From contig NZ_JADTQG010000006.1 in the NCBI RefSeq assembly GCF_016008875.1, forward strand, positions 124,001-188,000: a stretch of DNA of 64,000 bases, given 5' to 3'. Below, piece by piece: positions 1 through 64,000 of the stretch (position 1 is the first letter of the stretch; every line of letters starts with the position of its first letter). The DNA is from Ectopseudomonas mendocina (lineage in GTDB: Bacteria > Pseudomonadota > Gammaproteobacteria > Pseudomonadales > Pseudomonadaceae). Made by a program: the position numbers and the translations under genes. The notes under the pieces are model-generated. The model had not been told where the DNA came from. It ran no database searches and was given only the letters and a program-made list of their open reading frames with translations.

Positions 1-34
1 TAGGCTCTGCGACCTATGTCCGCAGGAGGTTGTT

Positions 35-907
35 ATGGCAAAGGTCGCATTTATCGGCTTGGGCGTTATGGGGTATCCGATGGCCGGGCATCTCGCCCGC
101 AAGGGTCATCAGGTGACGGTCTACAACCGTTCACCGGGTAAGGCCGAGCAGTGGATGGGGGAGTATGCCGGCAGCAGCGCGCCAACCCCACGCGAGGCGG
201 CGGCGGGCGCCGAATTGGTGATGTGCTGCGTAGGTAACGACGATGACCTGCGCAGCGTGATTCTCGGCGAGCAGGGCGCCTTCGCCGGCATGGCGCCGGG
301 TGCCATCCTGGTCGACCACACCACCGCTTCGGCCGATGTGGCGCGTGAACTGGCTGCCGTTGCGGCCGAGCGTGGCCTTGGTTTTCTCGATGCGCCGGTG
401 TCCGGTGGCCAGGCCGGTGCGGTCAATGGCGTGCTGACCGTGATGGTCGGTGGTGAAGCCGAAGCCTATGCGGTCGCCGAGCCGGTAATCCAGTGCTACG
501 CGCGCATGATGCGTCTGATGGGGCCGGCCGGCAGCGGCCAGCTGAGCAAGATGGTCAACCAGATCTGCATCGCCGGCCTGGTGCAGGGGCTGGCCGAGGC
601 GCTGAATTTCGCCCAGTGCGCCGGGCTGGATGGTCATGCGGTCGTCGATGTGATCAGCAAGGGTGCTGCGCAGTCGTGGCAGATGGAGAATCGCTACAAG
701 ACCATGCTTGCCGGCGAGTTCGATTTCGGCTTCGCGGTCGACTGGATGCGCAAGGATCTGTCGATCCTGCTCGAGGAATCGCGTCGCAACGGTGCGCAGC
801 TGCCGGTGACGGCGCTGGTCGATCAGTTCTACGCCGACGTTCAGGGCATGGGCGGCGGGCGTTGGGACACCTCCAGCCTCCTGGCCCGTTTGCAGCGTAA
901 CCGCTGA
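35..907 (+). CDS. NAD(P)-dependent oxidoreductase, 3-hydroxyisobutyrate dehydrogenase family
   Basis: A 290-residue beta-hydroxyacid dehydrogenase. The N-terminus carries the Rossmann dinucleotide motif GLGVMGYPMA (residues 8-17). The family substrate-binding signature DAPVSGGQAGA lies near residue 118, and the catalytic lysine region GQLSKMVNQ near 170. The all-alpha C-terminal domain contains the conserved KDL segment (about 240). Such enzymes oxidise 3-hydroxyisobutyrate or reduce tartronate semialdehyde, and the substrate cannot be fixed from sequence. The start is set by AGGAGG five bases upstream of ATG. It is full length for the family. No catabolic partner genes (mmsA, gcl) lie next to it, so valine or glyoxylate metabolism is only a possibility. 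Confidence 0.9.
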   Translation: MAKVAFIGLGVMGYPMAGHLARKGHQVTVYNRSPGKAEQWMGEYAGSSAPTPREAAAGAELVMCCVGNDDDLRSVILGEQGAFAGMAPGAILVDHTTASADVARELAAVAAERGLGFLDAPVSGGQAGAVNGVLTVMVGGEAEAYAVAEPVIQCYARMMRLMGPAGSGQLSKMVNQICIAGLVQGLAEALNFAQCAGLDGHAVVDVISKGAAQSWQMENRYKTMLAGEFDFGFAVDWMRKDLSILLEESRRNGAQLPVTALVDQFYADVQGMGGGRWDTSSLLARLQRNR

Positions 908-980
908 TCACGAAAGGCCTCGACGGACGGCGCGCGCCTCATTAGCATCGCCGCCGTTCGTTTGTTGTCGAGGTCGTTTC

Positions 981-1232
981 ATGGAGTGTCGTGCCGGTTG
1001 CGGTGCCTGCTGCATCGCGCCTTCCATTAGCTCGCCGATTCCAGGCATGCCGAACGGCAAGCCGGCCGGCGTGCGCTGCATTCATCTCACTGCCGAGTTT
1101 CTCTGCGCCATTTTCGGTCGCCCGGAACGCCCCGCCGTGTGTGGTGGCTTCAAGGCAGACGTGGACCTGTGCGCCGACGATCGCGACAGCGCCATTCGTA
1201 TGCTGGGCTGGCTGGAGCAGGCGACGGCCTGA
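981..1232 (+). CDS. YkgJ-type cysteine-cluster protein
   Basis: An 83-residue protein with the CxxxCGxCC pattern at its N-terminus (CRAGCGACC, residues 3-11), then C33, C42 and C54. This is the layout of the YkgJ/UPF0153 family, thought to bind a metal or an iron-sulfur cluster. Its reaction is unknown. It lies 73 bases after the dehydrogenase on the same strand and 66 bases before the START-domain gene, so all three could be co-transcribed. No clear terminator separates them. Confidence 0.85.
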   Translation: MECRAGCGACCIAPSISSPIPGMPNGKPAGVRCIHLTAEFLCAIFGRPERPAVCGGFKADVDLCADDRDSAIRMLGWLEQATA

Positions 1233-1298
1233 GGATCTGAACCGGCTGCGTTCTGCGCCGGTCGAAACGCAAACAGTCCTGACGGGAGTTGCCTGACG

Positions 1299-1898
1299 AT
1301 GATGCGTTTTTCCGTTTTGCTCATGATGCTGACTGCAATCACCGCCCAGGCTGCCGAAAGGCAGTGGCAGCTAGAGCGTGAAGAGGATGGCGTGAGCGTG
1401 TATCTGGCCGATGTGCCGGGGTCGAAATACAAGGCCTATCGCGGTGTCGTGACGATCGATGGCGATCTGGCCGCGGTGCAGGCCGCGCAGGAAGATGTCG
1501 AGGGCTCCTGCGCCTGGATCTTCAGTTGCCAGCAGCAGCGCTTGCTCGAGACCAGGGGCGATGTCAGCGAGTTGTACGCTCGCTTCGAGACGCCCTGGCC
1601 GGTGAAGGCGCGAGATTCGGTGATTCAGGTGACGACGCGAACCGAAGCCGATGGCAGCGTTACCCGTCTGCTCAAGGCGGTGCCAGAGCGCTTGCCGGAG
1701 GAGAAGGATTTCGTCCGCGTGCAGCGCGTCGATGGCCAGTGGCACCTGAAGCCGCTGGACGGCGGCAAGGTTGAAGTAACGTACGAGGCGCATACCGAGC
1801 CGGGCGGCAGCGTGCCGTCGTGGTTGGCCAACAGTTTCGTCGTCGATGCGCCGTTGCAGACGCTGCAAGGCTTGCGGGCGAAAGTGGAAGGGCGTTGA
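1299..1898 (+). CDS. Exported START-domain lipid-binding protein
   Basis: A 199-residue protein beginning with a signal peptide (MMRFSVLLMMLTAITAQA, cleavage expected near residue 18). The rest fits the StAR-related lipid-transfer fold, including the typical LLETRGDVSELYARFETPWPVKARD stretch split around residues 80-105 and a YEAHTEPGGSVPSWLAN segment near 165-180. START proteins bind a hydrophobic ligand in a deep pocket. In pseudomonads this periplasmic member has no assigned ligand. Two ATGs are adjacent at the start, with GGGAG about ten bases upstream of the first. It converges on gltA, and a shared terminator hairpin lies between them. Confidence 0.85.
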   Translation: MMRFSVLLMMLTAITAQAAERQWQLEREEDGVSVYLADVPGSKYKAYRGVVTIDGDLAAVQAAQEDVEGSCAWIFSCQQQRLLETRGDVSELYARFETPWPVKARDSVIQVTTRTEADGSVTRLLKAVPERLPEEKDFVRVQRVDGQWHLKPLDGGKVEVTYEAHTEPGGSVPSWLANSFVVDAPLQTLQGLRAKVEGR

Positions 1899-1920
1899 GG
1901 CAAGTCGTTCGGCAATAAAA

Positions 1921-1943
1921 AAGGCTGCCAGATTGGCAGCCTT
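1921..1943. terminator. Bidirectional terminator between START gene and gltA
   Basis: A perfect 10-bp stem AAGGCTGCCA / TGGCAGCCTT with loop GAT. It is flanked by an A-run on the left and TT-rich sequence on the right, so it can end transcription from both converging genes. Confidence 0.85.
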
Positions 1944-1961
1944 CTTGGTTTCGCGGCGCTA

Positions 1962-3242
1962 TCAGTCGCGGTCGGCGGGCAGGTCGCGCTGCTCGTAGCC
2001 GGTGTACAGCTGGCGCGGGCGGCCGATCTTGTACGGGCCGGAGAGCATTTCCTTCCAGTGCGAGATCCAGCCGACGGTCCGCGCCAGGGCGAAGATCACG
2101 GTGAACATCGAGGTCGGAATACCAATGGCCTTGAGGATGATGCCCGAGTAGAAATCCACGTTCGGGTAGAGGTTGCGCTCCTTGAAGTAAGGATCGTTGC
2201 GCGCAATCTCTTCCAGCTTCATGGCCAGTTCCAGCTGCGGGTCGTTGATGCCCAGTTCGGCCAGTACTTCGTCGCAGGTCTGCTTCATGACCTTGGCGCG
2301 CGGGTCGAAGTTTTTGTAGACGCGGTGGCCGAAGCCCATCAGCTTGAACGGATCATCCTTGTCCTTGGCCTTGGCCACGAACTTGTCGATATTGTCCACG
2401 CTGCCGATCTCGTCGAGCATGGTCAGTACGGCTTCATTGGCGCCGCCGTGTGCCGGGCCCCACAGCGCGGCGATGCCGGCGGCGATACAGGCGAACGGGT
2501 TGGCACCCGAAGAGCCTGCCAGGCGTACGGTAGAAGTGGAGGCGTTTTGCTCATGGTCGGCGTGGAGGATGAAGATCTTGTCCATCGCCTTGGCCAGCAC
2601 CGGGCTGATCGGTTTGATCTCGCACGGGGTGTTGAACATCATATGCAGGAAGTTTTCCGCGTAATTCAGGTCATTGCGCGGGTACATCATGGGTTGGCCC
2701 ATGGAGTACTTGTAAGTCATGGCGGCGATGGTCGGCATCTTGGCCACCAGGCGCATGGCCGATACTTCGCGGTGCTGCGGGTTCTTGATGTCCAGCGAGT
2801 CGTGATAGAAGGCGGAGAGGGCGCCAACCACGCCGCACATGATGGCCATCGGATGGGCATCGCGGCGGAAACCGTTGAAGAAGGTCTTCAGTTGTTCGTG
2901 AACCATGGTGTGGTTCTTGATGGTGCTGACGAACTTGGCCTTCTCTTCCTTGCTCGGCAGTTCGCCGTTAAGCAGCAGGTAGCAGGTTTCCAGGTAGTCG
3001 GATTGCTCGGCGAGCTGCTCGATGGGGTAGCCGCGATGCAGCAGAACACCCTTGTCGCCGTCGATGTAGGTGATCTTCGACTCGCAAGAGGCGGTCGACA
3101 TGAAACCAGGATCAAATGTGAACCGACCCGTGGAGGTCAGATTCCGCACATCGATTACATCGGGACCAACAGTGCCGGTCAGAACGGGCAGTTCGACGGG
3201 GGCATTGCCCTCGATGATCAACTGCGCTTTTTTGTCAGCCAT
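1962..3242 (-). CDS. gltA: Citrate synthase, type II
   Basis: Condenses oxaloacetate and acetyl-CoA to citrate, the entry step of the TCA cycle. The 426-residue length matches the hexameric, NADH-sensitive Gram-negative type. The conserved [10 protein letters not shown] segment and the [16 protein letters not shown] segment supply the active-site histidines and the catalytic Asp region. I placed the start at MADKKAQ because AGGAGG lies about seven bases upstream; a longer frame adds 15 residues with no homology expected. It is divergent from sdhCDAB, with its own promoter in the shared intergenic region. Confidence 0.97.
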
Positions 3243-3301
3243 ATGTGGCCTCCTAGTTATGCTTGAAATCATCAGACGGCCCCCCACGCAGGGCCCGCAC
3301 C

Positions 3302-3329
3302 ACTATAGTGGGATAAATCCGAAAGTCAA
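3302..3329 (-). promoter_or_regulatory. gltA sigma-70-type promoter
   Basis: On the minus strand TTGACT is followed by 16 bases and then TATAGT, about 60 bases before the gltA start codon. The match to the consensus is strong. The rest of the 362-bp gltA-sdhC gap holds this promoter, the sdhC promoter and the sdh leader. Confidence 0.7.
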
Positions 3330-3443
3330 TTTGCGAGAACCCAGGCAGTAGAAGGGTTTGCGCGGGATTATCAACGAAAAAAGGCCGCTATTTACGCCAT
3401 TTGAATAAAGGCTGCAATGCGCTTTTTGGGGTAGGGCATTGCA

Positions 3444-3472
3444 TTGTCATTAGTCTGCTAACTGTCTATACT
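3444..3472 (+). promoter_or_regulatory. sdhCDAB sigma-70-type promoter
   Basis: TTGTCA and TATACT separated by exactly 17 bases. The predicted start near 3479 leaves a leader of about 125 nt before sdhC. Confidence 0.7.
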
Positions 3473-3480
3473 CTGCGCCC

Positions 3481-3516
3481 GACCGCCAGGGGCTTTGCGG
3501 CCATATCATGGCGGTC
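3481..3516 (+). promoter_or_regulatory. Stem-loop in the sdhC 5' leader
   Basis: GACCGCCA pairs with TGGCGGTC eight bases to eight across a 20-base loop, right at the predicted 5' end of the transcript. It may stabilise the leader or shape regulation. In P. aeruginosa sdhCDAB is a target of the PrrF iron-responsive sRNAs (established knowledge); whether this leader pairs with such an sRNA was not tested. Confidence 0.45.
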
Positions 3517-3604
3517 GTCACTCCTTGGGTGATGGGTACCTGACCAGTGCACTTCCCAACAACTTTGCCCTGATAGTTAGGGGCTCTCAGTGTGATAAAA
3601 AGCC

Positions 3605-3979
3605 GTGAATAGCCAACGACCTGTAAACCTAGACCTTAGGACTATCAAGCTCCCAGTCACCGCTTATACCTCCATTCTCCACCGTATCTCCGGTGTCATC
3701 CTCTTTGTCGGTATCGCCATCCTGCTGTTCGGCCTCGACAAGTCGCTGACCTCCGAAGAGGGCTTCGCCCAGGTGAAAGAATGCCTGGCCAGTCCGCTGG
3801 CCAAGTTCGTGATCTGGGGTCTTCTGTCCGCTCTGCTGTATCACCTGGTGGCCGGCGTGCGCCACTTGATCATGGACATGGGCATCGGCGAGACGCTGGA
3901 AGGCGGCAAGCTGGGCTCGAAAATCGTCATCGCCGTTGCGGCGGTCGTGATCGTGCTGCTGGGGGTGTGGATATGGTAA
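3605..3979 (+). CDS. sdhC: Succinate dehydrogenase cytochrome b556 subunit
   Basis: A membrane anchor of succinate:quinone oxidoreductase (complex II), 124 residues with three transmembrane segments. The family signature HRISG is at residue 26, and the haem-ligand region LYHLVAGVRHLIMDMG is near residue 79. The only usable in-frame start is GTG; an in-frame TAA lies three codons upstream and there is no convincing Shine-Dalgarno. It overlaps sdhD by seven bases, so the two are translationally coupled. It is the first gene of the sdh-suc operon. Confidence 0.95.
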   Translation: MNSQRPVNLDLRTIKLPVTAYTSILHRISGVILFVGIAILLFGLDKSLTSEEGFAQVKECLASPLAKFVIWGLLSALLYHLVAGVRHLIMDMGIGETLEGGKLGSKIVIAVAAVVIVLLGVWIW

Positions 3980-4341
3980 CTAATGTCACGAATTTCTCGC
4001 GTTCGGGCCTCTATGACTGGATGGCGCAACGCGTTTCTGCGGTCGTTCTCGCGGCTTACACGCTGTTTCTGCTGGGCTATGTGATCTGCAATCCGGGCAT
4101 GGGCTACGCCGAATGGCACGGTCTGTTCTCGCATACCGCAATGCGCATTTTCAGCCTGCTGGCCCTGGTTGCACTGAGCGTGCACGCCTGGGTTGGCATG
4201 TGGACCATCTCCACCGATTACCTGACGCCGATGGCGCTGGGCAAGTGGGCGACTGGTGTGCGTTTCCTGTTCCAGGCCGTGTGTGGCATCGCCATGTTCG
4301 CGATGTTCGTCTGGGGCGTGCAGATTCTGTGGGGTTTCTGA
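3973..4341 (+). CDS. sdhD: Succinate dehydrogenase hydrophobic membrane anchor subunit
   Basis: A 122-residue second membrane anchor with three transmembrane helices. The SVHAWVGMWTISTDYL segment (about residues 72-87) carries the conserved histidine and the quinone-site aspartate/tyrosine. ATG overlaps the end of sdhC by seven bases, and the gene ends three bases before sdhA. With SdhC it binds haem b and ubiquinone and docks the SdhAB catalytic pair to the inner membrane. Confidence 0.95.
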   Translation: MVTNVTNFSRSGLYDWMAQRVSAVVLAAYTLFLLGYVICNPGMGYAEWHGLFSHTAMRIFSLLALVALSVHAWVGMWTISTDYLTPMALGKWATGVRFLFQAVCGIAMFAMFVWGVQILWGF

Positions 4342-4344
4342 TTC

Positions 4345-6117
4345 ATGGCTAGCATCCGTACTCTTTCCTATGACGCCATCATCGTAGGTGGCGGCGGCGC
4401 CGGCATGCGTGCTGCGCTGCAACTGGCTCAGGGTGGTCACAAGACTGCCGTGGTCACCAAGGTGTTCCCGACTCGTTCGCACACCGTTTCCGCTCAGGGT
4501 GGCATCACCTGCGCCATCGCCTCGGCCGACCCGAACGATGATTGGCGTTGGCACATGTACGATACCGTCAAGGGTTCCGACTATATCGGTGACCAGGACG
4601 CTATCGAGTACATGTGTTCCGTCGGCCCGGAAGCCGTGTTCGAGCTCGAGCACATGGGCCTGCCGTTCTCCCGTACCGAGCAGGGCCGCATCTATCAGCG
4701 TCCGTTCGGCGGTCAGTCGAAAGGTCCGGACAATCCGACCCAGGCTGCCCGTACCTGCGCTGCTGCCGACCGTACCGGTCACGCGCTGCTGCACACCCTG
4801 TATCAGGCCAACCTGAAGGCCGGCACCTCGTTCCTCAACGAGTGGTACGCCGTTGACCTGGTGAAGAACCAGGACGGCGCCATCGTCGGCATCATCGCCA
4901 TCTGCATCGAGACCGGCGAAACCGTCTACATCCGCTCCAAGGCCGTGGTTCTGGCCACTGGCGGTGCTGGCCGTATCTACGCCTCCACCACCAACGCCCT
5001 GATCAACACCGGCGACGGCGTGGGCATGGCCCTGCGTGCCGGTGTACCGGTGCAGGACATCGAGATGTGGCAGTTCCACCCGACCGGTATTGCCGGCGCC
5101 GGTGTACTGGTTACCGAAGGCTGCCGTGGCGAGGGTGGTTACCTGATCAACGCCCATGGCGAGCGCTTCATGGAGCGTTACGCGCCGAACGCCAAAGACC
5201 TGGCCGGCCGCGACGTGGTTGCGCGCTCCATGGTCAAGGAAGTCATCGCCGGCAACGGCTGTGGCCCGAACAAGGATCACGTACTGCTGAAGCTCGATCA
5301 CCTCGGTGAAGAAGTACTGCACAGCCGTCTGCCGGGTATCTGCGAACTGTCGAAGACCTTCGCCCACGTCGACCCTGTGGTCGCGCCGGTTCCGGTCATC
5401 CCGACCTGCCACTACATGATGGGCGGCGTTGCCACCAACATTCATGGTCAGGCCATCACCCAGGACGCCAACGGCAACGACACCATCATCGAAGGTCTGT
5501 TCGCTGTCGGTGAGGTCGCCTGCGTATCGGTACACGGTGCCAACCGTCTGGGTGGCAACTCGCTGCTCGATCTGGTGGTATTCGGCCGCGCCGCTGGTCT
5601 GCACCTGGAAAAAGCGCTGAAAGAAGGCGTGGAAGTCCGTGGTGCCAGCGAAACCGACATCGAGCAGTCGCTGTCGCGTCTGGCTGGCGTCAACGAGCGC
5701 AGCACTGGCGAAGACGTGGCTCCGCTGCGTAAAGAGCTGCAACAGTGCATGCAGAACTACTTCGGTGTATTCCGTACCGGCGAATACATGCAGAAGGGCA
5801 TCCAACAACTGGCCGACCTGCGTGAGCGCATCGCGAAAGTCAAAATCGCGGACAAGAGCCAGGCGTTCAACACTGCGCGTATCGAAGCGCTGGAGCTGCA
5901 AAACCTGCTCGAAGTTGCCGAAGCGACCGCTGTGGCTGCCGAGGCTCGTAAAGAGTCCCGTGGTGCGCACGCTCGTGAAGACTTCGAAGAGCGCGACGAT
6001 CAGAACTGGCTGTGCCACTCCCTGTACTTCCCAGGCGAGAAGCGCGTAGCCAAGCGTGACGTGAACTTCGCGCCGAAGACCGTTCCGGCATTTGAACCCA
6101 AGGTTCGGACTTATTAA
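4345..6117 (+). CDS. sdhA: Succinate dehydrogenase flavoprotein subunit
   Basis: A 590-residue catalytic subunit that oxidises succinate to fumarate. The FAD-binding GGGGAG lies at residues 15-20. H46 in the [11 protein letters not shown] motif is the expected site of covalent 8-alpha-histidyl FAD attachment. The substrate/capping-domain motif [21 protein letters not shown] lies around residue 240, HYMMGG near 354 and the C-terminal [14 protein letters not shown] near 393. Length and motifs are normal. Confidence 0.98.
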
Positions 6118-6128
6118 GGGTGACTGAT

Positions 6129-6836
6129 ATGTTGCAAGTCAGTGTTTATCGCTACAACCCGGAGAAGGACGCCGCTCCGTTCATGCAGGACTTCCAGGTC
6201 GACACCGGCGGCAAGGACATCATGGTCCTCGACGTGCTGGCGCTGATCAAGGAGCAGGACGAAGGCTTCTCCTACCGTCGCTCCTGCCGTGAAGGCGTAT
6301 GTGGCTCCGACGGCATGAACATCAACGGCAAGAACGGCCTGGCCTGTATCACGCCGATCTCCGCTGCCGGCCTCAAGGGCGGCAAGCTGGTGATTCGCCC
6401 GTTGCCGGGTCTGCCGGTCATTCGTGACCTGGTCGTCGACATGAGCATCTTCTACAAGCAGTACGAGAAGGTGCAGCCGTTCCTGCAGAACGATACGCCG
6501 GCTCCGGCCATCGAGCGTCTGCAGTCGCCGGAAGAGCGCGAGAAGCTCGACGGTCTGTACGAGTGCATTCTGTGTGCGTGCTGCTCGACCAGCTGCCCTT
6601 CGTTCTGGTGGAATCCGGACAAGTTCCTCGGTCCCGCTGCGCTGCTGCAGGCCTACCGCTTCCTGGCTGACAGCCGTGACACCAAGACCGCCGAACGTCT
6701 GGCCTCGCTGGACGATCCGTTCAGCGTGTTCCGCTGCCGCGGCATCATGAACTGCGTGAACGTGTGCCCGAAGGGTCTGAACCCGACCAAGGCCATCGGC
6801 CACGTGCGTAACATGCTGCTGCAAAGCGGTACTTGA
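6129..6836 (+). CDS. sdhB: Succinate dehydrogenase iron-sulfur subunit
   Basis: A 235-residue electron-transfer subunit. The plant-ferredoxin 2Fe-2S site is CREGVCGSDG...C (about residues 54-74). The 4Fe-4S site is CILCACCSTSC and the 3Fe-4S site is CRGIMNCVNVCPKG. ATG at MLQVSVYRYNPE was chosen because AAGGG lies eight bases upstream; a GTG three codons earlier sits inside that signal. It closes the complex II genes. Confidence 0.97.
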   Translation: MLQVSVYRYNPEKDAAPFMQDFQVDTGGKDIMVLDVLALIKEQDEGFSYRRSCREGVCGSDGMNINGKNGLACITPISAAGLKGGKLVIRPLPGLPVIRDLVVDMSIFYKQYEKVQPFLQNDTPAPAIERLQSPEEREKLDGLYECILCACCSTSCPSFWWNPDKFLGPAALLQAYRFLADSRDTKTAERLASLDDPFSVFRCRGIMNCVNVCPKGLNPTKAIGHVRNMLLQSGT

Positions 6837-7084
6837 TTCGCAAGTTGCTATACCTGTAACACCTGCGGGTCCGGCTCCGGTCGGCTCGCAGTAAAGCCAG
6901 AGCCGCAGCCCACAAAGCCACGGCTCATACTCGAAAAATATGACGACCAGCAGGGGCATCCGGGCTGGTACCCGGACTATCTGCGGGAACCCAAGTGGCT
7001 TCATCCGAGTCGCAGCAACATGACTTTGATTGGAGCCATGCGGTATTCACGCCGGTGGTGTCCCCTTACCGAGGGTGACCAAGC
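6837..7084 (+). other. sdhB-sucA intergenic spacer with in-frame open stretch
   Basis: There is no terminator here, so sucA is probably read from the sdh promoter. The spacer stays open for 87 codons in the same frame as sdhB, from just after its TGA to a TGA at 7098-7100 inside sucA, but has no early ATG. An imperfect stem (GGCTCCGG against CCAGAGCC) lies near 6870-6905. No function is assigned. Confidence 0.4.
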
Positions 7085-9916
7085 ATGCAAGAAAGCGTGA
7101 TGCAGCGCATGTGGGACAGTGCCCACCTATCCGGTGGCAACGCTGCCTACGTGGAAGAGCTCTATGAGCTCTACCTGCACGATCCCAACGCTGTGCCAGA
7201 AGAGTGGCGCACTTACTTCCAGAAGTTGCCGACCGACGGCAGCGCTGCAACGGACGTATCGCATTCGACCATTCGCGATCATTTCGTCCTGCTCGCCAAG
7301 AATTCGCGTCGCGCCCAGCCGGTTTCCGCCGGGGCCGTCAGCAGCGAGCACGAAAAGAAGCAGGTGGAAGTACTGCGCCTGATCCAGGCCTACCGCATGC
7401 GTGGCCATCAGGCCGCCCAGCTTGACCCCTTGGGTCTGTGGGTGCGCACTGCGCCGTCTGACCTGTCGATCAATCACTACGGCCTGACCGACGCGGATCT
7501 GGACACTACTTTCCGCACCGGCGAGCTGTACATCGGCAAAGAAGAGGCAACGCTACGCGAAATCCGCGATGCGCTGCAGCAGACATATTGTCGCACCATC
7601 GGTGCCGAGTTCACCCACATCGTCGATTCCGGTCAGCGCAACTGGTTCGCCCAGCGCCTGGAAAGCGTGCGCGGTCGTCCGCAGTTTTCCGCCGAGGTGC
7701 AGGCGCACGTGCTCGAGCGCGTCGTCGCTGCCGAAGGTCTGGAAAAGTACCTGGGCACCAAGTACCCGGGCACCAAGCGTTTCGGCCTGGAAGGTGGTGA
7801 GAGCCTGATCCCGCTGCTGGACGAAATCATCCAGCGTTCGGGCTCCTACGGCACCAAGGAAATCGTCATCGGCATGGCCCACCGTGGCCGTCTGAACGTC
7901 CTGGTCAACACCTTCGGCAAGAATCCGCGCGACCTGTTCGACGAGTTCGAAGGCAAGAAGACCGAAGGTCTGTCCTCCGGTGACGTGAAGTACCACCAGG
8001 GCTTCTCCTCCAACGTCATGACTGCCGGCGGCGAAGTGCACCTGGCGCTGGCGTTCAACCCCTCGCACCTGGAAATCGTTTCCCCGGTGGTCGAGGGTTC
8101 GGTACGTGCCCGCCAGGACCGTCGTAGCGACGCCAGTGGCGACAAGGTTCTGCCGATCTCCATCCACGGTGACGCGGCGTTCGCCGGTCAGGGCGTGGTC
8201 ATGGAAACCTTCCAGATGTCGCAGACCCGCGGCTACAAGACTGGCGGCACCATCCACATCGTGATCAACAACCAGGTTGGTTTCACCACCAGCCGTCCGG
8301 AAGATGCGCGCTCCACCGAGTACGCCACCGACGTCGCCAAGATGATCCAGGCGCCGATCTTCCACGTGAATGGCGATGATCCGGAAGCCGTGCTGTTCGT
8401 TACCCAGCTGGCCGTCGACTACCGCATGCAGTACAAGCGCGACGTGGTCATCGACCTGGTCTGCTACCGCCGTCGCGGCCACAACGAGGCCGACGAGCCG
8501 AATGGCACCCAGCCGCTGATGTATCAGCAGATAGCCAAGCAGCGCACCACCCGCGAGCTCTACGCCGACGCCCTGGTTGCATCCGGCGCGCAGAGCAGCG
8601 ACGACGTGCAGGCCAAGATCGACGACTACCGTACTGCGCTGGACAACGGCCAGCACGTGGTCAAGAGCCTGGTCAAGGAGCCGAACAAGGAGCTGTTCGT
8701 CGACTGGCGTCCGTACCTGGGCCATGCCTGGACCGCGCGTCACGACACCCGTTTCGACCTGAAGACCCTGCAGGACCTGTCCGCCAAGCTGCTGGAGATC
8801 CCCGAGGGTTTCCTGGTTCAGCGTCAGGTCTCGAAGATCCTCGAAGACCGCCAGAAGATGGGCGCGGGCGGTTTGCCGATCAACTGGGGCTTCGCCGAGA
8901 CCATGGCCTACGCCACGCTGCTGGTCGAAGGTCACCCGATTCGCATGACCGGCCAGGACATCGGCCGCGGCACCTTCTCGCACCGTCACGCGGTGCTGCA
9001 CAACCAGAAGGACGCCTCGGCCTACGTTCCGCTGAAGAACCTGTACGAAGGTCAGCCGAAGTTCGAGCTGTACGACTCCTACCTCTCCGAGGAAGCGGTG
9101 CTGGCATTCGAATATGGCTACGCCACCACCACGCCGAACGCGCTGGTGATCTGGGAAGCTCAGTTCGGCGACTTCGCCAACGGCGCTCAGGTGGTGTTCG
9201 ACCAGTTCATCTCCAGCGGCGAGACCAAGTGGGGCCGTCTGTGCGGTCTGACCGTTCTGCTGCCGCATGGTTATGAAGGGCAGGGGCCTGAGCACAGCTC
9301 GGCGCGTCTGGAGCGTTACCTGCAACTGTGCGCCGAGCACAACATGCAGGTGTGCGTACCGACCACCCCGGCGCAGGTCTACCACATGCTGCGTCGCCAG
9401 GTGATCCGCCCGCTGCGCAAGCCGCTGGTGGTCCTGACGCCGAAATCGCTGCTGCGTCACAAGCTGGCAATCTCGACCTTGGAAGATCTGGCCGAAGGCT
9501 CCTTCCAGACCGTGATCGGCGAGATCGACTCGCTGGATCCGGCCAAGGTCGAGCGTATGGTGCTGTGCAGTGGCAAGGTCTACTACGACCTGCTGGAGAA
9601 GCGTCGCGCCGAGGGTCGCGAGGACATCGCCATCGTTCGCATCGAGCAGCTCTATCCGTTCCCGGAAGACGATCTGGCCGAGGTACTGGCGCCGTACAAG
9701 AACCTCAAGCACATCGTCTGGTGTCAGGAAGAGCCGATGAACCAGGGCGCCTGGTATTGCAGCCAGCACCACATGCGTCGCGTCGCTACTGCGCACAACA
9801 AGTCGCTGTTCCTGGAGTATGCCGGTCGTGATGCGTCGGCAGCGCCAGCTTGCGGTTACGCGTCGATGCACGCCGAGCAGCAGGAAAAACTGCTGCAGGA
9901 CGCCTTTACTGTTTAA
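7085..9916 (+). CDS. sucA: 2-oxoglutarate dehydrogenase E1 component
   Basis: A 943-residue thiamine-diphosphate-dependent decarboxylase subunit of the 2-oxoglutarate dehydrogenase complex. The N-terminal E2-docking segment begins MQESVMQRMWDSAHLSGGN. The AHRGRLNVL motif and the GDAAFAGQGVV...NNQVGFTT region form the ThDP/Mg site, and the transketolase-like pyrimidine domain includes GQDIGRGTFSHRHAVLHNQ. Length matches the family. The next gene is sucB, 64 bases on. Confidence 0.97.
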   Translation: MQESVMQRMWDSAHLSGGNAAYVEELYELYLHDPNAVPEEWRTYFQKLPTDGSAATDVSHSTIRDHFVLLAKNSRRAQPVSAGAVSSEHEKKQVEVLRLIQAYRMRGHQAAQLDPLGLWVRTAPSDLSINHYGLTDADLDTTFRTGELYIGKEEATLREIRDALQQTYCRTIGAEFTHIVDSGQRNWFAQRLESVRGRPQFSAEVQAHVLERVVAAEGLEKYLGTKYPGTKRFGLEGGESLIPLLDEIIQRSGSYGTKEIVIGMAHRGRLNVLVNTFGKNPRDLFDEFEGKKTEGLSSGDVKYHQGFSSNVMTAGGEVHLALAFNPSHLEIVSPVVEGSVRARQDRRSDASGDKVLPISIHGDAAFAGQGVVMETFQMSQTRGYKTGGTIHIVINNQVGFTTSRPEDARSTEYATDVAKMIQAPIFHVNGDDPEAVLFVTQLAVDYRMQYKRDVVIDLVCYRRRGHNEADEPNGTQPLMYQQIAKQRTTRELYADALVASGAQSSDDVQAKIDDYRTALDNGQHVVKSLVKEPNKELFVDWRPYLGHAWTARHDTRFDLKTLQDLSAKLLEIPEGFLVQRQVSKILEDRQKMGAGGLPINWGFAETMAYATLLVEGHPIRMTGQDIGRGTFSHRHAVLHNQKDASAYVPLKNLYEGQPKFELYDSYLSEEAVLAFEYGYATTTPNALVIWEAQFGDFANGAQVVFDQFISSGETKWGRLCGLTVLLPHGYEGQGPEHSSARLERYLQLCAEHNMQVCVPTTPAQVYHMLRRQVIRPLRKPLVVLTPKSLLRHKLAISTLEDLAEGSFQTVIGEIDSLDPAKVERMVLCSGKVYYDLLEKRRAEGREDIAIVRIEQLYPFPEDDLAEVLAPYKNLKHIVWCQEEPMNQGAWYCSQHHMRRVATAHNKSLFLEYAGRDASAAPACGYASMHAEQQEKLLQDAFTV

Positions 9917-9925
9917 CGCCTTCAT

Positions 9926-9953
9926 CCGGTAGGTGGCAGGTGCCACCTACCGG
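9926..9953 (+). other. Perfect 13-bp inverted repeat between sucA and sucB
   Basis: CCGGTAGGTGGCA is followed by GG and its exact reverse complement. No U-run follows, so it is not a standard terminator. It may protect or process the polycistronic mRNA between E1 and E2, or weakly attenuate. Confidence 0.6.
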
Positions 9954-9980
9954 TAAACCGAATTTAAGGAAACGCATACA

Positions 9981-11192
9981 ATGGCTATCGAGATCAAAGC
10001 CCCAACCTTCCCAGAATCGGTTGCCGACGGCACCGTGGCCACCTGGCACAAGAAGCCGGGCGAAGCGGTCAAGCGCGATGAGCTGATCGTCGACATCGAA
10101 ACCGACAAGGTGGTGATCGAAGTCCTGGCCGAGGCCGATGGTGTCCTGGCTGAAATCATCAAGAACGAAGGCGACACCGTCCTTTCCAACGAGCTGCTGG
10201 GCAAGCTGACCGAAGGTGGCGCTGGTGCCGCTGCTCCGGCTGCCGCTCCGGCTCAGGCTGCTGCTCCGGCTGCCGCTGCTGGCGACGACTCCATCCTCTC
10301 GCCGGCCGCGCGCAAGCTGGCTGAAGAGAACGGCATCGACCCGAACAGCATCGCCGGCACCGGTAAAGGTGGTCGCGTGACCAAGGAAGACGTGGTCGCT
10401 GCTGTCGAAGCCAAGAAGAACGCTCCTGCCGCTGCTGCCAAGCCGGCCGCCGCCTCGGCTGCTGCCGCTCCGGTCGTTGCCGCTGGCGATCGCACCGAGA
10501 AGCGTGTGCCGATGACCCGCCTGCGCGCCAAGATCGCCGAGCGTCTGGTTGAAGCCCAGTCCTCCATGGCCATGCTGACCACCTTCAACGAAGTGGACAT
10601 GACCGAAGTCATGGCGCTGCGTTCGAAGTACAAGGATCTGTTCGAGAAGTCCCACAACGGCGTGCGCCTGGGCTTCATGTCGTTCTTCGTCAAGGCCGCT
10701 ACCGAGGCGCTGAAGCGTTTCCCTGCAGTCAACGCTTCGATCGACGGCAACGACATCGTTTACCACGGCTATGCCGACATCGGCGTTGCCGTGTCCAGCG
10801 ACCGCGGCCTGGTGGTTCCGGTACTGCGTAACGCCGAGCAGATGAGCCTGGCTGAAATCGAAAGCGGCATCGCCACCTTTGGCAAGAAAGCCAAAGACGG
10901 CAAGCTGTCCATCGAAGAAATGACCGGCGGCACCTTCACCATCACCAACGGTGGTACCTTCGGTTCGATGATGTCGACGCCGATCGTCAACCCGCCGCAA
11001 GCCGCCATCCTGGGTATGCACAACATCATCCAGCGTCCGATGGCGATCAACGGTCAGGTGGTGATCCGCCCGATGATGTACCTGGCGCTGTCTTACGACC
11101 ACCGCCTGATCGATGGTAAGGAAGCCGTGACCTTCCTGGTGACCATCAAGAACTTGCTTGAAGACCCGGCTCGTCTGCTGCTGGAAATCTAA
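9981..11192 (+). CDS. sucB: 2-oxoglutarate dehydrogenase E2, dihydrolipoamide succinyltransferase
   Basis: A 403-residue acyltransferase core of the complex. The N-terminal lipoyl domain carries the lipoylation motif [12 protein letters not shown] (Lys about residue 43). An Ala/Pro-rich hinge follows, then the E1/E3-binding domain ([20 protein letters not shown], about 107-126), a second Ala-rich linker, and the catalytic domain ending with the active-site [12 protein letters not shown] near residue 373. A single lipoyl domain is normal for SucB. Confidence 0.97.
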
Positions 11193-12695
<1,503 letters not shown>

Positions 12696-12704
12696 GCGTC
12701 ACAG

Positions 12705-12725
12705 GTGGCCGCCGCGTGCGGCCAC
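12705..12725 (+). other. Hairpin downstream of lpd
   Basis: GTGGCCGC / GCGGCCAC 8-bp stem with loop CGCGT just after the lpd stop. No U-tract, so probably an mRNA 3' stabiliser or pause site. Confidence 0.45.
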
Positions 12726-12936
12726 TCAAGTTGTTGTAAGCCGCCGTGGTAGGTGGGGCGTCACGTAATCGCCTCATCGCTACGGTGGTGTTTGCAAGCA
12801 GAACCACGTCGGGTGGCCCGCGTCGAGTTCGACTCGCGGCGGAAGGCCCGGCGGACTGCTTCGGCAGTCACAGGTGGCGCGGTATCACAAGTACAGCGCC
12901 GAATGCGCAATACCTAAACGAAGACGGTAGACAAGC
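12726..12936 (+). other. lpd-sucC spacer
   Basis: Holds a perfect 6-bp stem GACTGC / GCAGTC with a TTCG tetraloop at 12854-12869 and no convincing gene. A 64-codon frame here has unnatural composition. A secondary promoter for sucCD could lie here, but I cannot point to a good -35/-10 pair. Confidence 0.35.
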
Positions 12937-14102
<1,166 letters not shown>

Positions 14103-14103
<1 letters not shown>

Positions 14104-14990
14104 TGAGCGTCCTGATCAATAAAGACACCAAAGTCATCTGCCAGGGCTTCACCGGCTCGCAGGGTACTTTCCACAGCGAACAAGCCATCGCCTACGGCAC
14201 CCAGATGGTCGGCGGCGTGACTCCAGGCAAGGGTGGCACCACCCACCTGGGCCTGCCGGTGTTCAACACCGTCAAGGAAGCCGTGGAAGCCACCGGCGCC
14301 GATGCTTCGGTCATCTACGTACCGGCTCCGTTCTGCAAAGACTCGATCCTGGAAGCTGCTTTCGGCGGCATCAAGCTGATCGTCTGCATCACTGAAGGCA
14401 TTCCTACCCTGGACATGCTGGATGCCAAGGTCATCTGCGACGAGCTGGGCGTACGCCTGATCGGCCCGAACTGCCCGGGCGTGATCACTCCCGGCGAGTG
14501 CAAGATCGGCATCATGCCGGGTCACATCCACCTGCCAGGCAAAGTCGGTATCGTGTCCCGTTCGGGCACCCTGACCTATGAAGCCGTGAAGCAGACCACC
14601 GACGCCGGCTTCGGCCAGTCCACCTGCGTGGGCATCGGCGGTGACCCCATCCCGGGCTCCAACTTCATCGATATCCTGAAGCTGTTCCAGGAAGATCCGA
14701 AGACCGAAGCGATCGTCATGATCGGTGAGATCGGCGGTTCGGCTGAAGAAGAAGCGGCTGCCTTCATCAAGGCCAACGTCACCAAGCCTGTAGTTTCCTA
14801 CATCGCTGGTGTGACCGCTCCTCCCGGCAAGCGTATGGGCCACGCTGGCGCCATCATCTCCGGCGGCAAGGGCACTGCAGACGAGAAATTCGCTGCGCTG
14901 CAGGACGCTGGTGTGAAAACCGTGCGTTCCCTGGCTGACATCGGCAAGGCCCTGGCCGAGCTGACCGGTTGGGAAGTCAAGAACGCCTAA
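14103..14990 (+). CDS. sucD: Succinyl-CoA synthetase alpha subunit
   Basis: A 295-residue subunit that binds CoA and carries the phosphohistidine. The CoA-binding Rossmann segment [18 protein letters not shown] is near residue 16. The active-site histidine is in [17 protein letters not shown] (about 246-262). It is the last gene of the sdh-suc unit, followed by a strong terminator. Confidence 0.97.
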
Positions 14991-15007
14991 GCGTTGCTGA
15001 CTCTCGC

Positions 15008-15035
15008 AAAAAGGCCACCTTCGGGTGGCCTTTTT
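15008..15035 (+). terminator. Rho-independent terminator after sucD
   Basis: AAAAAGGCCACC, loop TTCG, GGTGGCCTTTTT. A textbook hairpin with a UUCG tetraloop and T-run, closing the TCA operon. Confidence 0.95.
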
Positions 15036-15398
15036 GTTTGGTGCCTGTTGAAGGCTCGGGGTAGACACGAATTTCCGCGAAGCTCGCAGCGAAATCGTGA
15101 ATAAAGCACAGCGACGCCCATGCGCTCCCGGTGGGAAGAGGGCGGGCAGGTCAGTTGCTGCCGTCCCCGCGCTATTGTCGAGCATGCGACAGTCAGTTAT
15201 GCCAGTTCGACAGCTCGTCCCGCAACTGTGCTGATGCAGGACGCTTTTCGTTAATATCTGCGGCTTACCGTGTCCGTGGCGCCACAAGCGCCTGGCGATG
15301 CATGCAGTGGTTCGAGCCAAACGCTCGGGCGACGTTTCCTGAATCCCTCAAGGAAACCCCCGCAACTCTTCGATTTCCTGCCTGTGGTATTTCTTCTT
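15036..15398 (+). other. Intergenic region before the branched-chain amino acid carrier
   Basis: About 360 bases without a credible gene. A small stem GTTTCCT / AGGAAAC lies at 15334-15357 close to the carrier gene. The upstream part should contain the carrier promoter, and a TTAATAT-like -10 sits near 15252, but I cannot assign the -35. Confidence 0.35.
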
Positions 15399-16712
15399 AT
15401 GACTCGTTTGAAAGGCCCGGACCTGTTGGCCCTCGGCTTCATGACTTTTGCCCTGTTTCTGGGCGCCGGCAATATCATCTTCCCGCCCAGCGCCGGTCTG
15501 GCCGCTGGCGAGAACCTACTTCCCGCGGCAATCGGCTTTCTGTTGACCGGCGTCGGTCTGCCGCTGCTGACCGTCGTTGCACTGGCACGTGTTGGCGGGG
15601 GGATGGATCTGCTCACTGCGCCTTTGGGCAAGATCGCCGGCGCCATCCTCGCGGTAGCGGTGTACCTGGCCATCGGTCCATTGTTCGCTACGCCGCGTAC
15701 CGCCGTGGTGTCGTTCGAGATGGGCATCGCGCCATTCACCGGTAACGAAGGCGCGCCGCTGCTGATCTACACCCTGGTGTATTTCGCTGCCGTGTTGTTT
15801 CTTTCCCTCAATCCAGGGCAACTGGTCGATCGCATCGGCAAGTTCATCACGCCGGTACTGCTGGCTGCGCTGCTGGTACTTGGTGGCGCTGCCTTGTTCG
15901 CTCCGGCCGGCGAGATCGGCGTGGTTGCCGAGAGCTATCGCGAGGCGCCGCTGGTACAGGGCTTCTTGCAGGGCTACCTGACCATGGACACTCTGGGTGC
16001 GCTGGTCTTCGGTATCGTCATCGCCAGCGCCATCCGTGATCGCGGCATCAGCGATGCAGGGCTGGTGACCCGTTACTCGGTCATCGCCGGTATCATCGCC
16101 GCCACCGGCCTGTCGCTGGTTTATCTGGCGCTGTTCTACCTGGGTGCCACCAGCCAGGGCATCGCCGGCGATGCGCAAAATGGCGTGCAGGTACTGACCA
16201 CTTATGTTCAGCACACCTTCGGCACCACTGGCAGCCTGCTGCTGGCCGTGGTCATCACCCTGGCGTGCCTGACCACCGCGGTGGGCCTGCTGACTGCCTG
16301 TGGCGAGTTCTTCAGCAAGCTGCTGCCGGTGTCTTACCGCAGCGTGGTGATCCTATTCGGGCTGTTCAGTCTCGGTGTGGCCAATCAGGGCCTGACGCAG
16401 TTGATCAGCTTCTCCATTCCCGTGCTGGTCGGCCTGTATCCGCTGGCGATCGTCCTGGTCGCCCTGAGCCTGGCCAATCGCCTGTGGCGTTGCCAATCGC
16501 TGGTGTTCATGCCGGTGATGGCCGTTACGCTGGTTTTCGGCATTGCCGATGGCGTGGCCGCGACCCCGTGGGCCGACAAGGTTCCAGCCTGGTTCGGGCA
16601 ACTGCCGCTGGCAGGGCAGAGCCTGGGCTGGTTGCTGCCGGTGGCGGTAACCCTGGCATTGGTGGTGGTGCTCGATCGCCTCCGCGGACTGCGCCAGGGC
16701 GCTACCGCCTGA
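15399..16712 (+). CDS. brnQ: Branched-chain amino acid:Na+ symporter, BrnQ/BraB family
   Basis: A 437-residue inner-membrane LIVCS-family carrier with about 12 hydrophobic helices. The N-terminal GFMTFALFLGAGNIIFPP motif is diagnostic, and PRTAVVSFEMGIAPF (about residues 95-110) is also conserved. It should import leucine, isoleucine and valine with Na+. Pseudomonas aeruginosa BraB, which occupies the same place after sucD, is the closest remembered match. A 43-codon upstream extension is possible, but the chosen ATG gives the family N-terminus. No clear Shine-Dalgarno is seen. Confidence 0.93.
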   Translation: MTRLKGPDLLALGFMTFALFLGAGNIIFPPSAGLAAGENLLPAAIGFLLTGVGLPLLTVVALARVGGGMDLLTAPLGKIAGAILAVAVYLAIGPLFATPRTAVVSFEMGIAPFTGNEGAPLLIYTLVYFAAVLFLSLNPGQLVDRIGKFITPVLLAALLVLGGAALFAPAGEIGVVAESYREAPLVQGFLQGYLTMDTLGALVFGIVIASAIRDRGISDAGLVTRYSVIAGIIAATGLSLVYLALFYLGATSQGIAGDAQNGVQVLTTYVQHTFGTTGSLLLAVVITLACLTTAVGLLTACGEFFSKLLPVSYRSVVILFGLFSLGVANQGLTQLISFSIPVLVGLYPLAIVLVALSLANRLWRCQSLVFMPVMAVTLVFGIADGVAATPWADKVPAWFGQLPLAGQSLGWLLPVAVTLALVVVLDRLRGLRQGATA

Positions 16713-16730
16713 CGCAGGCTCGAAACAAAC

Positions 16731-16757
16731 AAGGCTGCCCACAAGGCGGCCTTTTTT
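16731..16757 (+). terminator. Terminator after brnQ
   Basis: AAGGCTGCC, loop CACAA, GGCGGCCTT (one U-G pair), then TTTT. Confidence 0.85.
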
Positions 16758-16816
16758 GTGGAACAAGAAAACGGGTGGCCTGGCTATAATCGGCAGCAGT
16801 CTTACAAGGAGTTGGC

Positions 16817-17551
16817 ATGCTCAACAGCTATCCGTACCTGCCTCATGTTCTGGCCGCACTCTGGTTCGTCATCTGCTGGGGCGGCTACACCCGCTACGCC
16901 TCGGTTAAGGCGCAAACCACTCCCTGCCTTGCCAGCGTCCTGCATCTTTACCGTGAAGACTGGATGCGTCGCATGCTGCTGCGTGACAACCGCATTGCCG
17001 ATGCCAATGTGATCGGTAACCTCGAGCGCAACGCGTCGTTCTTCGCCTCCAGCACGCTGATCATTTTGGCCGGCATCCTCACCGTGCTGGGTGCTTCCGA
17101 CCGTGCGCTGTCGCTGTTGGCCGACATACCCTTCGTGCAGCAGGCCAGCCGTGGGCTGTCGGAAATCAAGCTGTTGTGCCTGGGCATTATCTTCGTCTAC
17201 GCCTTCTTCACCTTCAGCTGGTGCATGCGTCAGTACAACTTCGCTGCGGTGCTGGTGGGCTCGGCGCCGATGGTGGGGGAGCGGCACGTGACCGAGCAGG
17301 AGCGCAAGGCTTTCGGCGAGCGCACGGCACGGGTGATCTCGATGGCCGCCAACCAGTTCAACTTCGGCCTGCGCGCCTACTATTTCGGTATGGCGACGCT
17401 GGCCTGGTTCATCAATCCGTGGTTTTTCATGCTGGTGACCACAGGCGTGGTCCTGGTGCTGTATCGCCGAGAGTTTCATTCGGATGTGCTGGAAGTGATG
17501 GTCTATACCCCAACGCCGGCCGCTGATGTGGCCAAGGAGAAGAGTGAATGA
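16817..17551 (+). CDS. DUF599 family membrane protein
   Basis: A 244-residue inner-membrane protein with a transmembrane helix at about residues 8-25 and others near 75-95, 115-140 and 205-225. It fits the DUF599 family, whose function is unknown. ATG follows AAGGAG, and a perfect TATAAT lies about 27 bases upstream of it although no good -35 is visible. It overlaps the next gene by four bases (ATGA), so the two are co-translated. Confidence 0.8.
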   Translation: MLNSYPYLPHVLAALWFVICWGGYTRYASVKAQTTPCLASVLHLYREDWMRRMLLRDNRIADANVIGNLERNASFFASSTLIILAGILTVLGASDRALSLLADIPFVQQASRGLSEIKLLCLGIIFVYAFFTFSWCMRQYNFAAVLVGSAPMVGERHVTEQERKAFGERTARVISMAANQFNFGLRAYYFGMATLAWFINPWFFMLVTTGVVLVLYRREFHSDVLEVMVYTPTPAADVAKEKSE

Positions 17552-17940
17552 GCATTCCGTTCTGGTGCGTTTTCATCAGCGCCTTGTTGATCTTCATCGC
17601 CAAGGCGCCGCTGGCCAAGGCCATGGCCGCGGAGGGTGGCGGGCGCTACGACAACCATCATCCGCGCGCGCAGCAGGCACGCCTGACCGGCTTCGGCGCA
17701 CGCGCCCTGGCTGCTCATCTGAACAGCATCGAGGCGTTCCCGTTATTCGCAGCCGGTGTGCTGATGGCGCACACCACTCAGACCTACGGCTTCCTGATCG
17801 ACGCGCTGGCGATCACCTTCGTCGTCAGCCGTGTGCTGTACCTGCTGTTCTACTGGTGGGACCTGCACTGGCAGCGTAGTCTGGTTTGGGTGGTGGGTCT
17901 GGTCTGCAGCCTGTTGCTGATGCTCAGCCCGGCGCTGTAA
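17548..17940 (+). CDS. MAPEG family membrane protein
   Basis: A 130-residue protein with four hydrophobic segments and the MAPEG-like motif RAQQARLTGFGARALAAHLNSIEAFPLFAAGV split around residues 36-70. MAPEG members include glutathione transferases and leukotriene synthases; bacterial ones of this size are mostly uncharacterised. It is coupled to the DUF599 gene by an ATGA overlap. Confidence 0.8.
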   Translation: MSIPFWCVFISALLIFIAKAPLAKAMAAEGGGRYDNHHPRAQQARLTGFGARALAAHLNSIEAFPLFAAGVLMAHTTQTYGFLIDALAITFVVSRVLYLLFYWWDLHWQRSLVWVVGLVCSLLLMLSPAL

Positions 17941-17955
17941 AAGGCGACGAGCAGA

Positions 17956-17990
17956 AACGACAAGGCCCGCTTCAAGCGGGCCTTGTCGTT
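17956..17990. terminator. Bidirectional terminator
   Basis: A 17-bp perfect inverted repeat (AACGACAAGGCCCGCTT and complement around a single C). It lies between convergent MAPEG and lipoprotein genes. Confidence 0.8.
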
Positions 17991-18003
17991 CCAGTGACGG
18001 GGC

Positions 18004-18294
18004 TTATCGGCCTTCGGCCGCATCACCGATCTCGTCACCGGCGTCCTCGATCGCATCGGCCGCGTCGTCGGCCGCATCTTCAATCTTCTCGCCAGTGGTA
18101 GGCTCGGTGCCCATCACTTCGTCAGTTTTCTGTTCGATGCCTTCACCGGCTTGTTCGGCAGCTTCACCCATGGACTCGGCCGCTTCGGAAACGGATTCTT
18201 GGGCGGATTCCAGCTTGTCTTCAGGGGATTGTTCACAGGCCGCCAGGCCCAGCGTGGCCGCGAGCAGAAGGGCGTAGGTAAGGGGTTTTTGCAT
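18004..18294 (-). CDS. Small Ala/Glu-rich lipoprotein
   Basis: A 96-residue predicted lipoprotein. The signal ends in the lipobox LAAC, giving Cys20. The mature part is acidic and built of Glu/Ala heptad-like stretches (AAESMGEAAEQAGEGIEQK) followed by Asp/Ala repeats, so it is likely extended or helical. The start at MQKPLTYALLL is supported by GGAGAT upstream; a longer frame adds 15 implausible residues. It has the same signal peptide design as the next gene and is probably its paralogue. Function unknown. Confidence 0.75.
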   Translation of the reverse strand: MQKPLTYALLLAATLGLAACEQSPEDKLESAQESVSEAAESMGEAAEQAGEGIEQKTDEVMGTEPTTGEKIEDAADDAADAIEDAGDEIGDAAEGR

Positions 18295-18385
18295 GGTTAC
18301 ATCTCCATGTGTAGTGCGGATGATGCCGTGTAGCGCCATCCGTGCGATTTGGAGCGAACAAGCGAAGCGAAGTTCCTGGGCCTGA

Positions 18386-18424
18386 AAAAAACGAAACCCG
18401 CGGCAGAGCGCGGGTTTCGTTTCG
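18386..18424 (-). terminator. Terminator of the upstream-lying minus-strand lipoprotein gene
   Basis: AAACGAAACCCGCG and its complement make a 14-bp stem with a 6-base loop. On the minus strand a run of T residues follows, so it ends transcription of the gene at 18441-18716 before its paralogue. Confidence 0.85.
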
Positions 18425-18440
18425 TGGTGAATCAGTAGTG

Positions 18441-18716
18441 TTACTGATTGGTCTGCCCGGCGGGAGCCGCAGGCGGAGGCACCGGGTTGGTCGGTTCGCT
18501 ATCGGGCGGCGGCATCTGCTCGAGCGCTTCCTCGCGATTTTCCTCGGTACGCTCTTCAACCGCTTCTCTCTCGTGTTCGGCTGCTTCGTTCATCGACTCC
18601 TGCGCCTCGGAGCGCGCTTCGCGGGCGTCTTCGGCGGCGTCCTCGGAGGGCTTGTCACACGCGGCGAGGCCCAGTGTGGCGGCTAGCATGACGGCATAAG
18701 CGAGTGTTTTCTGCAT
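18441..18716 (-). CDS. Small Glu-rich lipoprotein, paralogue of its neighbour
   Basis: A 91-residue predicted lipoprotein that starts MQKTLAYAVMLAATLGLAAC, near-identical in design to the neighbouring gene. The lipobox is LAAC (Cys20). The mature region is highly charged (EDAREARSEAQESMNEAAEHERE), likely a single helix, and ends in a Pro-rich tail. ATG has GGAGAA upstream. The two genes have separate terminators, so they may be independently expressed. Function unknown. Confidence 0.75.
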   Translation of the reverse strand: MQKTLAYAVMLAATLGLAACDKPSEDAAEDAREARSEAQESMNEAAEHEREAVEERTEENREEALEQMPPPDSEPTNPVPPPAAPAGQTNQ

Positions 18717-18863
18717 GTTGTTCTCCTTGAAAAAAATGCCAGTACATTTTTTCGAAAGAGCAGAGCGTCAGAAGTTCATTGTCGTTGCGTTCGGCAAGCC
18801 GTGCCGCATCTGCCGGCTGGCGCTATCATGCGCGACTTTGCGTCGCCATCACGAGGTATGAGG

Positions 18864-19316
18864 ATGAGCACTTCCCCCGTTCTGGAGCGCGCCCAGCGCT
18901 TCCTGTCGGCCCTGCGCCATTGCCAGGTGCTCGGCATGCAGGTGCATGCGGCCAGCGCCGAAGGCCTGACCCTGCGCCTGCCCTACAGCCAGCATATCGT
19001 CGGCAACCCGGATAGCGGGGTGATCCACGGTGGTGCGATCACCACCTTGATGGACACCACCTGCGGCATCTCCACTGTGTGCGTGCTGGCAGATTTCGAA
19101 ATCTGCCCGACGCTGGACCTGCGCATCGACTACATGCACCCGGCCGAGCCAGGCAAGGACGTGTTCGGTTTTGCCGAGTGCTATCGGGTTACGCCGCACG
19201 TGATCTTCACCCGCGGTTACGCCTATCAGGATGATCCCGAGCAACCCATCGCCCATGTGGTGGGGACCTTCATGCGCATGGGCAAGATCAATGCGGGCAA
19301 GGGGGCAGGGGCATGA
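18864..19316 (+). CDS. PaaI-type hotdog thioesterase
   Basis: A 150-residue acyl-CoA thioesterase-like protein. The motif GNPDSGVIHGGAITTLMDTTCG (about residues 47-68) is the PaaI/YigI signature, with HGG and the Asp on the hot-dog helix. The start was placed at MSTSPVL because GAGG lies eight bases upstream; three earlier in-frame starts have poorer signals. It overlaps the next thioesterase gene by four bases. Substrate unknown. Confidence 0.88.
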   Translation: MSTSPVLERAQRFLSALRHCQVLGMQVHAASAEGLTLRLPYSQHIVGNPDSGVIHGGAITTLMDTTCGISTVCVLADFEICPTLDLRIDYMHPAEPGKDVFGFAECYRVTPHVIFTRGYAYQDDPEQPIAHVVGTFMRMGKINAGKGAGA

Positions 19317-19759
19317 GCGAGCTGAATCTCGAGCAACTGGTGGCGCGCGCCCACCAGGAAAACGACTACGACCCGCTGATCAACCTGATCCCTTACGCCA
19401 AGCTGCTCGGTATCGAGTGCCTGCGCCTGGGCGAGGACATGGTCTTGCGCCTGCCAGCCAACCAGGACTGCATCGGCAATCCGATGCTGCCGGCGCTGCA
19501 CGGCGGGGTGATCGCCGGCTTCATGGAACATGCCGCCATGCTCCATCTGCTGATGTTCATGGGCATTCCACATTTGCCGAAAATCATCGACTTCTCGATA
19601 GATTACCTACGCGCCGGCCATTATCGTGACACCTACGCGCAATGCCAGGTCTGGCGCCAGGGGCGACGGGTGGCCAACGTGGCAATCACCGCCTGGCAAA
19701 CCACTCAGAGCGAGCCCATCGCCACCGCCCGTGCCCACTTCAAGGTCGATGAGCCCTGA
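19313..19759 (+). CDS. Second PaaI-type hotdog thioesterase
   Basis: A 148-residue protein with the motif GNPMLPALHGGVIAGFMEHAAM (about residues 59-80). In place of the usual acidic residue on the hot-dog helix it has FMEHA. It is translationally coupled (ATGA) to the preceding thioesterase. Hotdog proteins dimerise, so the two could form a heteromer, or one could be the catalytic partner. This is inference. Confidence 0.87.
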   Translation: MSELNLEQLVARAHQENDYDPLINLIPYAKLLGIECLRLGEDMVLRLPANQDCIGNPMLPALHGGVIAGFMEHAAMLHLLMFMGIPHLPKIIDFSIDYLRAGHYRDTYAQCQVWRQGRRVANVAITAWQTTQSEPIATARAHFKVDEP

Positions 19760-19817
19760 TTGCGCGGAACGCCGAGCGGCTTGGCAGCGCAGCGAAACGA
19801 TAACAAGGATTCTGTAG

Positions 19818-21065
19818 ATGGATGCGTTGCTGATTATTGGTGGCCTGGTGTTGATGCTGGCCGGTCTGGTCTGGCTGGTGATGCGTGCTTTCGCCACCAG
19901 TCTGCTGTGGGGCTGGGGCAGCCTGATACCGCCGATCACGCTGTTGTACATCATGCGTCACTGGGCACGTGCGCGTAGTGCGGTCGCCTTGGTCGGGCTT
20001 GGCGTGATCCCCCTGGTGGTGGGCATGACGCTGCTCGCCAGCAAGGATGCCGAGCGTCTGGCGGCGATCATTCGCCTGGACTGGCTCAGGCCCGAGGTAC
20101 AGGCGCCGGCAGAGCTGGCCATCGAACTAAGCGGTGAGCTCAACGGCCAGCCCTTTCGGCCGCAGCAGGGCGAGCTGATCGATGGCGTGCTGGTGCTGCG
20201 CGAGGGGCTGGATTTCTTCGCCTTGCGTGAGCTGAGCATTCGCCTGCCGCAGCCCATCGACGGCCCGGTGCGTGTCGACGTATTGCCGCAGGACAGCGGC
20301 GACCTGCCGGAAGTGGAGTTGAGCTGGCTGCTGCCGGAGCAGGACCTGCCCGAGGCGCGGCGCCTGAGCCGTGGCTACACCCTTCATCTGGACCTGCAGC
20401 CGCAGGCGCCGAACCGCCTGGCCGGCGACTTCCATCTGGTCTTGCCACCGCGCTTCAAGACCAGCCTCAGCGGTCGCGTCGAGCTGTACCGTGATCGTCT
20501 GCGCTATGTCGATGACCAGGTCGATGCGCGTTTCGATTCCCGTGACACCATCGCCCATGTACTGCAGGACTATCTGCAACGGCGCTTCGCCACGCGCGAG
20601 GTACGCGAATTGAAACTGCCGCTGTTCACCTTCGAAGGCGATACCCTGGAGCTGCAGGTCGACGCACGGATTGACGGGCGTAGCGAGCGCCTGCCGGTGC
20701 GCCTGCTCAAGCGTGCCGAGTCCGGCTGGGCTGTGGAAGGCGATCGCTTCCCGGCACTGCCCGCCGTTGCCACGGCCCAGGTTGCGCAGCCGCGTGAGGC
20801 GGCGCCGGTCGAGGAACGCCTGAGTCGCCCGGCCGACCGCCGGCAGCGCTTCAGCCTGGCGCGCCTGCAACGCAACCCTGAGCAATACCGCAATCTCAGC
20901 ATGCGCCTGAGCCGCGCCAACGGCGGTACGGTCGAGGGCCGCTTCGTCGGTGTCGACGCCGACGGCAGCATTCGCCTCAGCCAGCAGATGGGCAGCGGCG
21001 GTGGCCAGGCCAGCTTCAGTTTCCAGCCGGAAGAAATTGGCCGTTTGGAGTTGCTCGAACCCTAA
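19818..21065 (+). CDS. Unknown membrane-anchored protein
   Basis: A 415-residue protein I cannot assign. Hydrophobic helices fill about residues 4-45 and 55-75, then a long soluble part without cysteines follows, predicted to face the periplasm or be membrane-attached. That part has beta-rich character and a region near residues 340-415 (SLARLQRNPEQYRNLSMRLSR and GRFVGVDADGSIRLSQ) that looks like an Sm/SH3-type small barrel. The gene before htpG is of this kind in P. aeruginosa as I remember it. Its stop is four bases from the htpG heat-shock promoter. Confidence 0.75.
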   Translation: MDALLIIGGLVLMLAGLVWLVMRAFATSLLWGWGSLIPPITLLYIMRHWARARSAVALVGLGVIPLVVGMTLLASKDAERLAAIIRLDWLRPEVQAPAELAIELSGELNGQPFRPQQGELIDGVLVLREGLDFFALRELSIRLPQPIDGPVRVDVLPQDSGDLPEVELSWLLPEQDLPEARRLSRGYTLHLDLQPQAPNRLAGDFHLVLPPRFKTSLSGRVELYRDRLRYVDDQVDARFDSRDTIAHVLQDYLQRRFATREVRELKLPLFTFEGDTLELQVDARIDGRSERLPVRLLKRAESGWAVEGDRFPALPAVATAQVAQPREAAPVEERLSRPADRRQRFSLARLQRNPEQYRNLSMRLSRANGGTVEGRFVGVDADGSIRLSQQMGSGGGQASFSFQPEEIGRLELLEP

Positions 21066-21068
21066 GCC

Positions 21069-21096
21069 CTTGAAATTGATCACGCTGCCCCCATCT
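21069..21096 (+). promoter_or_regulatory. htpG heat-shock (sigma-32) promoter
   Basis: CTTGAAA, 13 bases, CCCCATCT: near-perfect agreement with the RpoH consensus. It begins four bases after the upstream stop codon. Confidence 0.85.
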
Positions 21097-21131
21097 GCAG
21101 GACATCCGCCGCTTGAGCGGCATAGTCCTGC
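21097..21131 (+). promoter_or_regulatory. Stem-loop in the htpG 5' leader
   Basis: An outer stem GCAGGAC / GTCCTGC and inner stem GCCGC / GCGGC with loop TTGA, starting at the predicted transcript 5' end. The Shine-Dalgarno GGAG lies just after the structure and is not inside it. Confidence 0.55.
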
Positions 21132-21149
21132 ATGTGGAGTTAGACGACC

Positions 21150-23048
21150 ATGAGTGTGGAAACTCAAAAAGAAACCCTGGGCTTCCAGACCGAGGTGAAG
21201 CAACTGCTTCACCTGATGATCCATTCCCTGTACTCGAACAAGGAAATCTTCCTGCGCGAGTTGATTTCCAATGCCTCCGACGCCGCTGACAAGCTGCGTT
21301 TCGAGGCGTTGGCCAAGCCCGAGCTGCTCGAAGGCGGCGCCGAGCTGAAGATTCGCCTGTCCTTCGACAAGGATGCCAAGACCGTTACCCTCGAAGACAG
21401 CGGCATCGGCATGAACCGCGAGGAGGTCATCGCGCACCTGGGCACCATCGCCAAGTCCGGCACAGCCGACTTCCTGAAGAACCTCTCCGGTGACCAGAAG
21501 AAGGATTCGCACCTGATCGGTCAGTTCGGTGTGGGCTTCTATTCGGCGTTTATCGTCGCCGATCAGGTCGAGGTGTTCAGCCGCCGCGCCGGTACTCCGG
21601 CCAGCGAGGGTGTGCACTGGTCGAGCAAAGGCGAGGGCGAGTTCGAAGTTGCCACCATCGACAAGGCCGAGCGCGGCACGCGTATCGTCCTGCACCTCAA
21701 GAGCGGCGAAGAAGAGTTCGCCGATGGCTGGCGCCTGCGCAACATCGTCAAGAAGTACTCCGACCATATCGCGCTGCCCATCGAGCTGCCGAAGGAGCAC
21801 CACGGTGACGACAAGCCCACGGAAGTCGAGTGGGAAACCGTCAACCGTGCCAGCGCCCTGTGGACTCGCCCGCGTACCGAGATCAAGGACGAGGAATACC
21901 AGGAATTCTACAAGCACGTCGGCCATGACTTCGAGAACCCTCTCTCCTGGAGCCACAACAAGGTCGAAGGCAAGCTGGAGTACACCTCGCTGTTGTACGT
22001 GCCGGCTCGTGCGCCGTTCGATCTGTACCATCGCGAAGCGCCCAAGGGCCTCAAGCTCTACGTGCAGCGCGTATTCATCATGGATCAGGCCGACCAGTTC
22101 CTGCCGCTGTATCTGCGCTTCATCAAGGGCGTGGTCGACTCCAACGACCTGTCCCTGAACGTTTCCCGCGAAATCCTGCAGTCCGGCCCTGTCATTGATT
22201 CGATGAAGTCGGCGTTGACCAAGCGCGTGCTGGACATGCTGGAAAAGCTGGCCAAGGACAAGCTGGACGACTACAAGGCGTTCTGGAAGGCCTTCGGTCA
22301 GGTGCTCAAGGAAGGCCCGGCGGAAGACTTCGCCAACAAGGAGAAGATCGCCGGCCTGCTGCGTTTCGCTTCCACTGCAGGCGAGGGCGACGAGCAGTCG
22401 GTGTCGCTGGCCGACTACCTCGGCCGCGTCCAGGAAGGCCAGGACAAGATCTACTACCTAACTGGCGAATCCTACGCGCAGATCAAGAACAGCCCGCACC
22501 TGGAAGTCTTCCGCAAGAAGGGCATCGAAGTGCTGCTGCTCACCGATCGTATCGACGAGTGGCTGATGAGCTACCTGACCGAGTTCGACGGCAAGCAGTT
22601 CGTCGATGTGGCGCGTGGCGATTTGGACCTGGGCAAGCTGGACTCGGAAGAGGACAAGAAGGCTCAGGAAGAGGTAGCCAAGGCCAAGGAAGGGCTGATC
22701 GAGCGCCTCAAGGGTGCGCTGGGTGAGCAGGTGGCCGAGGTGCGCGTCTCGCACCGCCTCACCGATTCCCCGGCGATTCTCGCCATCGGTGAGCAGGACC
22801 TGGGCCTGCAGATGCGCCAGATTCTCGAAGCCAGCGGGCAGAAGGTGCCGGATGCCAAGCCGATCTTCGAGTTCAACCCCGGCCACCCGCTGATCGAGCG
22901 CCTGGACGCCGAGCCGGACGAAGATCGCTTCGCCGACCTGTCGCACATTCTCTTCGACCAGGCCGCGCTGGCCGCGGGCGACAGCCTGAAAGACCCGGCC
23001 GCTTATGTGCAGCGCCTGAACAAACTGCTGGTGGAACTCTCCGCCTGA
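21150..23048 (+). CDS. htpG: Molecular chaperone HtpG (bacterial Hsp90)
   Basis: A 632-residue ATP-dependent chaperone. The GHKL ATPase begins with the motif [18 protein letters not shown] (about residues 32-49), then [10 protein letters not shown] and [12 protein letters not shown]. The middle domain has WSHNKVEG and SREILQ; the C-terminal dimerisation domain ends ELSA. The start is [16 protein letters not shown]. It stands alone behind the RpoH promoter and is closed by a terminator. Confidence 0.98.
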
Positions 23049-23066
23049 TCGGTCAGGTGCTAGGAC

Positions 23067-23090
23067 AAGCCCGCTTCGGCGGGCTTTTCT
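23067..23090 (+). terminator. Terminator after htpG
   Basis: AAGCCCGC, loop TTCG, GCGGGCTT, then TTCT. Confidence 0.9.
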
Positions 23091-23183
23091 ATGGGTGCGA
23101 TTGATCGGCTTTAATTGACAAGTGCGATGCCGTCGTTTCAGATGCTGGCAAATAGCCGGCGCTCTGTCGCGTCCTGGGGTTGT

Positions 23184-26100
23184 ATGTCGCTTTTCGAGTT
23201 GTTCTTCATCATGGGCGCGGATCCCGGTGTCCTCATGCTCAGTCGCTACGATCCCCAGTTGGTGCTGTTGTCGCTGGCGATTGCCGTGTTCGCCGCCGGC
23301 ATGGCATTGCAACTGGCCGGCGAGGCACGCGACAGCTCGCATCCGCTCGCTCGGCAGATCACCATCTTCACCGGTTCGCTCGCCCTCGGCGGCGGCATCT
23401 GGTCCATGCACTTTCTCGGCATGCTGGCGTTCGAGCTGTGCGCGGCGGTGCGTTTCGATCTGGGCATAACCCTGCTGTCCATGTTGCCGAGCCTGGCCGC
23501 TTCCTGGGTCGCCTTGAGCCTGCTGGCGCGCCGCGACCTGAGTCTTCTGCAACTATGCGTCGGTGGCGTGCTGGTCGGCGCTGGTATCGGCGCCATGCAC
23601 TACAGTGGCATGGCGGCGATGCAGATGGCGCCGCTGCTGCGTTATGACCCCTGGATGTTCGCCCTGTCGATCATTGTCGCGGTGGCCCTGGCCATTCTGG
23701 CGCTATGGGTGCGTTTTGGCCTGGAGGGGCGCTTGCCGACGCGCTGGGCGCTATTGCTCAGCGCCCTGGTGATGGGGCTGGCAATCAGCGGTATGCATTA
23801 CACCGGCATGGCGGCAGCGCGTTTCGTAGGTACGCCCGAGTCGCAAACGCCGATGGCCGTGGTCGACAGCGGTTACATCGCCATTGCCATCACGCTGACT
23901 ACCGTCGCCCTGACGGTCTTCGTGGTCGCGGTCAACACGCTGCTGCGCTACCGGCACATGAGCCTCCAGCTCAAGGCCAGCGAACAGCATCTGCGTTCGA
24001 TCTTCGATACGGCGCTGGATGCGATCATCACGGTCGATCACACCGGTACGCTGCGCTCGGCCAACCGTGCGGTGTCGCGCCTGTTCGGCTGGACGCCGCA
24101 GGAGCTGGATGGTCAGCACATGAGCATGCTGGTGCCGGCTCGCCATATCGACCAGGTTGAAACGCTGCTGGCGGACTACCTCAGGACCGGGCGACTGACC
24201 ATGGTGGCGGGCGAGCAGGAGCTGGTCTGCCTGACCCGCGACGGCGAAGAGAAGCCGGTGCGCATCAGCGTGGGTATCACGCATGCCGGCAGCCGCCCAT
24301 TGTTCGTGGTGTTCGTCGCCGACATCAGCGAACGCCAGCGTATGGAGAAGGCTCTGCGCAGCAGCGAGCAGCAGTACCGCTCGTTGATCAGCAATATCCC
24401 CGGTGTTTCGTTTCGCTGTCTGCTGGACCGCGATTGGACCATGCTGTTCATCAGCGATGCAGTACTGACGCTGACGGGCTACAGCGCCGATGACTTCATC
24501 AGCGGCCGTTGCTCGATCAGTGACCTGTATCACCCTGGCGATTACCAGCGCGTTGCCGATGAGGTGGTGCGTGCGGTCGAACAGGGACGCAACTATACCG
24601 TCGAATATCGCCTGTTCGACCGCGAGGGCAGGGAGCATTGGATCTGGGAAAGCGGCAGCGCTGTTTGCGATGAGCAAGGCGTGCCGCACTGGATCGACGG
24701 TGTGCTGCTCGATCAGACCGAAAGCAAGCGGCGCAACGCCGAATACGAAGGCAAGGTCACCGCGATCAGCAAGGCCATGGCGCTGATCGAATTCGATCTC
24801 GAGGGCATTATTCTCGATATCAATGACAACGCGTTGTCGCTGTTCGGTTACGCCCGTGAGGAGGTGGTGGGGCAGCACCATGCGATGTTCTGTGATCCGG
24901 AACTGGTGGCCAGCGATATCTATCGTCAGGGCTGGGCGGATCTGCGTGCCGGTCATTTCCGTGCCGGTGAATACCATCGCTTTGGCAAGGGCGGCCGGGA
25001 AGTCTGGATTCAGGCCAGCTACAACCCGATCCTCGATACCGACGGCAAACCCTTCAAGGTGGTCAAGCTGGCGACCGACCTGACGCCGCGCCGCGTGATG
25101 GAGCAGGAGCTGCGCACCGCGCGTGATCGCGCCGAGGCGGCGGCAGCAGCGCGCAGCAGCTTCCTGGCCAACATGAGTCATGAAATCCGCACGCCGATGA
25201 ATGCGATTATCGGCTTCACTGACCTGTTGCTGGAAACGCAGCTTTCCAGCGAGCAGCGTCGTCATCTGAGTACGGTGCAGCATTCTTCGCGCTCGCTGCT
25301 GGGGTTGCTCAATGACATCCTCGATACCGCCAAGCTCGACCGCGGCGCCATCGAGCTGGAACAGCTGGATTTCTCCCTGCGCGAACTGTGCGAGCAGGTC
25401 ATCGCGACCCAGCGCTTGGGCGCCGAGAGCAAGGGCCTGCAGCTGCATCTGGACTACCCGGCCACGACCGCCGAGTTCTTCTGTGGCGACCCACTGCGTT
25501 TGCAGCAAGTACTCACCAACCTGGTGGGCAATGCGGTCAAATTCACCTTGAGCGGTGAGATTCGCCTCAAAGTCACGGGCGAGCCCGGTGCGTTGCGCCT
25601 GGCCATTCAGGACACCGGTATCGGCATTGCTGCCGACCGCCTGGAGAAGATATTCGAGCCCTTCGCCCAGGCCGACGCGTCGATGAGCCGGCGCTTCGGC
25701 GGTACCGGCCTCGGCACCACGATTTCCCGGCAATTGGTCGAACTCATGGGCGGTCGCCTGCGGGCCGAGAGCGTCGAAGGGCAGGGCAGTTGCTTCAGCG
25801 TCGAGCTCCCGCTGCGTGCGGGCAAGCGGTTGGTTTCGCAGCAACGTGCGGCGCTGCCGGAGCTGGGGCAGTTGAACATTCTCGCTGCCGACGACGTGCC
25901 ACAGAACCTGGAGCTGCTGCAGTTGACCCTGGAACATTTCGGCCATCGCGTGCGCTGCGTTGCCGATGGCGAAGGGGCCCTGCAGGCGTTTACCGAAGAC
26001 CGCTTCGACCTGATTCTGATGGATGTGCAGATGCCGGGCGTCGATGGCCTGGAGGCCTCCCGCCGGATTCGCCAGCTGGAAGCTGCCGAGATGCGTCAGC

Positions 26101-26870
26101 CAATCCCGATCATCGCCCTGACCGCCAGCGTGCTGGATCAGGATCGTCAGGCCGCGCTGGATTCGGGGATGAACGGCTTCGCCTCGAAACCGCTTGATAT
26201 CAGCGCGCTGTTCTGGGAGATCGCCCGTCTTCTTGGGCTGACCGATGCTCCCAGCGCAGTGCTCAGTGCGACCCGGGCTGCCGAGACCGGACTGTTCGAC
26301 TGGGTGCGCGGCAGCGGTCTGTGGGGCGGGCCATTACGTATGGCGCAGGCGATCAGCGCCTTCGTCGCCGAACAAAGCGATCTGGTCGCGCGCATGAGCC
26401 AGCTCACGCAGGCGCGGGAGTGGGACAAGGGACGGGCGCTTGCCCATCGCCTGCATGGTGCGGCCGGCAACCTGGCGTTGACACATCTGACCCGTCTTGG
26501 CCGGGCCATCGAGCAGGCGTTCGAGGCCCGTGACGAGGATGGCCTGAGCCAACTGCTCGGCGAGCTCGAGCAAGCGTTGCAGGCTGTGGTCGAGAACGTG
26601 CCACTGGTGCCCGAGGATGCGCCCGGTGAAGAATCTGCAAGCGCTGATCTTGGCCTGCTCAATGAGCACGCGCGCCAGTTGCGTGTCGCTCTCGAGCGTG
26701 GCGGACTTGACGATTCGGCTCTGGCGGCGATGGAGCGGGCTGCCCCTCGCACGCCTTATGTCGGCCTTCTGAATGATCTGCGCCAGGCGCTGGATGACTT
26801 CGACTTCGATCAGGCGCTGTTGTTGCTCGATCAACTGTCTCTGCGCTTGCAGGGCGAGGAAATTACCTGA
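23184..26870 (+). CDS. MHYT-PAS hybrid sensor histidine kinase with receiver and HPt
   Basis: A very large membrane sensor of about 1,228 residues. An integral MHYT domain comes first, with three copies of the motif (SMHFLGM, AMHYSGM, GMHYTGM). Then come about three PAS/PAC units. The HisKA box FLANMSHEIRTPMNAIIGF has the phospho-His, and the ATPase has NLVGNAVKF, DTGIGI and FGGTGLG. The receiver carries LILMDVQMPGVDG and the C-terminal HPt domain HRLHGAAGNLAL. All phosphorelay residues are present. MHYT domains are proposed to sense diatomic gases through a metal. The start is uncertain: in-frame codons lie at 23115, 23127, 23184, 23211 and 23235, and I chose 23184 for its GGGG signal. It is two bases upstream of the HD-GYP regulator. 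Confidence 0.9.
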   Translation: MSLFELFFIMGADPGVLMLSRYDPQLVLLSLAIAVFAAGMALQLAGEARDSSHPLARQITIFTGSLALGGGIWSMHFLGMLAFELCAAVRFDLGITLLSMLPSLAASWVALSLLARRDLSLLQLCVGGVLVGAGIGAMHYSGMAAMQMAPLLRYDPWMFALSIIVAVALAILALWVRFGLEGRLPTRWALLLSALVMGLAISGMHYTGMAAARFVGTPESQTPMAVVDSGYIAIAITLTTVALTVFVVAVNTLLRYRHMSLQLKASEQHLRSIFDTALDAIITVDHTGTLRSANRAVSRLFGWTPQELDGQHMSMLVPARHIDQVETLLADYLRTGRLTMVAGEQELVCLTRDGEEKPVRISVGITHAGSRPLFVVFVADISERQRMEKALRSSEQQYRSLISNIPGVSFRCLLDRDWTMLFISDAVLTLTGYSADDFISGRCSISDLYHPGDYQRVADEVVRAVEQGRNYTVEYRLFDREGREHWIWESGSAVCDEQGVPHWIDGVLLDQTESKRRNAEYEGKVTAISKAMALIEFDLEGIILDINDNALSLFGYAREEVVGQHHAMFCDPELVASDIYRQGWADLRAGHFRAGEYHRFGKGGREVWIQASYNPILDTDGKPFKVVKLATDLTPRRVMEQELRTARDRAEAAAAARSSFLANMSHEIRTPMNAIIGFTDLLLETQLSSEQRRHLSTVQHSSRSLLGLLNDILDTAKLDRGAIELEQLDFSLRELCEQVIATQRLGAESKGLQLHLDYPATTAEFFCGDPLRLQQVLTNLVGNAVKFTLSGEIRLKVTGEPGALRLAIQDTGIGIAADRLEKIFEPFAQADASMSRRFGGTGLGTTISRQLVELMGGRLRAESVEGQGSCFSVELPLRAGKRLVSQQRAALPELGQLNILAADDVPQNLELLQLTLEHFGHRVRCVADGEGALQAFTEDRFDLILMDVQMPGVDGLEASRRIRQLEAAEMRQPIPIIALTASVLDQDRQAALDSGMNGFASKPLDISALFWEIARLLGLTDAPSAVLSATRAAETGLFDWVRGSGLWGGPLRMAQAISAFVAEQSDLVARMSQLTQAREWDKGRALAHRLHGAAGNLALTHLTRLGRAIEQAFEARDEDGLSQLLGELEQALQAVVENVPLVPEDAPGEESASADLGLLNEHARQLRVALERGGLDDSALAAMERAAPRTPYVGLLNDLRQALDDFDFDQALLLLDQLSLRLQGEEIT

Positions 26871-26872
26871 TC

Positions 26873-27877
26873 ATGACTCTCGCTGCCGATGCACGTCCGC
26901 TCTTGCTGCTGGTCGATGACGAACCCACCAATCTGCAGGTGCTGCGTCACATCCTGCAGGACGACTATCGCCTGTTGTTCGCCAAGGAAGGTGCTCGTGC
27001 GCTGGAAATGGTCGAGCGTGAACGGCCTGACCTGATCTTGCTAGATGTCATGATGCCGGGCCTGACCGGCTTCGAGGTGTGCGCAGCGCTTAAGGCCAAC
27101 CCGCTGCTGGAGGCTATTCCGGTGATCTTCGTCACCGCCCTGGGCGAGGTCGAAGACGAGGCGCGCGGCTTTGAAGTCGGTGCCGTCGACTATGTCACCA
27201 AGCCGGTCAGCCCGCCCATCGTGCGTGCTCGCGTGCGCACCCATCTATCGCTGGTGCGTGTCGAGGAACTCAGGCAGACGCGCCTGCAGATCGTCCAGCG
27301 CCTGGGCATGGCGGCCGAGTACAAGGACAACGAGACGGGCCTGCACGTGATCCGCATGAGCCATTTTTCCAAGGTGCTGGCGCTGGCCGCGGGCTTCAGC
27401 GAAAGCGCCGCGGAGGAGCTGCTTAACGCCGCGCCGATGCACGATGTCGGCAAGATAGGCATCCCCGATGCCGTGCTGCGCAAGCCGGGCAAGCTCAACG
27501 ATGAGGAATGGCAGGTGATGCGTCAGCACGTGGAGATCGGCGCGCGGATCATCGGCGAGCACAGCTCGGGGCTGTTGCGCACGGCGCATCGGATCGCCCT
27601 GTCGCACCACGAGAAGTGGGACGGCAGCGGCTACCCCAAGGGGCTGCGTGGCGAAGATATTCCCCTGGAGGGGCGTATCGTCGCCATCGCCGATGTGTTC
27701 GATGCGCTGACCAGCGTGCGCCCCTACAAGCAGGCCTGGTCCGTGGAGGCCGCGCTCGACTTTCTCCGCGAGCAGAGTGGCCGTCATTTCGATCCGCAGT
27801 TGGTCGAGCTGTTCATCGCTTGCTTGCCGGAGATCCTGCAGATCAAGGAACGCTGGGCCGAGCAATCTGCCGCCTGA
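26873..27877 (+). CDS. HD-GYP response regulator (c-di-GMP phosphodiesterase)
   Basis: A 334-residue two-domain regulator. The receiver (about residues 10-125) has VDDEP and phospho-acceptor D58 in LILLDVMMPG. The HD-GYP domain has intact metal and GYP motifs: HDVGKIGIPD and HHEKWDGSGYPKGL. It should hydrolyse cyclic di-GMP when phosphorylated. It follows the hybrid kinase by two bases, so that kinase is its likely phosphodonor through the HPt domain. Confidence 0.92.
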   Translation: MTLAADARPLLLLVDDEPTNLQVLRHILQDDYRLLFAKEGARALEMVERERPDLILLDVMMPGLTGFEVCAALKANPLLEAIPVIFVTALGEVEDEARGFEVGAVDYVTKPVSPPIVRARVRTHLSLVRVEELRQTRLQIVQRLGMAAEYKDNETGLHVIRMSHFSKVLALAAGFSESAAEELLNAAPMHDVGKIGIPDAVLRKPGKLNDEEWQVMRQHVEIGARIIGEHSSGLLRTAHRIALSHHEKWDGSGYPKGLRGEDIPLEGRIVAIADVFDALTSVRPYKQAWSVEAALDFLREQSGRHFDPQLVELFIACLPEILQIKERWAEQSAA

Positions 27878-27972
27878 AACCTTCTGTCTAAAACCCGCGC
27901 GTCGGCGATTTGGCCATTAGCGTCAGCGCGGCTATTGTTAGGGGCCTACCATTGCCAAGGGCAGGCCTCACC

Positions 27973-28761
27973 ATGCAGAAGAAAACACTGGTTCCCCTGT
28001 TGTGCGCGGCGTTCGCCGGTCTCGCCGATGCAGCTGTCGTGACCAAGACGATTCCCTACGAGATCGATGGCGAAGCCTTCGAAGGCGTGCTGGTGTACGA
28101 CGATTCGGTGACCATGCCGCGTCCGGGGCTGCTCGCCGTTCCCAACTGGATGGGGGTGAATGAAGACACCGTTGCCAAGGCCGCCCGTGCGGCCGGTGAC
28201 AAGTACGTGGTGTTCGTCGCCGACATGTATGGCAAGTCGATTCGCCCGAGCAATGCCGAAGAGGCCGGCGCCGCGGCGAGCAAGGTCCGCGCCGATCGTC
28301 CGATGATGCGCAAGCGCGCCCAGGCTGCAGTGGATGTGCTCAAGGCGCAAGATGGCGAGGTGGCGCTGGATCTGGACAAACTGGGCGCCATCGGTTTCTG
28401 CTTCGGCGGCGGCACGGTGCTGGAACTCGCCCGTGCGGGCGCGCCGCTGAAAGGCTTCGTGTCCTTCCACGGCAACCTGGACACGCCCAATCCGGCCGAT
28501 GCCAAGAACATCAAGGCGCCGGTGCTGGTGCTGCATGGCGCGGACGATCCGGCCGTGCCGCAGGAGCAGGTCGACGGTTTCATCGCCGAGATGAAGGCGG
28601 CCAAGACCGACTGGCAACTGGTCAGCTACGGTGGCGCGGTGCATTCATTCACCAACCCCAAGGCCAATGTACCAGGGCGCAACGAATACCACCCGGTGGT
28701 GGCCGCGCGGGCCTTCAAGGCGATGAACGATCTGTTCGATGAGGTGTTCGCCGAGCAGTGA
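27973..28761 (+). CDS. Exported dienelactone hydrolase family protein
   Basis: A 262-residue alpha/beta hydrolase. It starts with a signal peptide (MQKKTLVPLLCAAFAGLADA). The DLH nucleophile is Cys in GFCFGGG, and the catalytic Asp and His are in HGADDPAVP and GGAVHSF. Authentic dienelactone hydrolases act in chloroaromatic breakdown, but exported members with no aromatic genes nearby are of unknown substrate. I placed the start at MQKKTL rather than a 21-codon extension because it gives the signal sequence. It lies downstream of htpG as PA1597 does in PAO1 (memory). Confidence 0.85.
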   Translation: MQKKTLVPLLCAAFAGLADAAVVTKTIPYEIDGEAFEGVLVYDDSVTMPRPGLLAVPNWMGVNEDTVAKAARAAGDKYVVFVADMYGKSIRPSNAEEAGAAASKVRADRPMMRKRAQAAVDVLKAQDGEVALDLDKLGAIGFCFGGGTVLELARAGAPLKGFVSFHGNLDTPNPADAKNIKAPVLVLHGADDPAVPQEQVDGFIAEMKAAKTDWQLVSYGGAVHSFTNPKANVPGRNEYHPVVAARAFKAMNDLFDEVFAEQ

Positions 28762-28785
28762 CAGCGCTTTTGTCAAGCGTCGAAC

Positions 28786-28818
28786 AAAAGGCTGCGCCCG
28801 CTGGGCGCAGCCTTTTTT
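28786..28818 (+). terminator. Terminator after dienelactone hydrolase gene
   Basis: AAAAGGCTGCGCCC, loop GCT, GGGCGCAGCCTTTT then TT. A 14-bp stem usable in both directions, as the next gene converges on it. Confidence 0.9.
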
Positions 28819-28822
28819 CGTC

Positions 28823-29602
28823 TTACTTCGCAGGCAGCACGGCGATGTCGATGATGCCGTCCGGGAGTTCGGCGATGTCGCCTAGCGTGGTGGGCTTGCC
28901 GCTATCCAGATCCAGCTGGTGCAGGGTCTTGCCGGTCAGCACGTAGGCCGTGTTGCCACCCTTGCCATCGCTGGCGATGTCCATGGCGGCCGCCGCAAGA
29001 CCATCGGCGACCTTGCCGACTTCCTGCTGCACGCCGTCGTTCGGCGGGTTTTGCAGCATCAGGCTGCCACTGGCCAGGTCGATGTTGTACAGCGCGGTGC
29101 TCTGGGTACCGGCATAGGCATTGGTATAGGCACCGGCCACCACTTTGGGTTGCTTGCCGGCGTAAGGGCCATCGGCGGCGTAAGCGACCTTGCCGTCTAC
29201 GGCGACTTCACCGGTATCGACGTTTACCCGCAGGCTGGTGCCGTCCGGGCCGAGCAGGCGCAGGCGGTCGGCTACCGGGTTGAAGTCGACCACGGCCTGG
29301 CCGCTGCCAGCCAGTGCGGTTTGCAGTTTGCTGCCTGCCGTTGCCTTGCCGCTGGCTGCGTCCAGGGTGTATAGCTGATCGGTGCCGCTGAGGGCGTAGA
29401 CCTGGCCGCTGGCCGGGCGCACATCCAGGCCGCGCAGGTCGCTGGCACCGCTGACGGCCATGCTGCCGGTAACCTTGAGGCTGGTGACATCGACTTTGAA
29501 CAGCTTGCCATCGGCGCCCAGTGCGAGCAGTTCGGTGGCGCTGGTGGCACCTGCGCTGAGGGTCAACAGGCCGGCGGTGCAGAAGCAAGTGATGCGTTTC
29601 AT
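28823..29602 (-). CDS. Exported DUF4394 domain protein
   Basis: A 259-residue secreted protein with a signal peptide (MKRITCFCTAGLLTLSAGATSA). The mature part fits DUF4394, a beta-propeller-like domain. Repeated turns of the form LDAASGKAT, VNVDTGEVAVDG, YNIDLASGSLM and LDLDSGKPTT recur about every 40 residues. The start codon has GAGGAA six bases upstream. It lies downstream of the anti-sigma gene on the same strand but has its own spacer with an ECF-type promoter, so it is probably a target of that sigma factor. Molecular function unknown. Confidence 0.85.
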   Translation of the reverse strand: MKRITCFCTAGLLTLSAGATSATELLALGADGKLFKVDVTSLKVTGSMAVSGASDLRGLDVRPASGQVYALSGTDQLYTLDAASGKATAGSKLQTALAGSGQAVVDFNPVADRLRLLGPDGTSLRVNVDTGEVAVDGKVAYAADGPYAGKQPKVVAGAYTNAYAGTQSTALYNIDLASGSLMLQNPPNDGVQQEVGKVADGLAAAAMDIASDGKGGNTAYVLTGKTLHQLDLDSGKPTTLGDIAELPDGIIDIAVLPAK

Positions 29603-29685
29603 GGTTGTTCCTCATAAAAGGATTCAGCATCGAGACGAAGCCGACGAGCCGGCTTCGCAGGTGCCTCGACGAAACACCTGTGAGC

Positions 29686-29711
29686 TATACCCGCGAGGAA
29701 CGGGGTTGGAT
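29686..29711 (-). promoter_or_regulatory. Predicted ECF promoter of the DUF4394 gene
   Basis: On the minus strand ACATCC, then 15 bases, then GGGTATA. The ATCC-15-GGGTATA part is identical in sequence and spacing to the element before the ECF sigma gene. Confidence 0.6.
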
Positions 29712-29780
29712 GTCCGCGGATGAAAATATTTTCCGCCGCGTGATCGGTGGTTTGAAAGGTTGCCGGCCCCGGCAACCCGT

Positions 29781-30494
29781 TCAGTTGGTACTGGCCAGCA
29801 CGGCGCGGCCGATATACAGCACCGGGCCGCTCGGACGGTTGTACGGCGAGCCGCCGGCCGGTTCCAGGGTCAGCTCGAACAGCTGGCCGGCCTGCACGGC
29901 ACCGATCTGCTCGGCTGGCAGGCGTAGCGGCTGGCCAGCTTCGACCAGGCCCAGCGAGCGCGGACCGTCGGCCGGATCGATCAGCGTCCAGAATTGCAGG
30001 GCGCGGCCTTCAGGCACCTGGTCGGCGACCAGCGGGTCGAGCGTCAGCGTGCCATCGCGAGCGACCTGTATGACCCAGCCAGGCTTGGCCGCTTCGCCAG
30101 GTTGCTGCAGCACCACGGTATAGCGCTCGCCGGAGATGTCCGGGGCGCGCAACAGCGGCATCAGCACAGCGACGAGCAGCGCCATGGCCAGCGCGGCAGC
30201 GGTCAGGCGCCAAGTCAGCAGGCTGTTCCACCAGGTGGCCAATGGGCTGGCCCGTGGAGCTTCGTGCAGGCCCAGACTCTGCCGGATGCGCGGCCAGAGC
30301 GCCTGGGAGGGTGCGTGCGCTGGCAGTCGGTCGCTCAGTTCGAGAAAGTGCCGCTCCCACTCCAGGGCCATGCGGGCGGCATCTTCATCCTCTTCGAGCA
30401 ATTGGCGCACCTCGGTGGCTTCAGGCTCCTCGAGCAAGCCGAGCAGGTATTCGCCGATCAAGGCGCGACGTTCTTCGCGGTCGTGCGGAATCAT
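29781..30494 (-). CDS. Anti-sigma factor, RskA family
   Basis: A 237-residue single-pass membrane protein. The N-terminal cytoplasmic anti-sigma helical domain (about 1-90) includes EYLLGLLEEPEATEVRQLLEED. A transmembrane helix runs at about 95-117 (TAAALAMALLVAVLMPLL). The periplasmic RskA-type C-terminal domain has the typical ending LTLEPAGGSP and GPVLYIG. It should hold the adjacent sigma factor inactive at the membrane. The start is coupled to the sigma gene stop by an ATGA overlap, which excludes the 54-residue longer frame. Confidence 0.9.
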   Translation of the reverse strand: MIPHDREERRALIGEYLLGLLEEPEATEVRQLLEEDEDAARMALEWERHFLELSDRLPAHAPSQALWPRIRQSLGLHEAPRASPLATWWNSLLTWRLTAAALAMALLVAVLMPLLRAPDISGERYTVVLQQPGEAAKPGWVIQVARDGTLTLDPLVADQVPEGRALQFWTLIDPADGPRSLGLVEAGQPLRLPAEQIGAVQAGQLFELTLEPAGGSPYNRPSGPVLYIGRAVLASTN

Positions 30495-31039
30495 GCTTGC
30501 AGACACTCCTGCAGCGCGCGCAGGCCGGCGCGGATACGGCCCTTGATAGTGCCCAGCGGTGTACTCAGGCGGCTGGCGATCTGCTCGTGTGTCAGGCCAC
30601 GGTAGAACGCCAGCAGGATCGGGTGGCGGCGCGGCCTTTCCAGACGTTGCAGGCAACGTCGCAGCAAGCGCTGTTCGGATCGCTCCAGCGCCTGCGCCTC
30701 GGCCTGCGGGCTGTCGTCCAGCACGCGCTCGATGAACTCATCGTCGACCTCGGCATGCCGGCCGCCACTGCGCAGGGCGTTGAGCACACGGTAGCGCAGG
30801 ATGCTGTGCACCCAGGCACGGCCGCTGCCCAGATCGCGTCGATAACGCGCGGCGTGTTGCCAGATGCGTACGAAGGCATCGTGCAGGCAATCCTCGGCGA
30901 TGTCGCGGCGGCCCAACATGCTGATGGCCAGGCCGAGCAGTTGCCCGGCCTCTTGCCGATAGAGCGCCTGGAGGGCACGCTCGTCTCCGCGCGCGCAGGC
31001 TTCCAGGGTGCTTTCGTAATCGAACTCGCGATCTGCCAT
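30491..31039 (-). CDS. ECF RNA polymerase sigma factor
   Basis: A 182-residue ECF (sigma-70 family group 4) factor. Region 2 contains ALYRQEAGQLLGLAISMLG and AEDCLHDAFVRIWQHA; region 4 contains LAFYRGLTHEQIASRL and GTIKGRIRAGLRAL with the helix-turn-helix. It resembles SigK-type (ECF19) factors, which pair with RskA anti-sigmas. The gene is preceded by an element identical to that of the DUF4394 gene, so autoregulation is likely. I could not place the signal it senses. Confidence 0.93.
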   Translation of the reverse strand: MADREFDYESTLEACARGDERALQALYRQEAGQLLGLAISMLGRRDIAEDCLHDAFVRIWQHAARYRRDLGSGRAWVHSILRYRVLNALRSGGRHAEVDDEFIERVLDDSPQAEAQALERSEQRLLRRCLQRLERPRRHPILLAFYRGLTHEQIASRLSTPLGTIKGRIRAGLRALQECLQA

Positions 31040-31075
31040 GGGTCATCCGTTGGCCTGAGAAATCCGCATGCAGCT

Positions 31076-31101
31076 TATACCCGCCAGCGGGCGTGCCGGA
31101 T
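31076..31101 (-). promoter_or_regulatory. Predicted autoregulatory ECF promoter
   Basis: Minus strand TGATCC, 15 bases, GGGTATA, about 37 bases upstream of the sigma start codon. Same ATCC-15-GGGTATA core as at 29686-29711. Confidence 0.6.
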
Positions 31102-31145
31102 CACGCAGGCGTAACAAAAAATCCGCTGCAAAATACAATCGCCGT

Positions 31146-31949
31146 TCACAGCCCATACGCCTCGCCGAGCGAAACCCAGCGCTCCAGCGGGCCCTTGCGC
31201 GAGGCGTAGCGGATCAGTAGCCAGTTTCCCTGCTGGTCCAGCACCTCGCAGACGTCACCCTCGATCAGGTAGGCCTTGGTCCGACTCGTTGCGTCCGGGC
31301 GCTGGTGCAGGTACAGGCGCGCGTTGGGCACGGTCCAGGTCCGCGGCTGGTCATCATCGTCAAGGGCGCGGCTGGCGATGATCCTGCCTTGAGGGTCAAG
31401 CGTCTTCTCGAACAGCGGGAAGAATACCGGGGCGTCCGGGTCATAGGCGTGGTTGACCTGCAGGGTCTTGTACAGCCAGGGTACGCCGGCGTCATCGAAG
31501 CGATAGGCGTCGTGATACCAGCGCGGCCCGCTGCGGCAGTGGCTGTACAGCGCGCGTTCGTCGAGGTTGGGCTGCAGCTCCGACAGTTGCGAGCAATTGG
31601 CGCGCTCGCTCAGTTCGGGCGGCAGCTGCAGCAGTTCGAAGCGGCGCTCGGCGGGGCGATACAGGTAGAGATGGTAGACGGAGTTGACCATCCCCACCGG
31701 TACGCGAATGGCCAGGTCGAGGTGGCCGTCGAAATCGTAGTCCTCGACGTAGAAGCTCGGCGCTTCCACCTCGTTGCCTTCGGGGATGTCTAGTTCGAGA
31801 CGAGTGCCGTCTGGCTGCTGCAGGACATAGCGCTCGCCTTGCTGCTGTACCTGGGCATGTTGTCCTGGTTCAGGTTCGAAATGGGGAAGGTCGGCCAGGG
31901 CCAGCGTGGGCAACAGTAGCAGGCCGAAGAGGGGGCGATAGAGGGGCAA
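31146..31949 (-). CDS. Exported XAC2610-like protein with C-terminal SH3-like end
   Basis: A 267-residue secreted protein. TTG is the start: AAGGA lies eight bases upstream and it yields a signal peptide (MPLYRPLFGLLLLPTLALA). The body has a calcium-binding-like DYDFDGHLDLAIR (about residue 65), seen in XAC2610/FG-GAP-related proteins. The C-terminal part (EGDVCEVLDQQGNWLLIRY) is SH3-like. Exact role unknown. It follows pirin with a 53-base gap on the same strand and may be co-transcribed. Confidence 0.7.
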   Translation of the reverse strand: MPLYRPLFGLLLLPTLALADLPHFEPEPGQHAQVQQQGERYVLQQPDGTRLELDIPEGNEVEAPSFYVEDYDFDGHLDLAIRVPVGMVNSVYHLYLYRPAERRFELLQLPPELSERANCSQLSELQPNLDERALYSHCRSGPRWYHDAYRFDDAGVPWLYKTLQVNHAYDPDAPVFFPLFEKTLDPQGRIIASRALDDDDQPRTWTVPNARLYLHQRPDATSRTKAYLIEGDVCEVLDQQGNWLLIRYASRKGPLERWVSLGEAYGL

Positions 31950-32002
31950 GAGGGCAGTCCTTTGCGAGTGACAGGCGCTTTGTGCGCCTGTCTTCATTGG
32001 CG

Positions 32003-32863
32003 TCAGCGCGGCAGTTCGATGCGCGTGGTTTCGCCAGGTACCTGCGGCCAGTCCCCGGCGGCCCAGCGCTGGCGGGCCTGGTCGATCAGTTCCGGCGTGC
32101 TGGCGACGAAGTTCCAGTTCATCCGCCGAGGGCCGATTGGTTCGCCGCCGACCAGCGCCAGGTGGCATTCGCCGCAGGCGCTGAGCAGCGGGGTCGCGCC
32201 GGCCGGGATTACCGCCATGGTGTGCGCCGGCAGCGTTTCGCCGTCCAGCTCGGCTTCGCCTGCGATCAGATACAGCGCGCGTTCGCTGTACTCATCCGGG
32301 ATCAGCAGGTTGGCACCGGCAGCCAGGCGCAACTCGGCGTAGAGCGTTGGCGAGCGAACCGGTACCGGCGATTCCAGGCAAAAGCCGGCGCCGGCGATCA
32401 GGGTGATCTGCACGCCGATGGCCTCGCTACGTGGCAGCGAATCGGCCGGGTGGTGGCTGTAAGCCGGCTCGCATTGCTCATCGGCTTCCGGCAGCGCCAG
32501 CCACACCTGCAGGCCGTGCATCCGCTTGTTCTGGCCGATCTGCTCGGGCGGCGTGCGCTCGACGTGAGCAACGGCACGTCCGGCCGTCATCCAGCTGACC
32601 TCGCCGGGGCCGACCAGCTGATCGGAGCCGAGGCTGTCCTTGTGCTGCAACTGGCCTTCGAACAGGTAGGTGAGGGTGGACAGGCCGATATGCGGATGCT
32701 GAGCGATGTTCATGCCGCTGCTGGCGGGGTAGTCCTGCTCGAGCATGTGGTCGAAGAAAACGAAGGGGCCGATGCTGCGAAAACGTGCCGAGGGCAGGGG
32801 GCGCAGAATCGGCTGGCCGGCAATGTCTTCGGCGCGCGGGCGGATCAGCTGCAGTTCGCTCAT
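32003..32863 (-). CDS. Pirin family protein
   Basis: A 286-residue bicupin. The N-terminal cupin has the metal-binding AQHPHIGLSTLTYLFEG (about residue 55) and QHKDSLG; the C-terminal cupin is degenerate. Bacterial pirins include quercetinase-like enzymes and redox-responsive proteins. The start MSELQLIRP overlaps the OsmC stop by four bases, and a 23-codon longer frame is discarded. Co-expression with OsmC suggests an oxidative-stress link (inference). Confidence 0.88.
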   Translation of the reverse strand: MSELQLIRPRAEDIAGQPILRPLPSARFRSIGPFVFFDHMLEQDYPASSGMNIAQHPHIGLSTLTYLFEGQLQHKDSLGSDQLVGPGEVSWMTAGRAVAHVERTPPEQIGQNKRMHGLQVWLALPEADEQCEPAYSHHPADSLPRSEAIGVQITLIAGAGFCLESPVPVRSPTLYAELRLAAGANLLIPDEYSERALYLIAGEAELDGETLPAHTMAVIPAGATPLLSACGECHLALVGGEPIGPRRMNWNFVASTPELIDQARQRWAAGDWPQVPGETTRIELPR

Positions 32864-33261
32864 GCCTGCGCTCCGGCCAGGCGGGTTTCCACCTGGATAT
32901 CGGTGGTGGTCATCAGCTTGTGGATCGGGCACTTGTCGGCGACGCGCAGCAGTTGCTGGCGCTGCGCATCGTCCAGCGGCCCCTTGAGCGACAGTTCAAT
33001 GATCAGGTGATAGTTGCCTTCGGGCTCTTCGCTGTCGTCCCGCTCGACGCTGACGTCGATGCCTTCCAGCGGCAGGCCGCGTTGGCGCGCATAGAGCAGC
33101 AGGGTCATGGCCTTGCAGGTGCCGAGCGAGGCGTCGAACAGATCGTGTGGGTCGGGGCCGGCCCCGTCACCGCCAAGCTCGGGCGAAACGTCGCCGAGCA
33201 ACTGGTGAGAACCGATTTCGATCTGCTGCTGCAGACCCTTGCTGTTGTGAATACGGATCAT
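32860..33261 (-). CDS. OsmC family peroxidase-like protein
   Basis: A 133-residue OsmC/Ohr-fold protein. Both redox cysteines are present: C49 in LGTCKAM and C111 in KCPIHKL. The family reduces organic hydroperoxides with a thiol. It lies directly upstream of pirin with an ATGA overlap, so the pair is translated together. Confidence 0.88.
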   Translation of the reverse strand: MIRIHNSKGLQQQIEIGSHQLLGDVSPELGGDGAGPDPHDLFDASLGTCKAMTLLLYARQRGLPLEGIDVSVERDDSEEPEGNYHLIIELSLKGPLDDAQRQQLLRVADKCPIHKLMTTTDIQVETRLAGAQA

Positions 33262-33319
33262 GACGCTTCCTTGGTAGGCGTGACGGCAATGGCCGCCAGC
33301 CTAGCGTAGGCAGGCCCGA

Positions 33320-34714
33320 TCACACCAGTGCCGAGAGCCTTACATCGGCGCCCAATACCCGCAGCAGGCGTCCCTGACCATCGATGATGGGCACCGACAC
33401 GGTAAAGCAGAAATCGTCGGTCGCCGAAGAGCGATAGACCTGGGTGATATGCGCCTGCATTTGCTCGGCAGCGGCGCGGAACCAAGGGCGCTGGCTCCAG
33501 TCGCGGCCGCGACAACTGGTGTTTTCGTCGTGTGCTACGTCGGCGGCGAAAATGTTTTCGGAAATCTGCACGCCGCGGCTGTCGACCAGGTAGAACAGCT
33601 CGAAACGGCTGTCGCGCGCGAGCGTCTCGCCAAGCAGGCGTTCGGCGGCCGTCATGTCGCCGGCCAGTTCGGAGCGTGTCGCCAGCTGCTCGACGCTGGC
33701 GCGCACCGCTGCGTGAATTTCCAGGCGGAAGTCGCCAAGCCCGGCGAGCAGGCGGTCGCCGTCCTCGCGTACGGCCTTGCTGTGATGCAGCACCTGGCCG
33801 GCTTTGCCAAGCAGCTCGCCTGCGACCTGGGCTATGTTTTGCACGTCGCCGTTGATCGAGCGCACGGCCTGGCCGATCTGCTCGGTGCCCGCAGCGATCT
33901 GCCCGACCTGAGCGTCGAGACGGTCCATGGCCTGGCGCGTGCTGTTCAGGCCCTGGCTGACCGCGAGAATGCCGCTGCGGCCGTCGGCCACGGCCTGATT
34001 CATATGCTGGCCGGCATCACCGAGCTGTTGCATGCCTTCACGAAAGCGTTCGATGATGCCGCTGACCTGGCCAGTGGCATCGGTGGTGTGGCCGGCCAGG
34101 CGGCGAACTTCCTCGGCGACCACGGCGAAGCCACGGCCATGTTCGCCGGCGCGAGCGGCCTCGATGGCGGCGTTCAGCGCCAGCAGATTGGTCTGCTGAG
34201 AGATGCTGGCGATCACGCCGATGACCTTGCTCACTTCGTCCAGCTGCCCGGCCAGTTGCCCGATGACCTGAGCCAGTTGCGCCTCGCTGGCATCGATCAC
34301 TTCAACCTGGCGCAGCACCGCCTCGCCACTTTGCTGACATTGATGCAGGGTGGCCGACACTTGCGCGGAAAGCCGCGCGACTTCTCCGGTACCCGGCACC
34401 AGCTCGACATCCAGGGTAGTGGTGACTTGCTCGCTGGCGCTGGCGATGAGTTCCGAGGACTGCGCCAGGGTCTGCCCGCTCTGCTGGTTGGCGGCGGCGA
34501 TACGCGCCAGTTGCGGCGCGTGTGCAGCAATGCCGACGGCAGCGCCAAGGCTGGCGCGAATGCGTTCCTGAAGGCTGGCACTGAAATCGTTCAGGCGCAC
34601 CATCCACTGATGGTGCTCGGGCAGGCGGGTGGTGAGGTCGTGCCGGTGAAAGAGCGCGTTCAATGCGGTTTCGCCTTCGCTCTGGCGGGCCCGCCTGCGC
34701 AGTAACTGCAACAT
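33320..34714 (-). CDS. Cytoplasmic methyl-accepting chemotaxis protein with C-terminal sensor
   Basis: A 464-residue receptor without transmembrane segments. The signalling hairpin is in the middle and has the conserved tip [19 protein letters not shown] (about residues 176-194) and [15 protein letters not shown]. The C-terminal 130 residues resemble a PDC/Cache-type sensor ([17 protein letters not shown], then [15 protein letters not shown] and [11 protein letters not shown]). So the sensor follows the signalling domain, opposite to the usual order. It lies divergent to the amidohydrolase gene. No sigma-28 promoter match was found upstream. Confidence 0.88.
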
Positions 34715-34936
34715 GATGATTCCCCTGTCTGGTCTGACGAGGGCATTGCAAGCCAGGTGCCACTATCTGCCAGCGTTCCGTGGCCCGTTCTGCGCCGTGA
34801 GCTGACTATCGATGTGCTGCGTTGGTGCGCGCTTAGCCCGCACGCTCCATCGAAGTGCGCCGGCGCGCCGTTGGCCCGCCGAACTTGCCCAGCGAGTCGG
34901 CGGTCTATGCTGCTCGAACCGTCAGGAGGACTTGCC

Positions 34937-35965
34937 TTGCTCAAATCACGAACGATGCCATGGATACTTGCGCTCGGTGCGGTGATCGCCTGCAGCGCCC
35001 AGGCCAGGGAGTACCGCTACAGCGACGCCCATCTGCACTATGTCGACTTCTTCCAGGAAAGTGCCGGGATGGATGAGTTGCTGGAGAAGATGGCGGAGAA
35101 CAACGTCGATCATGTGATGTTCTCCGGCATTCCGGTGGCCAAGAAATGGGACGAAGACGAGCCCAAGCGCCCACGCTATTACGCGGGGGACGATGCCAAT
35201 GCCTACTGGTACAGCGCGACCGATGTCTTCATCGCCGCCGCCTACAAGCGCCTGCCGGCCGAGCAGCGCAAGCGCTTCCATCCGTTTCTTTCCGGCTTCA
35301 ACCCCAATGACAAGAACGCCGATGCCCATATCCGCCGCATGCTCGAGCTGGACCCCGGGTTGTGGCAGGGCATCGGCGAGATCTTCACTCGCCATGACGA
35401 TCTCACCGCGTTGATCCATGGCAGTGCGCCGCGTGCCAACAACGAGGCGCTGGCACGGGTGTTTCACCTGGCAGCCGAATACGACCTGCCGGTGATGCTG
35501 CATTCGAACATCACCTCCAAGCGCGAGCGTGAGCCGATCTACCTGGAGGAAATCGAGGCGCCGCTGCGTAATCATCCGCATGTGCGTTTCATCTGGGCGC
35601 ATGCCGGCACAAGTGCCGAGATTCATCGCCATCAGGAGAAGCTCGACTTCCTGATGGATACGGTCGAGCGGATGCTGGGCCAGTACCCGAACCTGTACAT
35701 CGACCTGTCCTGGACCATGCTGCGGCCCTATCTGCTGGATGAGAACGGCAAACCCGACGAGAAATGGGTGCATCTGGTCAGCAGCTATCCGGAGCGCTTC
35801 ATGCTCGGCTCGGACGTGGTTGGGCGCTTCGGCAACCTGGGCGAGTACATGAAGGGCTTCGATGCCTTCCTCGATGCGCTGCCCGAGGACGTCGCGCACA
35901 AGGTCGCGCGTGACAATTTCCTTTCCATTCTGCCGCGGCGGGTGCAGGCCGAGCTGGATCGTTAG
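34937..35965 (+). CDS. Exported amidohydrolase family protein
   Basis: A 342-residue TIM-barrel metal-dependent hydrolase of the amidohydrolase-2 family. The HxH-like DAHLHYVDF lies near residue 31, HSNIT and WAHAGTS supply later histidines, and the final metal Asp is in GSDVVG. A signal peptide precedes it. The start is TTG: AGGAGG is seven bases upstream, and LKSRTMPWILALGAVIACSAQA becomes a signal sequence. The apparent 60-residue upstream frame is rejected. Substrate unknown; exported members of this family are uncommon. Confidence 0.8.
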   Translation: MLKSRTMPWILALGAVIACSAQAREYRYSDAHLHYVDFFQESAGMDELLEKMAENNVDHVMFSGIPVAKKWDEDEPKRPRYYAGDDANAYWYSATDVFIAAAYKRLPAEQRKRFHPFLSGFNPNDKNADAHIRRMLELDPGLWQGIGEIFTRHDDLTALIHGSAPRANNEALARVFHLAAEYDLPVMLHSNITSKREREPIYLEEIEAPLRNHPHVRFIWAHAGTSAEIHRHQEKLDFLMDTVERMLGQYPNLYIDLSWTMLRPYLLDENGKPDEKWVHLVSSYPERFMLGSDVVGRFGNLGEYMKGFDAFLDALPEDVAHKVARDNFLSILPRRVQAELDR

Positions 35966-36045
35966 CGGCGCAGTCTTCAGACTGTAAGCGGGGGCGGTGC
36001 GCCGCAGGACGTGATGGCCTTCGAAGTCACCGAACGCCGCAGTGG

Positions 36046-36073
36046 TGCCCGGCGACCACAGGCTCGCCGGGCA
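36046..36073. other. Inverted repeat between convergent genes
   Basis: GCCCGGCGA and its complement, 9 bp plus one T-A pair, with an 8-base loop. It lies between the ends of the amidohydrolase and dgkA genes and may act as a terminator, though no T-run follows. A smaller stem CAGTCT / AGACTG lies at 35971-35984. Confidence 0.45.
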
Positions 36074-36092
36074 GCGCTTCACGGTGCGCTGA

Positions 36093-36479
36093 TCAGAGCA
36101 GGATGGTCGCCCAGGTCAGGGCGATCATCAGCAGAGCGACCATCTGCGCCGCGCTGCCCATGTCCTTGGCCTGCTTGGATAGCGGGCGCAGGTTCAGCGA
36201 TATGCGGTCGACCACCGCCTCGATGGCGGAATTGAGCAGTTCCACCACCAGCGCCAGCAGCGGCACGAGCACCAGTAACGCGCGCTCCGCGCGGCTGAGA
36301 TCGACCAGGCAGGCCAGCGGCAGCAGTAGCAGATTCAGCCAGACCAGTTGGCGGAACGCCGCTTCACTCTGATACGCCGCGCGCAGCCCGGCCAGCGAGT
36401 AGCCGGTGGCGTCAAGGATGCGTGCCAGGCCGCGGCGACCCTTGAACGAGAGAGCGTCGAGATCGGAGCTTTCGTTCAT
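36093..36479 (-). CDS. dgkA: Diacylglycerol kinase
   Basis: A 128-residue inner-membrane DAG kinase with three helices and the signature LVVELLNSAIEAVVDR (about residues 77-92), which contains catalytic and metal Glu. It phosphorylates diacylglycerol to phosphatidic acid, recycling the DAG released when phospholipid head groups are used to decorate the envelope. In P. aeruginosa dgkA is linked to the ColR-controlled eptA (established knowledge as I recall). The start overlaps the InaA stop by four bases, so it is the last gene of the methyltransferase-inaA-dgkA unit. Confidence 0.93.
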   Translation of the reverse strand: MNESSDLDALSFKGRRGLARILDATGYSLAGLRAAYQSEAAFRQLVWLNLLLLPLACLVDLSRAERALLVLVPLLALVVELLNSAIEAVVDRISLNLRPLSKQAKDMGSAAQMVALLMIALTWATILL

Positions 36480-37180
36480 GGATGCAGCCCACCCCAGGGA
36501 TCGTTCAGCGCCTGCTGGTAGGCCTGGCGCAGGTAACTCAGGTCCGCGTCGGGCATGGCGCCACGGTGTCGGTTCAACTGGCCCAGGTCGCGCCGCGAGG
36601 CGCTGGCGACACGCCAGCGTCGCCGGCTTTTCTCCAGATCCAGCAGGGCGATCTCCACATCGCCATCGCTACGGGTTTTGACGAACAGGTGCTTGGCATA
36701 GCAGCAGCCGTGTTGCCAGCCGCCCAGGTGCAGGCGCGCCAGGGTCGCGGCCAGGCGTTGCAACATAGCCTGGTTGAGCTGTGGCGTTCGGGGCTCGCTG
36801 TACCAGTGCTCCAGGCTGACGAAGCCTGGCAATGCTTCGGTGACCAGCAACGCCTGCCAGCGACCGGCCTGTTTGCGCGCTGAGCAGTAAACGATGTTCG
36901 GTGTGCGAATGCCGAGGCGTGCGAAGGCGCGATAGGCCTGCAGCTCACGCAGAATGGTAGGCCTGCCCAAAGGGTGGCGTAGCGAGCGACAGGTGTGCCC
37001 GCTCTGGCGTTTGCAGTAAAGCAGCGGCCTGCTGCTATCCCAGTGTTGCAACAGACGCACGCCGCTTTCGCCGCCGCGCCGCTGGTTGGCTGGCTCGACC
37101 CATTCGCCAGGGCTGTGCCACCAGCGATCGAACTCGGTAGAGGGCAGGGCGGCCAGCGCTTGTTCGCTGAGGACTCCCAT
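36476..37180 (-). CDS. inaA: Lipopolysaccharide kinase InaA/WaaP-like protein
   Basis: A 234-residue kinase-fold protein of the Kdo/WaaP family. The likely catalytic region HGCCYAKHLFVK and the DFG-like LLDLEKSRRR lie near residues 165 and 190. InaA is known as a ColR-associated gene next to colRS in P. aeruginosa (memory). Its role in sugar or LPS phosphorylation is inferred from the family. The start MGVLSEQ is one base after the methyltransferase stop; the 50-residue upstream frame is a shadow. Confidence 0.85.
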   Translation of the reverse strand: MGVLSEQALAALPSTEFDRWWHSPGEWVEPANQRRGGESGVRLLQHWDSSRPLLYCKRQSGHTCRSLRHPLGRPTILRELQAYRAFARLGIRTPNIVYCSARKQAGRWQALLVTEALPGFVSLEHWYSEPRTPQLNQAMLQRLAATLARLHLGGWQHGCCYAKHLFVKTRSDGDVEIALLDLEKSRRRWRVASASRRDLGQLNRHRGAMPDADLSYLRQAYQQALNDPWGGLHP

Positions 37181-37181
37181 G

Positions 37182-37871
37182 TCAGGCCACCTTGCGCAGC
37201 ACGTAGGTGCGCCACATGGCGTAGCCGGGCAGGAAGTCCAGGTGGCCGAGTATGGCGAAGCCTGCCTGGCGGAACTCATCCTCCAGCGTCTTGCGAGGAA
37301 CGACGAAGCGGTTCTGATTCTGCTCTGCACGGCCCTGAGCGGCGCGCCGGGCCTCCAGGCGCCGACGTTTCCAGGCCTTGTAGTTGCCGTCGACCCACAG
37401 CGAGACGATCACCGTGTCGCGGCTGACTCGATGGAACTCGCGAAGGATGGCCAGACGGTGCTCGGCCGACTCGATGTGATGAAGCAGGCGAATGCAGAAG
37501 ATGCAGTCCACTGCATTGGCACTCAGGTCGATAGCGAAGGCCGAGGTGCGGAAGCTGTTGACCCTCGCCACCACCTCGGGCGCCTGCGCGGCACGCGCGG
37601 TGGCAAGCATGTCGGCAGAGTTGTCGGCGGCGAAGATCACCCGGTTCGGCTGTTCGCAAAGCATCGGCCAGAAGCGGCCGGCGCCGCAGGGCAGGTCGAG
37701 TATCAGGTTCGGCTGACCGGCCAGCTGCAATGCACGACGCGCCACCTGTACATCGCGCCAGTGCGACAGGCGCCGGGACAAACCGTCCTGATGTTTGTGC
37801 AGGTATTGCTGGGCGTGGTCGAAATCGTACTTGCGGGAAAAATCCAGTTCGATGGGGCTGGGCTTGGGCAT
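37182..37871 (-). CDS. SAM-dependent methyltransferase (WarA-like)
   Basis: A 229-residue class I methyltransferase. The SAM motif ILDLPCGAGRF lies at about residues 57-67, the acidic motif FAADNS near 80 and RLLHHIES near 130. The conserved place next to colRS and inaA matches WarA (PA4379), which modifies the LPS core with the help of a kinase. That identity rests on neighbourhood and my memory. Minus-strand 22-bp repeats upstream suggest it is expressed under ColR control. Confidence 0.85.
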   Translation of the reverse strand: MPKPSPIELDFSRKYDFDHAQQYLHKHQDGLSRRLSHWRDVQVARRALQLAGQPNLILDLPCGAGRFWPMLCEQPNRVIFAADNSADMLATARAAQAPEVVARVNSFRTSAFAIDLSANAVDCIFCIRLLHHIESAEHRLAILREFHRVSRDTVIVSLWVDGNYKAWKRRRLEARRAAQGRAEQNQNRFVVPRKTLEDEFRQAGFAILGHLDFLPGYAMWRTYVLRKVA

Positions 37872-37928
37872 GACGAACGTCCCTTGATGGAGATGTTCGT
37901 CACCTTAGAGAGCTGAGCATCAAGGTCC

Positions 37929-37956
37929 CGTCAAAGGGACGTGAAAATTTCGTCAA
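37929..37956 (-). promoter_or_regulatory. Predicted ColR binding repeat before the methyltransferase operon
   Basis: Minus strand TTGACGAAATTTTCAC, with a second TTGACG starting 22 bases downstream. The pattern is repeated before the LtaS-like gene. The site overlaps the last codon and stop of colS. Confidence 0.65.
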
Positions 37957-39221
37957 GCGCCATTGTTGAGCGTCAAGCGAAAGCGTGTATGGCCCGGCTC
38001 ACTCTCCAGGCTGACCTGCCAGCCCTGTTTGGCGCAGATGCGCTTGACCAGCGACAGGCCAAGGCCTAGGCCCTCGCCGCGGGCCTGGGCGCCGCGTACG
38101 AAAGGCTGGAAGATCCGCTCGTGCTGCTCGGCAGGAATGCCGGCACCACTGTCCTCGATGCGAAAGGCGCCGGACTCGAGAATCAGGCGCACCTCGCCGC
38201 GCTCGGTGTAGTGCAGGGCATTGCGTAGCAGATTGGCCATCACCGTGGCGAGAAAGGTCGCATTGTAGCGCCCGTCATCCTGGCCTTCCTCGATCAGCTG
38301 GAAATCCAGCCCCTTCTCCTTCATCAGTGCGCCCCAGCGGCTGGCTTGTTCATTGGCGATGGCGGCCAGGCTGCGGTCGCCAACGAATGCCGCTTCGTTG
38401 CTCTTGTCCCGCGCCAGCTGCAGGAAGGTCTGTACCAGCTCACGCATCTCTTCGCTGGCGCGGGCAATGCGTGCTACCTGTTCCTTCTCGCGCGGGCTCA
38501 ATGGCGCCTCGGCGAGCAGCTCGCAGGAGGTGGCGATGACCATCAGCGGCGTGCGCAGCTCATGGCTGACATCGCTGGTGAACAGGCGCTCGCGTTCCAG
38601 TGACTGGCGCACCTGGCCCAGGGTGCTGTCGAAGGCGGCGGCCAACTGGCCGACTTCATCATTGGGGTAATCCGGTGCCAGCGGTGGCGCCAGCGGATGC
38701 AGCTGATCACGGTGACGCACCTGCTGCGCCAGGCGGCTGATAGGCGCCATCACCTTGCGCGCCATGATCAGGCCCAGACCCCAGGCGGCGATGACGGTCA
38801 GCAGGAAACCCGCCAGCACTACATTGAACAGCGCATTTTCGCGGGCTTCGAACTCCTGCTGCTCCTGCACCAGCAGGTAGGTCTCGCCATTGATCTGCTG
38901 CACGTAAACGTAATACGCCTCGTCGCCACTGACGACCTCGTTGAAACCTTCCTGCAGACCCTCGTATTCGGGCGGGATTGCATAGTCGGGGTAATTGGAC
39001 GAGAAAAAGCGGGTGCTGGAATCCAGGCGCGGGGGGCGTCCCTGGCGAATGTCCTCGTTCAGCGTTTCGCCCAGCTCGCGGCTCATCTCCTGGGAAACCA
39101 GGTGTTCCTCGATGAAATGCACCACGCCGACGATGCTCAACGAGAACAGCCCGCTGACCACCGCAGTCATCAGGATGAAGGCGATCAGGATGCGCCGCTC
39201 GAACGGCTGCCTAGACAGCAT
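37953..39221 (-). CDS. colS: Sensor histidine kinase ColS
   Basis: A 422-residue membrane histidine kinase of the ColRS system. Transmembrane helices lie near residues 10-34 and 130-155, flanking a periplasmic region of about 95 residues. An ExxE pattern (E120-QQ-E123) is near its end. A HAMP domain, the HisKA box DVSHELRTPL, and ATPase motifs NLLRNALHY and EDSGAGI follow. P. putida ColS senses excess iron and zinc by an ExxE motif (established); whether this motif is the equivalent residue pair is inference. The start MLSRQPFERR overlaps colR by 11 bases. Further upstream residues are colR in another frame. Confidence 0.9.
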   Translation of the reverse strand: MLSRQPFERRILIAFILMTAVVSGLFSLSIVGVVHFIEEHLVSQEMSRELGETLNEDIRQGRPPRLDSSTRFFSSNYPDYAIPPEYEGLQEGFNEVVSGDEAYYVYVQQINGETYLLVQEQQEFEARENALFNVVLAGFLLTVIAAWGLGLIMARKVMAPISRLAQQVRHRDQLHPLAPPLAPDYPNDEVGQLAAAFDSTLGQVRQSLERERLFTSDVSHELRTPLMVIATSCELLAEAPLSPREKEQVARIARASEEMRELVQTFLQLARDKSNEAAFVGDRSLAAIANEQASRWGALMKEKGLDFQLIEEGQDDGRYNATFLATVMANLLRNALHYTERGEVRLILESGAFRIEDSGAGIPAEQHERIFQPFVRGAQARGEGLGLGLSLVKRICAKQGWQVSLESEPGHTRFRLTLNNGA

Positions 39222-39894
39222 CGGAGCTCTCCGCCAGGCGATAACCGATACCGTGAATGGTGTGCAGCAGCGGCGTGGGGAAGGGTTTGTCGAGCACCTG
39301 GCGTAACTGGTGGACATGGCTGCGCAGGCTGTCGCTGTCCGGGCAGTCGTCGCCCCACAGCGCTTCTTCCAGCGCCTCACGGCGCACCACCGCCGGGCTG
39401 CGCTGCATGAGAATGGCCAGCAGCTTGAGGCCCAGCGGGTTGAGTTTGAGCGCTTGGCCGGCGCGGCTGACGTGCAGGGTGTCGAGGTCGTAGTTGAGGT
39501 CGGCGACCTGCAGCTGGCGTGTGCGGCTGCCGCGGCTGCGGCGCAGGATCGCCTCGATACGTGCAACCAGCTCGGACAGCGCGAAGGGCTTGATCAGATA
39601 GTCATCGGCGCCGGCATTGAGTCCTTTCAGGCGATCATCCAGAGCATCTCGCGCAGTGAGCATCAGGATCGGTACTTCGCTGCGACCATCCTCGCGCAGG
39701 CGCTTGCATACCTGATAGCCGTCGATGCCCGGCAGCATGATGTCCAGCACGATCAAATCGTAATGACCGCTGCTGGCCAAGTGCAGGCCGCTCAGGCCGT
39801 CCTGTGCGCAATCGACGGAAAAGCCCTTGAGCTGCAGGTAGTCGAGCACGTTGGCGAGAATATCTCGGTTGTCTTCGATGACCAGAATGCGCAT
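39211..39894 (-). CDS. colR: Response regulator ColR
   Basis: A 227-residue OmpR-family regulator. The receiver has EDN at residues 7-9, phospho-acceptor D51 in VLDIMLPG and K101-type KPF. The winged-helix DNA-binding domain follows a Gly/Arg linker. Neighbours colS, inaA and the methyltransferase support the ColR identity. It should bind the 22-bp tandem repeats at 39913-39950 and 37929-37956. ColR is activated by metal stress and affects membrane lipids and polymyxin resistance (established in pseudomonads). Confidence 0.93.
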   Translation of the reverse strand: MRILVIEDNRDILANVLDYLQLKGFSVDCAQDGLSGLHLASSGHYDLIVLDIMLPGIDGYQVCKRLREDGRSEVPILMLTARDALDDRLKGLNAGADDYLIKPFALSELVARIEAILRRSRGSRTRQLQVADLNYDLDTLHVSRAGQALKLNPLGLKLLAILMQRSPAVVRREALEEALWGDDCPDSDSLRSHVHQLRQVLDKPFPTPLLHTIHGIGYRLAESSDAV

Positions 39895-39912
39895 CGCGAG
39901 TAATTCCTGGGT

Positions 39913-39950
39913 TTGACGATTTTTTCACACGGCTTTGACGAGAGGCTCAC
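39913..39950 (+). promoter_or_regulatory. Predicted ColR tandem repeat before the LtaS-like gene
   Basis: TTGACGATTTTTTCAC and TTGACGAGAGGCTCAC are direct copies with starts 22 bases apart (two helical turns). The same TTGACGA-N6-CAC pattern and 22-base spacing occur before the methyltransferase gene. Confidence 0.7.
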
Positions 39951-39997
39951 GGTGCGCCTCGCAGACTGCGGCTCGTTCATTCTGCAAGGATCATACG

Positions 39998-41956
39998 ATG
40001 CCACGGCTTCATTACGCGCAACTTCGTTATCTGTCGATAATTCTGCTGGCCTGGCTGGCAGTGTTTTTTCTCACCCGCAGCGCATTGCTGCTCGGGCACC
40101 TGGGCGATGCGGGCGTGACGCTGCCGGGGCTGCTTGGCCTGTATGGCGTCGGCCTGGTCTATGACCTCAGCTTCCTGGTGTACGCCGCGCTGCCGCTGAC
40201 CCTGTACCTGCTGCTCTGTCCGGCCTGGTTATGGCGCCGTCGCTGGCATCAGCGCCTGCTGGTCGCCCTGGTGGCCGTCAGCCTGTTCGCGATGTTCTTC
40301 ACTGCCGTAGCCGAATGGCTGTTCTGGGACGAGTTCGGTGTGCGCTTCAACTTCATCGCCGTGGACTACCTCGTCTATTCAAAGGAGGTGGTGGACAACA
40401 TCCTTGAGTCCTATCCGATCTATCCCTTGCTGGCCCTACTGGCGGTCATGGCCATAGGCCTGACGCTGGCGCTGCGACGACCGCTGCGGGCCGCACTGGA
40501 GGCACCGCGCCTGCCTGCGCTGCAGGCTATCTGTACGCTGGTCATGCTGGCGTTGCTGGCAGGCCTGTGCAGTGGCCTGGTCGGGCAGGACACGCCGCGT
40601 GGACTGGGTGGCAACACCTACCAGCGCGAGCTGGCCAGCAACGGTCCGTACCAGTTCTTCGCCGCATTCCGTAACAACGAACTGGATTACCAGCAGTTCT
40701 ATGCCACCTTGCCTGACGCGCCGGTGGCTGCGCAGCTGCGCGCGGAGGTGGCCGAGCCCAATGCCCGTTTCATCGGCAGCGATCCGCAGGACATCCGACG
40801 GCTGATCGACAACCCCGGCTCGCCGCGTAAGCTCAATGTGGTGCTGGTGACCATCGAGAGCCTGAGTGCCAAGTATCTGGGCAGTTTCGGCGACACCCGC
40901 GGGCTGACCCCGAACCTCGATGAGCTGCGCAAGCACGCCCTGGTTTTTACCAACCTCTACGCCACCGGCACGCGCACCGACCGCGGTCTGGAGGCGCTGA
41001 CCCTGTCGGTACCGCCGACACCGGGGCGCTCCATCGTCAAGCGCATCGGCCATGAGTCCGGTTACGCCAGCCTGGGCCAGCAACTGAGCGCTCAGGGCTA
41101 CGACAGCGTCTTCGTCTATGGCGGCCGCGGCTATTTCGACAATATGAACGCCTTCTTCGGCGGCAACGGTTATCGCGTCGTCGACCAGAGCAGCGTCGAC
41201 GAGGCCGAGATGAGCTTCCAGAACGCCTGGGGCATGGCCGACGAGGACCTCTATCGCCAGGCGATCAAGGTGGCCGATGCCGATCACGCCGCCGGCAAGC
41301 CGTTCCTCCTGCAACTGATGACCACCTCCAACCACCGTCCCTACACCTACCCGGATGGGCGCATCGACATTGCCTCCGGCGAGGGGCGCGAAGGGGCAGT
41401 GAAGTACACCGATTACGCCATCGGCCAGTTCCTCGCCGAGGCGCGCAGCAAGCCCTGGTTCGATCAGACGCTATTCGTCTTCGTCGCCGACCATACCGCC
41501 GGTAGCGCCGGGCGTGAGGATCTGCCGGTGGCCAACTACCACATCCCGCTGTTCATCTACGCCCCGAAATACGTCAAACCGGCCGAATACGCCGACGTCG
41601 CCAGCCAGATCGACGTGGCGCCGACGCTGCTCGGCCTGCTCAATCTGGATTACGTCTCCACCTTCTTCGGCCGCAACCTGTTACGCGCTGATCATCCCGC
41701 AGGCCGCGCGCTGCTGGGCAACTACCAGCATCTTGGACTGTTCGACGGCAAGGACCTGGCGATCCTCAGCCCGCGCCGGGGCATGCGCCGCCATGACGAC
41801 GCCCTGGGGCTGAGTCATGAGTCGCGCAGCGATGGCGACGATCCGCTGCTGCGTCGTGACATCGCCTACTACCAGGGTGCCAGTCATGCCTTCGGTAAAC
41901 AGCTGATGGCCTGGCATCCAGACGCCCAATCCAGCCAGCAACTCAGCGCGCGCTAA
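39998..41956 (+). CDS. LtaS-like sulfatase-fold phosphoglycerol/phosphoethanolamine transferase
   Basis: A 652-residue inner-membrane enzyme. Five N-terminal helices (about residues 10-175) are followed by an extracytoplasmic alkaline-phosphatase fold. Metal and nucleophile motifs are present: VTIESLSAKY, the catalytic Thr in TGTRTDRG, and FVADHTAGS. LTA-synthase-like proteins in Gram-negatives transfer a head group from phospholipid, to glucan or lipid A. The product here is unknown. AAGGA lies seven bases before ATG; a 21-codon longer frame is discarded. It starts a three-gene unit with PAP2 and phosphatase genes, divergent from colR. Confidence 0.88.
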   Translation: MPRLHYAQLRYLSIILLAWLAVFFLTRSALLLGHLGDAGVTLPGLLGLYGVGLVYDLSFLVYAALPLTLYLLLCPAWLWRRRWHQRLLVALVAVSLFAMFFTAVAEWLFWDEFGVRFNFIAVDYLVYSKEVVDNILESYPIYPLLALLAVMAIGLTLALRRPLRAALEAPRLPALQAICTLVMLALLAGLCSGLVGQDTPRGLGGNTYQRELASNGPYQFFAAFRNNELDYQQFYATLPDAPVAAQLRAEVAEPNARFIGSDPQDIRRLIDNPGSPRKLNVVLVTIESLSAKYLGSFGDTRGLTPNLDELRKHALVFTNLYATGTRTDRGLEALTLSVPPTPGRSIVKRIGHESGYASLGQQLSAQGYDSVFVYGGRGYFDNMNAFFGGNGYRVVDQSSVDEAEMSFQNAWGMADEDLYRQAIKVADADHAAGKPFLLQLMTTSNHRPYTYPDGRIDIASGEGREGAVKYTDYAIGQFLAEARSKPWFDQTLFVFVADHTAGSAGREDLPVANYHIPLFIYAPKYVKPAEYADVASQIDVAPTLLGLLNLDYVSTFFGRNLLRADHPAGRALLGNYQHLGLFDGKDLAILSPRRGMRRHDDALGLSHESRSDGDDPLLRRDIAYYQGASHAFGKQLMAWHPDAQSSQQLSAR

Positions 41957-41965
41957 GGAGTGGAA

Positions 41966-42691
41966 ATGTCGTCCCGTTATTTCGACTTTCGCATGGCGCT
42001 CGGTATACCGGTACTGCTGATGGCGCTGCTGCTGGCGTTCGATCCCAGCCCGGTGGATTTCGCCCTGGCGCGGCTGTTCTACGAGCCCGGGCAGGGCTTC
42101 ATCGGACGCAGCAGCTTCTGGCTGGAGGACATCCTGCATGATCGCGCCAAGCAGGCGCTGATCCTGCTCGGTGCGCTGGCTATCGCAGGCTTTGTGCTCA
42201 GCCTGCTGCCCACGCGACTACGCCGCTGGCGCCGGCAACTCGGCTATCTCGTGCTGGCACTGGGGCTGTCGACTTCCCTGGTCACCCCGCTGAAAACGCT
42301 CACCGGCATGCACTGCCCCTGGAGCTTGAGCGAGTTCGGCGGCCAGGAGCAATTCACGCCGCTGCTGGCCGAGCGCGCGCCGACCGCCAATCCCGGCCGC
42401 TGCTGGCCGGGCGGCCATGCCTCGGCGGGGTTCTCGCTGCTGGCACTGTTCTTCGTCCTGCGTGACCGCAGGCCGCGGATGGCACGTATCGCTCTGGTGG
42501 TGGCGCTGGGGCTCGGCTCGCTGTTTTCCCTGGGTCGCATGCTGCAAGGGGCGCACTTTCTCTCGCACAACCTGTGGACGCTGCTGATCGATTGGACCAT
42601 CTGCGTGCTGACCTACCGCTGGCTGCTCTATCGCGCACCTACCGAACAGCCATCGTGCAACTCGCTTGAATGGGGAGAAACCTGCCGATGA
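41966..42691 (+). CDS. PAP2-family membrane phosphatase
   Basis: A 241-residue inner-membrane phosphatase with about five helices. The PAP2 triad is visible: KTLTGMHCPW, WPGGHASAGFS and GRMLQGAHFLSH. Relatives include LpxE, LpxT and PgpB. It could dephosphorylate lipid A, undecaprenyl-PP or phosphatidyl-glycerophosphate. ATG follows AAGGAG. It is ten bases after the LtaS-like gene and overlaps the phosphatase gene by four. Confidence 0.88.
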   Translation: MSSRYFDFRMALGIPVLLMALLLAFDPSPVDFALARLFYEPGQGFIGRSSFWLEDILHDRAKQALILLGALAIAGFVLSLLPTRLRRWRRQLGYLVLALGLSTSLVTPLKTLTGMHCPWSLSEFGGQEQFTPLLAERAPTANPGRCWPGGHASAGFSLLALFFVLRDRRPRMARIALVVALGLGSLFSLGRMLQGAHFLSHNLWTLLIDWTICVLTYRWLLYRAPTEQPSCNSLEWGETCR

Positions 42692-43368
42692 ACAGATTTC
42701 TACAGGGACTGCGTCTGGCGTTGGCCACGCTGGTATTTTTCGGTGCGCTGCTGGCGCTGCCCTTGAGCATGGCCTGGGCGGCCACCACTGCGCCAGTGCC
42801 GGCGCAAACCGTGCGTCCGGCCAACTGGGCGCAGCCGCTGGACAGCCGCATCAACCTCTATCGCATGGCGCCGAATCTCTATCGCAGCGCCTTGCCCAGT
42901 GCCAGGGATTTGCCTGAGCTGCAGGCGCTGGGCATCGCCACGGTGATCAACTTCTATCAGCGCGGCGATGAGCATTGGCTGAAGGATCCCAAGGTTGTTC
43001 AGGTGCATCTGCCGCTGCGTACCTACCGTATCGACGATGCCGACGTCATCGAAGTGCTGCGCAGCATTCGCCAGGCGCAAAGCCGTGGCCGCGTTCTGAT
43101 TCACTGCAAGCACGGACAGAATCGTACGGGGCTCATTGCCGCCATGTACCGGGTGATCTACCAGAACTGGAGCAAGGAGCAGGCACTGGCGGAAATGCGC
43201 GGCGGCGGCTTTGGCGGTGAGTCGCGCATGGATGATGCCGAGCGTTACCTGCGCCACGCCGATATCCCGGCGTTGCGCTCGGCACTGGCCAGCGGAGCGT
43301 GCAGCACCAGCCGGTGGGCAATGTGCGCATTCAGCGAGCGCTTGCTGGGCATGATCGAGGGGGCGTGA
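42688..43368 (+). CDS. Exported dual-specificity/tyrosine phosphatase
   Basis: A 226-residue protein beginning with a signal peptide or anchor (residues 1-33). The Cx5R catalytic loop is HCKHGQNRTG (about residue 145). Exported phosphatases of this family have been found acting on proteins, inositol phosphates and phosphatidylglycerophosphate. Its place with LtaS-like and PAP2 genes suggests a lipid-phosphate substrate. The ATGA overlap with PAP2 fixes the start over an earlier ATG. Confidence 0.87.
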   Translation: MNRFLQGLRLALATLVFFGALLALPLSMAWAATTAPVPAQTVRPANWAQPLDSRINLYRMAPNLYRSALPSARDLPELQALGIATVINFYQRGDEHWLKDPKVVQVHLPLRTYRIDDADVIEVLRSIRQAQSRGRVLIHCKHGQNRTGLIAAMYRVIYQNWSKEQALAEMRGGGFGGESRMDDAERYLRHADIPALRSALASGACSTSRWAMCAFSERLLGMIEGA

Positions 43369-43372
43369 ACCG

Positions 43373-43724
43373 ATGAAGCTCCCGTGTCTTGTGCTTGGCG
43401 GCCTGTTTCTCCTGGCCATTGGCGGCTGCCAGAGCCTGCGTGAGCAGATGCTGGCGGCCAAATTATCCGCCAGCTTTCGTCGATGGTTTCGAAGCCGGCT
43501 GCAGCAGCGGTCGCTCGGCGGCGGGCCCGCTCGGTAAGTTCGCCAAGGATGTGCCGCGGTACCGGTACGAACCTTTGTACGCACAGGGTTGGGACGATGG
43601 ATTTCAGCAGTGCGAAAACGTGCAACGCATTGATGACTGGGAGCAGCGCCGAGAGGATCACTGGCGCGACCAGGAATGGCGTCGGCATGTCGATCAAGCG
43701 ATGGCGAAGGCCTTGCGTCGGTGA
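43373..43724 (+). pseudogene. Frameshifted lipoprotein gene
   Basis: The first frame encodes a lipoprotein start (MKLPCLVLGGLFLLAIGGC) and about 29 residues up to REQMLAA, then runs off as unrelated protein to a stop near 43540. The second frame continues as YPPAFVDGFEAGCSSGRSAAGPLGKFAKDVPRY and so on. Removing one A from the AAA at 43460-43462 joins the two into one 116-residue protein (AANYPPAFVDGF). This is a +1 insertion, as mutation or assembly error. It lies five bases after the phosphatase gene. Confidence 0.75.
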
Positions 43725-43742
43725 ATTCTCTTTTTTTCGTGA

Positions 43743-43769
43743 TCAAGTGCACGGAAATGTCGCCGATAA
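43743..43769 (+). promoter_or_regulatory. Sigma-28 (FliA) promoter of the chemoreceptor gene
   Basis: TCAAG, 14 bases, GCCGATAA. The -10 is a perfect FliA octamer and the spacing is consensus. Confidence 0.85.
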
Positions 43770-43858
43770 AAAAGAGGGGCAAGCACCGTCCTATCTGTTC
43801 TCCGCCAGGTATGGCTGAGGATGACTCAATTTTTTGCGTGCAATGGGAGTTTCACAAC

Positions 43859-45487
43859 ATGTCGCTGCGGAATCTATCAATCGCCCCTCGCTCCGGGCTC
43901 GGTTTTGGTCTGGTCGCCTTGTTCATGGTGCTGATGGGCGCGTGGGTACTACTGACGCTGGACAACATCAAGAAGCAATCGCAGGAAGTCGAGAAGAACT
44001 GGGTGCCCAGCATCATGGCGCTGAACGATCTGTCTCAGACGATTCTGCGTGTGCGTGCCCTGACCCTGCGCTTACTGGTCGAACGCGATACGCAAAAGGC
44101 CGAGCAGGGGATTGCGCGCGCCAATGGGATGCTCGAGCACGCCAATAGTGTTCGTGAGCGTTACGAAGCCTTAATCAGCTCTCAGGAAGAGCGGCAGGTC
44201 TTTCAGCGATTCCTGGATGCAGAAAAGAACTACCTGGCAGAGCGCGCCGAGATTCTGCGCTTGGCCCAGGGTGGTAACTTCGATGCTGCCACGGCCAGGT
44301 TCGCTACCGACGTGTTGAGTCGGCATGCCGACGCTCTGGCTGCCGCGTTGACTGAACTCGCTACGCTCAACGACACCGGGGTCAGCAGCGCGGTAGCCAA
44401 CATCGCTGCGGCCAATGACAATGCGCGTTACGGGGTCATCCTGGCGGTCGTACTGGCCGCTATCGCGACCGTGATCCTCGCAATGCTGCTGACACGCAGT
44501 ATCGTCGCGCCGCTGAAACAGGCGGTCGAAGCTGCAGAAATCGTCGCTTCGGGTGATCTGACCCAGAATTTCCAGATTGAGGGTAAGGACGAGCCAGCGC
44601 GTCTGCTCGCTGCCCTGAGAACCATGCAGCAAAGCCTGCGCACCACCATCCAGAGCATTGCCGATTCGTCCAACCAGCTGGCCTCGGCGTCGGAGGAGCT
44701 GCACGCGGTGACCGAGGATTCGACCCGCGGGCTGCATCAGCAGAACACCGAGATCGAGCAGGCGGCTACGGCGGTCAACGAGATGACCGCGGCAGTCGAG
44801 GAAGTGGCGCGTAATGCTGTAAGCACCTCCGAGGCGTCGCGTGAATCGAACGTCACTGCGCAGCAAGGACGCGAGCAGGTGCGCCAGACCGTCGACTCGA
44901 TTGGCCAGCTGGCCGCCGATGTCACCACCACGTCGGGAGAGGTGGAACAGCTGGCGCAGCGCGTGCACGAAATCAGCAAGGTGCTCGACGTGATTCGTTC
45001 GATTGCCGAGCAAACCAACTTGCTGGCGCTCAACGCGGCCATCGAGGCGGCCCGTGCTGGCGATGCCGGGCGCGGCTTCGCCGTGGTCGCGGACGAAGTA
45101 CGCGCGCTGGCGCATCGCACCCAGCAGTCGACCCAGGAGATCGAGCAGATGATCGGCGGCATCCAGAGCGGTACGGATCGCGCCGTCAACGCCATGCAGA
45201 GCAGCAATGGCCGCGCCCGTTCGACGCTGGAAGTGGCCCAGGCCGCAGGCGTCGCGCTGGAGCAGATCACCCAGGCGATTTCCTCGATCAACGAACGCAA
45301 CCTGGTGATCGCCAGCGCATCCGAGGAGCAGGCGCAGGTGGCGCGCGAGGTGGACCGCAACCTGGTGAATATCCGCGACCTGTCGATGCAGACTTCCGCT
45401 GGCGCCAATCAGACCAGCGCAGCGAGCCAGGAGCTGTCGCGCCTGGCAGTTGACCTCAACAACCTGGTGGCGCGCTTCAAGGTCTGA
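43859..45487 (+). CDS. Methyl-accepting chemotaxis protein
   Basis: A 542-residue transmembrane chemoreceptor. The first helix lies at about residues 16-36, a four-helix-bundle periplasmic sensor at 40-190, the second helix at about 193-215, then a HAMP domain. The MA signalling domain has the tip [35 protein letters not shown], split around residues 383-417. The start [10 protein letters not shown] is preceded by GGGAG. A perfect sigma-28 promoter lies upstream, so it belongs to the flagellar regulon. Ligand unknown. It occupies the place before fabB that PA1608 has in PAO1 (memory). Confidence 0.93.
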
Positions 45488-45502
45488 GGCGCGGCAGAAA
45501 TG

Positions 45503-45530
45503 AAAACGGCGCCCGAAGGCGCCGTTTTCT
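45503..45530. terminator. Bidirectional terminator between MCP and fabB
   Basis: AAAACGGCGCC, loop CGAA, GGCGCCGTTTT: an 11-bp stem with flanking A and T runs that suits both converging genes. Confidence 0.9.
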
Positions 45531-45545
45531 TTACCGCAGCAGCTA

Positions 45546-46766
45546 TTACTTGCCGGCCCAGCGCTTGAGCACCAGGGTGGCGTTGGTGCCGCCGAAGCCG
45601 AAGCTGTTGCTCATCACGGTATCGAGCTTGGCGTTCTCGACGGTCTTGAGCTGGATCGGCAGGTCGGCCACTTCCGGGTCGAGCTCGTCAATGTTGGCCG
45701 AGCCGGCGATGAAGTTGCCTTCCATCATCAGCATGCAGTAGATCGCTTCCTGCACGCCGGCAGCGCCGAGGCTGTGGCCGGACAGGCTCTTGGTCGAGCT
45801 GATGGCCGGGGCCTTGTCGCCGAACACTTCACGTACGCCACGAATTTCGGCGACATCGCCGACCGGAGTGGAGGTGCCATGGGTGTTAAGGTAGTCGATT
45901 GGCGTGTCGACGGTGGCCAGGGCCTGCTGCATGCAGCGGATGGCACCTTCGCCGCTCGGGGCGACCATGTCGTAGCCGTCGCTGGTAGCGCCGTAGCCGA
46001 CGATTTCCGCGTAGATCTTGGCGCCACGGGCCAGGGCGTGTTCCAGCTCCTCGACCACGACCATGCCGCCGCCGCCGGCGATGACGAAACCGTCACGCTT
46101 GGCGTCGTAAGCGCGCGAGGCTTTTTCCGGGGTTTCGTTGTACTGGGTGGAGAGGGCGCCCATGGCGTCGAACAGGCAGCTCTGGCTCCAGTGTTCCTCT
46201 TCACCGCCACCGGCGAAGACTACGTCCTGCTTGCCCAGCTGGATCTGCTCCATGGCCTGGCCGATGCAGTGTGCGCTGGTGGCGCAGGCCGAGGAGATGG
46301 AGAAGTTGACGCCCTTGATCTTGAACGGGGTGGCCAGGCACGCCGACACCGTGCTGCCCATGGTGCGGGTCACGCGGTACGGGCCGACGCGCTTGACGCC
46401 TTTCTCGCGCAGGGTGTCGATGGCTTCCATCTGGTTGACGGTGGAAGCGCCACCGGAACCGGCGATCAGGCCGGTGCGCGGGTTGGAGATCTGCTCTTCG
46501 CTGAGCCCGGAATCCTGGATCGCCTGCTCCATCGCCAGGTAGGCGTAGGCTGCGGCGTCGCCCATGAAGCGGAACAACTTGCGGTCGATCAGCTCTTCCA
46601 GGTTCAGGTTGACCGAACCGGAAACATGGCTGCGCAGGCCCATTTCAGCGTAGGACGGGTTGAAACGGATGCCGGATTTGCCCGCGCGGAGGCTGTCGGC
46701 AACGGCTTCTTTGTCATTGCCCAGGCAGGAAACGATGCCCAGACCGGTAATCACGACACGACGCAT
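45546..46766 (-). CDS. fabB: Beta-ketoacyl-ACP synthase I
   Basis: A 406-residue condensing enzyme of type II fatty acid synthesis. The nucleophile is in [10 protein letters not shown] (about C163), with histidines in [11 protein letters not shown] and [15 protein letters not shown]. FabB elongates the cis-3-decenoyl intermediate made by FabA, so the pair sets unsaturated fatty acid level. AAGGA is seven bases before ATG, giving the start MRRVVITG. It is directly downstream of fabA with 11 bases between them. Confidence 0.97.
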
Positions 46767-46777
46767 GTGCAAGTCCT

Positions 46778-47293
46778 TCAGAAACTGTCGGTAGAGGTGA
46801 ACAGGCCAACGCGCAGGCCTTCGGCACTGTAGATCTCGCGGCCGTCGACGCTGACGCTGCCATCGGCGATGCCGAGGATCAACGAGCGGTTGATGGTGCG
46901 TTTGATATGAATGTTGTAGGTGACTTTCTTGGCGGTCGGCAGTACCTGGCCGAAGAATTTCACTTCACCCGAGCCCAGGGCGCGGCCCTTGCCGGGATTG
47001 CCTTGCCAGCCCAGATAGAAGCCGACCAGCTGCCACATGGCGTCGAGGCCAAGGCAGCCTGGCATGACCGGGTCACCTTCGAAGTGGCAGCCGAAGAACC
47101 ACAGGTCCGGGTTGATGTCGAGCTCAGCGACAATTTCGCCCTTGCCGTGCTTGCCGCCGGTCTCGCTGATGTGAACGATGCGATCGATCATCAGCATGTT
47201 CGGGGCGGGCAGTTGCGCGTTCCCGGGGCCGAACAGTTCGCCGCGGCCGCAGGCGAGCAGGTCTTCCCGAGAGTAGGCGTTTTGTTTTGTCAT
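46778..47293 (-). CDS. fabA: 3-hydroxydecanoyl-ACP dehydratase/isomerase
   Basis: A 171-residue dehydratase and isomerase that introduces the double bond at C10 in anaerobic unsaturated fatty acid synthesis. The active-site helix [20 protein letters not shown] has the catalytic His (about residue 70) and Asp84-equivalent. Length is exact for the family. It is the first gene of fabAB, and a FabR/DesT-like palindrome lies 132 bases upstream. Confidence 0.98.
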
Positions 47294-47425
47294 GCGAGCT
47301 CCTCAATTATCCCCATGCTTCTAAGGCTGGGCGAATCGTCCTGGCCGGCGCGCCTGAAAAATAGGGGGCGACTGCCGGCAGCCTAGTCATAGACTGTTGC
47401 GTTGTGGTGAAAGTCACAGCGCTGT

Positions 47426-47441
47426 GAGTACAGTTGTACTC
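47426..47441 (-). promoter_or_regulatory. FabR/DesT-like operator upstream of fabAB
   Basis: Perfect palindrome GAGTACA-GT-TGTACTC. It resembles the TACA-N2-TGTA core bound by the fatty-acid regulators FabR and DesT. Promoter hexamers between it and fabA are ambiguous. Confidence 0.6.
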
Positions 47442-47512
47442 TGCTGGCTGTGCATTGTCACAGATGCAGCAGTTTCCCCTTGTAACGCCGGCTTGTCACG
47501 AGCGCCACTCGC

Positions 47513-49495
47513 CTATGGTCGGGCTGGCAGCCAACGCAGCAGAATGCGTTGCAGATCTGCTCGTTTGAACGGTTTGGCCAGGTAATCGTTCATTCCCGCC
47601 TCCAGGCAGGCTTCGCGGTCGCCCTGCAGGGCGTTGGCGGTCAGGGCGATGATCGCCACCTGCTGCCCCTGTTCGAGCTGGCGGATCTGCCGCGTCGCTT
47701 CGTAGCCGTCCATCAGCGGCAGCCGGCAGTCCATGAGGATTGCTGCGTAGTCGTGCTGGCTGCAGCTCTGCACGGCTTGCTGGCCGTCGCCGACCAGGCT
47801 GACCTGGTATCCCAGGCTGCGCAGCATGGCCTCGATCACCGTCTGGTTGACCGGATTGTCCTCGACCAATAGTACTGCCTGACCTTCACCGCTGCCGAGC
47901 GTCAGGATGTCACTGCGCTGAGCCTGCTCGTTGCAGGTGCGAAATGGCAGCGGAACCTCGAGGGTGAAGACCGAGCCCTCGCCCAATTGGCTTTCTGCAC
48001 GCAGGGTACCGCCCATACGCTCGGCCAGGGTGCGGGCGATCGGCAGGCCGAGACCGGTACCGCCGTAACGTCTGGAAATGGACGTGTCCGCCTGCTGGAA
48101 GGCATCGAACATATGTTCCAGGCGTTCGCCGTCGATACCGATGCCGCTGTCGCGTACGGCACAGGTGAACCACAGCACCTGGTCGTCCAGTGGCTGCCAG
48201 TGTGTTTCCACACGGATGTGACCTTCTTCGGTGAACTTCAGCGCGTTACCGATCAGGTTGACCAGAATCTGCCGTATACGCGTGGGGTCGCCGCTTACCT
48301 CCAGTCCCTCCAGGCCCGGTTGAGCGTCCAGCAGCAGTTGCAGGCCGCGCTGCTGGGCGCTGTGCTGGAAGACTTGAATGGAACCCTGCAACAGGTCCAG
48401 TAGGTTGAAGGAAATGGCTTCGAGTTCCAGTGCCCCGCGTTCGATGCGCGAGAAATCGAGAATGTCGTTGATCACCTTGAGCAGGTGCTCGGTGGACTCT
48501 GTCGCCAGCGCCGCATACTCGCTCTGCTCGTCGTTCAGGCTGGTGGTTTCCAGCAACTGCAGCATGCCCAGCACGCCGTTCATCGGGGTGCGCAGCTCGT
48601 GGCTCATCATGGCCAGGAAGTCCGACTTGGCGCGGTTGGCCTGCTCGGACTCCTCGCGGGCCTGGATCAGCTGGGCGATCGCCTGTTGTTGTTCCAGGCC
48701 GCTTTTTTCGAGTGCGCAGGCCAGGTTGTTGATGTGCCTGGCCAGATCGGTCAGCTCGTCGTTGCCACGCTCGATCAGGGAGGGGCGGTAATCGCCGCTC
48801 TGAATGCGTTCCAGAGCCTGACCCATGGCGCTGAGCGGTTGCGCGAGGCGTCTGGCCAGGCGGCGGGCGAGGAGGAAGGTGAGCAGCAGGGCGAACAGCG
48901 AGAGAACCCCGGCCTTGAGCAGGATTTCCTGCTGGCGGGTATTGAAGGTGTCGTTGGACATGCCCACGATGACCCGACCCAGGTAGCCATCGCCGATCGC
49001 CTTGCCCAACGGTGGCAAGGCCAGCCCGCGGCCTGGCGGCCCTTGCAAGTGAATCGGCGCCTGAAACACCTCCACCTCCGGCGTGCTGTGGCCTGGTTCC
49101 TTGGGGCGCTCGACGTAGACCAGAATATTGTCGTCGCGGTCGCGAACCTCGGCAAAGCGCACGTCGGCCGTGCTCAGGGTAGCGCGCAACAGGCTTTCCA
49201 AAGTGTCCAGGTTGTCATTGAGCACGCCGTACTGAGTGGCCGGTGCGAGCTGATTGGCGATCAGTTGACCGGTATGGCCCTGCTCCTGGCGCAGGTCCTG
49301 CAGGCGGGTGAAGGTGAGAAAACCGGTCAGCAACAGCGTCAGCAGCAGTGCCGGGCCGACGCTGATCAGCTGGGTGCGGGTATGGATATTCCAGCCACGG
49401 CGCTGCCCAGTGGCTATACCATCCCTGGTGGGCTGCGGCTCTGCCGCCTGTTGGCGAGAGGGGCAGGGCGGGGGCAAGGGGCTGCCTGTGGGCAC
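47513..49495 (-). CDS. Hybrid sensor histidine kinase with C-terminal receiver (PA1611-like)
   Basis: A 660-residue membrane kinase. Helices lie near residues 41-60 and about 185-205, with a periplasmic domain of about 120 residues between, then a HAMP. Kinase motifs are SHELRTPMNGVLGM, NLIGNALKF, DSGIGI and GGTGLGL; the receiver has EDNPVNQ and phospho-Asp in AILMDCRLPLMDG. No HPt domain follows, so an external HPt such as HptB is required. GTG is the start, with AAGGA six bases upstream. The position after fabA corresponds to PA1611, which binds RetS in P. aeruginosa (from memory). Confidence 0.9.
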   Translation of the reverse strand: MPTGSPLPPPCPSRQQAAEPQPTRDGIATGQRRGWNIHTRTQLISVGPALLLTLLLTGFLTFTRLQDLRQEQGHTGQLIANQLAPATQYGVLNDNLDTLESLLRATLSTADVRFAEVRDRDDNILVYVERPKEPGHSTPEVEVFQAPIHLQGPPGRGLALPPLGKAIGDGYLGRVIVGMSNDTFNTRQQEILLKAGVLSLFALLLTFLLARRLARRLAQPLSAMGQALERIQSGDYRPSLIERGNDELTDLARHINNLACALEKSGLEQQQAIAQLIQAREESEQANRAKSDFLAMMSHELRTPMNGVLGMLQLLETTSLNDEQSEYAALATESTEHLLKVINDILDFSRIERGALELEAISFNLLDLLQGSIQVFQHSAQQRGLQLLLDAQPGLEGLEVSGDPTRIRQILVNLIGNALKFTEEGHIRVETHWQPLDDQVLWFTCAVRDSGIGIDGERLEHMFDAFQQADTSISRRYGGTGLGLPIARTLAERMGGTLRAESQLGEGSVFTLEVPLPFRTCNEQAQRSDILTLGSGEGQAVLLVEDNPVNQTVIEAMLRSLGYQVSLVGDGQQAVQSCSQHDYAAILMDCRLPLMDGYEATRQIRQLEQGQQVAIIALTANALQGDREACLEAGMNDYLAKPFKRADLQRILLRWLPARP

Positions 49496-49699
49496 GAATC
49501 GTCCTTGGCAATTAACGTCGATCCAGCATGTTAACCGACCCGTCGCGCTTTGCCAGTGCCAGGCGCGCGCACTCTGCGCTAATTCTCGTTAGCGCCCGTG
49601 AGCGTGCGGCCGCCACTGAACTTTTGCCCTGGCCGGGCACTCTCGGCTCCGTATAATGCCCGCAGACCGCCATCACGCATGGCCTCATTCGGAAGAACT

Positions 49700-50722
49700 A
49701 TGACTCAGCCCCAACCCATTGCCGTCCTCGGCGGCGGCAGCTTCGGCACCGCCCTGGCCAACCTGCTGGCGGAGAACGGCCAGCGTGTCCTGCAATGGAT
49801 GCGCGATCCCGAGCAGGCCGAGCAGATGCGCCAGAGCGGCGAAAACCCGCGCTATCTGAAGGGCGTCAAGCTGCACCGTGGTATCGAGCCGACCAGTGAT
49901 CTTGGCGCTGCGCTGCAGCAGGCCGAGCTGGTACTGGTGGCGCTGCCTTCCAGCGCCCTGCGCGATGCCCTACAACCGGTGGCGGGGCAACTGGCGGGCA
50001 AGATGCTGATCAGCACGACGAAGGGCATCGAAGCCAGGACCTTCAAGTTGATGAGCCAGATTCTCGAAGAAATCGCTCCCGACGCGCGCATTGGCGTGCT
50101 GTCCGGGCCGAACCTGGCCAAGGAAGTGGCCGATCACGCCCTGACCGCGACGGTGATCGCCAGTGAGGACGAAGAACTGTGCCTGCGCGTGCAGCAAGCG
50201 CTGCACGGCAGAACCTTCCGCGTCTACGCAAGTGCCGACCGTTTCGGTGTCGAACTCGGCGGTGCGCTGAAGAACGTCTACGCGATCATGTCCGGCATGG
50301 CGGCGGCGCTCGGCATGGGCGAGAACACCAAAAGCATGCTGATCACCCGCGCCCTGGCGGAAATGACCCGATTCGCAGTCAAGCTCGGCGCCAATCCCAT
50401 GACCTTCCTCGGCCTTGCCGGCGTCGGCGATCTGATCGTCACCTGCTCGTCACCGAAGAGCCGCAACTATCAGGTCGGTTTCGCTCTGGGCGAAGGGCTC
50501 AGCCTGGAAGAAGCGGTGCAGCGTCTTGGCGAGGTCGCCGAGGGCGTCAATACGCTGAAGGTGCTCAAGGCACGCGCCGAAGAGCTGGAAGTCTACATGC
50601 CGCTGGTCGCCGGCCTGCATGCCATCCTTTTCGAGGGGCGTACGCTGGCTCAGGTCATCGAGCTGCTGATGCGTGGCGAGCCCAAGACCGACGTCGATTT
50701 CATCCCTACCGCGGGTTTCTGA
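49700..50722 (+). CDS. gpsA: Glycerol-3-phosphate dehydrogenase [NAD(P)+]
   Basis: A 340-residue cytosolic enzyme that reduces dihydroxyacetone phosphate to sn-glycerol-3-phosphate for phospholipid synthesis. NAD motif [17 protein letters not shown] lies at residues 10-26; [13 protein letters not shown] (about residue 190) and [11 protein letters not shown] contain catalytic Lys and substrate residues. Start [11 protein letters not shown] was chosen; a 34-residue upstream frame is spurious. TATAAT lies 40 bases upstream but the -35 is poor. DUF4389 and sixA follow closely. Confidence 0.97.
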
Positions 50723-50743
50723 ATCAATCAAGGAGAGTGAGTC

Positions 50744-51091
50744 ATGAGCGACGAAAAGCAGGAGTTGGAGCGCGAGTCGATTCTGCTGCGCATTCTGTGG
50801 ATGGTGATTTTTCTCATCGTCTGGCAACTGGCCGAGCTGCTGCTCGGTGCGGTCGTGCTGCTGCAGCTGGCTTACCGCCTGTTCTACGCTGCGCCGAACG
50901 CCGGCCTGCTGAGCTTTGGCGACAGTCTCAGCCAGTACCTGGCGCAGATCGGCCGCTTCGGCACCCTCAATACCGATGAAAAGCCCTGGCCGTTCGCCGA
51001 TTGGCCGACGCCGCGTCCCCCGGAAGGCGAAACCGCACACAGCATTCCGCCGGCGCCGCACCCGGTGCGCGACGAGGAGCCCAAACTGTGA
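50744..51091 (+). CDS. DUF4389 membrane protein
   Basis: A 115-residue protein with two adjacent hydrophobic segments (about residues 18-45) after an acidic start, then an amphipathic region FGDSLSQYLAQIGRFGT and a Pro-rich tail (PFADWPTPRPPEGE). This fits DUF4389. Function unknown. AGGAG precedes ATG, and its stop overlaps the sixA start by four bases (GTGA). Confidence 0.87.
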   Translation: MSDEKQELERESILLRILWMVIFLIVWQLAELLLGAVVLLQLAYRLFYAAPNAGLLSFGDSLSQYLAQIGRFGTLNTDEKPWPFADWPTPRPPEGETAHSIPPAPHPVRDEEPKL

Positions 51092-51546
51092 GGCTATGGC
51101 TGCTGCGCCATGGCGAGGCCGAACCGCAGGCTGCCAGCGATGCCGCCCGCGAGCTCACCGCTTATGGACGCAAGGAAGTGCAGCAGGCCGCCGCGCAGCT
51201 CGCCGGTCGGCCCCTGACGGCGATCCTCGCAAGTCCTTACGTGCGAGCTCAGCAGACGGCCGACCTGGTGCGCAGCGCGCTGGGGTTCGCCGGTAAGATC
51301 AATACGGTGCCCTGGCTGACGCCGGACAGTGATCCGCGTGATGCCCTGAAATTTCTCGATGAGCGAGAGGGCGCCGAGGTGCTGTTGGTCAGCCATCAGC
51401 CGCTGATCGGTGCCCTGGGTGGCTTGCTGGTCCACGGCCATCGTCAGGAGCCTTTGCCCATGCGCACCGCCAGCCTGGCCGAGTTGGAAGGTGATATCCC
51501 GGCTGCCGGGCTGATGGAACTGCTGGCGCTGATTCATCCGCATTAA
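51088..51546 (+). CDS. sixA: Phosphohistidine phosphatase SixA
   Basis: A 152-residue histidine-phosphatase family member. The RHG motif is LLRHGEAEP (residues 5-13), then the second motif SPYVRAQQTAD and SHQPL with a second His. SixA removes phosphoryl groups from HPt and PTS phosphohistidines. The start is GTG, overlapping the DUF4389 stop. It is 180 bases before the acyl-CoA ligase gene. Confidence 0.92.
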   Translation: MRLWLLRHGEAEPQAASDAARELTAYGRKEVQQAAAQLAGRPLTAILASPYVRAQQTADLVRSALGFAGKINTVPWLTPDSDPRDALKFLDEREGAEVLLVSHQPLIGALGGLLVHGHRQEPLPMRTASLAELEGDIPAAGLMELLALIHPH

Positions 51547-51646
51547 GGCAAACCCCAAGCTACAGGCAGGAGCTCAAGCTTGACTAAGGCCTCGGGTCAC
51601 ACATTGACGAGCCTGCCGCCTGCCTAAACCAGAAACATTTCTTAAC

Positions 51647-51697
51647 TTGCACCTCTTTTGTCTGCGTGGAATATTCAACCAAGCAAGTGCTTGGTTG
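51647..51697 (+). promoter_or_regulatory. Promoter with overlapping 22-bp operator before the acyl-CoA ligase
   Basis: TTGCAC, 17 bases, AATATT form the promoter at 51647-51675. Immediately after it, on the start site, CAACCAAGCA-AG-TGCTTGGTTG is a perfect 22-bp palindrome at 51676-51697. This is the layout of a repressor operator, as TetR-type fatty-acid regulators use. Confidence 0.7.
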
Positions 51698-51729
51698 ATT
51701 CCTACAAAAACAACAAAGGAGGAAGCCCT

Positions 51730-53397
51730 GTGGCTGATGCAATCCGTTTGCCGCTCGAGCTGTTCTACGAACGTGAAGCAAGGCACCCGAACAAACGCTA
51801 CATGGTGCAGCCTCTGGGGGGCGGCCAACTGCTCGAGCTGAGCTGGGCCGATGTCGGCGAACAGGCGCGCCGTGTCGCCAACTGGCTGCGCAGCCGCGAG
51901 CTGCCGCCGAGCAGTCGTATCGCCATCGTTTCCAAGAACTGCGCGCACTGGATCGTGACCGATCTGGCGATCTGGATGGCGGGGCATGTTTCAGTTCCTC
52001 TTTATCCCAACCTCACCGCCGACTCCATGCGCCAGGTGCTGGAGCATTCCGAGGCCGCTCTTGCCTTCATCGGCAAACTCGATGACTGGGCCTCGATGGC
52101 GCCGGGGCTGCCGCAGGGCCTGCCTACCGTCAGCCTGCCACTGCATCCGCCTGGCGATTTCGATTACAGCTGGGATGATCTGCAGCGCAGCGCACCGATC
52201 CAGGACGACCCCAAGCCTGCCGCCAACCAGCTGGCCACCATCATCTACACCTCCGGCACCACCGGTACGCCGAAAGGTGTCATGCACAATTTCTCCAATT
52301 TCGGTTTTGCCGCGAGCAATGCCATCAAGCTGTTCGGGGTGGGCGAGGACGACCGGCTTATCTCCTATCTGCCGCTGTGCCATGTGGCCGAGCGCATGTT
52401 CGTCGAGCTGGCCTCGATCTATGCCGGGCAGACGATCTTCTTCGCCGAGAGCCTGGACACCTTTCTCGAGGACCTCAAGCGCGCGCGGCCGACTGTGATG
52501 TTCGGGGTGCCGCGTATCTGGACCAAGTTCCAGATGGGCGTGTACAGCAAGATGCCGGCGCAGAAACTGGACCGCCTGCTGCGCCTGCCCATTATCGGTC
52601 ACTTCATCGGCCGCAAGGTGCTCGCCGGGCTGGGGCTGGACGCCATCCGCTACGCGTTGTCCGGCGCCGCGCCGGTACCCGAGGCACTGCTCAACTGGTA
52701 TCGGCGCCTGGGCATGGAGATCCAGGAGGTCTATGGCATGACCGAGAACTGTGGGTATTCCCACGTCTGCCTGCCCGGCCGGTTCAAGCAGGGCTGGATT
52801 GGTCAGAACAACCCGGGCGTCGAGGTGCGCATCGCCGAGGATGGCGAAGTCCAGGTGCGCAGTGGCGCGACCATGCAGGGCTATTACAAGGATCCGCTCA
52901 AGACCGCCGAGACGCTGACCGACGATGGCTTTCTGCGGACCGGTGACAAGGGCGAGCAGGACGCCGAGGGCAACCTGCGCCTTACCGGGCGCATCAAGGA
53001 AATCTTCAAGACCAGCAAGGGCAAGTACGTGGCCCCCGCACCGATCGAGAATCGCATCGGCGAACACTCGCGCATCGAGCAGGTTTGCGTGGTCGGCGAT
53101 GGTTTGCCGCAACCCATCGCGCTGTGCGTGCTGTCCGACGTTGGGCGCCAGGAGGCGGCCAATGACAGCCGTGATGAGCTGGAAAGCAGCCTCAAGGCGC
53201 TGCTTGCCGAGGTCAATGACCGCCTCGACCAGCATGAGCGGCTGCAGGGCCTGGTGTTGGTCAAGGAGGTCTGGGCCGTGGAGAACGGCTTCCTCACGCC
53301 GACCCTGAAGATCAAGCGCGCGATGATCGAAGGCACCTACGGCGAGCGTTTCGCCGAGTGGCAGCAGCGCAGCGAAGCGGTGCTCTGGCACGATTGA
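51730..53397 (+). CDS. AMP-binding long-chain acyl-CoA synthetase
   Basis: A 555-residue adenylate-forming enzyme of the ANL superfamily. The P-loop-like motif IIYTSGTTGTPKG lies near residue 170; YGMTENCG and the GxxxxTGD hinge DDGFLRTGD follow. It should activate a fatty acid to its CoA ester. GTG is the start because AAAGGAGGA is seven bases upstream, and the earlier frame is not needed. Expression is probably controlled by the palindromic operator. The paired downstream thioesterase fits fatty-acyl-CoA turnover (inference). Confidence 0.9.
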   Translation: MADAIRLPLELFYEREARHPNKRYMVQPLGGGQLLELSWADVGEQARRVANWLRSRELPPSSRIAIVSKNCAHWIVTDLAIWMAGHVSVPLYPNLTADSMRQVLEHSEAALAFIGKLDDWASMAPGLPQGLPTVSLPLHPPGDFDYSWDDLQRSAPIQDDPKPAANQLATIIYTSGTTGTPKGVMHNFSNFGFAASNAIKLFGVGEDDRLISYLPLCHVAERMFVELASIYAGQTIFFAESLDTFLEDLKRARPTVMFGVPRIWTKFQMGVYSKMPAQKLDRLLRLPIIGHFIGRKVLAGLGLDAIRYALSGAAPVPEALLNWYRRLGMEIQEVYGMTENCGYSHVCLPGRFKQGWIGQNNPGVEVRIAEDGEVQVRSGATMQGYYKDPLKTAETLTDDGFLRTGDKGEQDAEGNLRLTGRIKEIFKTSKGKYVAPAPIENRIGEHSRIEQVCVVGDGLPQPIALCVLSDVGRQEAANDSRDELESSLKALLAEVNDRLDQHERLQGLVLVKEVWAVENGFLTPTLKIKRAMIEGTYGERFAEWQQRSEAVLWHD

Positions 53398-53405
53398 GTG
53401 TCGCC

Positions 53406-53428
53406 GGGCCGGTGACGCCGGCCCTGTT
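53406..53428 (+). terminator. Possible weak terminator after the acyl-CoA ligase
   Basis: GGGCCGG, loop TGACG, CCGGCCC then TGTTTT. Seven-base-pair GC stem with a short T-rich tail, between ligase and thioesterase genes. Confidence 0.5.
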
Positions 53429-53453
53429 TTCCCTTCTGCCCAAGGAAAGGTCC

Positions 53454-53897
53454 ATGGCTCTCTGGCAACGAACCCCCGACATAGCGGCCCTGAACGCCAC
53501 GCTCAAGAACAGCATCGGCGAGGTGCTGGACATTCGTTTCGAGTCCTTCGACGACGAATCGCTCAGCGCCAGCATGGTGATCGACCCGCGCACTCATCAG
53601 CCTTACGGCCTGCTGCACGGTGGCGCCTCGGTGGTACTGGCGGAAACCCTGGGCTCCACCGCCAGCTACCTGTGCCTCGACAGCGCTCGCTTCTACTGCG
53701 TTGGCCTGGAGGTCAATGCCAACCACCTGCGCGGTCTGCGCAGCGGGCGTGTGCATGCTGTGGCCCGGCCGGTTCACCTGGGGCGTACCACGCATGTCTG
53801 GGACATCCGCCTCAGCGGCGACGATGGCAAACCCAGCTGCATTTCACGGCTGACCATGGCCATAGTGCCGTTGGGCGAGCAGCCGCCGAAGCTGTGA
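53454..53897 (+). CDS. Hotdog-fold thioesterase (MenI/EntH type)
   Basis: A 147-residue thioesterase with the motif QPYGLLHGGASVVLAETLGS (about residues 48-67), typical of the 4HBT/YdiI family with the catalytic Glu. Start MALWQRTPDI follows AAGGAAAGG. It probably hydrolyses acyl-CoA; the substrate of this member is unknown. The same pair, an AMP-binding enzyme and thioesterase, occurs as PA1617-PA1618 in P. aeruginosa (memory). Confidence 0.88.
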   Translation: MALWQRTPDIAALNATLKNSIGEVLDIRFESFDDESLSASMVIDPRTHQPYGLLHGGASVVLAETLGSTASYLCLDSARFYCVGLEVNANHLRGLRSGRVHAVARPVHLGRTTHVWDIRLSGDDGKPSCISRLTMAIVPLGEQPPKL

Positions 53898-53916
53898 GAG
53901 CAAAGGCTGCTGCGCG

Positions 53917-54087
53917 TCGGCCATACTGCGTTGAAACTAGCCTTAATATGCTCATTTACAGCTTGTAAACTGCGTTTTTTCGCCTAGTTTCGCCTTGCCT
54001 GGCGCTAGCTCGCTAGCCTTTGACCAGGCTATATGATCTGCAATTTCATCCAAGATTTGTCCGCTCCGTGGCGCTACAGTACGCGCC
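53917..54087 (+). other. Intergenic stretch before the AraC regulator gene
   Basis: Contains the palindrome TTTACA-GCT-TGTAAA at 53955-53969 and unusual AT-rich sequence for this region. It reads like a dispersed Pseudomonas intergenic element. I cannot confirm that from one copy. A TACAGT seven bases before the AraC start may mean a leaderless message. Confidence 0.35.
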
Positions 54088-54891
54088 ATGGACCAGATCA
54101 CTCACATCCAAAGCAGCTTGCCCGGCGTTCGCCTGATCGACGCGGAATATCGCCGCTTTGCCTTTCCCCGGCATTTTCATCTGGAGTACCACGTCGGCCT
54201 GCTGATCCAGGGGCAGCATCGCTACGTCTATGGTGGTGAGCGGCGGCACGCCGGGGCAGGGGATGTGCTGCTGATGGCGCCGGAAGGGATTCATGACGGC
54301 GCCTGCCTGGATGGAGAGAGCTACCGCATTCGGGTGATGGCCTTCGATCCCTTCTGGCTGGACGAAGCCAGTCGAGCCCTGAGCGACGGCCGCCAGGGGG
54401 CGCCGAGGTTGACCACCAGCAGCTTGCGCCATCCTCTGCTGTCGCAGCACCTGCAGCATTTTCATGCGGCGATGCTGGGCGGTTCGCAGTTGGCCCAGGA
54501 GGAGGCGCTCTGGCAGGCGCTGGCCCATCTGCTGGAGATGGGCTCGACATTGCGCGTCAGCGAGCCACATCGCGTTTTCGATCAGCGCACCTGGCAGCGC
54601 CTGCGCGACTGGCTGGAAAGCCGCCTGGACGATCCGCCCTCGCTGGAGGAAATCGCCACCTTCTGCGCCATGAGCCCGTGGCAGGCGCTGCGGCGTTTTC
54701 GTCAGCATACCGGCCTGCCGCCGCATCAGTGGTTGACTCAGCTGCGTCTGCAGCGGGCGTTGCCGCTGGTGCTGGCGGGTGAACCCCTGAGTGAGATCGC
54801 GTTGCGCCTGGGCTTCTACGACCAGGCGCACTTCTCGCGGTTGTTCCGCCGTACTTACGGCCTGCCTCCGGCGCGCCTGCGCCAGGGCTGA
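54088..54891 (+). CDS. AraC family transcriptional regulator
   Basis: A 267-residue regulator. An N-terminal cupin sensor (about residues 10-130) has FPRHFHLEYHVGLLIQG. The C-terminal pair of helix-turn-helix motifs has MSPWQALRRFRQHTGLPPHQW and LSEIALRLGFYDQAHFSRLFRRTYGLPP. It may control the adjacent exporter gene, which lies 42 bases downstream. ATG has no Shine-Dalgarno and may be leaderless. Ligand unknown. Confidence 0.9.
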   Translation: MDQITHIQSSLPGVRLIDAEYRRFAFPRHFHLEYHVGLLIQGQHRYVYGGERRHAGAGDVLLMAPEGIHDGACLDGESYRIRVMAFDPFWLDEASRALSDGRQGAPRLTTSSLRHPLLSQHLQHFHAAMLGGSQLAQEEALWQALAHLLEMGSTLRVSEPHRVFDQRTWQRLRDWLESRLDDPPSLEEIATFCAMSPWQALRRFRQHTGLPPHQWLTQLRLQRALPLVLAGEPLSEIALRLGFYDQAHFSRLFRRTYGLPPARLRQG

Positions 54892-54933
54892 TTCAACCGC
54901 ACATTTCATCTTTCAATTTCCTGGAGATCGTCC

Positions 54934-55566
54934 ATGCAGGAGACGTCCGTCTTGCTGTCGCTGGCTGCCGTGTTCGCGGTGGCCCTTATCAGCCCCGGCC
55001 CCGATGTGGCGCTGGTGGTGCGTACTTCCCTACATCAGGGCCAGCGTGCAGGCCTGCTCAGTGCCTTGGGCCTGGCCTGCGGCATTCTTCTGCATGGCAC
55101 GCTGGTGCTCAGTGGCGTGGCGTTATTGCTCAGTCGCACCGAGTGGCTGTTCGACCTGGTGCAGGTTGGCGGCGCGCTTTATCTGGGCTGGCTGGGCCTT
55201 GGTGCGGTACAGGCCTGGTGGCGCGGCGCCGCCGGGCCCACGCGGCTGGACGGTGAGCTGGCGCCTTCGCTGTTCGGTCCCTGGCTGCGCGGTGTATTGA
55301 CCAACCTGGGCAATCCCAAGGCCCTGGTGTTCTTCCTCGCGCTGCTCAGCAGCCTAGTGCCGGCGGACATGTCGCTGCCCGGCAAGGTGGCCTGCGCTGC
55401 GCTGTTGTTCGGCCTCAGTCTGTTCTGGTTCAGCCTGCTTGGTATCACCCTGAGCCGCCCGCTGATGCGCCAGCGGCTGCTGCAGGTGGCGCCGACCATC
55501 GACTTCGTCTGCGGCCTGGTGTTTCTGCTGGTCGCACTGAGCATCATCGGCAGGCTGGTGTTATAG
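54934..55566 (+). CDS. LysE/RhtB family exporter
   Basis: A 210-residue inner-membrane exporter with about six helices. The N-terminal ISPGPDVALVVRTSLHQGQRAG (about residues 20-40) is the family signature, and NPKALVFFLAL (about 125) is conserved. It should export an amino acid or derivative. GGAG lies seven bases before ATG. The AraC gene immediately upstream is its probable regulator. Confidence 0.9.
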   Translation: MQETSVLLSLAAVFAVALISPGPDVALVVRTSLHQGQRAGLLSALGLACGILLHGTLVLSGVALLLSRTEWLFDLVQVGGALYLGWLGLGAVQAWWRGAAGPTRLDGELAPSLFGPWLRGVLTNLGNPKALVFFLALLSSLVPADMSLPGKVACAALLFGLSLFWFSLLGITLSRPLMRQRLLQVAPTIDFVCGLVFLLVALSIIGRLVL

Positions 55567-55664
55567 CCCTGACCATTGCGCCGCCATCAATGGCCATTAC
55601 GGTCATTGCCGCAGGCCGGTGGCTGCCGGAGAATCTCGGCATATTCGTAGCTTGAGTTTGATGC

Positions 55665-56468
55665 ATGCCGCAGCCGATCTTCTTTGCCCATGCCAACGGC
55701 TTCCCGTCTGCCACCTACGGCAAGCTGTTCGCCGCGCTGGCACCGGATTTCCAGGTGCAGCACCTGGAGCAACACGGCCACGACCCGCGTTTTCCGGTCA
55801 ATGACAACTGGTCCAATCTGGTCGATGAGTTGATCCATCACCTGGAGGGTGGTGACGAGCCGGTCTGGGGCGTCGGCCATTCCCTTGGCGGCGTGCTGCA
55901 CTATCACGCCGCCTTACTCCGCCCCGAGCTGTACCGCGGCGTGGTGATGCTCGATTCACCGGTGCTGACCCTGGCCGACCGCATGGTGATCCGTGCTGCC
56001 AAACGTTTCGGGTTTATTGACCGCATCACGCCGGCCGGCCGCACGCTGGGGCGCCGCGAGGCGTTCGCCGATCTGCTCGAAGCACGTACCTACTTCGCCG
56101 GCAAAAGCCTGTTCCGCCGTTTCGACCCTGAATGCCTGGACGCCTATGTCAGTCACGGTCTGCAATCGGGTGAGGAGGGCCTGCGTCTGAAATTCGATCC
56201 TGCCACCGAGATCAGCATCTATCGCAGCGTGCCGCATACCGCGCCGGGGCAGCCGCAGCAGCTGGCAGTGCCGCTGGCCATGGTGCGCGGGCGCCACAGT
56301 CGCGTCGTGCTGCCGCACCATGCGCGGCTGCTCAGGCGCATGCCGCGCGCGGAATATCATCACCTGCCGGGCGGCCATATGTTTCCGCTGGAGCGCCCGC
56401 AGGCCACCGCCGAGCTGCTGCGTCAGCTGTTCAGCCGTTGGGATGCCAATCAGGAGCAAAGCGCATGA
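55665..56468 (+). CDS. Alpha/beta hydrolase
   Basis: A 267-residue hydrolase. The nucleophile elbow GVGHSLGGVL (Ser about residue 70) and the C-terminal His in GGHMFPLERP are clear; the acid residue is not certain. The oxyanion strand begins FFAHANGFPS. Substrate unknown. It overlaps the next hydrolase by four bases, so the two are translated together. Confidence 0.88.
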   Translation: MPQPIFFAHANGFPSATYGKLFAALAPDFQVQHLEQHGHDPRFPVNDNWSNLVDELIHHLEGGDEPVWGVGHSLGGVLHYHAALLRPELYRGVVMLDSPVLTLADRMVIRAAKRFGFIDRITPAGRTLGRREAFADLLEARTYFAGKSLFRRFDPECLDAYVSHGLQSGEEGLRLKFDPATEISIYRSVPHTAPGQPQQLAVPLAMVRGRHSRVVLPHHARLLRRMPRAEYHHLPGGHMFPLERPQATAELLRQLFSRWDANQEQSA

Positions 56469-57328
56469 ACGCAGGTTTTGAGGAAGTTCGCCTGAGTCTG
56501 CCGCATATCGAACTGGCGGCGCATCTCTATGGGCCGGAGGATGGGTTGCCGGTGCTGGCCTTGCATGGCTGGCTGGATAACGCAGCGAGTTTCGCCCGCC
56601 TGGCGCCGAAGCTGGAGGGGCTGCGTATCGTCGCCCTGGATTTTGCCGGCCACGGCCACTCCGATCACCGTTCGGCCGGCGCCGGTTATGCGCTGTGGGA
56701 TTACGCATTCGATGTGCTGCAGGTCGCCGAGCAGTTTGGCTGGCAGCGGTTTTCCATCCTCGGGCATTCCATGGGCGCAATCACTGCGGTGCTGCTGGCA
56801 GGGGCGATGCCCGAGCGGATCGCCCGCCTGGCGCTGATCGATGGCTTGGTGCCCTATACCGGCGAAGCCGAACAGGCACCGGCCAAGCTCGGCGAGGCGT
56901 TGCGAGCCAGGCAGGCGCTCGGTGACAAGCGCAAGCCGGTGTATGCCAAGATGGCGCGAGCCGTCGAGGCGCGAATGAAGGGCGTCGGTGCGGTCAGCCG
57001 CGAGGCGGCCGAATTGCTCGCCCAGCGCGGCCTGATGCCGGTGCCGGGTGGCTACACCTGGCGCACCGACACTCGTCTGACACTGCCTTCGCCGCTGCGT
57101 CTGAGTTGGGCGCATGCCCAGGCATTCGTCCGCGCGCTGCAGTGCCCGGTGAGCCTGGTGCTGGCCGAGCAGGGCATGATGGGTGCGCAGCCTGCGCTGC
57201 AGACACTACTCGAGGGTCTGCCGTTCGAGATTCACCGTCTGCCGGGTGGTCACCATCTGCACCTGGATGACGAGGCGGGCGCACAACGTGTAGCGGATTG
57301 TTTCAATCCATTCCTGCGCATTTCTTGA
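56465..57328 (+). CDS. Alpha/beta hydrolase
   Basis: A 287-residue hydrolase. Motifs are LHGWLDNAASF (about residues 34-44), nucleophile GHSMGAI (Ser about 101) and the C-terminal GGHHLHLDD. Start MNAGFEEV is coupled by ATGA to the previous hydrolase. The tandem pair may act in sequence on an ester or lactone. Function unknown. Confidence 0.88.
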   Translation: MNAGFEEVRLSLPHIELAAHLYGPEDGLPVLALHGWLDNAASFARLAPKLEGLRIVALDFAGHGHSDHRSAGAGYALWDYAFDVLQVAEQFGWQRFSILGHSMGAITAVLLAGAMPERIARLALIDGLVPYTGEAEQAPAKLGEALRARQALGDKRKPVYAKMARAVEARMKGVGAVSREAAELLAQRGLMPVPGGYTWRTDTRLTLPSPLRLSWAHAQAFVRALQCPVSLVLAEQGMMGAQPALQTLLEGLPFEIHRLPGGHHLHLDDEAGAQRVADCFNPFLRIS

Positions 57329-57378
57329 CTTGCCTGCAGCCCTGGGGAAAGGTGTGGCGGTCTGCCATGGAGGATCGC

Positions 57379-57459
57379 ATGATCGACCCGTTCAACGTCG
57401 CCATTCATTGCTTCGCAAGTTCACCTGCCGTTTCCCTGGTACGGGGCACCTCTGGATGA
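57379..57459 (+). CDS. Possible 26-residue coupled small ORF
   Basis: ATG has GGAGG five bases upstream and encodes MIDPFNVAIHCFASSPAVSL and six more residues. The stop TGA overlaps an in-frame ATG of the DUF4892 gene as ATGA. The codon content is short, so it may be chance. A coupled leader ORF would explain the second start. Confidence 0.3.
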   Translation: MIDPFNVAIHCFASSPAVSLVRGTSG

Positions 57460-58271
57460 TGGGGCGTATGAAGCTTTTTTCCGTTGTGCTTGCCACTCTC
57501 TGCAGTGGTGTAGCGTTGGCGGCGAATTTGCCCGGCAGCCGAGACCTTGAGGTGTTGCCGCGTTTTCCTGCCAGCCAAATCGTTGCATTCAAGGAGGCGC
57601 CCGACGTCGAGCGTATCTATCCGCAAGGTTCGATTCGCCGCATCAGCGGGCGTTTGCGTTACGAGCGAGAGATCCTGGTGCAGGGCCAGCACAGCGCAGT
57701 GACCTACGAACTGCCGCGCACTCACAGCGCCGATCAGGTATTTACTGCGGCACGGGAAACGCTGCTGGAGCAGGGCGCCGAGTTGCTCTATTGGTGCCAG
57801 GGGCGCGAGTGTGGTGCGAGCAACCTGTGGGCCAACGCGGTTTTCGGCAATGCCACGCTGTATGGCTCCGACGATCAGCAGGCCTATGCCCTGTTGCGCC
57901 TGGCCGAACCGAATCACGATAGCCTGCTGGCGCTGTACAGCATCACCCGTGGCAACCGCCGTGCCTACCTGCACGCCGAGCAACTGGATGCCGACGCGCC
58001 ACTGGGCGAGCTGCTACCGACACCAGCGACCCTGCTGCGTCAGCTGCGGACCGATGGGCAGTTGAAGCTGCCCGACGAGGCTCAGGCCGACAGCGCCTGG
58101 GTGGAGGTGCTGGCGCGTAGCCTGAACCTCGACAGCACCCTGCGAGTCGCCCTGGCTGGCAGTCAGGCCGAAGCCTGGCGCGAGGCGCTGATCGAGCAGC
58201 GCGTACGCGAAGCGCGCCTGGAGCTTGGGGATGCTGCGGATGATGCTCTGAGCGTGCGTCTGTTGCGTTAA
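57456..58271 (+). CDS. Exported DUF4892 protein
   Basis: A 271-residue secreted protein. The signal peptide is MKLFSVVLATLCSGVALA, counted from the internal Met 57468, and the mature part carries the family features SRDLEVLPRFPASQIV and RISGRLRYERE, plus WCQGRECGASNLWAN with two Cys. Function unknown; in Pseudomonas, DUF4892 proteins are periplasmic. The start could be 57456 (coupled by ATGA to a small ORF), 57459 or 57468. Confidence 0.85.
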   Translation: MMGRMKLFSVVLATLCSGVALAANLPGSRDLEVLPRFPASQIVAFKEAPDVERIYPQGSIRRISGRLRYEREILVQGQHSAVTYELPRTHSADQVFTAARETLLEQGAELLYWCQGRECGASNLWANAVFGNATLYGSDDQQAYALLRLAEPNHDSLLALYSITRGNRRAYLHAEQLDADAPLGELLPTPATLLRQLRTDGQLKLPDEAQADSAWVEVLARSLNLDSTLRVALAGSQAEAWREALIEQRVREARLELGDAADDALSVRLLR

Positions 58272-58296
58272 GCTATCGCTCGCAATCGCCTGTTAT

Positions 58297-58318
58297 AGAG
58301 CGCCCGCAAGGGCGCTCT
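58297..58318 (+). terminator. Hairpin after the DUF4892 gene
   Basis: AGAGCGCCC / GGGCGCTCT stem with GCAA loop. Only a short T-rich tail follows. Confidence 0.5.
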
Positions 58319-58346
58319 GTCGTTTCGTCGAAGGGAGTTTTGCCTG

Positions 58347-59432
58347 ATGGCCACTAATGATCGTCTGCTGGTGCAGATTCTCCTGCTTGGCCTGCTGGCA
58401 GCCAGTCTCTGGGTGCTGGCGCCATTCTGGTCGGCGCTGTTCTGGGCCGCGGTGCTGGCCTTCGCCAGTTGGCCGCTGATGCGCCTGCTGACGCAATTGC
58501 TCAACGGGCGCCTGTCGCTGGCGGCGGGCATTCTGACTGGCGTCTGGGTGATCATGGTGGCGGTGCCACTGGTGTGGCTGGGCTTCAACCTGGCCGATCA
58601 CATCAAGGACGCCAACGCCCTGGTCAGGGATCTGCAGGTCGAAGGCCTGCCGCCGCCGCCGAGCTGGCTAGGCAGCATTCCGCTGGTGGGCGATCGCCTG
58701 GTCGAACTGTGGCGCACCATCGACCAGCAGGGCGCCGCCTTCTTCGACACCCTGCGGCCCTATCTGGGCCAGGTTGGCAACTGGCTGGTGGCGCGTAGCG
58801 CGAAGATCGGCGCAGGCATGGTCGAGCTGGCCCTGAGCCTGGTGCTGGTGTTCTTCTTCTACCGAGATGGGCCGCGCCTGGCGGTGTTCGTGCACAGTCT
58901 GCTGGAGCGGCTGATCGGCGAGCGTGCCGACCATTATCTGGAGCTGGTCGCCGGCACCGTACAGCGTGTGGTCAATGGCGTGATCGGCACCGCCGCAGCG
59001 CAGGCCGTGCTGGCCTACATCGGCTTCGTCATCGCCGGCGTGCCGGGCGCCCTGGTGCTCGGTCTGCTGACCTTCGCCTTCAGCTTCATCATGATCCCGC
59101 CGCTGATCTGGGGGCCTGCCGTGGCCTGGCTGGTCTGGCAGGGGGAGATCGGTATGGCGATCTTCCTGGGGATTTGGGGCTTCTTCGTCATCAGTGGCGT
59201 GGACAACATCCTCAAACCCTATCTGATCAGCCGTGGCGGCAACCTGCCGCTGGTAGTAGTGCTGTTGGGCGTGTTCGGCGGCATTCTGGCCTTCGGTTTC
59301 ATGGGTCTGTTCCTCGGCCCGACCTTACTGGCCGTGGCTTACAGCCTGCTCAGCGACTGGGTGGCGGACAAGACGCCGCCGGCCGAAGCGCTGGTGAACA
59401 AGCCGCTGCCGGGCGAGGAACCACGCGGCTGA
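58347..59432 (+). CDS. AI-2E family transporter
   Basis: A 361-residue inner-membrane permease with about seven hydrophobic helices. The family signature is the C-terminal FMGLFLGPTLLAVAYSLL, and a typical AWLVWQGEIGMAIFLGIWGFFV helix precedes it. The family is named after AI-2 export, but most members are uncharacterised; some exchange ions. AAGGGAG precedes ATG. It ends back-to-back with the patatin gene in a perfect palindrome. Confidence 0.9.
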   Translation: MATNDRLLVQILLLGLLAASLWVLAPFWSALFWAAVLAFASWPLMRLLTQLLNGRLSLAAGILTGVWVIMVAVPLVWLGFNLADHIKDANALVRDLQVEGLPPPPSWLGSIPLVGDRLVELWRTIDQQGAAFFDTLRPYLGQVGNWLVARSAKIGAGMVELALSLVLVFFFYRDGPRLAVFVHSLLERLIGERADHYLELVAGTVQRVVNGVIGTAAAQAVLAYIGFVIAGVPGALVLGLLTFAFSFIMIPPLIWGPAVAWLVWQGEIGMAIFLGIWGFFVISGVDNILKPYLISRGGNLPLVVVLLGVFGGILAFGFMGLFLGPTLLAVAYSLLSDWVADKTPPAEALVNKPLPGEEPRG

Positions 59433-59442
59433 TCAGCCGCGT
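59423..59442. other. Palindrome covering two abutting stop codons
   Basis: ACGCGGCTGATCAGCCGCGT is a perfect 20-bp palindrome. The two convergent genes each end in codons CGC GGC TGA, so the stops read TGATCA across the join. No T-run is present. Confidence 0.6.
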
Positions 59443-60446
59443 TCACTCTCGTACTTGTCGAGGGTGTCGCTCGCGATCTGCCGGCCGAGCATGATCAGCT
59501 CCGGCGCCTTGTAGAACTCGAAGAAACGGCAGGCGCGCTTGGGCACATTGATCAGCACATCCGGCGGATAGCCGGCGATCTTGTATTGCGCCAACGAGGT
59601 CTGCATTACCTCGAAGCTCTGGTTGACCAGCTCCAGCAGCGACGCCGGCCCGCTGAATTCGGCGACCCGCGAACCGCTGGCGGACTTCGGGGCCGGTTCG
59701 TCCTCATTTTCCCTGCGGCTCGGGGCTGCGGCCGGGCTGACGTCATCGGCAAGGCGTTGCTCCTCGGCAAGCAGCAGGGTTTCGTCCTCGCTCTTACGGC
59801 GAAAGCTCGGCAGGCGTGAGCCGAGCGAGGTCATCAACTGGTCGATGCGGCCTTTGATGGCGGCCGGGCGCTCGATGACCGGCAACTGGTAGTGGTTCTG
59901 GTTGGTGGCGTTGAGGTTGACTGCGATGATCAGGTCGCAGTGGCTGGACACCACCGGCACGATCGGCAATGGATTGAGCAGGCCGCCATCGACCAGCATG
60001 CGTTTGCCCTGGACGACTGGGGTAAACAGGCTAGGGATCGCCGCCGAGGCGCGCATTGCCTGGTGCAGGCAGCCCTCCTGGAACCAGATTTCCTGCTGGT
60101 TGGTCAGGTCGGTGGCGACCGCGGTGAAGGGGATGTTCAGGTTCTCGATATCCACCTCGCCGACGATCTCCTGAATCCGCCCGAATACCCGCTCGCCACG
60201 GATGGCGCCGAGGCGGAAGCTGACGTCGATCAGGCGCAGCACATCGAGATAATCCAGGCTTTCCGTCCATTCGCGGTATTCGCGCAGCTTGCCGGCGGCG
60301 AAGATACCGCCAACCACCGCGCCCATCGAGCAGCCGGCGATGCAGCCGATTTCATAACCGCGCGCCTGCAACTCCTCGATCACGCCAATGTGCGCATAAC
60401 CGCGCGCGCCGCCTGATCCCAGCACCAGCGCTACTTTCTTGCTCAT
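59433..60446 (-). CDS. Patatin-like phospholipase (RssA family)
   Basis: A 337-residue cytoplasmic patatin-fold protein. The oxyanion hole is [13 protein letters not shown] (about residues 10-22), the nucleophile is Ser in GCSMG, and the Asp of the dyad is in [10 protein letters not shown]. The C-terminal extension after residue 250 is rich in charged and Ala/Pro residues. It should have phospholipase A or lysophospholipase activity. GGGGAGA lies upstream of ATG, which excludes a 7-residue longer frame. It is divergent from selD with a 106-base gap. Confidence 0.87.
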
Positions 60447-60552
60447 TTGTGTGTCTCCCCATAGCAAGCTTCGACCTTACTCGGCCAGCGGAGCGGAGCC
60501 AAGGCAGTCTTTGCTAGAATCCGCCGCCAGTAAACGCGGCGAGAGTGAAACC

Positions 60553-61587
60553 ATGAGCGAACCCATTCGTTTGACCCAGTACAGTCACGGCGCCGGTTGC
60601 GGCTGCAAGATTTCACCGAAGGTGCTCGAGGTGATCCTCGCCGGCAGCGGCGCGCAGAATCTCGATCCCAAGCTCTGGGTCGGCAATGCCTCGCGCGATG
60701 ACGCGGCGGTCTACGCGATCGATGAAGAGCGCGGCGTGGTTTCCACCACCGACTTCTTCATGCCGATCGTCGATGATCCCTATGACTTCGGCCGTATCGC
60801 CGCCACCAATGCCATCAGCGACATCTACGCCATGGGCGGCGACCCGCTGATGGCCATCGCCATCCTTGGCTGGCCGGTCAATGTGCTGGCCCCCGAAGTT
60901 GCGCGTGAGGTGATCCGCGGCGGTCGTGCGGTGTGCGACGAGGCCGGCATTCCGCTGGCGGGCGGGCACTCGATCGATGCGCCGGAGCCGATTTTCGGCC
61001 TTGCCGTGACTGGTCTGGTGAGCAAGGCCAACATGAAGCGCAACGACACCGCCACGGTTGGCTGCAGGCTTTACCTGAGCAAACCTCTGGGTATCGGCAT
61101 CCTCACCACGGCGGAGAAGAAGGCCAAGCTGCGCAATGCGGATATCGGCCTGGCGCGTGACTGGATGTGCACCCTGAACAAGCCCGGCAGCCGCTTCGGC
61201 AAACTCGCCGGCGTGCATGCGATGACCGACGTGACCGGCTTCGGCCTGCTTGGCCACCTGGTGGAAATGGCCGATGGCAGTGGCCTCAGCGCGCGCGTCG
61301 ATTTTGCCTGCGTGCCGCGTCTGGACAGCGTCGAGCATTACCTCGAGCAGGGCTGCGTGCCCGGCGGCACCTTGCGCAATTTCGACAGTTACGGCGACAG
61401 GATCGCGCCACTGCCGGAGCTGGCCAAGTTGCTGCTGTGCGATCCGCAGACCAGTGGCGGCCTGCTGGTTGCCGTGGCGCCGGAAGGCGAGGCCGAGTTC
61501 CTCGCCGTGGCTGCCGAACTGGGGCTGGAGCTGGCGCCCATCGGCGAGATGGTCGAGCGACAGCGCTACGCGGTCGAGGTGCTGTGA
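60553..61587 (+). CDS. selD: Selenophosphate synthetase
   Basis: A 344-residue enzyme making monoselenophosphate from selenide and ATP. The N-terminal catalytic site is GAGCGCK with Cys (about residues 15-21), so it does not carry selenocysteine. ATP and Mg motifs [16 protein letters not shown] and [11 protein letters not shown] are clear. It overlaps the next gene by one base (TGATG). The product feeds selU in this operon. Confidence 0.95.
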
Positions 61588-62687
61588 TGCGCGACAATTG
61601 CACCGACTACCGCGAACTGTTCCTCAATGACCGGGCGATGATGGATACCCGGGCGCCGGTCGAATTCCACAAGGGCGCCTTTCCCGGCGTGATCAACCTG
61701 CCGCTGATGACCGATATCGAGCGGCAGAAGGTCGGTACCTGCTACAAGCAGCAGGGCCAGCAGGCAGCCATCGAGCTGGGGCATCAACTGGTCAGCGGCC
61801 GCAGCAAGGCCGAGCGCATCGAGGCCTGGGCGACTTTTGCCAAGGCCAATCCCGACGGTTATCTGTACTGCTTTCGCGGCGGCCTGCGTTCGCAGATCGT
61901 CCAGCAGTGGCTGAAAAGCGAGGCGGGTATCGACTACCCGCGGGTGGTCGGTGGCTACAAGGCCATGCGCAATTTCCTGCTGCAGACCAGCGACGACGCG
62001 GTGCAGGCATGCGACTTCGTGCTGGTTGGCGGGATGACCGGCACCGGCAAGACCGAGGTCCTCGGTCAGCTCGACAATGCCGTGGATCTGGAGGCTCACG
62101 CCAATCATCGCGGCTCCAGTTTCGGCAAGCGCGCCAGTGGCCAGCCGGCCCAGATCGACTTCGAAAACGCGCTGGCCATCGATTTTCTCAAGCGCCGCGC
62201 CGCGGGCCAGCAGCAATTCGTCCTGGAAGACGAGGCGCGTCTGATCGGTCGCTGCTCGCTGCCACTGCCGTTGCACCAGGCGATGCAGCACCACCCGCTG
62301 GTGTGGCTGGAAGACAGCGTGGCCAATCGTGTGGAGCGCATTCTGCAGGCCTACGTGATCGAGCTGTGCGCCGAGTTCGTCGCGGCTCTGGGCGAGGAAG
62401 AGGGCTTCGTGGCATTCGCCGCGCGCCTGCGCGAGAGCCTGGGCAACATCACCCGCCGCCTGGGCGGCGAGCGTTACCAACGGCTGGCCGCGATCATGGA
62501 CCAGGCGCTGCAGGAGCAACAGGTCAACGGGCAGGTGGATACCCATCGTGGCTGGATCGAAGCCTTGCTGGTGGAGTACTACGATCCCATGTACGTGTTC
62601 CAGCGCGAGAGCAAATCCGGACGCATCGAATTCGCCGGCGAGCAGCAGGCTGTGGTGGAATACCTGCGCAAGCGAAACGGCGGGTGA
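61587..62687 (+). CDS. selU: tRNA 2-selenouridine synthase
   Basis: A 366-residue enzyme, also called MnmH/YbbB. The rhodanese domain has [15 protein letters not shown] (about residues 92-106) with the essential Cys; the P-loop domain begins [12 protein letters not shown] (about residue 146). It exchanges sulfur for selenium at wobble uridines of tRNAs for Lys, Glu and Gln, using SelD product. One-base overlap with selD. Confidence 0.93.
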
Positions 62688-62764
62688 GTCGGGCACTTTC
62701 GCCCTGCCGTAGCGTCATAGACTGGGCCAACCCGAAGTCCCTATCCATCCGAGGAGTGTGGTCG

Positions 62765-63043
62765 ATGAAACACTGGATCTGTTTGCCGCTGCTTGCGGTG
62801 GCGCTTACCGGCTGCGCCGGCAAGACCGTTTACCGCGAGACCTGTGCCAATCAGCTGGATGCCGCCTGGAAAGAGCTGAGCATCGCCGAGGCCGAAGGCT
62901 TCGCCGGTACCGTCAGTTATTCCAAGGCCTTCTCGCTGCTGACCGCTGCCAAGACCCAGCAGCAGTTCGAAGCCTACGAAGGCTGCGTCAGCAAGGCCGA
63001 GCGCGCACGCTTCTACATCCGCGAATCGCGAGCGGGGCGTTGA
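62765..63043 (+). CDS. Small lipoprotein of unknown function
   Basis: A 92-residue predicted lipoprotein. The signal ends LTGCAG, giving lipidated Cys17. Two further Cys (about 27 and 76) may form a disulfide in the mature part. Start MKHWICLPLL has GAGG about 8 bases upstream. The stop overlaps the next start by one base. No family is recognised. Confidence 0.75.
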   Translation: MKHWICLPLLAVALTGCAGKTVYRETCANQLDAAWKELSIAEAEGFAGTVSYSKAFSLLTAAKTQQQFEAYEGCVSKAERARFYIRESRAGR

Positions 63044-63648
63044 TGCAGCTTGATTTCACCGAGCTGAGTCCGCTCGAGGCCTATCGCTGGCTGGCTTCCA
63101 GTGTCACCCCGCGGCCCATCGCCTGGGTCTCGACCCGTTCGCCCGAAGGCATCGCCAACCTGGCGCCGTTCAGCTTCTTCCAGGTGATCAGTGACAGCCC
63201 GCCGACCGTGCTGGTCAACGTCAACACCCGTGACGATGGCAGCCTCAAGGACACTCTGCGCAATGCCCAGGCCAGCGGCGAGCTGGCGATTCAGCTGGTC
63301 AGTTTCGCTCAGGCCGAGGCGATGAATGCCAGCGCCGCGATCCTGCCACATGAGGTCAGCGAGTTCAGCCACTGCGCCATCGCCAGCCAGCCGTGCGAGC
63401 GCATCGACGTGCCGCGTGTCGCCGGTGCACCGGTAACTTTCGAATGCCGTGTGGCGCAGATCCAGCCCTATCCGGCGCAGCAGCCCAACTGCCACCTGAT
63501 CTTCGCCGAAGTGTTGCTGGCGCATATCGATGACGAGGTGCTCAACCAGCAGGGGCGTCTCGATCCGCTCAAGCTCGACCTGATCGGGCGCCTGGGTGGC
63601 AGCGCTTATTGCCGCACACGGGACCTGTTCCAGATGCAACGCCCCTGA
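63043..63648 (+). CDS. Flavin reductase-like domain protein
   Basis: A 201-residue FMN-binding split-barrel protein. The motif SSVTPRPIAWVSTRSPEGIANLAPFSFFQVIS, around residues 17-48, is the flavin-reductase/FlaRed family signature. It should bind FMN and reduce an unknown substrate. It overlaps the lipoprotein gene by one base, but whether the two are functionally linked is unclear. Confidence 0.9.
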   Translation: MQLDFTELSPLEAYRWLASSVTPRPIAWVSTRSPEGIANLAPFSFFQVISDSPPTVLVNVNTRDDGSLKDTLRNAQASGELAIQLVSFAQAEAMNASAAILPHEVSEFSHCAIASQPCERIDVPRVAGAPVTFECRVAQIQPYPAQQPNCHLIFAEVLLAHIDDEVLNQQGRLDPLKLDLIGRLGGSAYCRTRDLFQMQRP

Positions 63649-63774
63649 TCCCGTTCTGAAAACGACGTCCAGTTAGCTTTCCCGGCCATCTCGCTGGCTG
63701 ATGGCTTGTCGCCAGCAGCCTTGCACTCCTATGTTCCAGAATTAGCGGCTGGCTGCGGTAGGCAGGGGGATGTC

Positions 63775-64000
63775 ATGGGTGGCTCATTGGGCAAGCGCTT
63801 GGCCAGTCTGAGTACGGCCAGCAAGTTGATGCTGGGTTTCGCTCTGGTATTGATGCTCACCGCTCTGGTGGCTGCCACCGGATTGCTGGCGCTGCGTGAG
63901 GTCAGTGCCGGCGCCGAATTGCAGCAGCGCATGAGCGCCCTTGGCGAGCAGGTGCTGCGCATGCGCCAGAGCGAACAGGCGTTTGCCCTGAGCGGCGACA
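63775..64000 (+). CDS. Methyl-accepting chemotaxis protein, N-terminal part (cut by window end)
   Basis: Seventy-five codons to the window edge. A transmembrane helix (residues 18-40, KLMLGFALVLMLTALVAATGLLAL) follows a short basic start. The beginning of a helical periplasmic sensor is rich in SEQAFALSG-type sequence, as in HBM/4HB receptors. GGGGGA precedes ATG. Only the start is visible, so the family call rests on this N-terminus and on the P. aeruginosa gene order. Confidence 0.75.
   Translation, partial: MGGSLGKRLASLSTASKLMLGFALVLMLTALVAATGLLALREVSAGAELQQRMSALGEQVLRMRQSEQAFALSGD

Follow-up and report, generated by a model that had tools for sequence, protein, structure and literature searches.

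The closest described counterpart of the operators discussed here is that of the ColRS two-component system of Pseudomonas putida. DNase I footprints of ColR have been published for seven P. putida promoters, including PP0900/colR and PP0903, together with a 16 bp consensus, (T/C)(T/C)NA(C/G)NN(T/C)TTTTT(C/G)AC (PMC2689224, 2009). Two direct repeats inside this core, as well as extra weaker boxes at PP0900/0901 (as data not shown), were already reported in that work. ColR acts positively on the PP0900 and PP0903 promoters; its effect on PP0903 is tenfold, while PP0900 responds little on glucose alone and distinctly when phenol is present or ColR is overproduced, and phosphorylation gives ColR a higher affinity (PMC2689224). 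In the colR direction the intergenic region is not clearly ColR-responsive (PMC2689224). Zinc induces PP0900 and PP0903 through ColRS, with colR described as uninduced (PMC4074579). PhoB is likewise an OmpR-family regulator, which binds the pho boxes as a head-to-tail dimer on direct repeats; its sites overlap the -35 position with tandem symmetry (PMC3348028). In Xanthomonas, the RaxH-RaxR system has been described as orthologous to ColS-ColR, and it also adjoins lipid A-remodelling genes (PMC8306577).

The window analysed here is a stretch of 64,000 nucleotides (64 kb) from Ectopseudomonas mendocina. It contains colR (39211-39894, minus strand), encoding an OmpR-family response regulator with Response_reg and Trans_reg_C domains, and colS (37953-39221, minus strand), encoding a sensor histidine kinase with HAMP, HisKA and HATPase_c domains. 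No NCBIfam model was matched at its cut-off by the regulator, and its probable identity as ColR comes from the order of the genes and from an identity of 75-88% to the colR loci of named Pseudomonas records. Divergent from colR, on the plus strand, are genes for an LtaS-like or phosphoglycerol-transferase-like membrane protein of the sulfatase fold (39998-41956; Pfam Sulfatase, NCBIfam relatives below their cut-offs), a PAP2-family, lipid A phosphatase-like phosphatase (41960-42691; Pfam PAP2, NF028538 below its cut-off) and a dual-specificity-type (DSP-type) phosphatase (42670-43368; PTP-SAK, DSPc). Beyond colS, on the minus strand, are a gene with methyltransferase domains (37182-37871) that is the orthologue of PP0903 (warA), then inaA (36476-37180; lipopolysaccharide kinase-like, Pfam Kdo, NF007383 InaA below its cut-off) and the diacylglycerol kinase gene dgkA (36093-36479; DAGK_prokar). 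The original prediction, made from the DNA of the window, had placed seven envelope genes under one regulator; six can be identified, three in each operon. The third gene of the methyltransferase-inaA operon, dgkA (36093-36479), seems to have been recruited into the ColR operon in the lineage of the window, since 32 other colR loci extending 4 kb or more beyond the start of colR gave no DgkA match, and since P. putida dgkA-1 (PP1636) is located elsewhere with a ColR-responsive promoter of its own (PMC2689224).

A pattern search of the 64 kb window for TTGACGA-N6-CAC gives three exact matches, at 39913-39928 and 39935-39950 on the plus strand and at 37956-37941 on the minus strand. Dinucleotide-preserving shuffles (n = 100) contain 0.13 matches on average, and three or more occurred in one of the 100. 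The two copies predicted before the LtaS-like gene are thus present with starts 22 bp apart, and the one predicted on the minus strand before the methyltransferase operon is indeed accompanied by a second TTGACG at 37934, 22 bases on from 37956. The claim that 22 bp is the repeat unit, at two helical turns, has to be revised: TTNAC recurs with a period of 11 bp, as TTGAC (39913), TTCAC (39924), TTGAC (39935) and CTCAC (39946) on the plus strand and as TTGAC (37956), TTCAC (37945), TTGAC (37934) and TTGAT (37923) on the minus strand. The repeat unit is therefore 11 bp, or one helical turn, and a step of 22 bp would lead from one dimer site to the next.

On the LtaS-like side the core ColR site (39913-39928, plus strand) comprises half-sites 1 (39913-39917) and 2 (39924-39928) with a T-tract between them. 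It is followed by a proximal site (39935-39950) with half-sites 3 (39935-39939) and 4 (39946-39950), and by the probable -10 hexamer of the LtaS-like operon, CAGACT (39962-39967). On the minus strand, the methyltransferase operon has its core site at 37941-37956 (half-site 1 at 37956-37952, half-site 2 at 37945-37941), its proximal site at 37919-37934 (half-site 3 at 37934-37930, half-site 4 at 37923-37919) and its probable -10 hexamer, TAAGGT, at 37902-37907. The positions of both proximal sites are conserved in relatives, as is NANNNT at +49, the position of the two hexamers. The first half-site of the methyltransferase operator (37952-37956) also holds the colS stop codon. An exact fit to the published consensus is found at the 39913 copy only; the 37956 copy misses two T-tract positions, and the 39935 copy lacks the T-tract. 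With a matrix built from the seven published cores, the methyltransferase-side core scores 16.3 bits, and those cores themselves 20.4-25.9.

The PP0900/colR intergenic region and the PP0903 promoter of P. putida are the counterparts of the two sites in the window: the regulator, the two flanking promoters and the core motif are all the same (PMC2689224). The site of Pseudomonas inefficax (L011) is an almost letter-for-letter match to the published PP0900 site, which indicates that the loci correspond. The idea of a ColR operator common to both promoters flanking colRS is thus right in substance, ColR having been footprinted on the orthologous P. putida promoters; the operator itself has been known in print since 2009, and what is added here is its four-half-site layout. 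ColR would be expected to bind and activate these promoters in Ectopseudomonas mendocina as well. For P. putida a 16 bp core was given; neither the array of four half-sites nor a fixed -10 appears in the parts of the main text of PMC2689224 that were covered. In the literature searched, which included parts of PMC8306577, PMC4074579 and PMC9952513, no description of a four-half-site ColR operator with a fixed -10 was found, though one may exist elsewhere in print.

The layout was compared across 123 colR loci, consisting of the window, 33 named loci (L002 and L004-L035; one Alloalcanivorax, the rest Pseudomonas) chosen out of 80, and 89 family loci (L097-L185), 60 of them picked by hand from a listing. 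L003, a Propionivibrio record whose ColR is 86% identical, was excluded, as were the more distant loci L036-L081. At least two pairs of duplicate records are found among the 123 (L002/L117 and L034/L141); these were removed by dereplication, in which sequences at least 75% alike were dropped, leaving 52 promoters upstream of colR and 62 downstream of colS. To locate cores, only the matrix described above, built from the seven P. putida cores, was used. As offsets 22, 33 and 49 lie outside this anchor, the profile is blind to them. A core could be anchored upstream of colR in 88 of the 123 loci and downstream of colS in 104, leaving 35 and 19, respectively, without one; six of the 35 upstream misses (L128, L133, L135, L140, L144 and L151) bear arrays without a T-tract, TTCACGCCTTCTTTAC or TTCACGGCTTCTTTAC. 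Among the dereplicated promoters, NTNAC is found at offsets 0, 11, 22 and 33 in 44, 50, 47 and 19 of 52 upstream of colR, and in 57, 62, 58 and 25 of 62 downstream of colS, half-site 4 thus being weak on both sides. At other offsets the means are 0.8% on the colR side and 1.1% on the colS side, with maxima of 17% and 13%. NANNNT at +49 is present in 46/52 and 57/62, against means of 4.4% and 3.7% at other offsets (largest value 23% on both sides). The layout of TTNAC at 0, 11, 22 and 33 with a -10-like NANNNT from +49 therefore holds across Pseudomonadaceae, and the repeat is conserved at orthologous loci, as the original prediction implied.

This conserved 11 bp layout, with its half-site at +22 and its hexamer at +49, is the reason why the 22 bp repeat is read as a pair of neighbouring ColR dimer sites, of which the proximal one takes the place of a -35 box; this is the most likely interpretation from sequence. 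We consider it quite probable that the repeats are ColR operators at two flanking target operons, each with four 11 bp direct half-sites, and that they serve a PhoB-like recruitment at promoters without a -35 box. Each operator would be a row of four direct TTNAC half-sites on the coding strand. Half-sites 1 and 2 with the T-tract, corresponding to the published core, would take up one phosphorylated ColR dimer, head to tail, and a second dimer would bind to the weaker site made up of half-sites 3 and 4. This second site would occupy the -35 position, with the -10 hexamer fixed at +49. Because the proximal site takes the -35 position and the -10 is fixed, such a promoter would lack a separate -35, and it would be the proximal ColR dimer that brings in polymerase, in the manner of PhoB. 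At the level of sequence both promoters have what is expected of an OmpR/PhoB-type class II activator site, namely direct repeats of about 11 bp and a site at -35 at a fixed distance to the -10. The letters of the half-sites differ from those of PhoB, and the two adjacent dimer sites are a proposal made here (PMC3348028 for PhoB). Occupancy by two dimers, contact with sigma and activation would follow in this species if the reading is right.

A much simpler reading would take the TTGACG words for the -35 boxes of ordinary sigma-70 promoters, as they resemble TTGACA. This is hardly tenable: the conserved -10 lies 21 bp past the nearer TTGACG, which is outside the usual spacing, this distance is constant, and the third base of the motif varies between G, C and A. 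Moreover, the ordinary arrangement of -35 and -10 about 17 bp apart is not seen, and a promoter scan found no sigma-70 pair that satisfied its rule in 37850-40050, where shuffles gave 0.5 on average. A more serious alternative, though still an unlikely one, is that a single ColR dimer binds the core only, and that half-sites 3 and 4 are conserved for other reasons, such as contacts of RNA polymerase or of a second factor. The footprints at PP0903 and oprQ, with 24-26 bp, are close to the size of one dimer site (PMC2689224), and half-site 4 is weak. Against this, half-site 3 keeps TTNAC in exact 11 bp phase in 47/52 and 58/62 promoters, the footprint at PP3766 is 46 bp long, and extra weaker boxes were reported at PP0900/0901 (PMC2689224).

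In the 5.1 Mb genome the published consensus has one match (39913), and so has the reversed control; the core alone is thus not rare enough to serve as proof. With one mismatch allowed, the core pattern had 16 matches against 13 in the control and was dropped as a genome-wide signature, as were NTNACNNNNTTTTSAC (7 matches against 9, no better than chance) and TTGAC-N17-TTGAC (4 against 12, unspecific). The three-half-site pattern YTNAC-N6-YTNAC-N6-YTNAC has five matches in the 5.1 Mb genome, three of them in the two sites, and none in the reversed control. A rule combining the core with the +22 and +49 elements has 157 matches within the two promoter windows of the 123 loci, counted without dereplication, and none elsewhere in 723 kb on both strands. 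A 58-column matrix was built from the 114 dereplicated promoters, with both window sites in the training set; these score 54.4 and 51.3, and nothing else in the 64 kb scores above 12. Loci from the searches with three half-sites, TTGAC-N17-TTGAC, NTNACNNNNTTTTSAC and the one-mismatch core reach at most 0.6 bits with this matrix, except for the two sites.

A layout model using sequence only, trained on 48 sequences that again included both window sites, finds only these two in the genome (E 3.4e-9 and 1.5e-8). The next match (L251) has an E of 0.12 and no -10. No third site of the four-half-site layout was thus found in the genome, where more degenerate ones may exist. In 59 genomes of the genus, a search with the core only gives 136 matches against 10 in the control (our own sums). 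Judged by eye, both the +22 and the +49 elements are present at 5 of 30 such core-only loci (L254, L259, L272, L276 and L281), and the core alone is no predictor of the full layout. Compared with the 16 bp core, the full layout is thus far more specific, with two sites remaining in this genome.

A further question is whether the operator goes together with its regulator. For this comparison, 20 genomes were picked by hand from 53 without a colR match at 1e-60. A match to the layout model at 0.1 or better is found in two of these 20, both weak (0.003 and 0.02), as opposed to 17 of 20 hand-picked genomes with colR, four of which (G001, G042, G063 and G179) had supplied training sequences. Three colR-bearing genomes are missed, and one of them, G163, has a core at colR (L172), which means that the model overlooks some sites. 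The operator is present with ColR and largely absent without a colR match. The half-sites of CpxR and PmrA are related to the TTNAC half-sites of the ColR type, and in principle one of these OmpR-family regulators could be the main binder. This is very improbable: few such sites are left in relatives lacking a colR match, and the alternative was dropped since the published footprints on the orthologous promoters were obtained with ColR itself (PMC2689224).

The genes next to the operator vary. Where the divergent neighbour is LtaS-like (53 loci, one of them also matching DSP), PAP2 (32) or DSP-type (1), the core is found in 79/86 loci, and six of the seven misses are the arrays without a T-tract mentioned above (L128, L133, L135, L140, L144 and L151). 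With none of these neighbours detected it is found in 9/36; one further locus had too short a flank. This points to one operator standing before different envelope enzymes in different lineages. In the window the first gene is LtaS-like, not PAP2 as in P. putida (PMC2689224), and such variation presumably arose by loss of the leading gene. On the colS side, the core is anchored in 92 of the 102 loci where a methyltransferase gene was detected and in 12 of the other 21.

It is also possible, though rather doubtful, that the 39913 array represses colR in this lineage, which would be compatible with the ColR operator reading given above. The region between colR and the LtaS-like gene is only 103 bp long (39895-39997). 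With its start 18 bp away from the start codon of colR, the array has to overlap the promoter of colR itself or lie downstream of it. In the close relatives L097-L114 the distance between array and colR is similarly short, at 15-23 bp, and no separate sigma-70 promoter pair is recognised in the region. In the P. putida-group loci L007, L010 and L011 the core is 96-98 bp from colR, farther than here, and colR of P. putida is reported as unresponsive to ColR or metals in PMC2689224 and PMC4074579. Unlike in P. putida, colR may be autoregulated in this species.

Outside the main set, 47 loci (L036-L081 and L003) were scored with the 58-column matrix. L068, from a Zoogloeaceae metagenome-assembled genome, encodes a ColR with 77% identity and shows a full array scoring 54.3 before the methyltransferase orthologue; the presence of both operator (9472) and ColR suggests a transferred cassette or an error in binning. 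L059 scores 28.9, and L063, L069 and L078 score 12.9-16.6, with nothing above 12 in the remaining loci. These include the Lysobacteraceae (L036-L052, L055 and L056), the comparison for RaxH-RaxR, in which no match exceeded 12 bits. The record of L003 is labelled Propionivibrio soli; along with its 86% identical ColR, it has three half-sites in a row upstream of colR.

Within the genus, the layout model has a match at an E of 1 or better in 29/31 genomes. Nineteen hand-chosen matches outside this genome were fetched, along with the weak match in this genome. By eye, NANNNT at +49 is found in 19/19 and NTNAC at +22 in 18/19; these counts are not independent, as the model contains those columns, while the identities of the neighbouring genes are. 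The next genes, also assigned by eye, are PmrG-type LPS heptose phosphatases in 12 cases and EptA-like in two, with one each ArnT-like, LtaS-like, DSP-type, a histidine kinase and a membrane protein without a family. Seven of them were scanned for families: two pass the cut-off for PmrG, the EptA-like, ArnT-like and kinase fragments score below the full-length cut-offs of the families they match, and two have no match. Operators of the same layout (L232-L250) thus precede pmrG-like, eptA-like and arnT-like genes in other Pseudomonas; in this genome only the two colRS-flanking sites were found.

Another case is a conserved non-coding element with a perfect ColR-like core, mostly CTGACGATTTTTTCAC, seen in L252, L255, L257, L260-L262, L264, L268, L271, L273, L278 and L280 and listed in 42/59 genomes by hand count. 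It has the flanking words GTGGACAAC and TGTGCACAAG, no +22 half-site and no +49 hexamer, and those of its loci that were scanned gave no tRNA or Rfam match. In L255 one neighbour is RmuC-like by eye. Its core may have arisen by chance within a conserved region.

It is tempting to extend the layout to a general rule, in which ColR-activated promoters form one class without a -35, with a 22 bp step between the two dimer sites and a -10 at +49, and isolated cores stand for repression or another mode. We put this forward tentatively, as slightly less probable than its opposite. By our own reading of Table 1 of PMC2689224, NTNAC at +22 is found with three of the seven published cores (PP0900, PP2561 and PP0903), and the ColR-repressed pagL (PP0737) and oprQ sites lack it. 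PP0035 and PP3766, however, are positively controlled yet have no NTNAC at +22 in the same table, which counts against a strict rule for the sign of regulation. If the rule is true, both the sign of regulation and the ColR regulon of a species would be readable from sequence. The layout yields a precise prediction of transcription start positions, and it provides a means to compare ColR regulons between species, as the matches before pmrG-like, eptA-like and arnT-like genes suggest.
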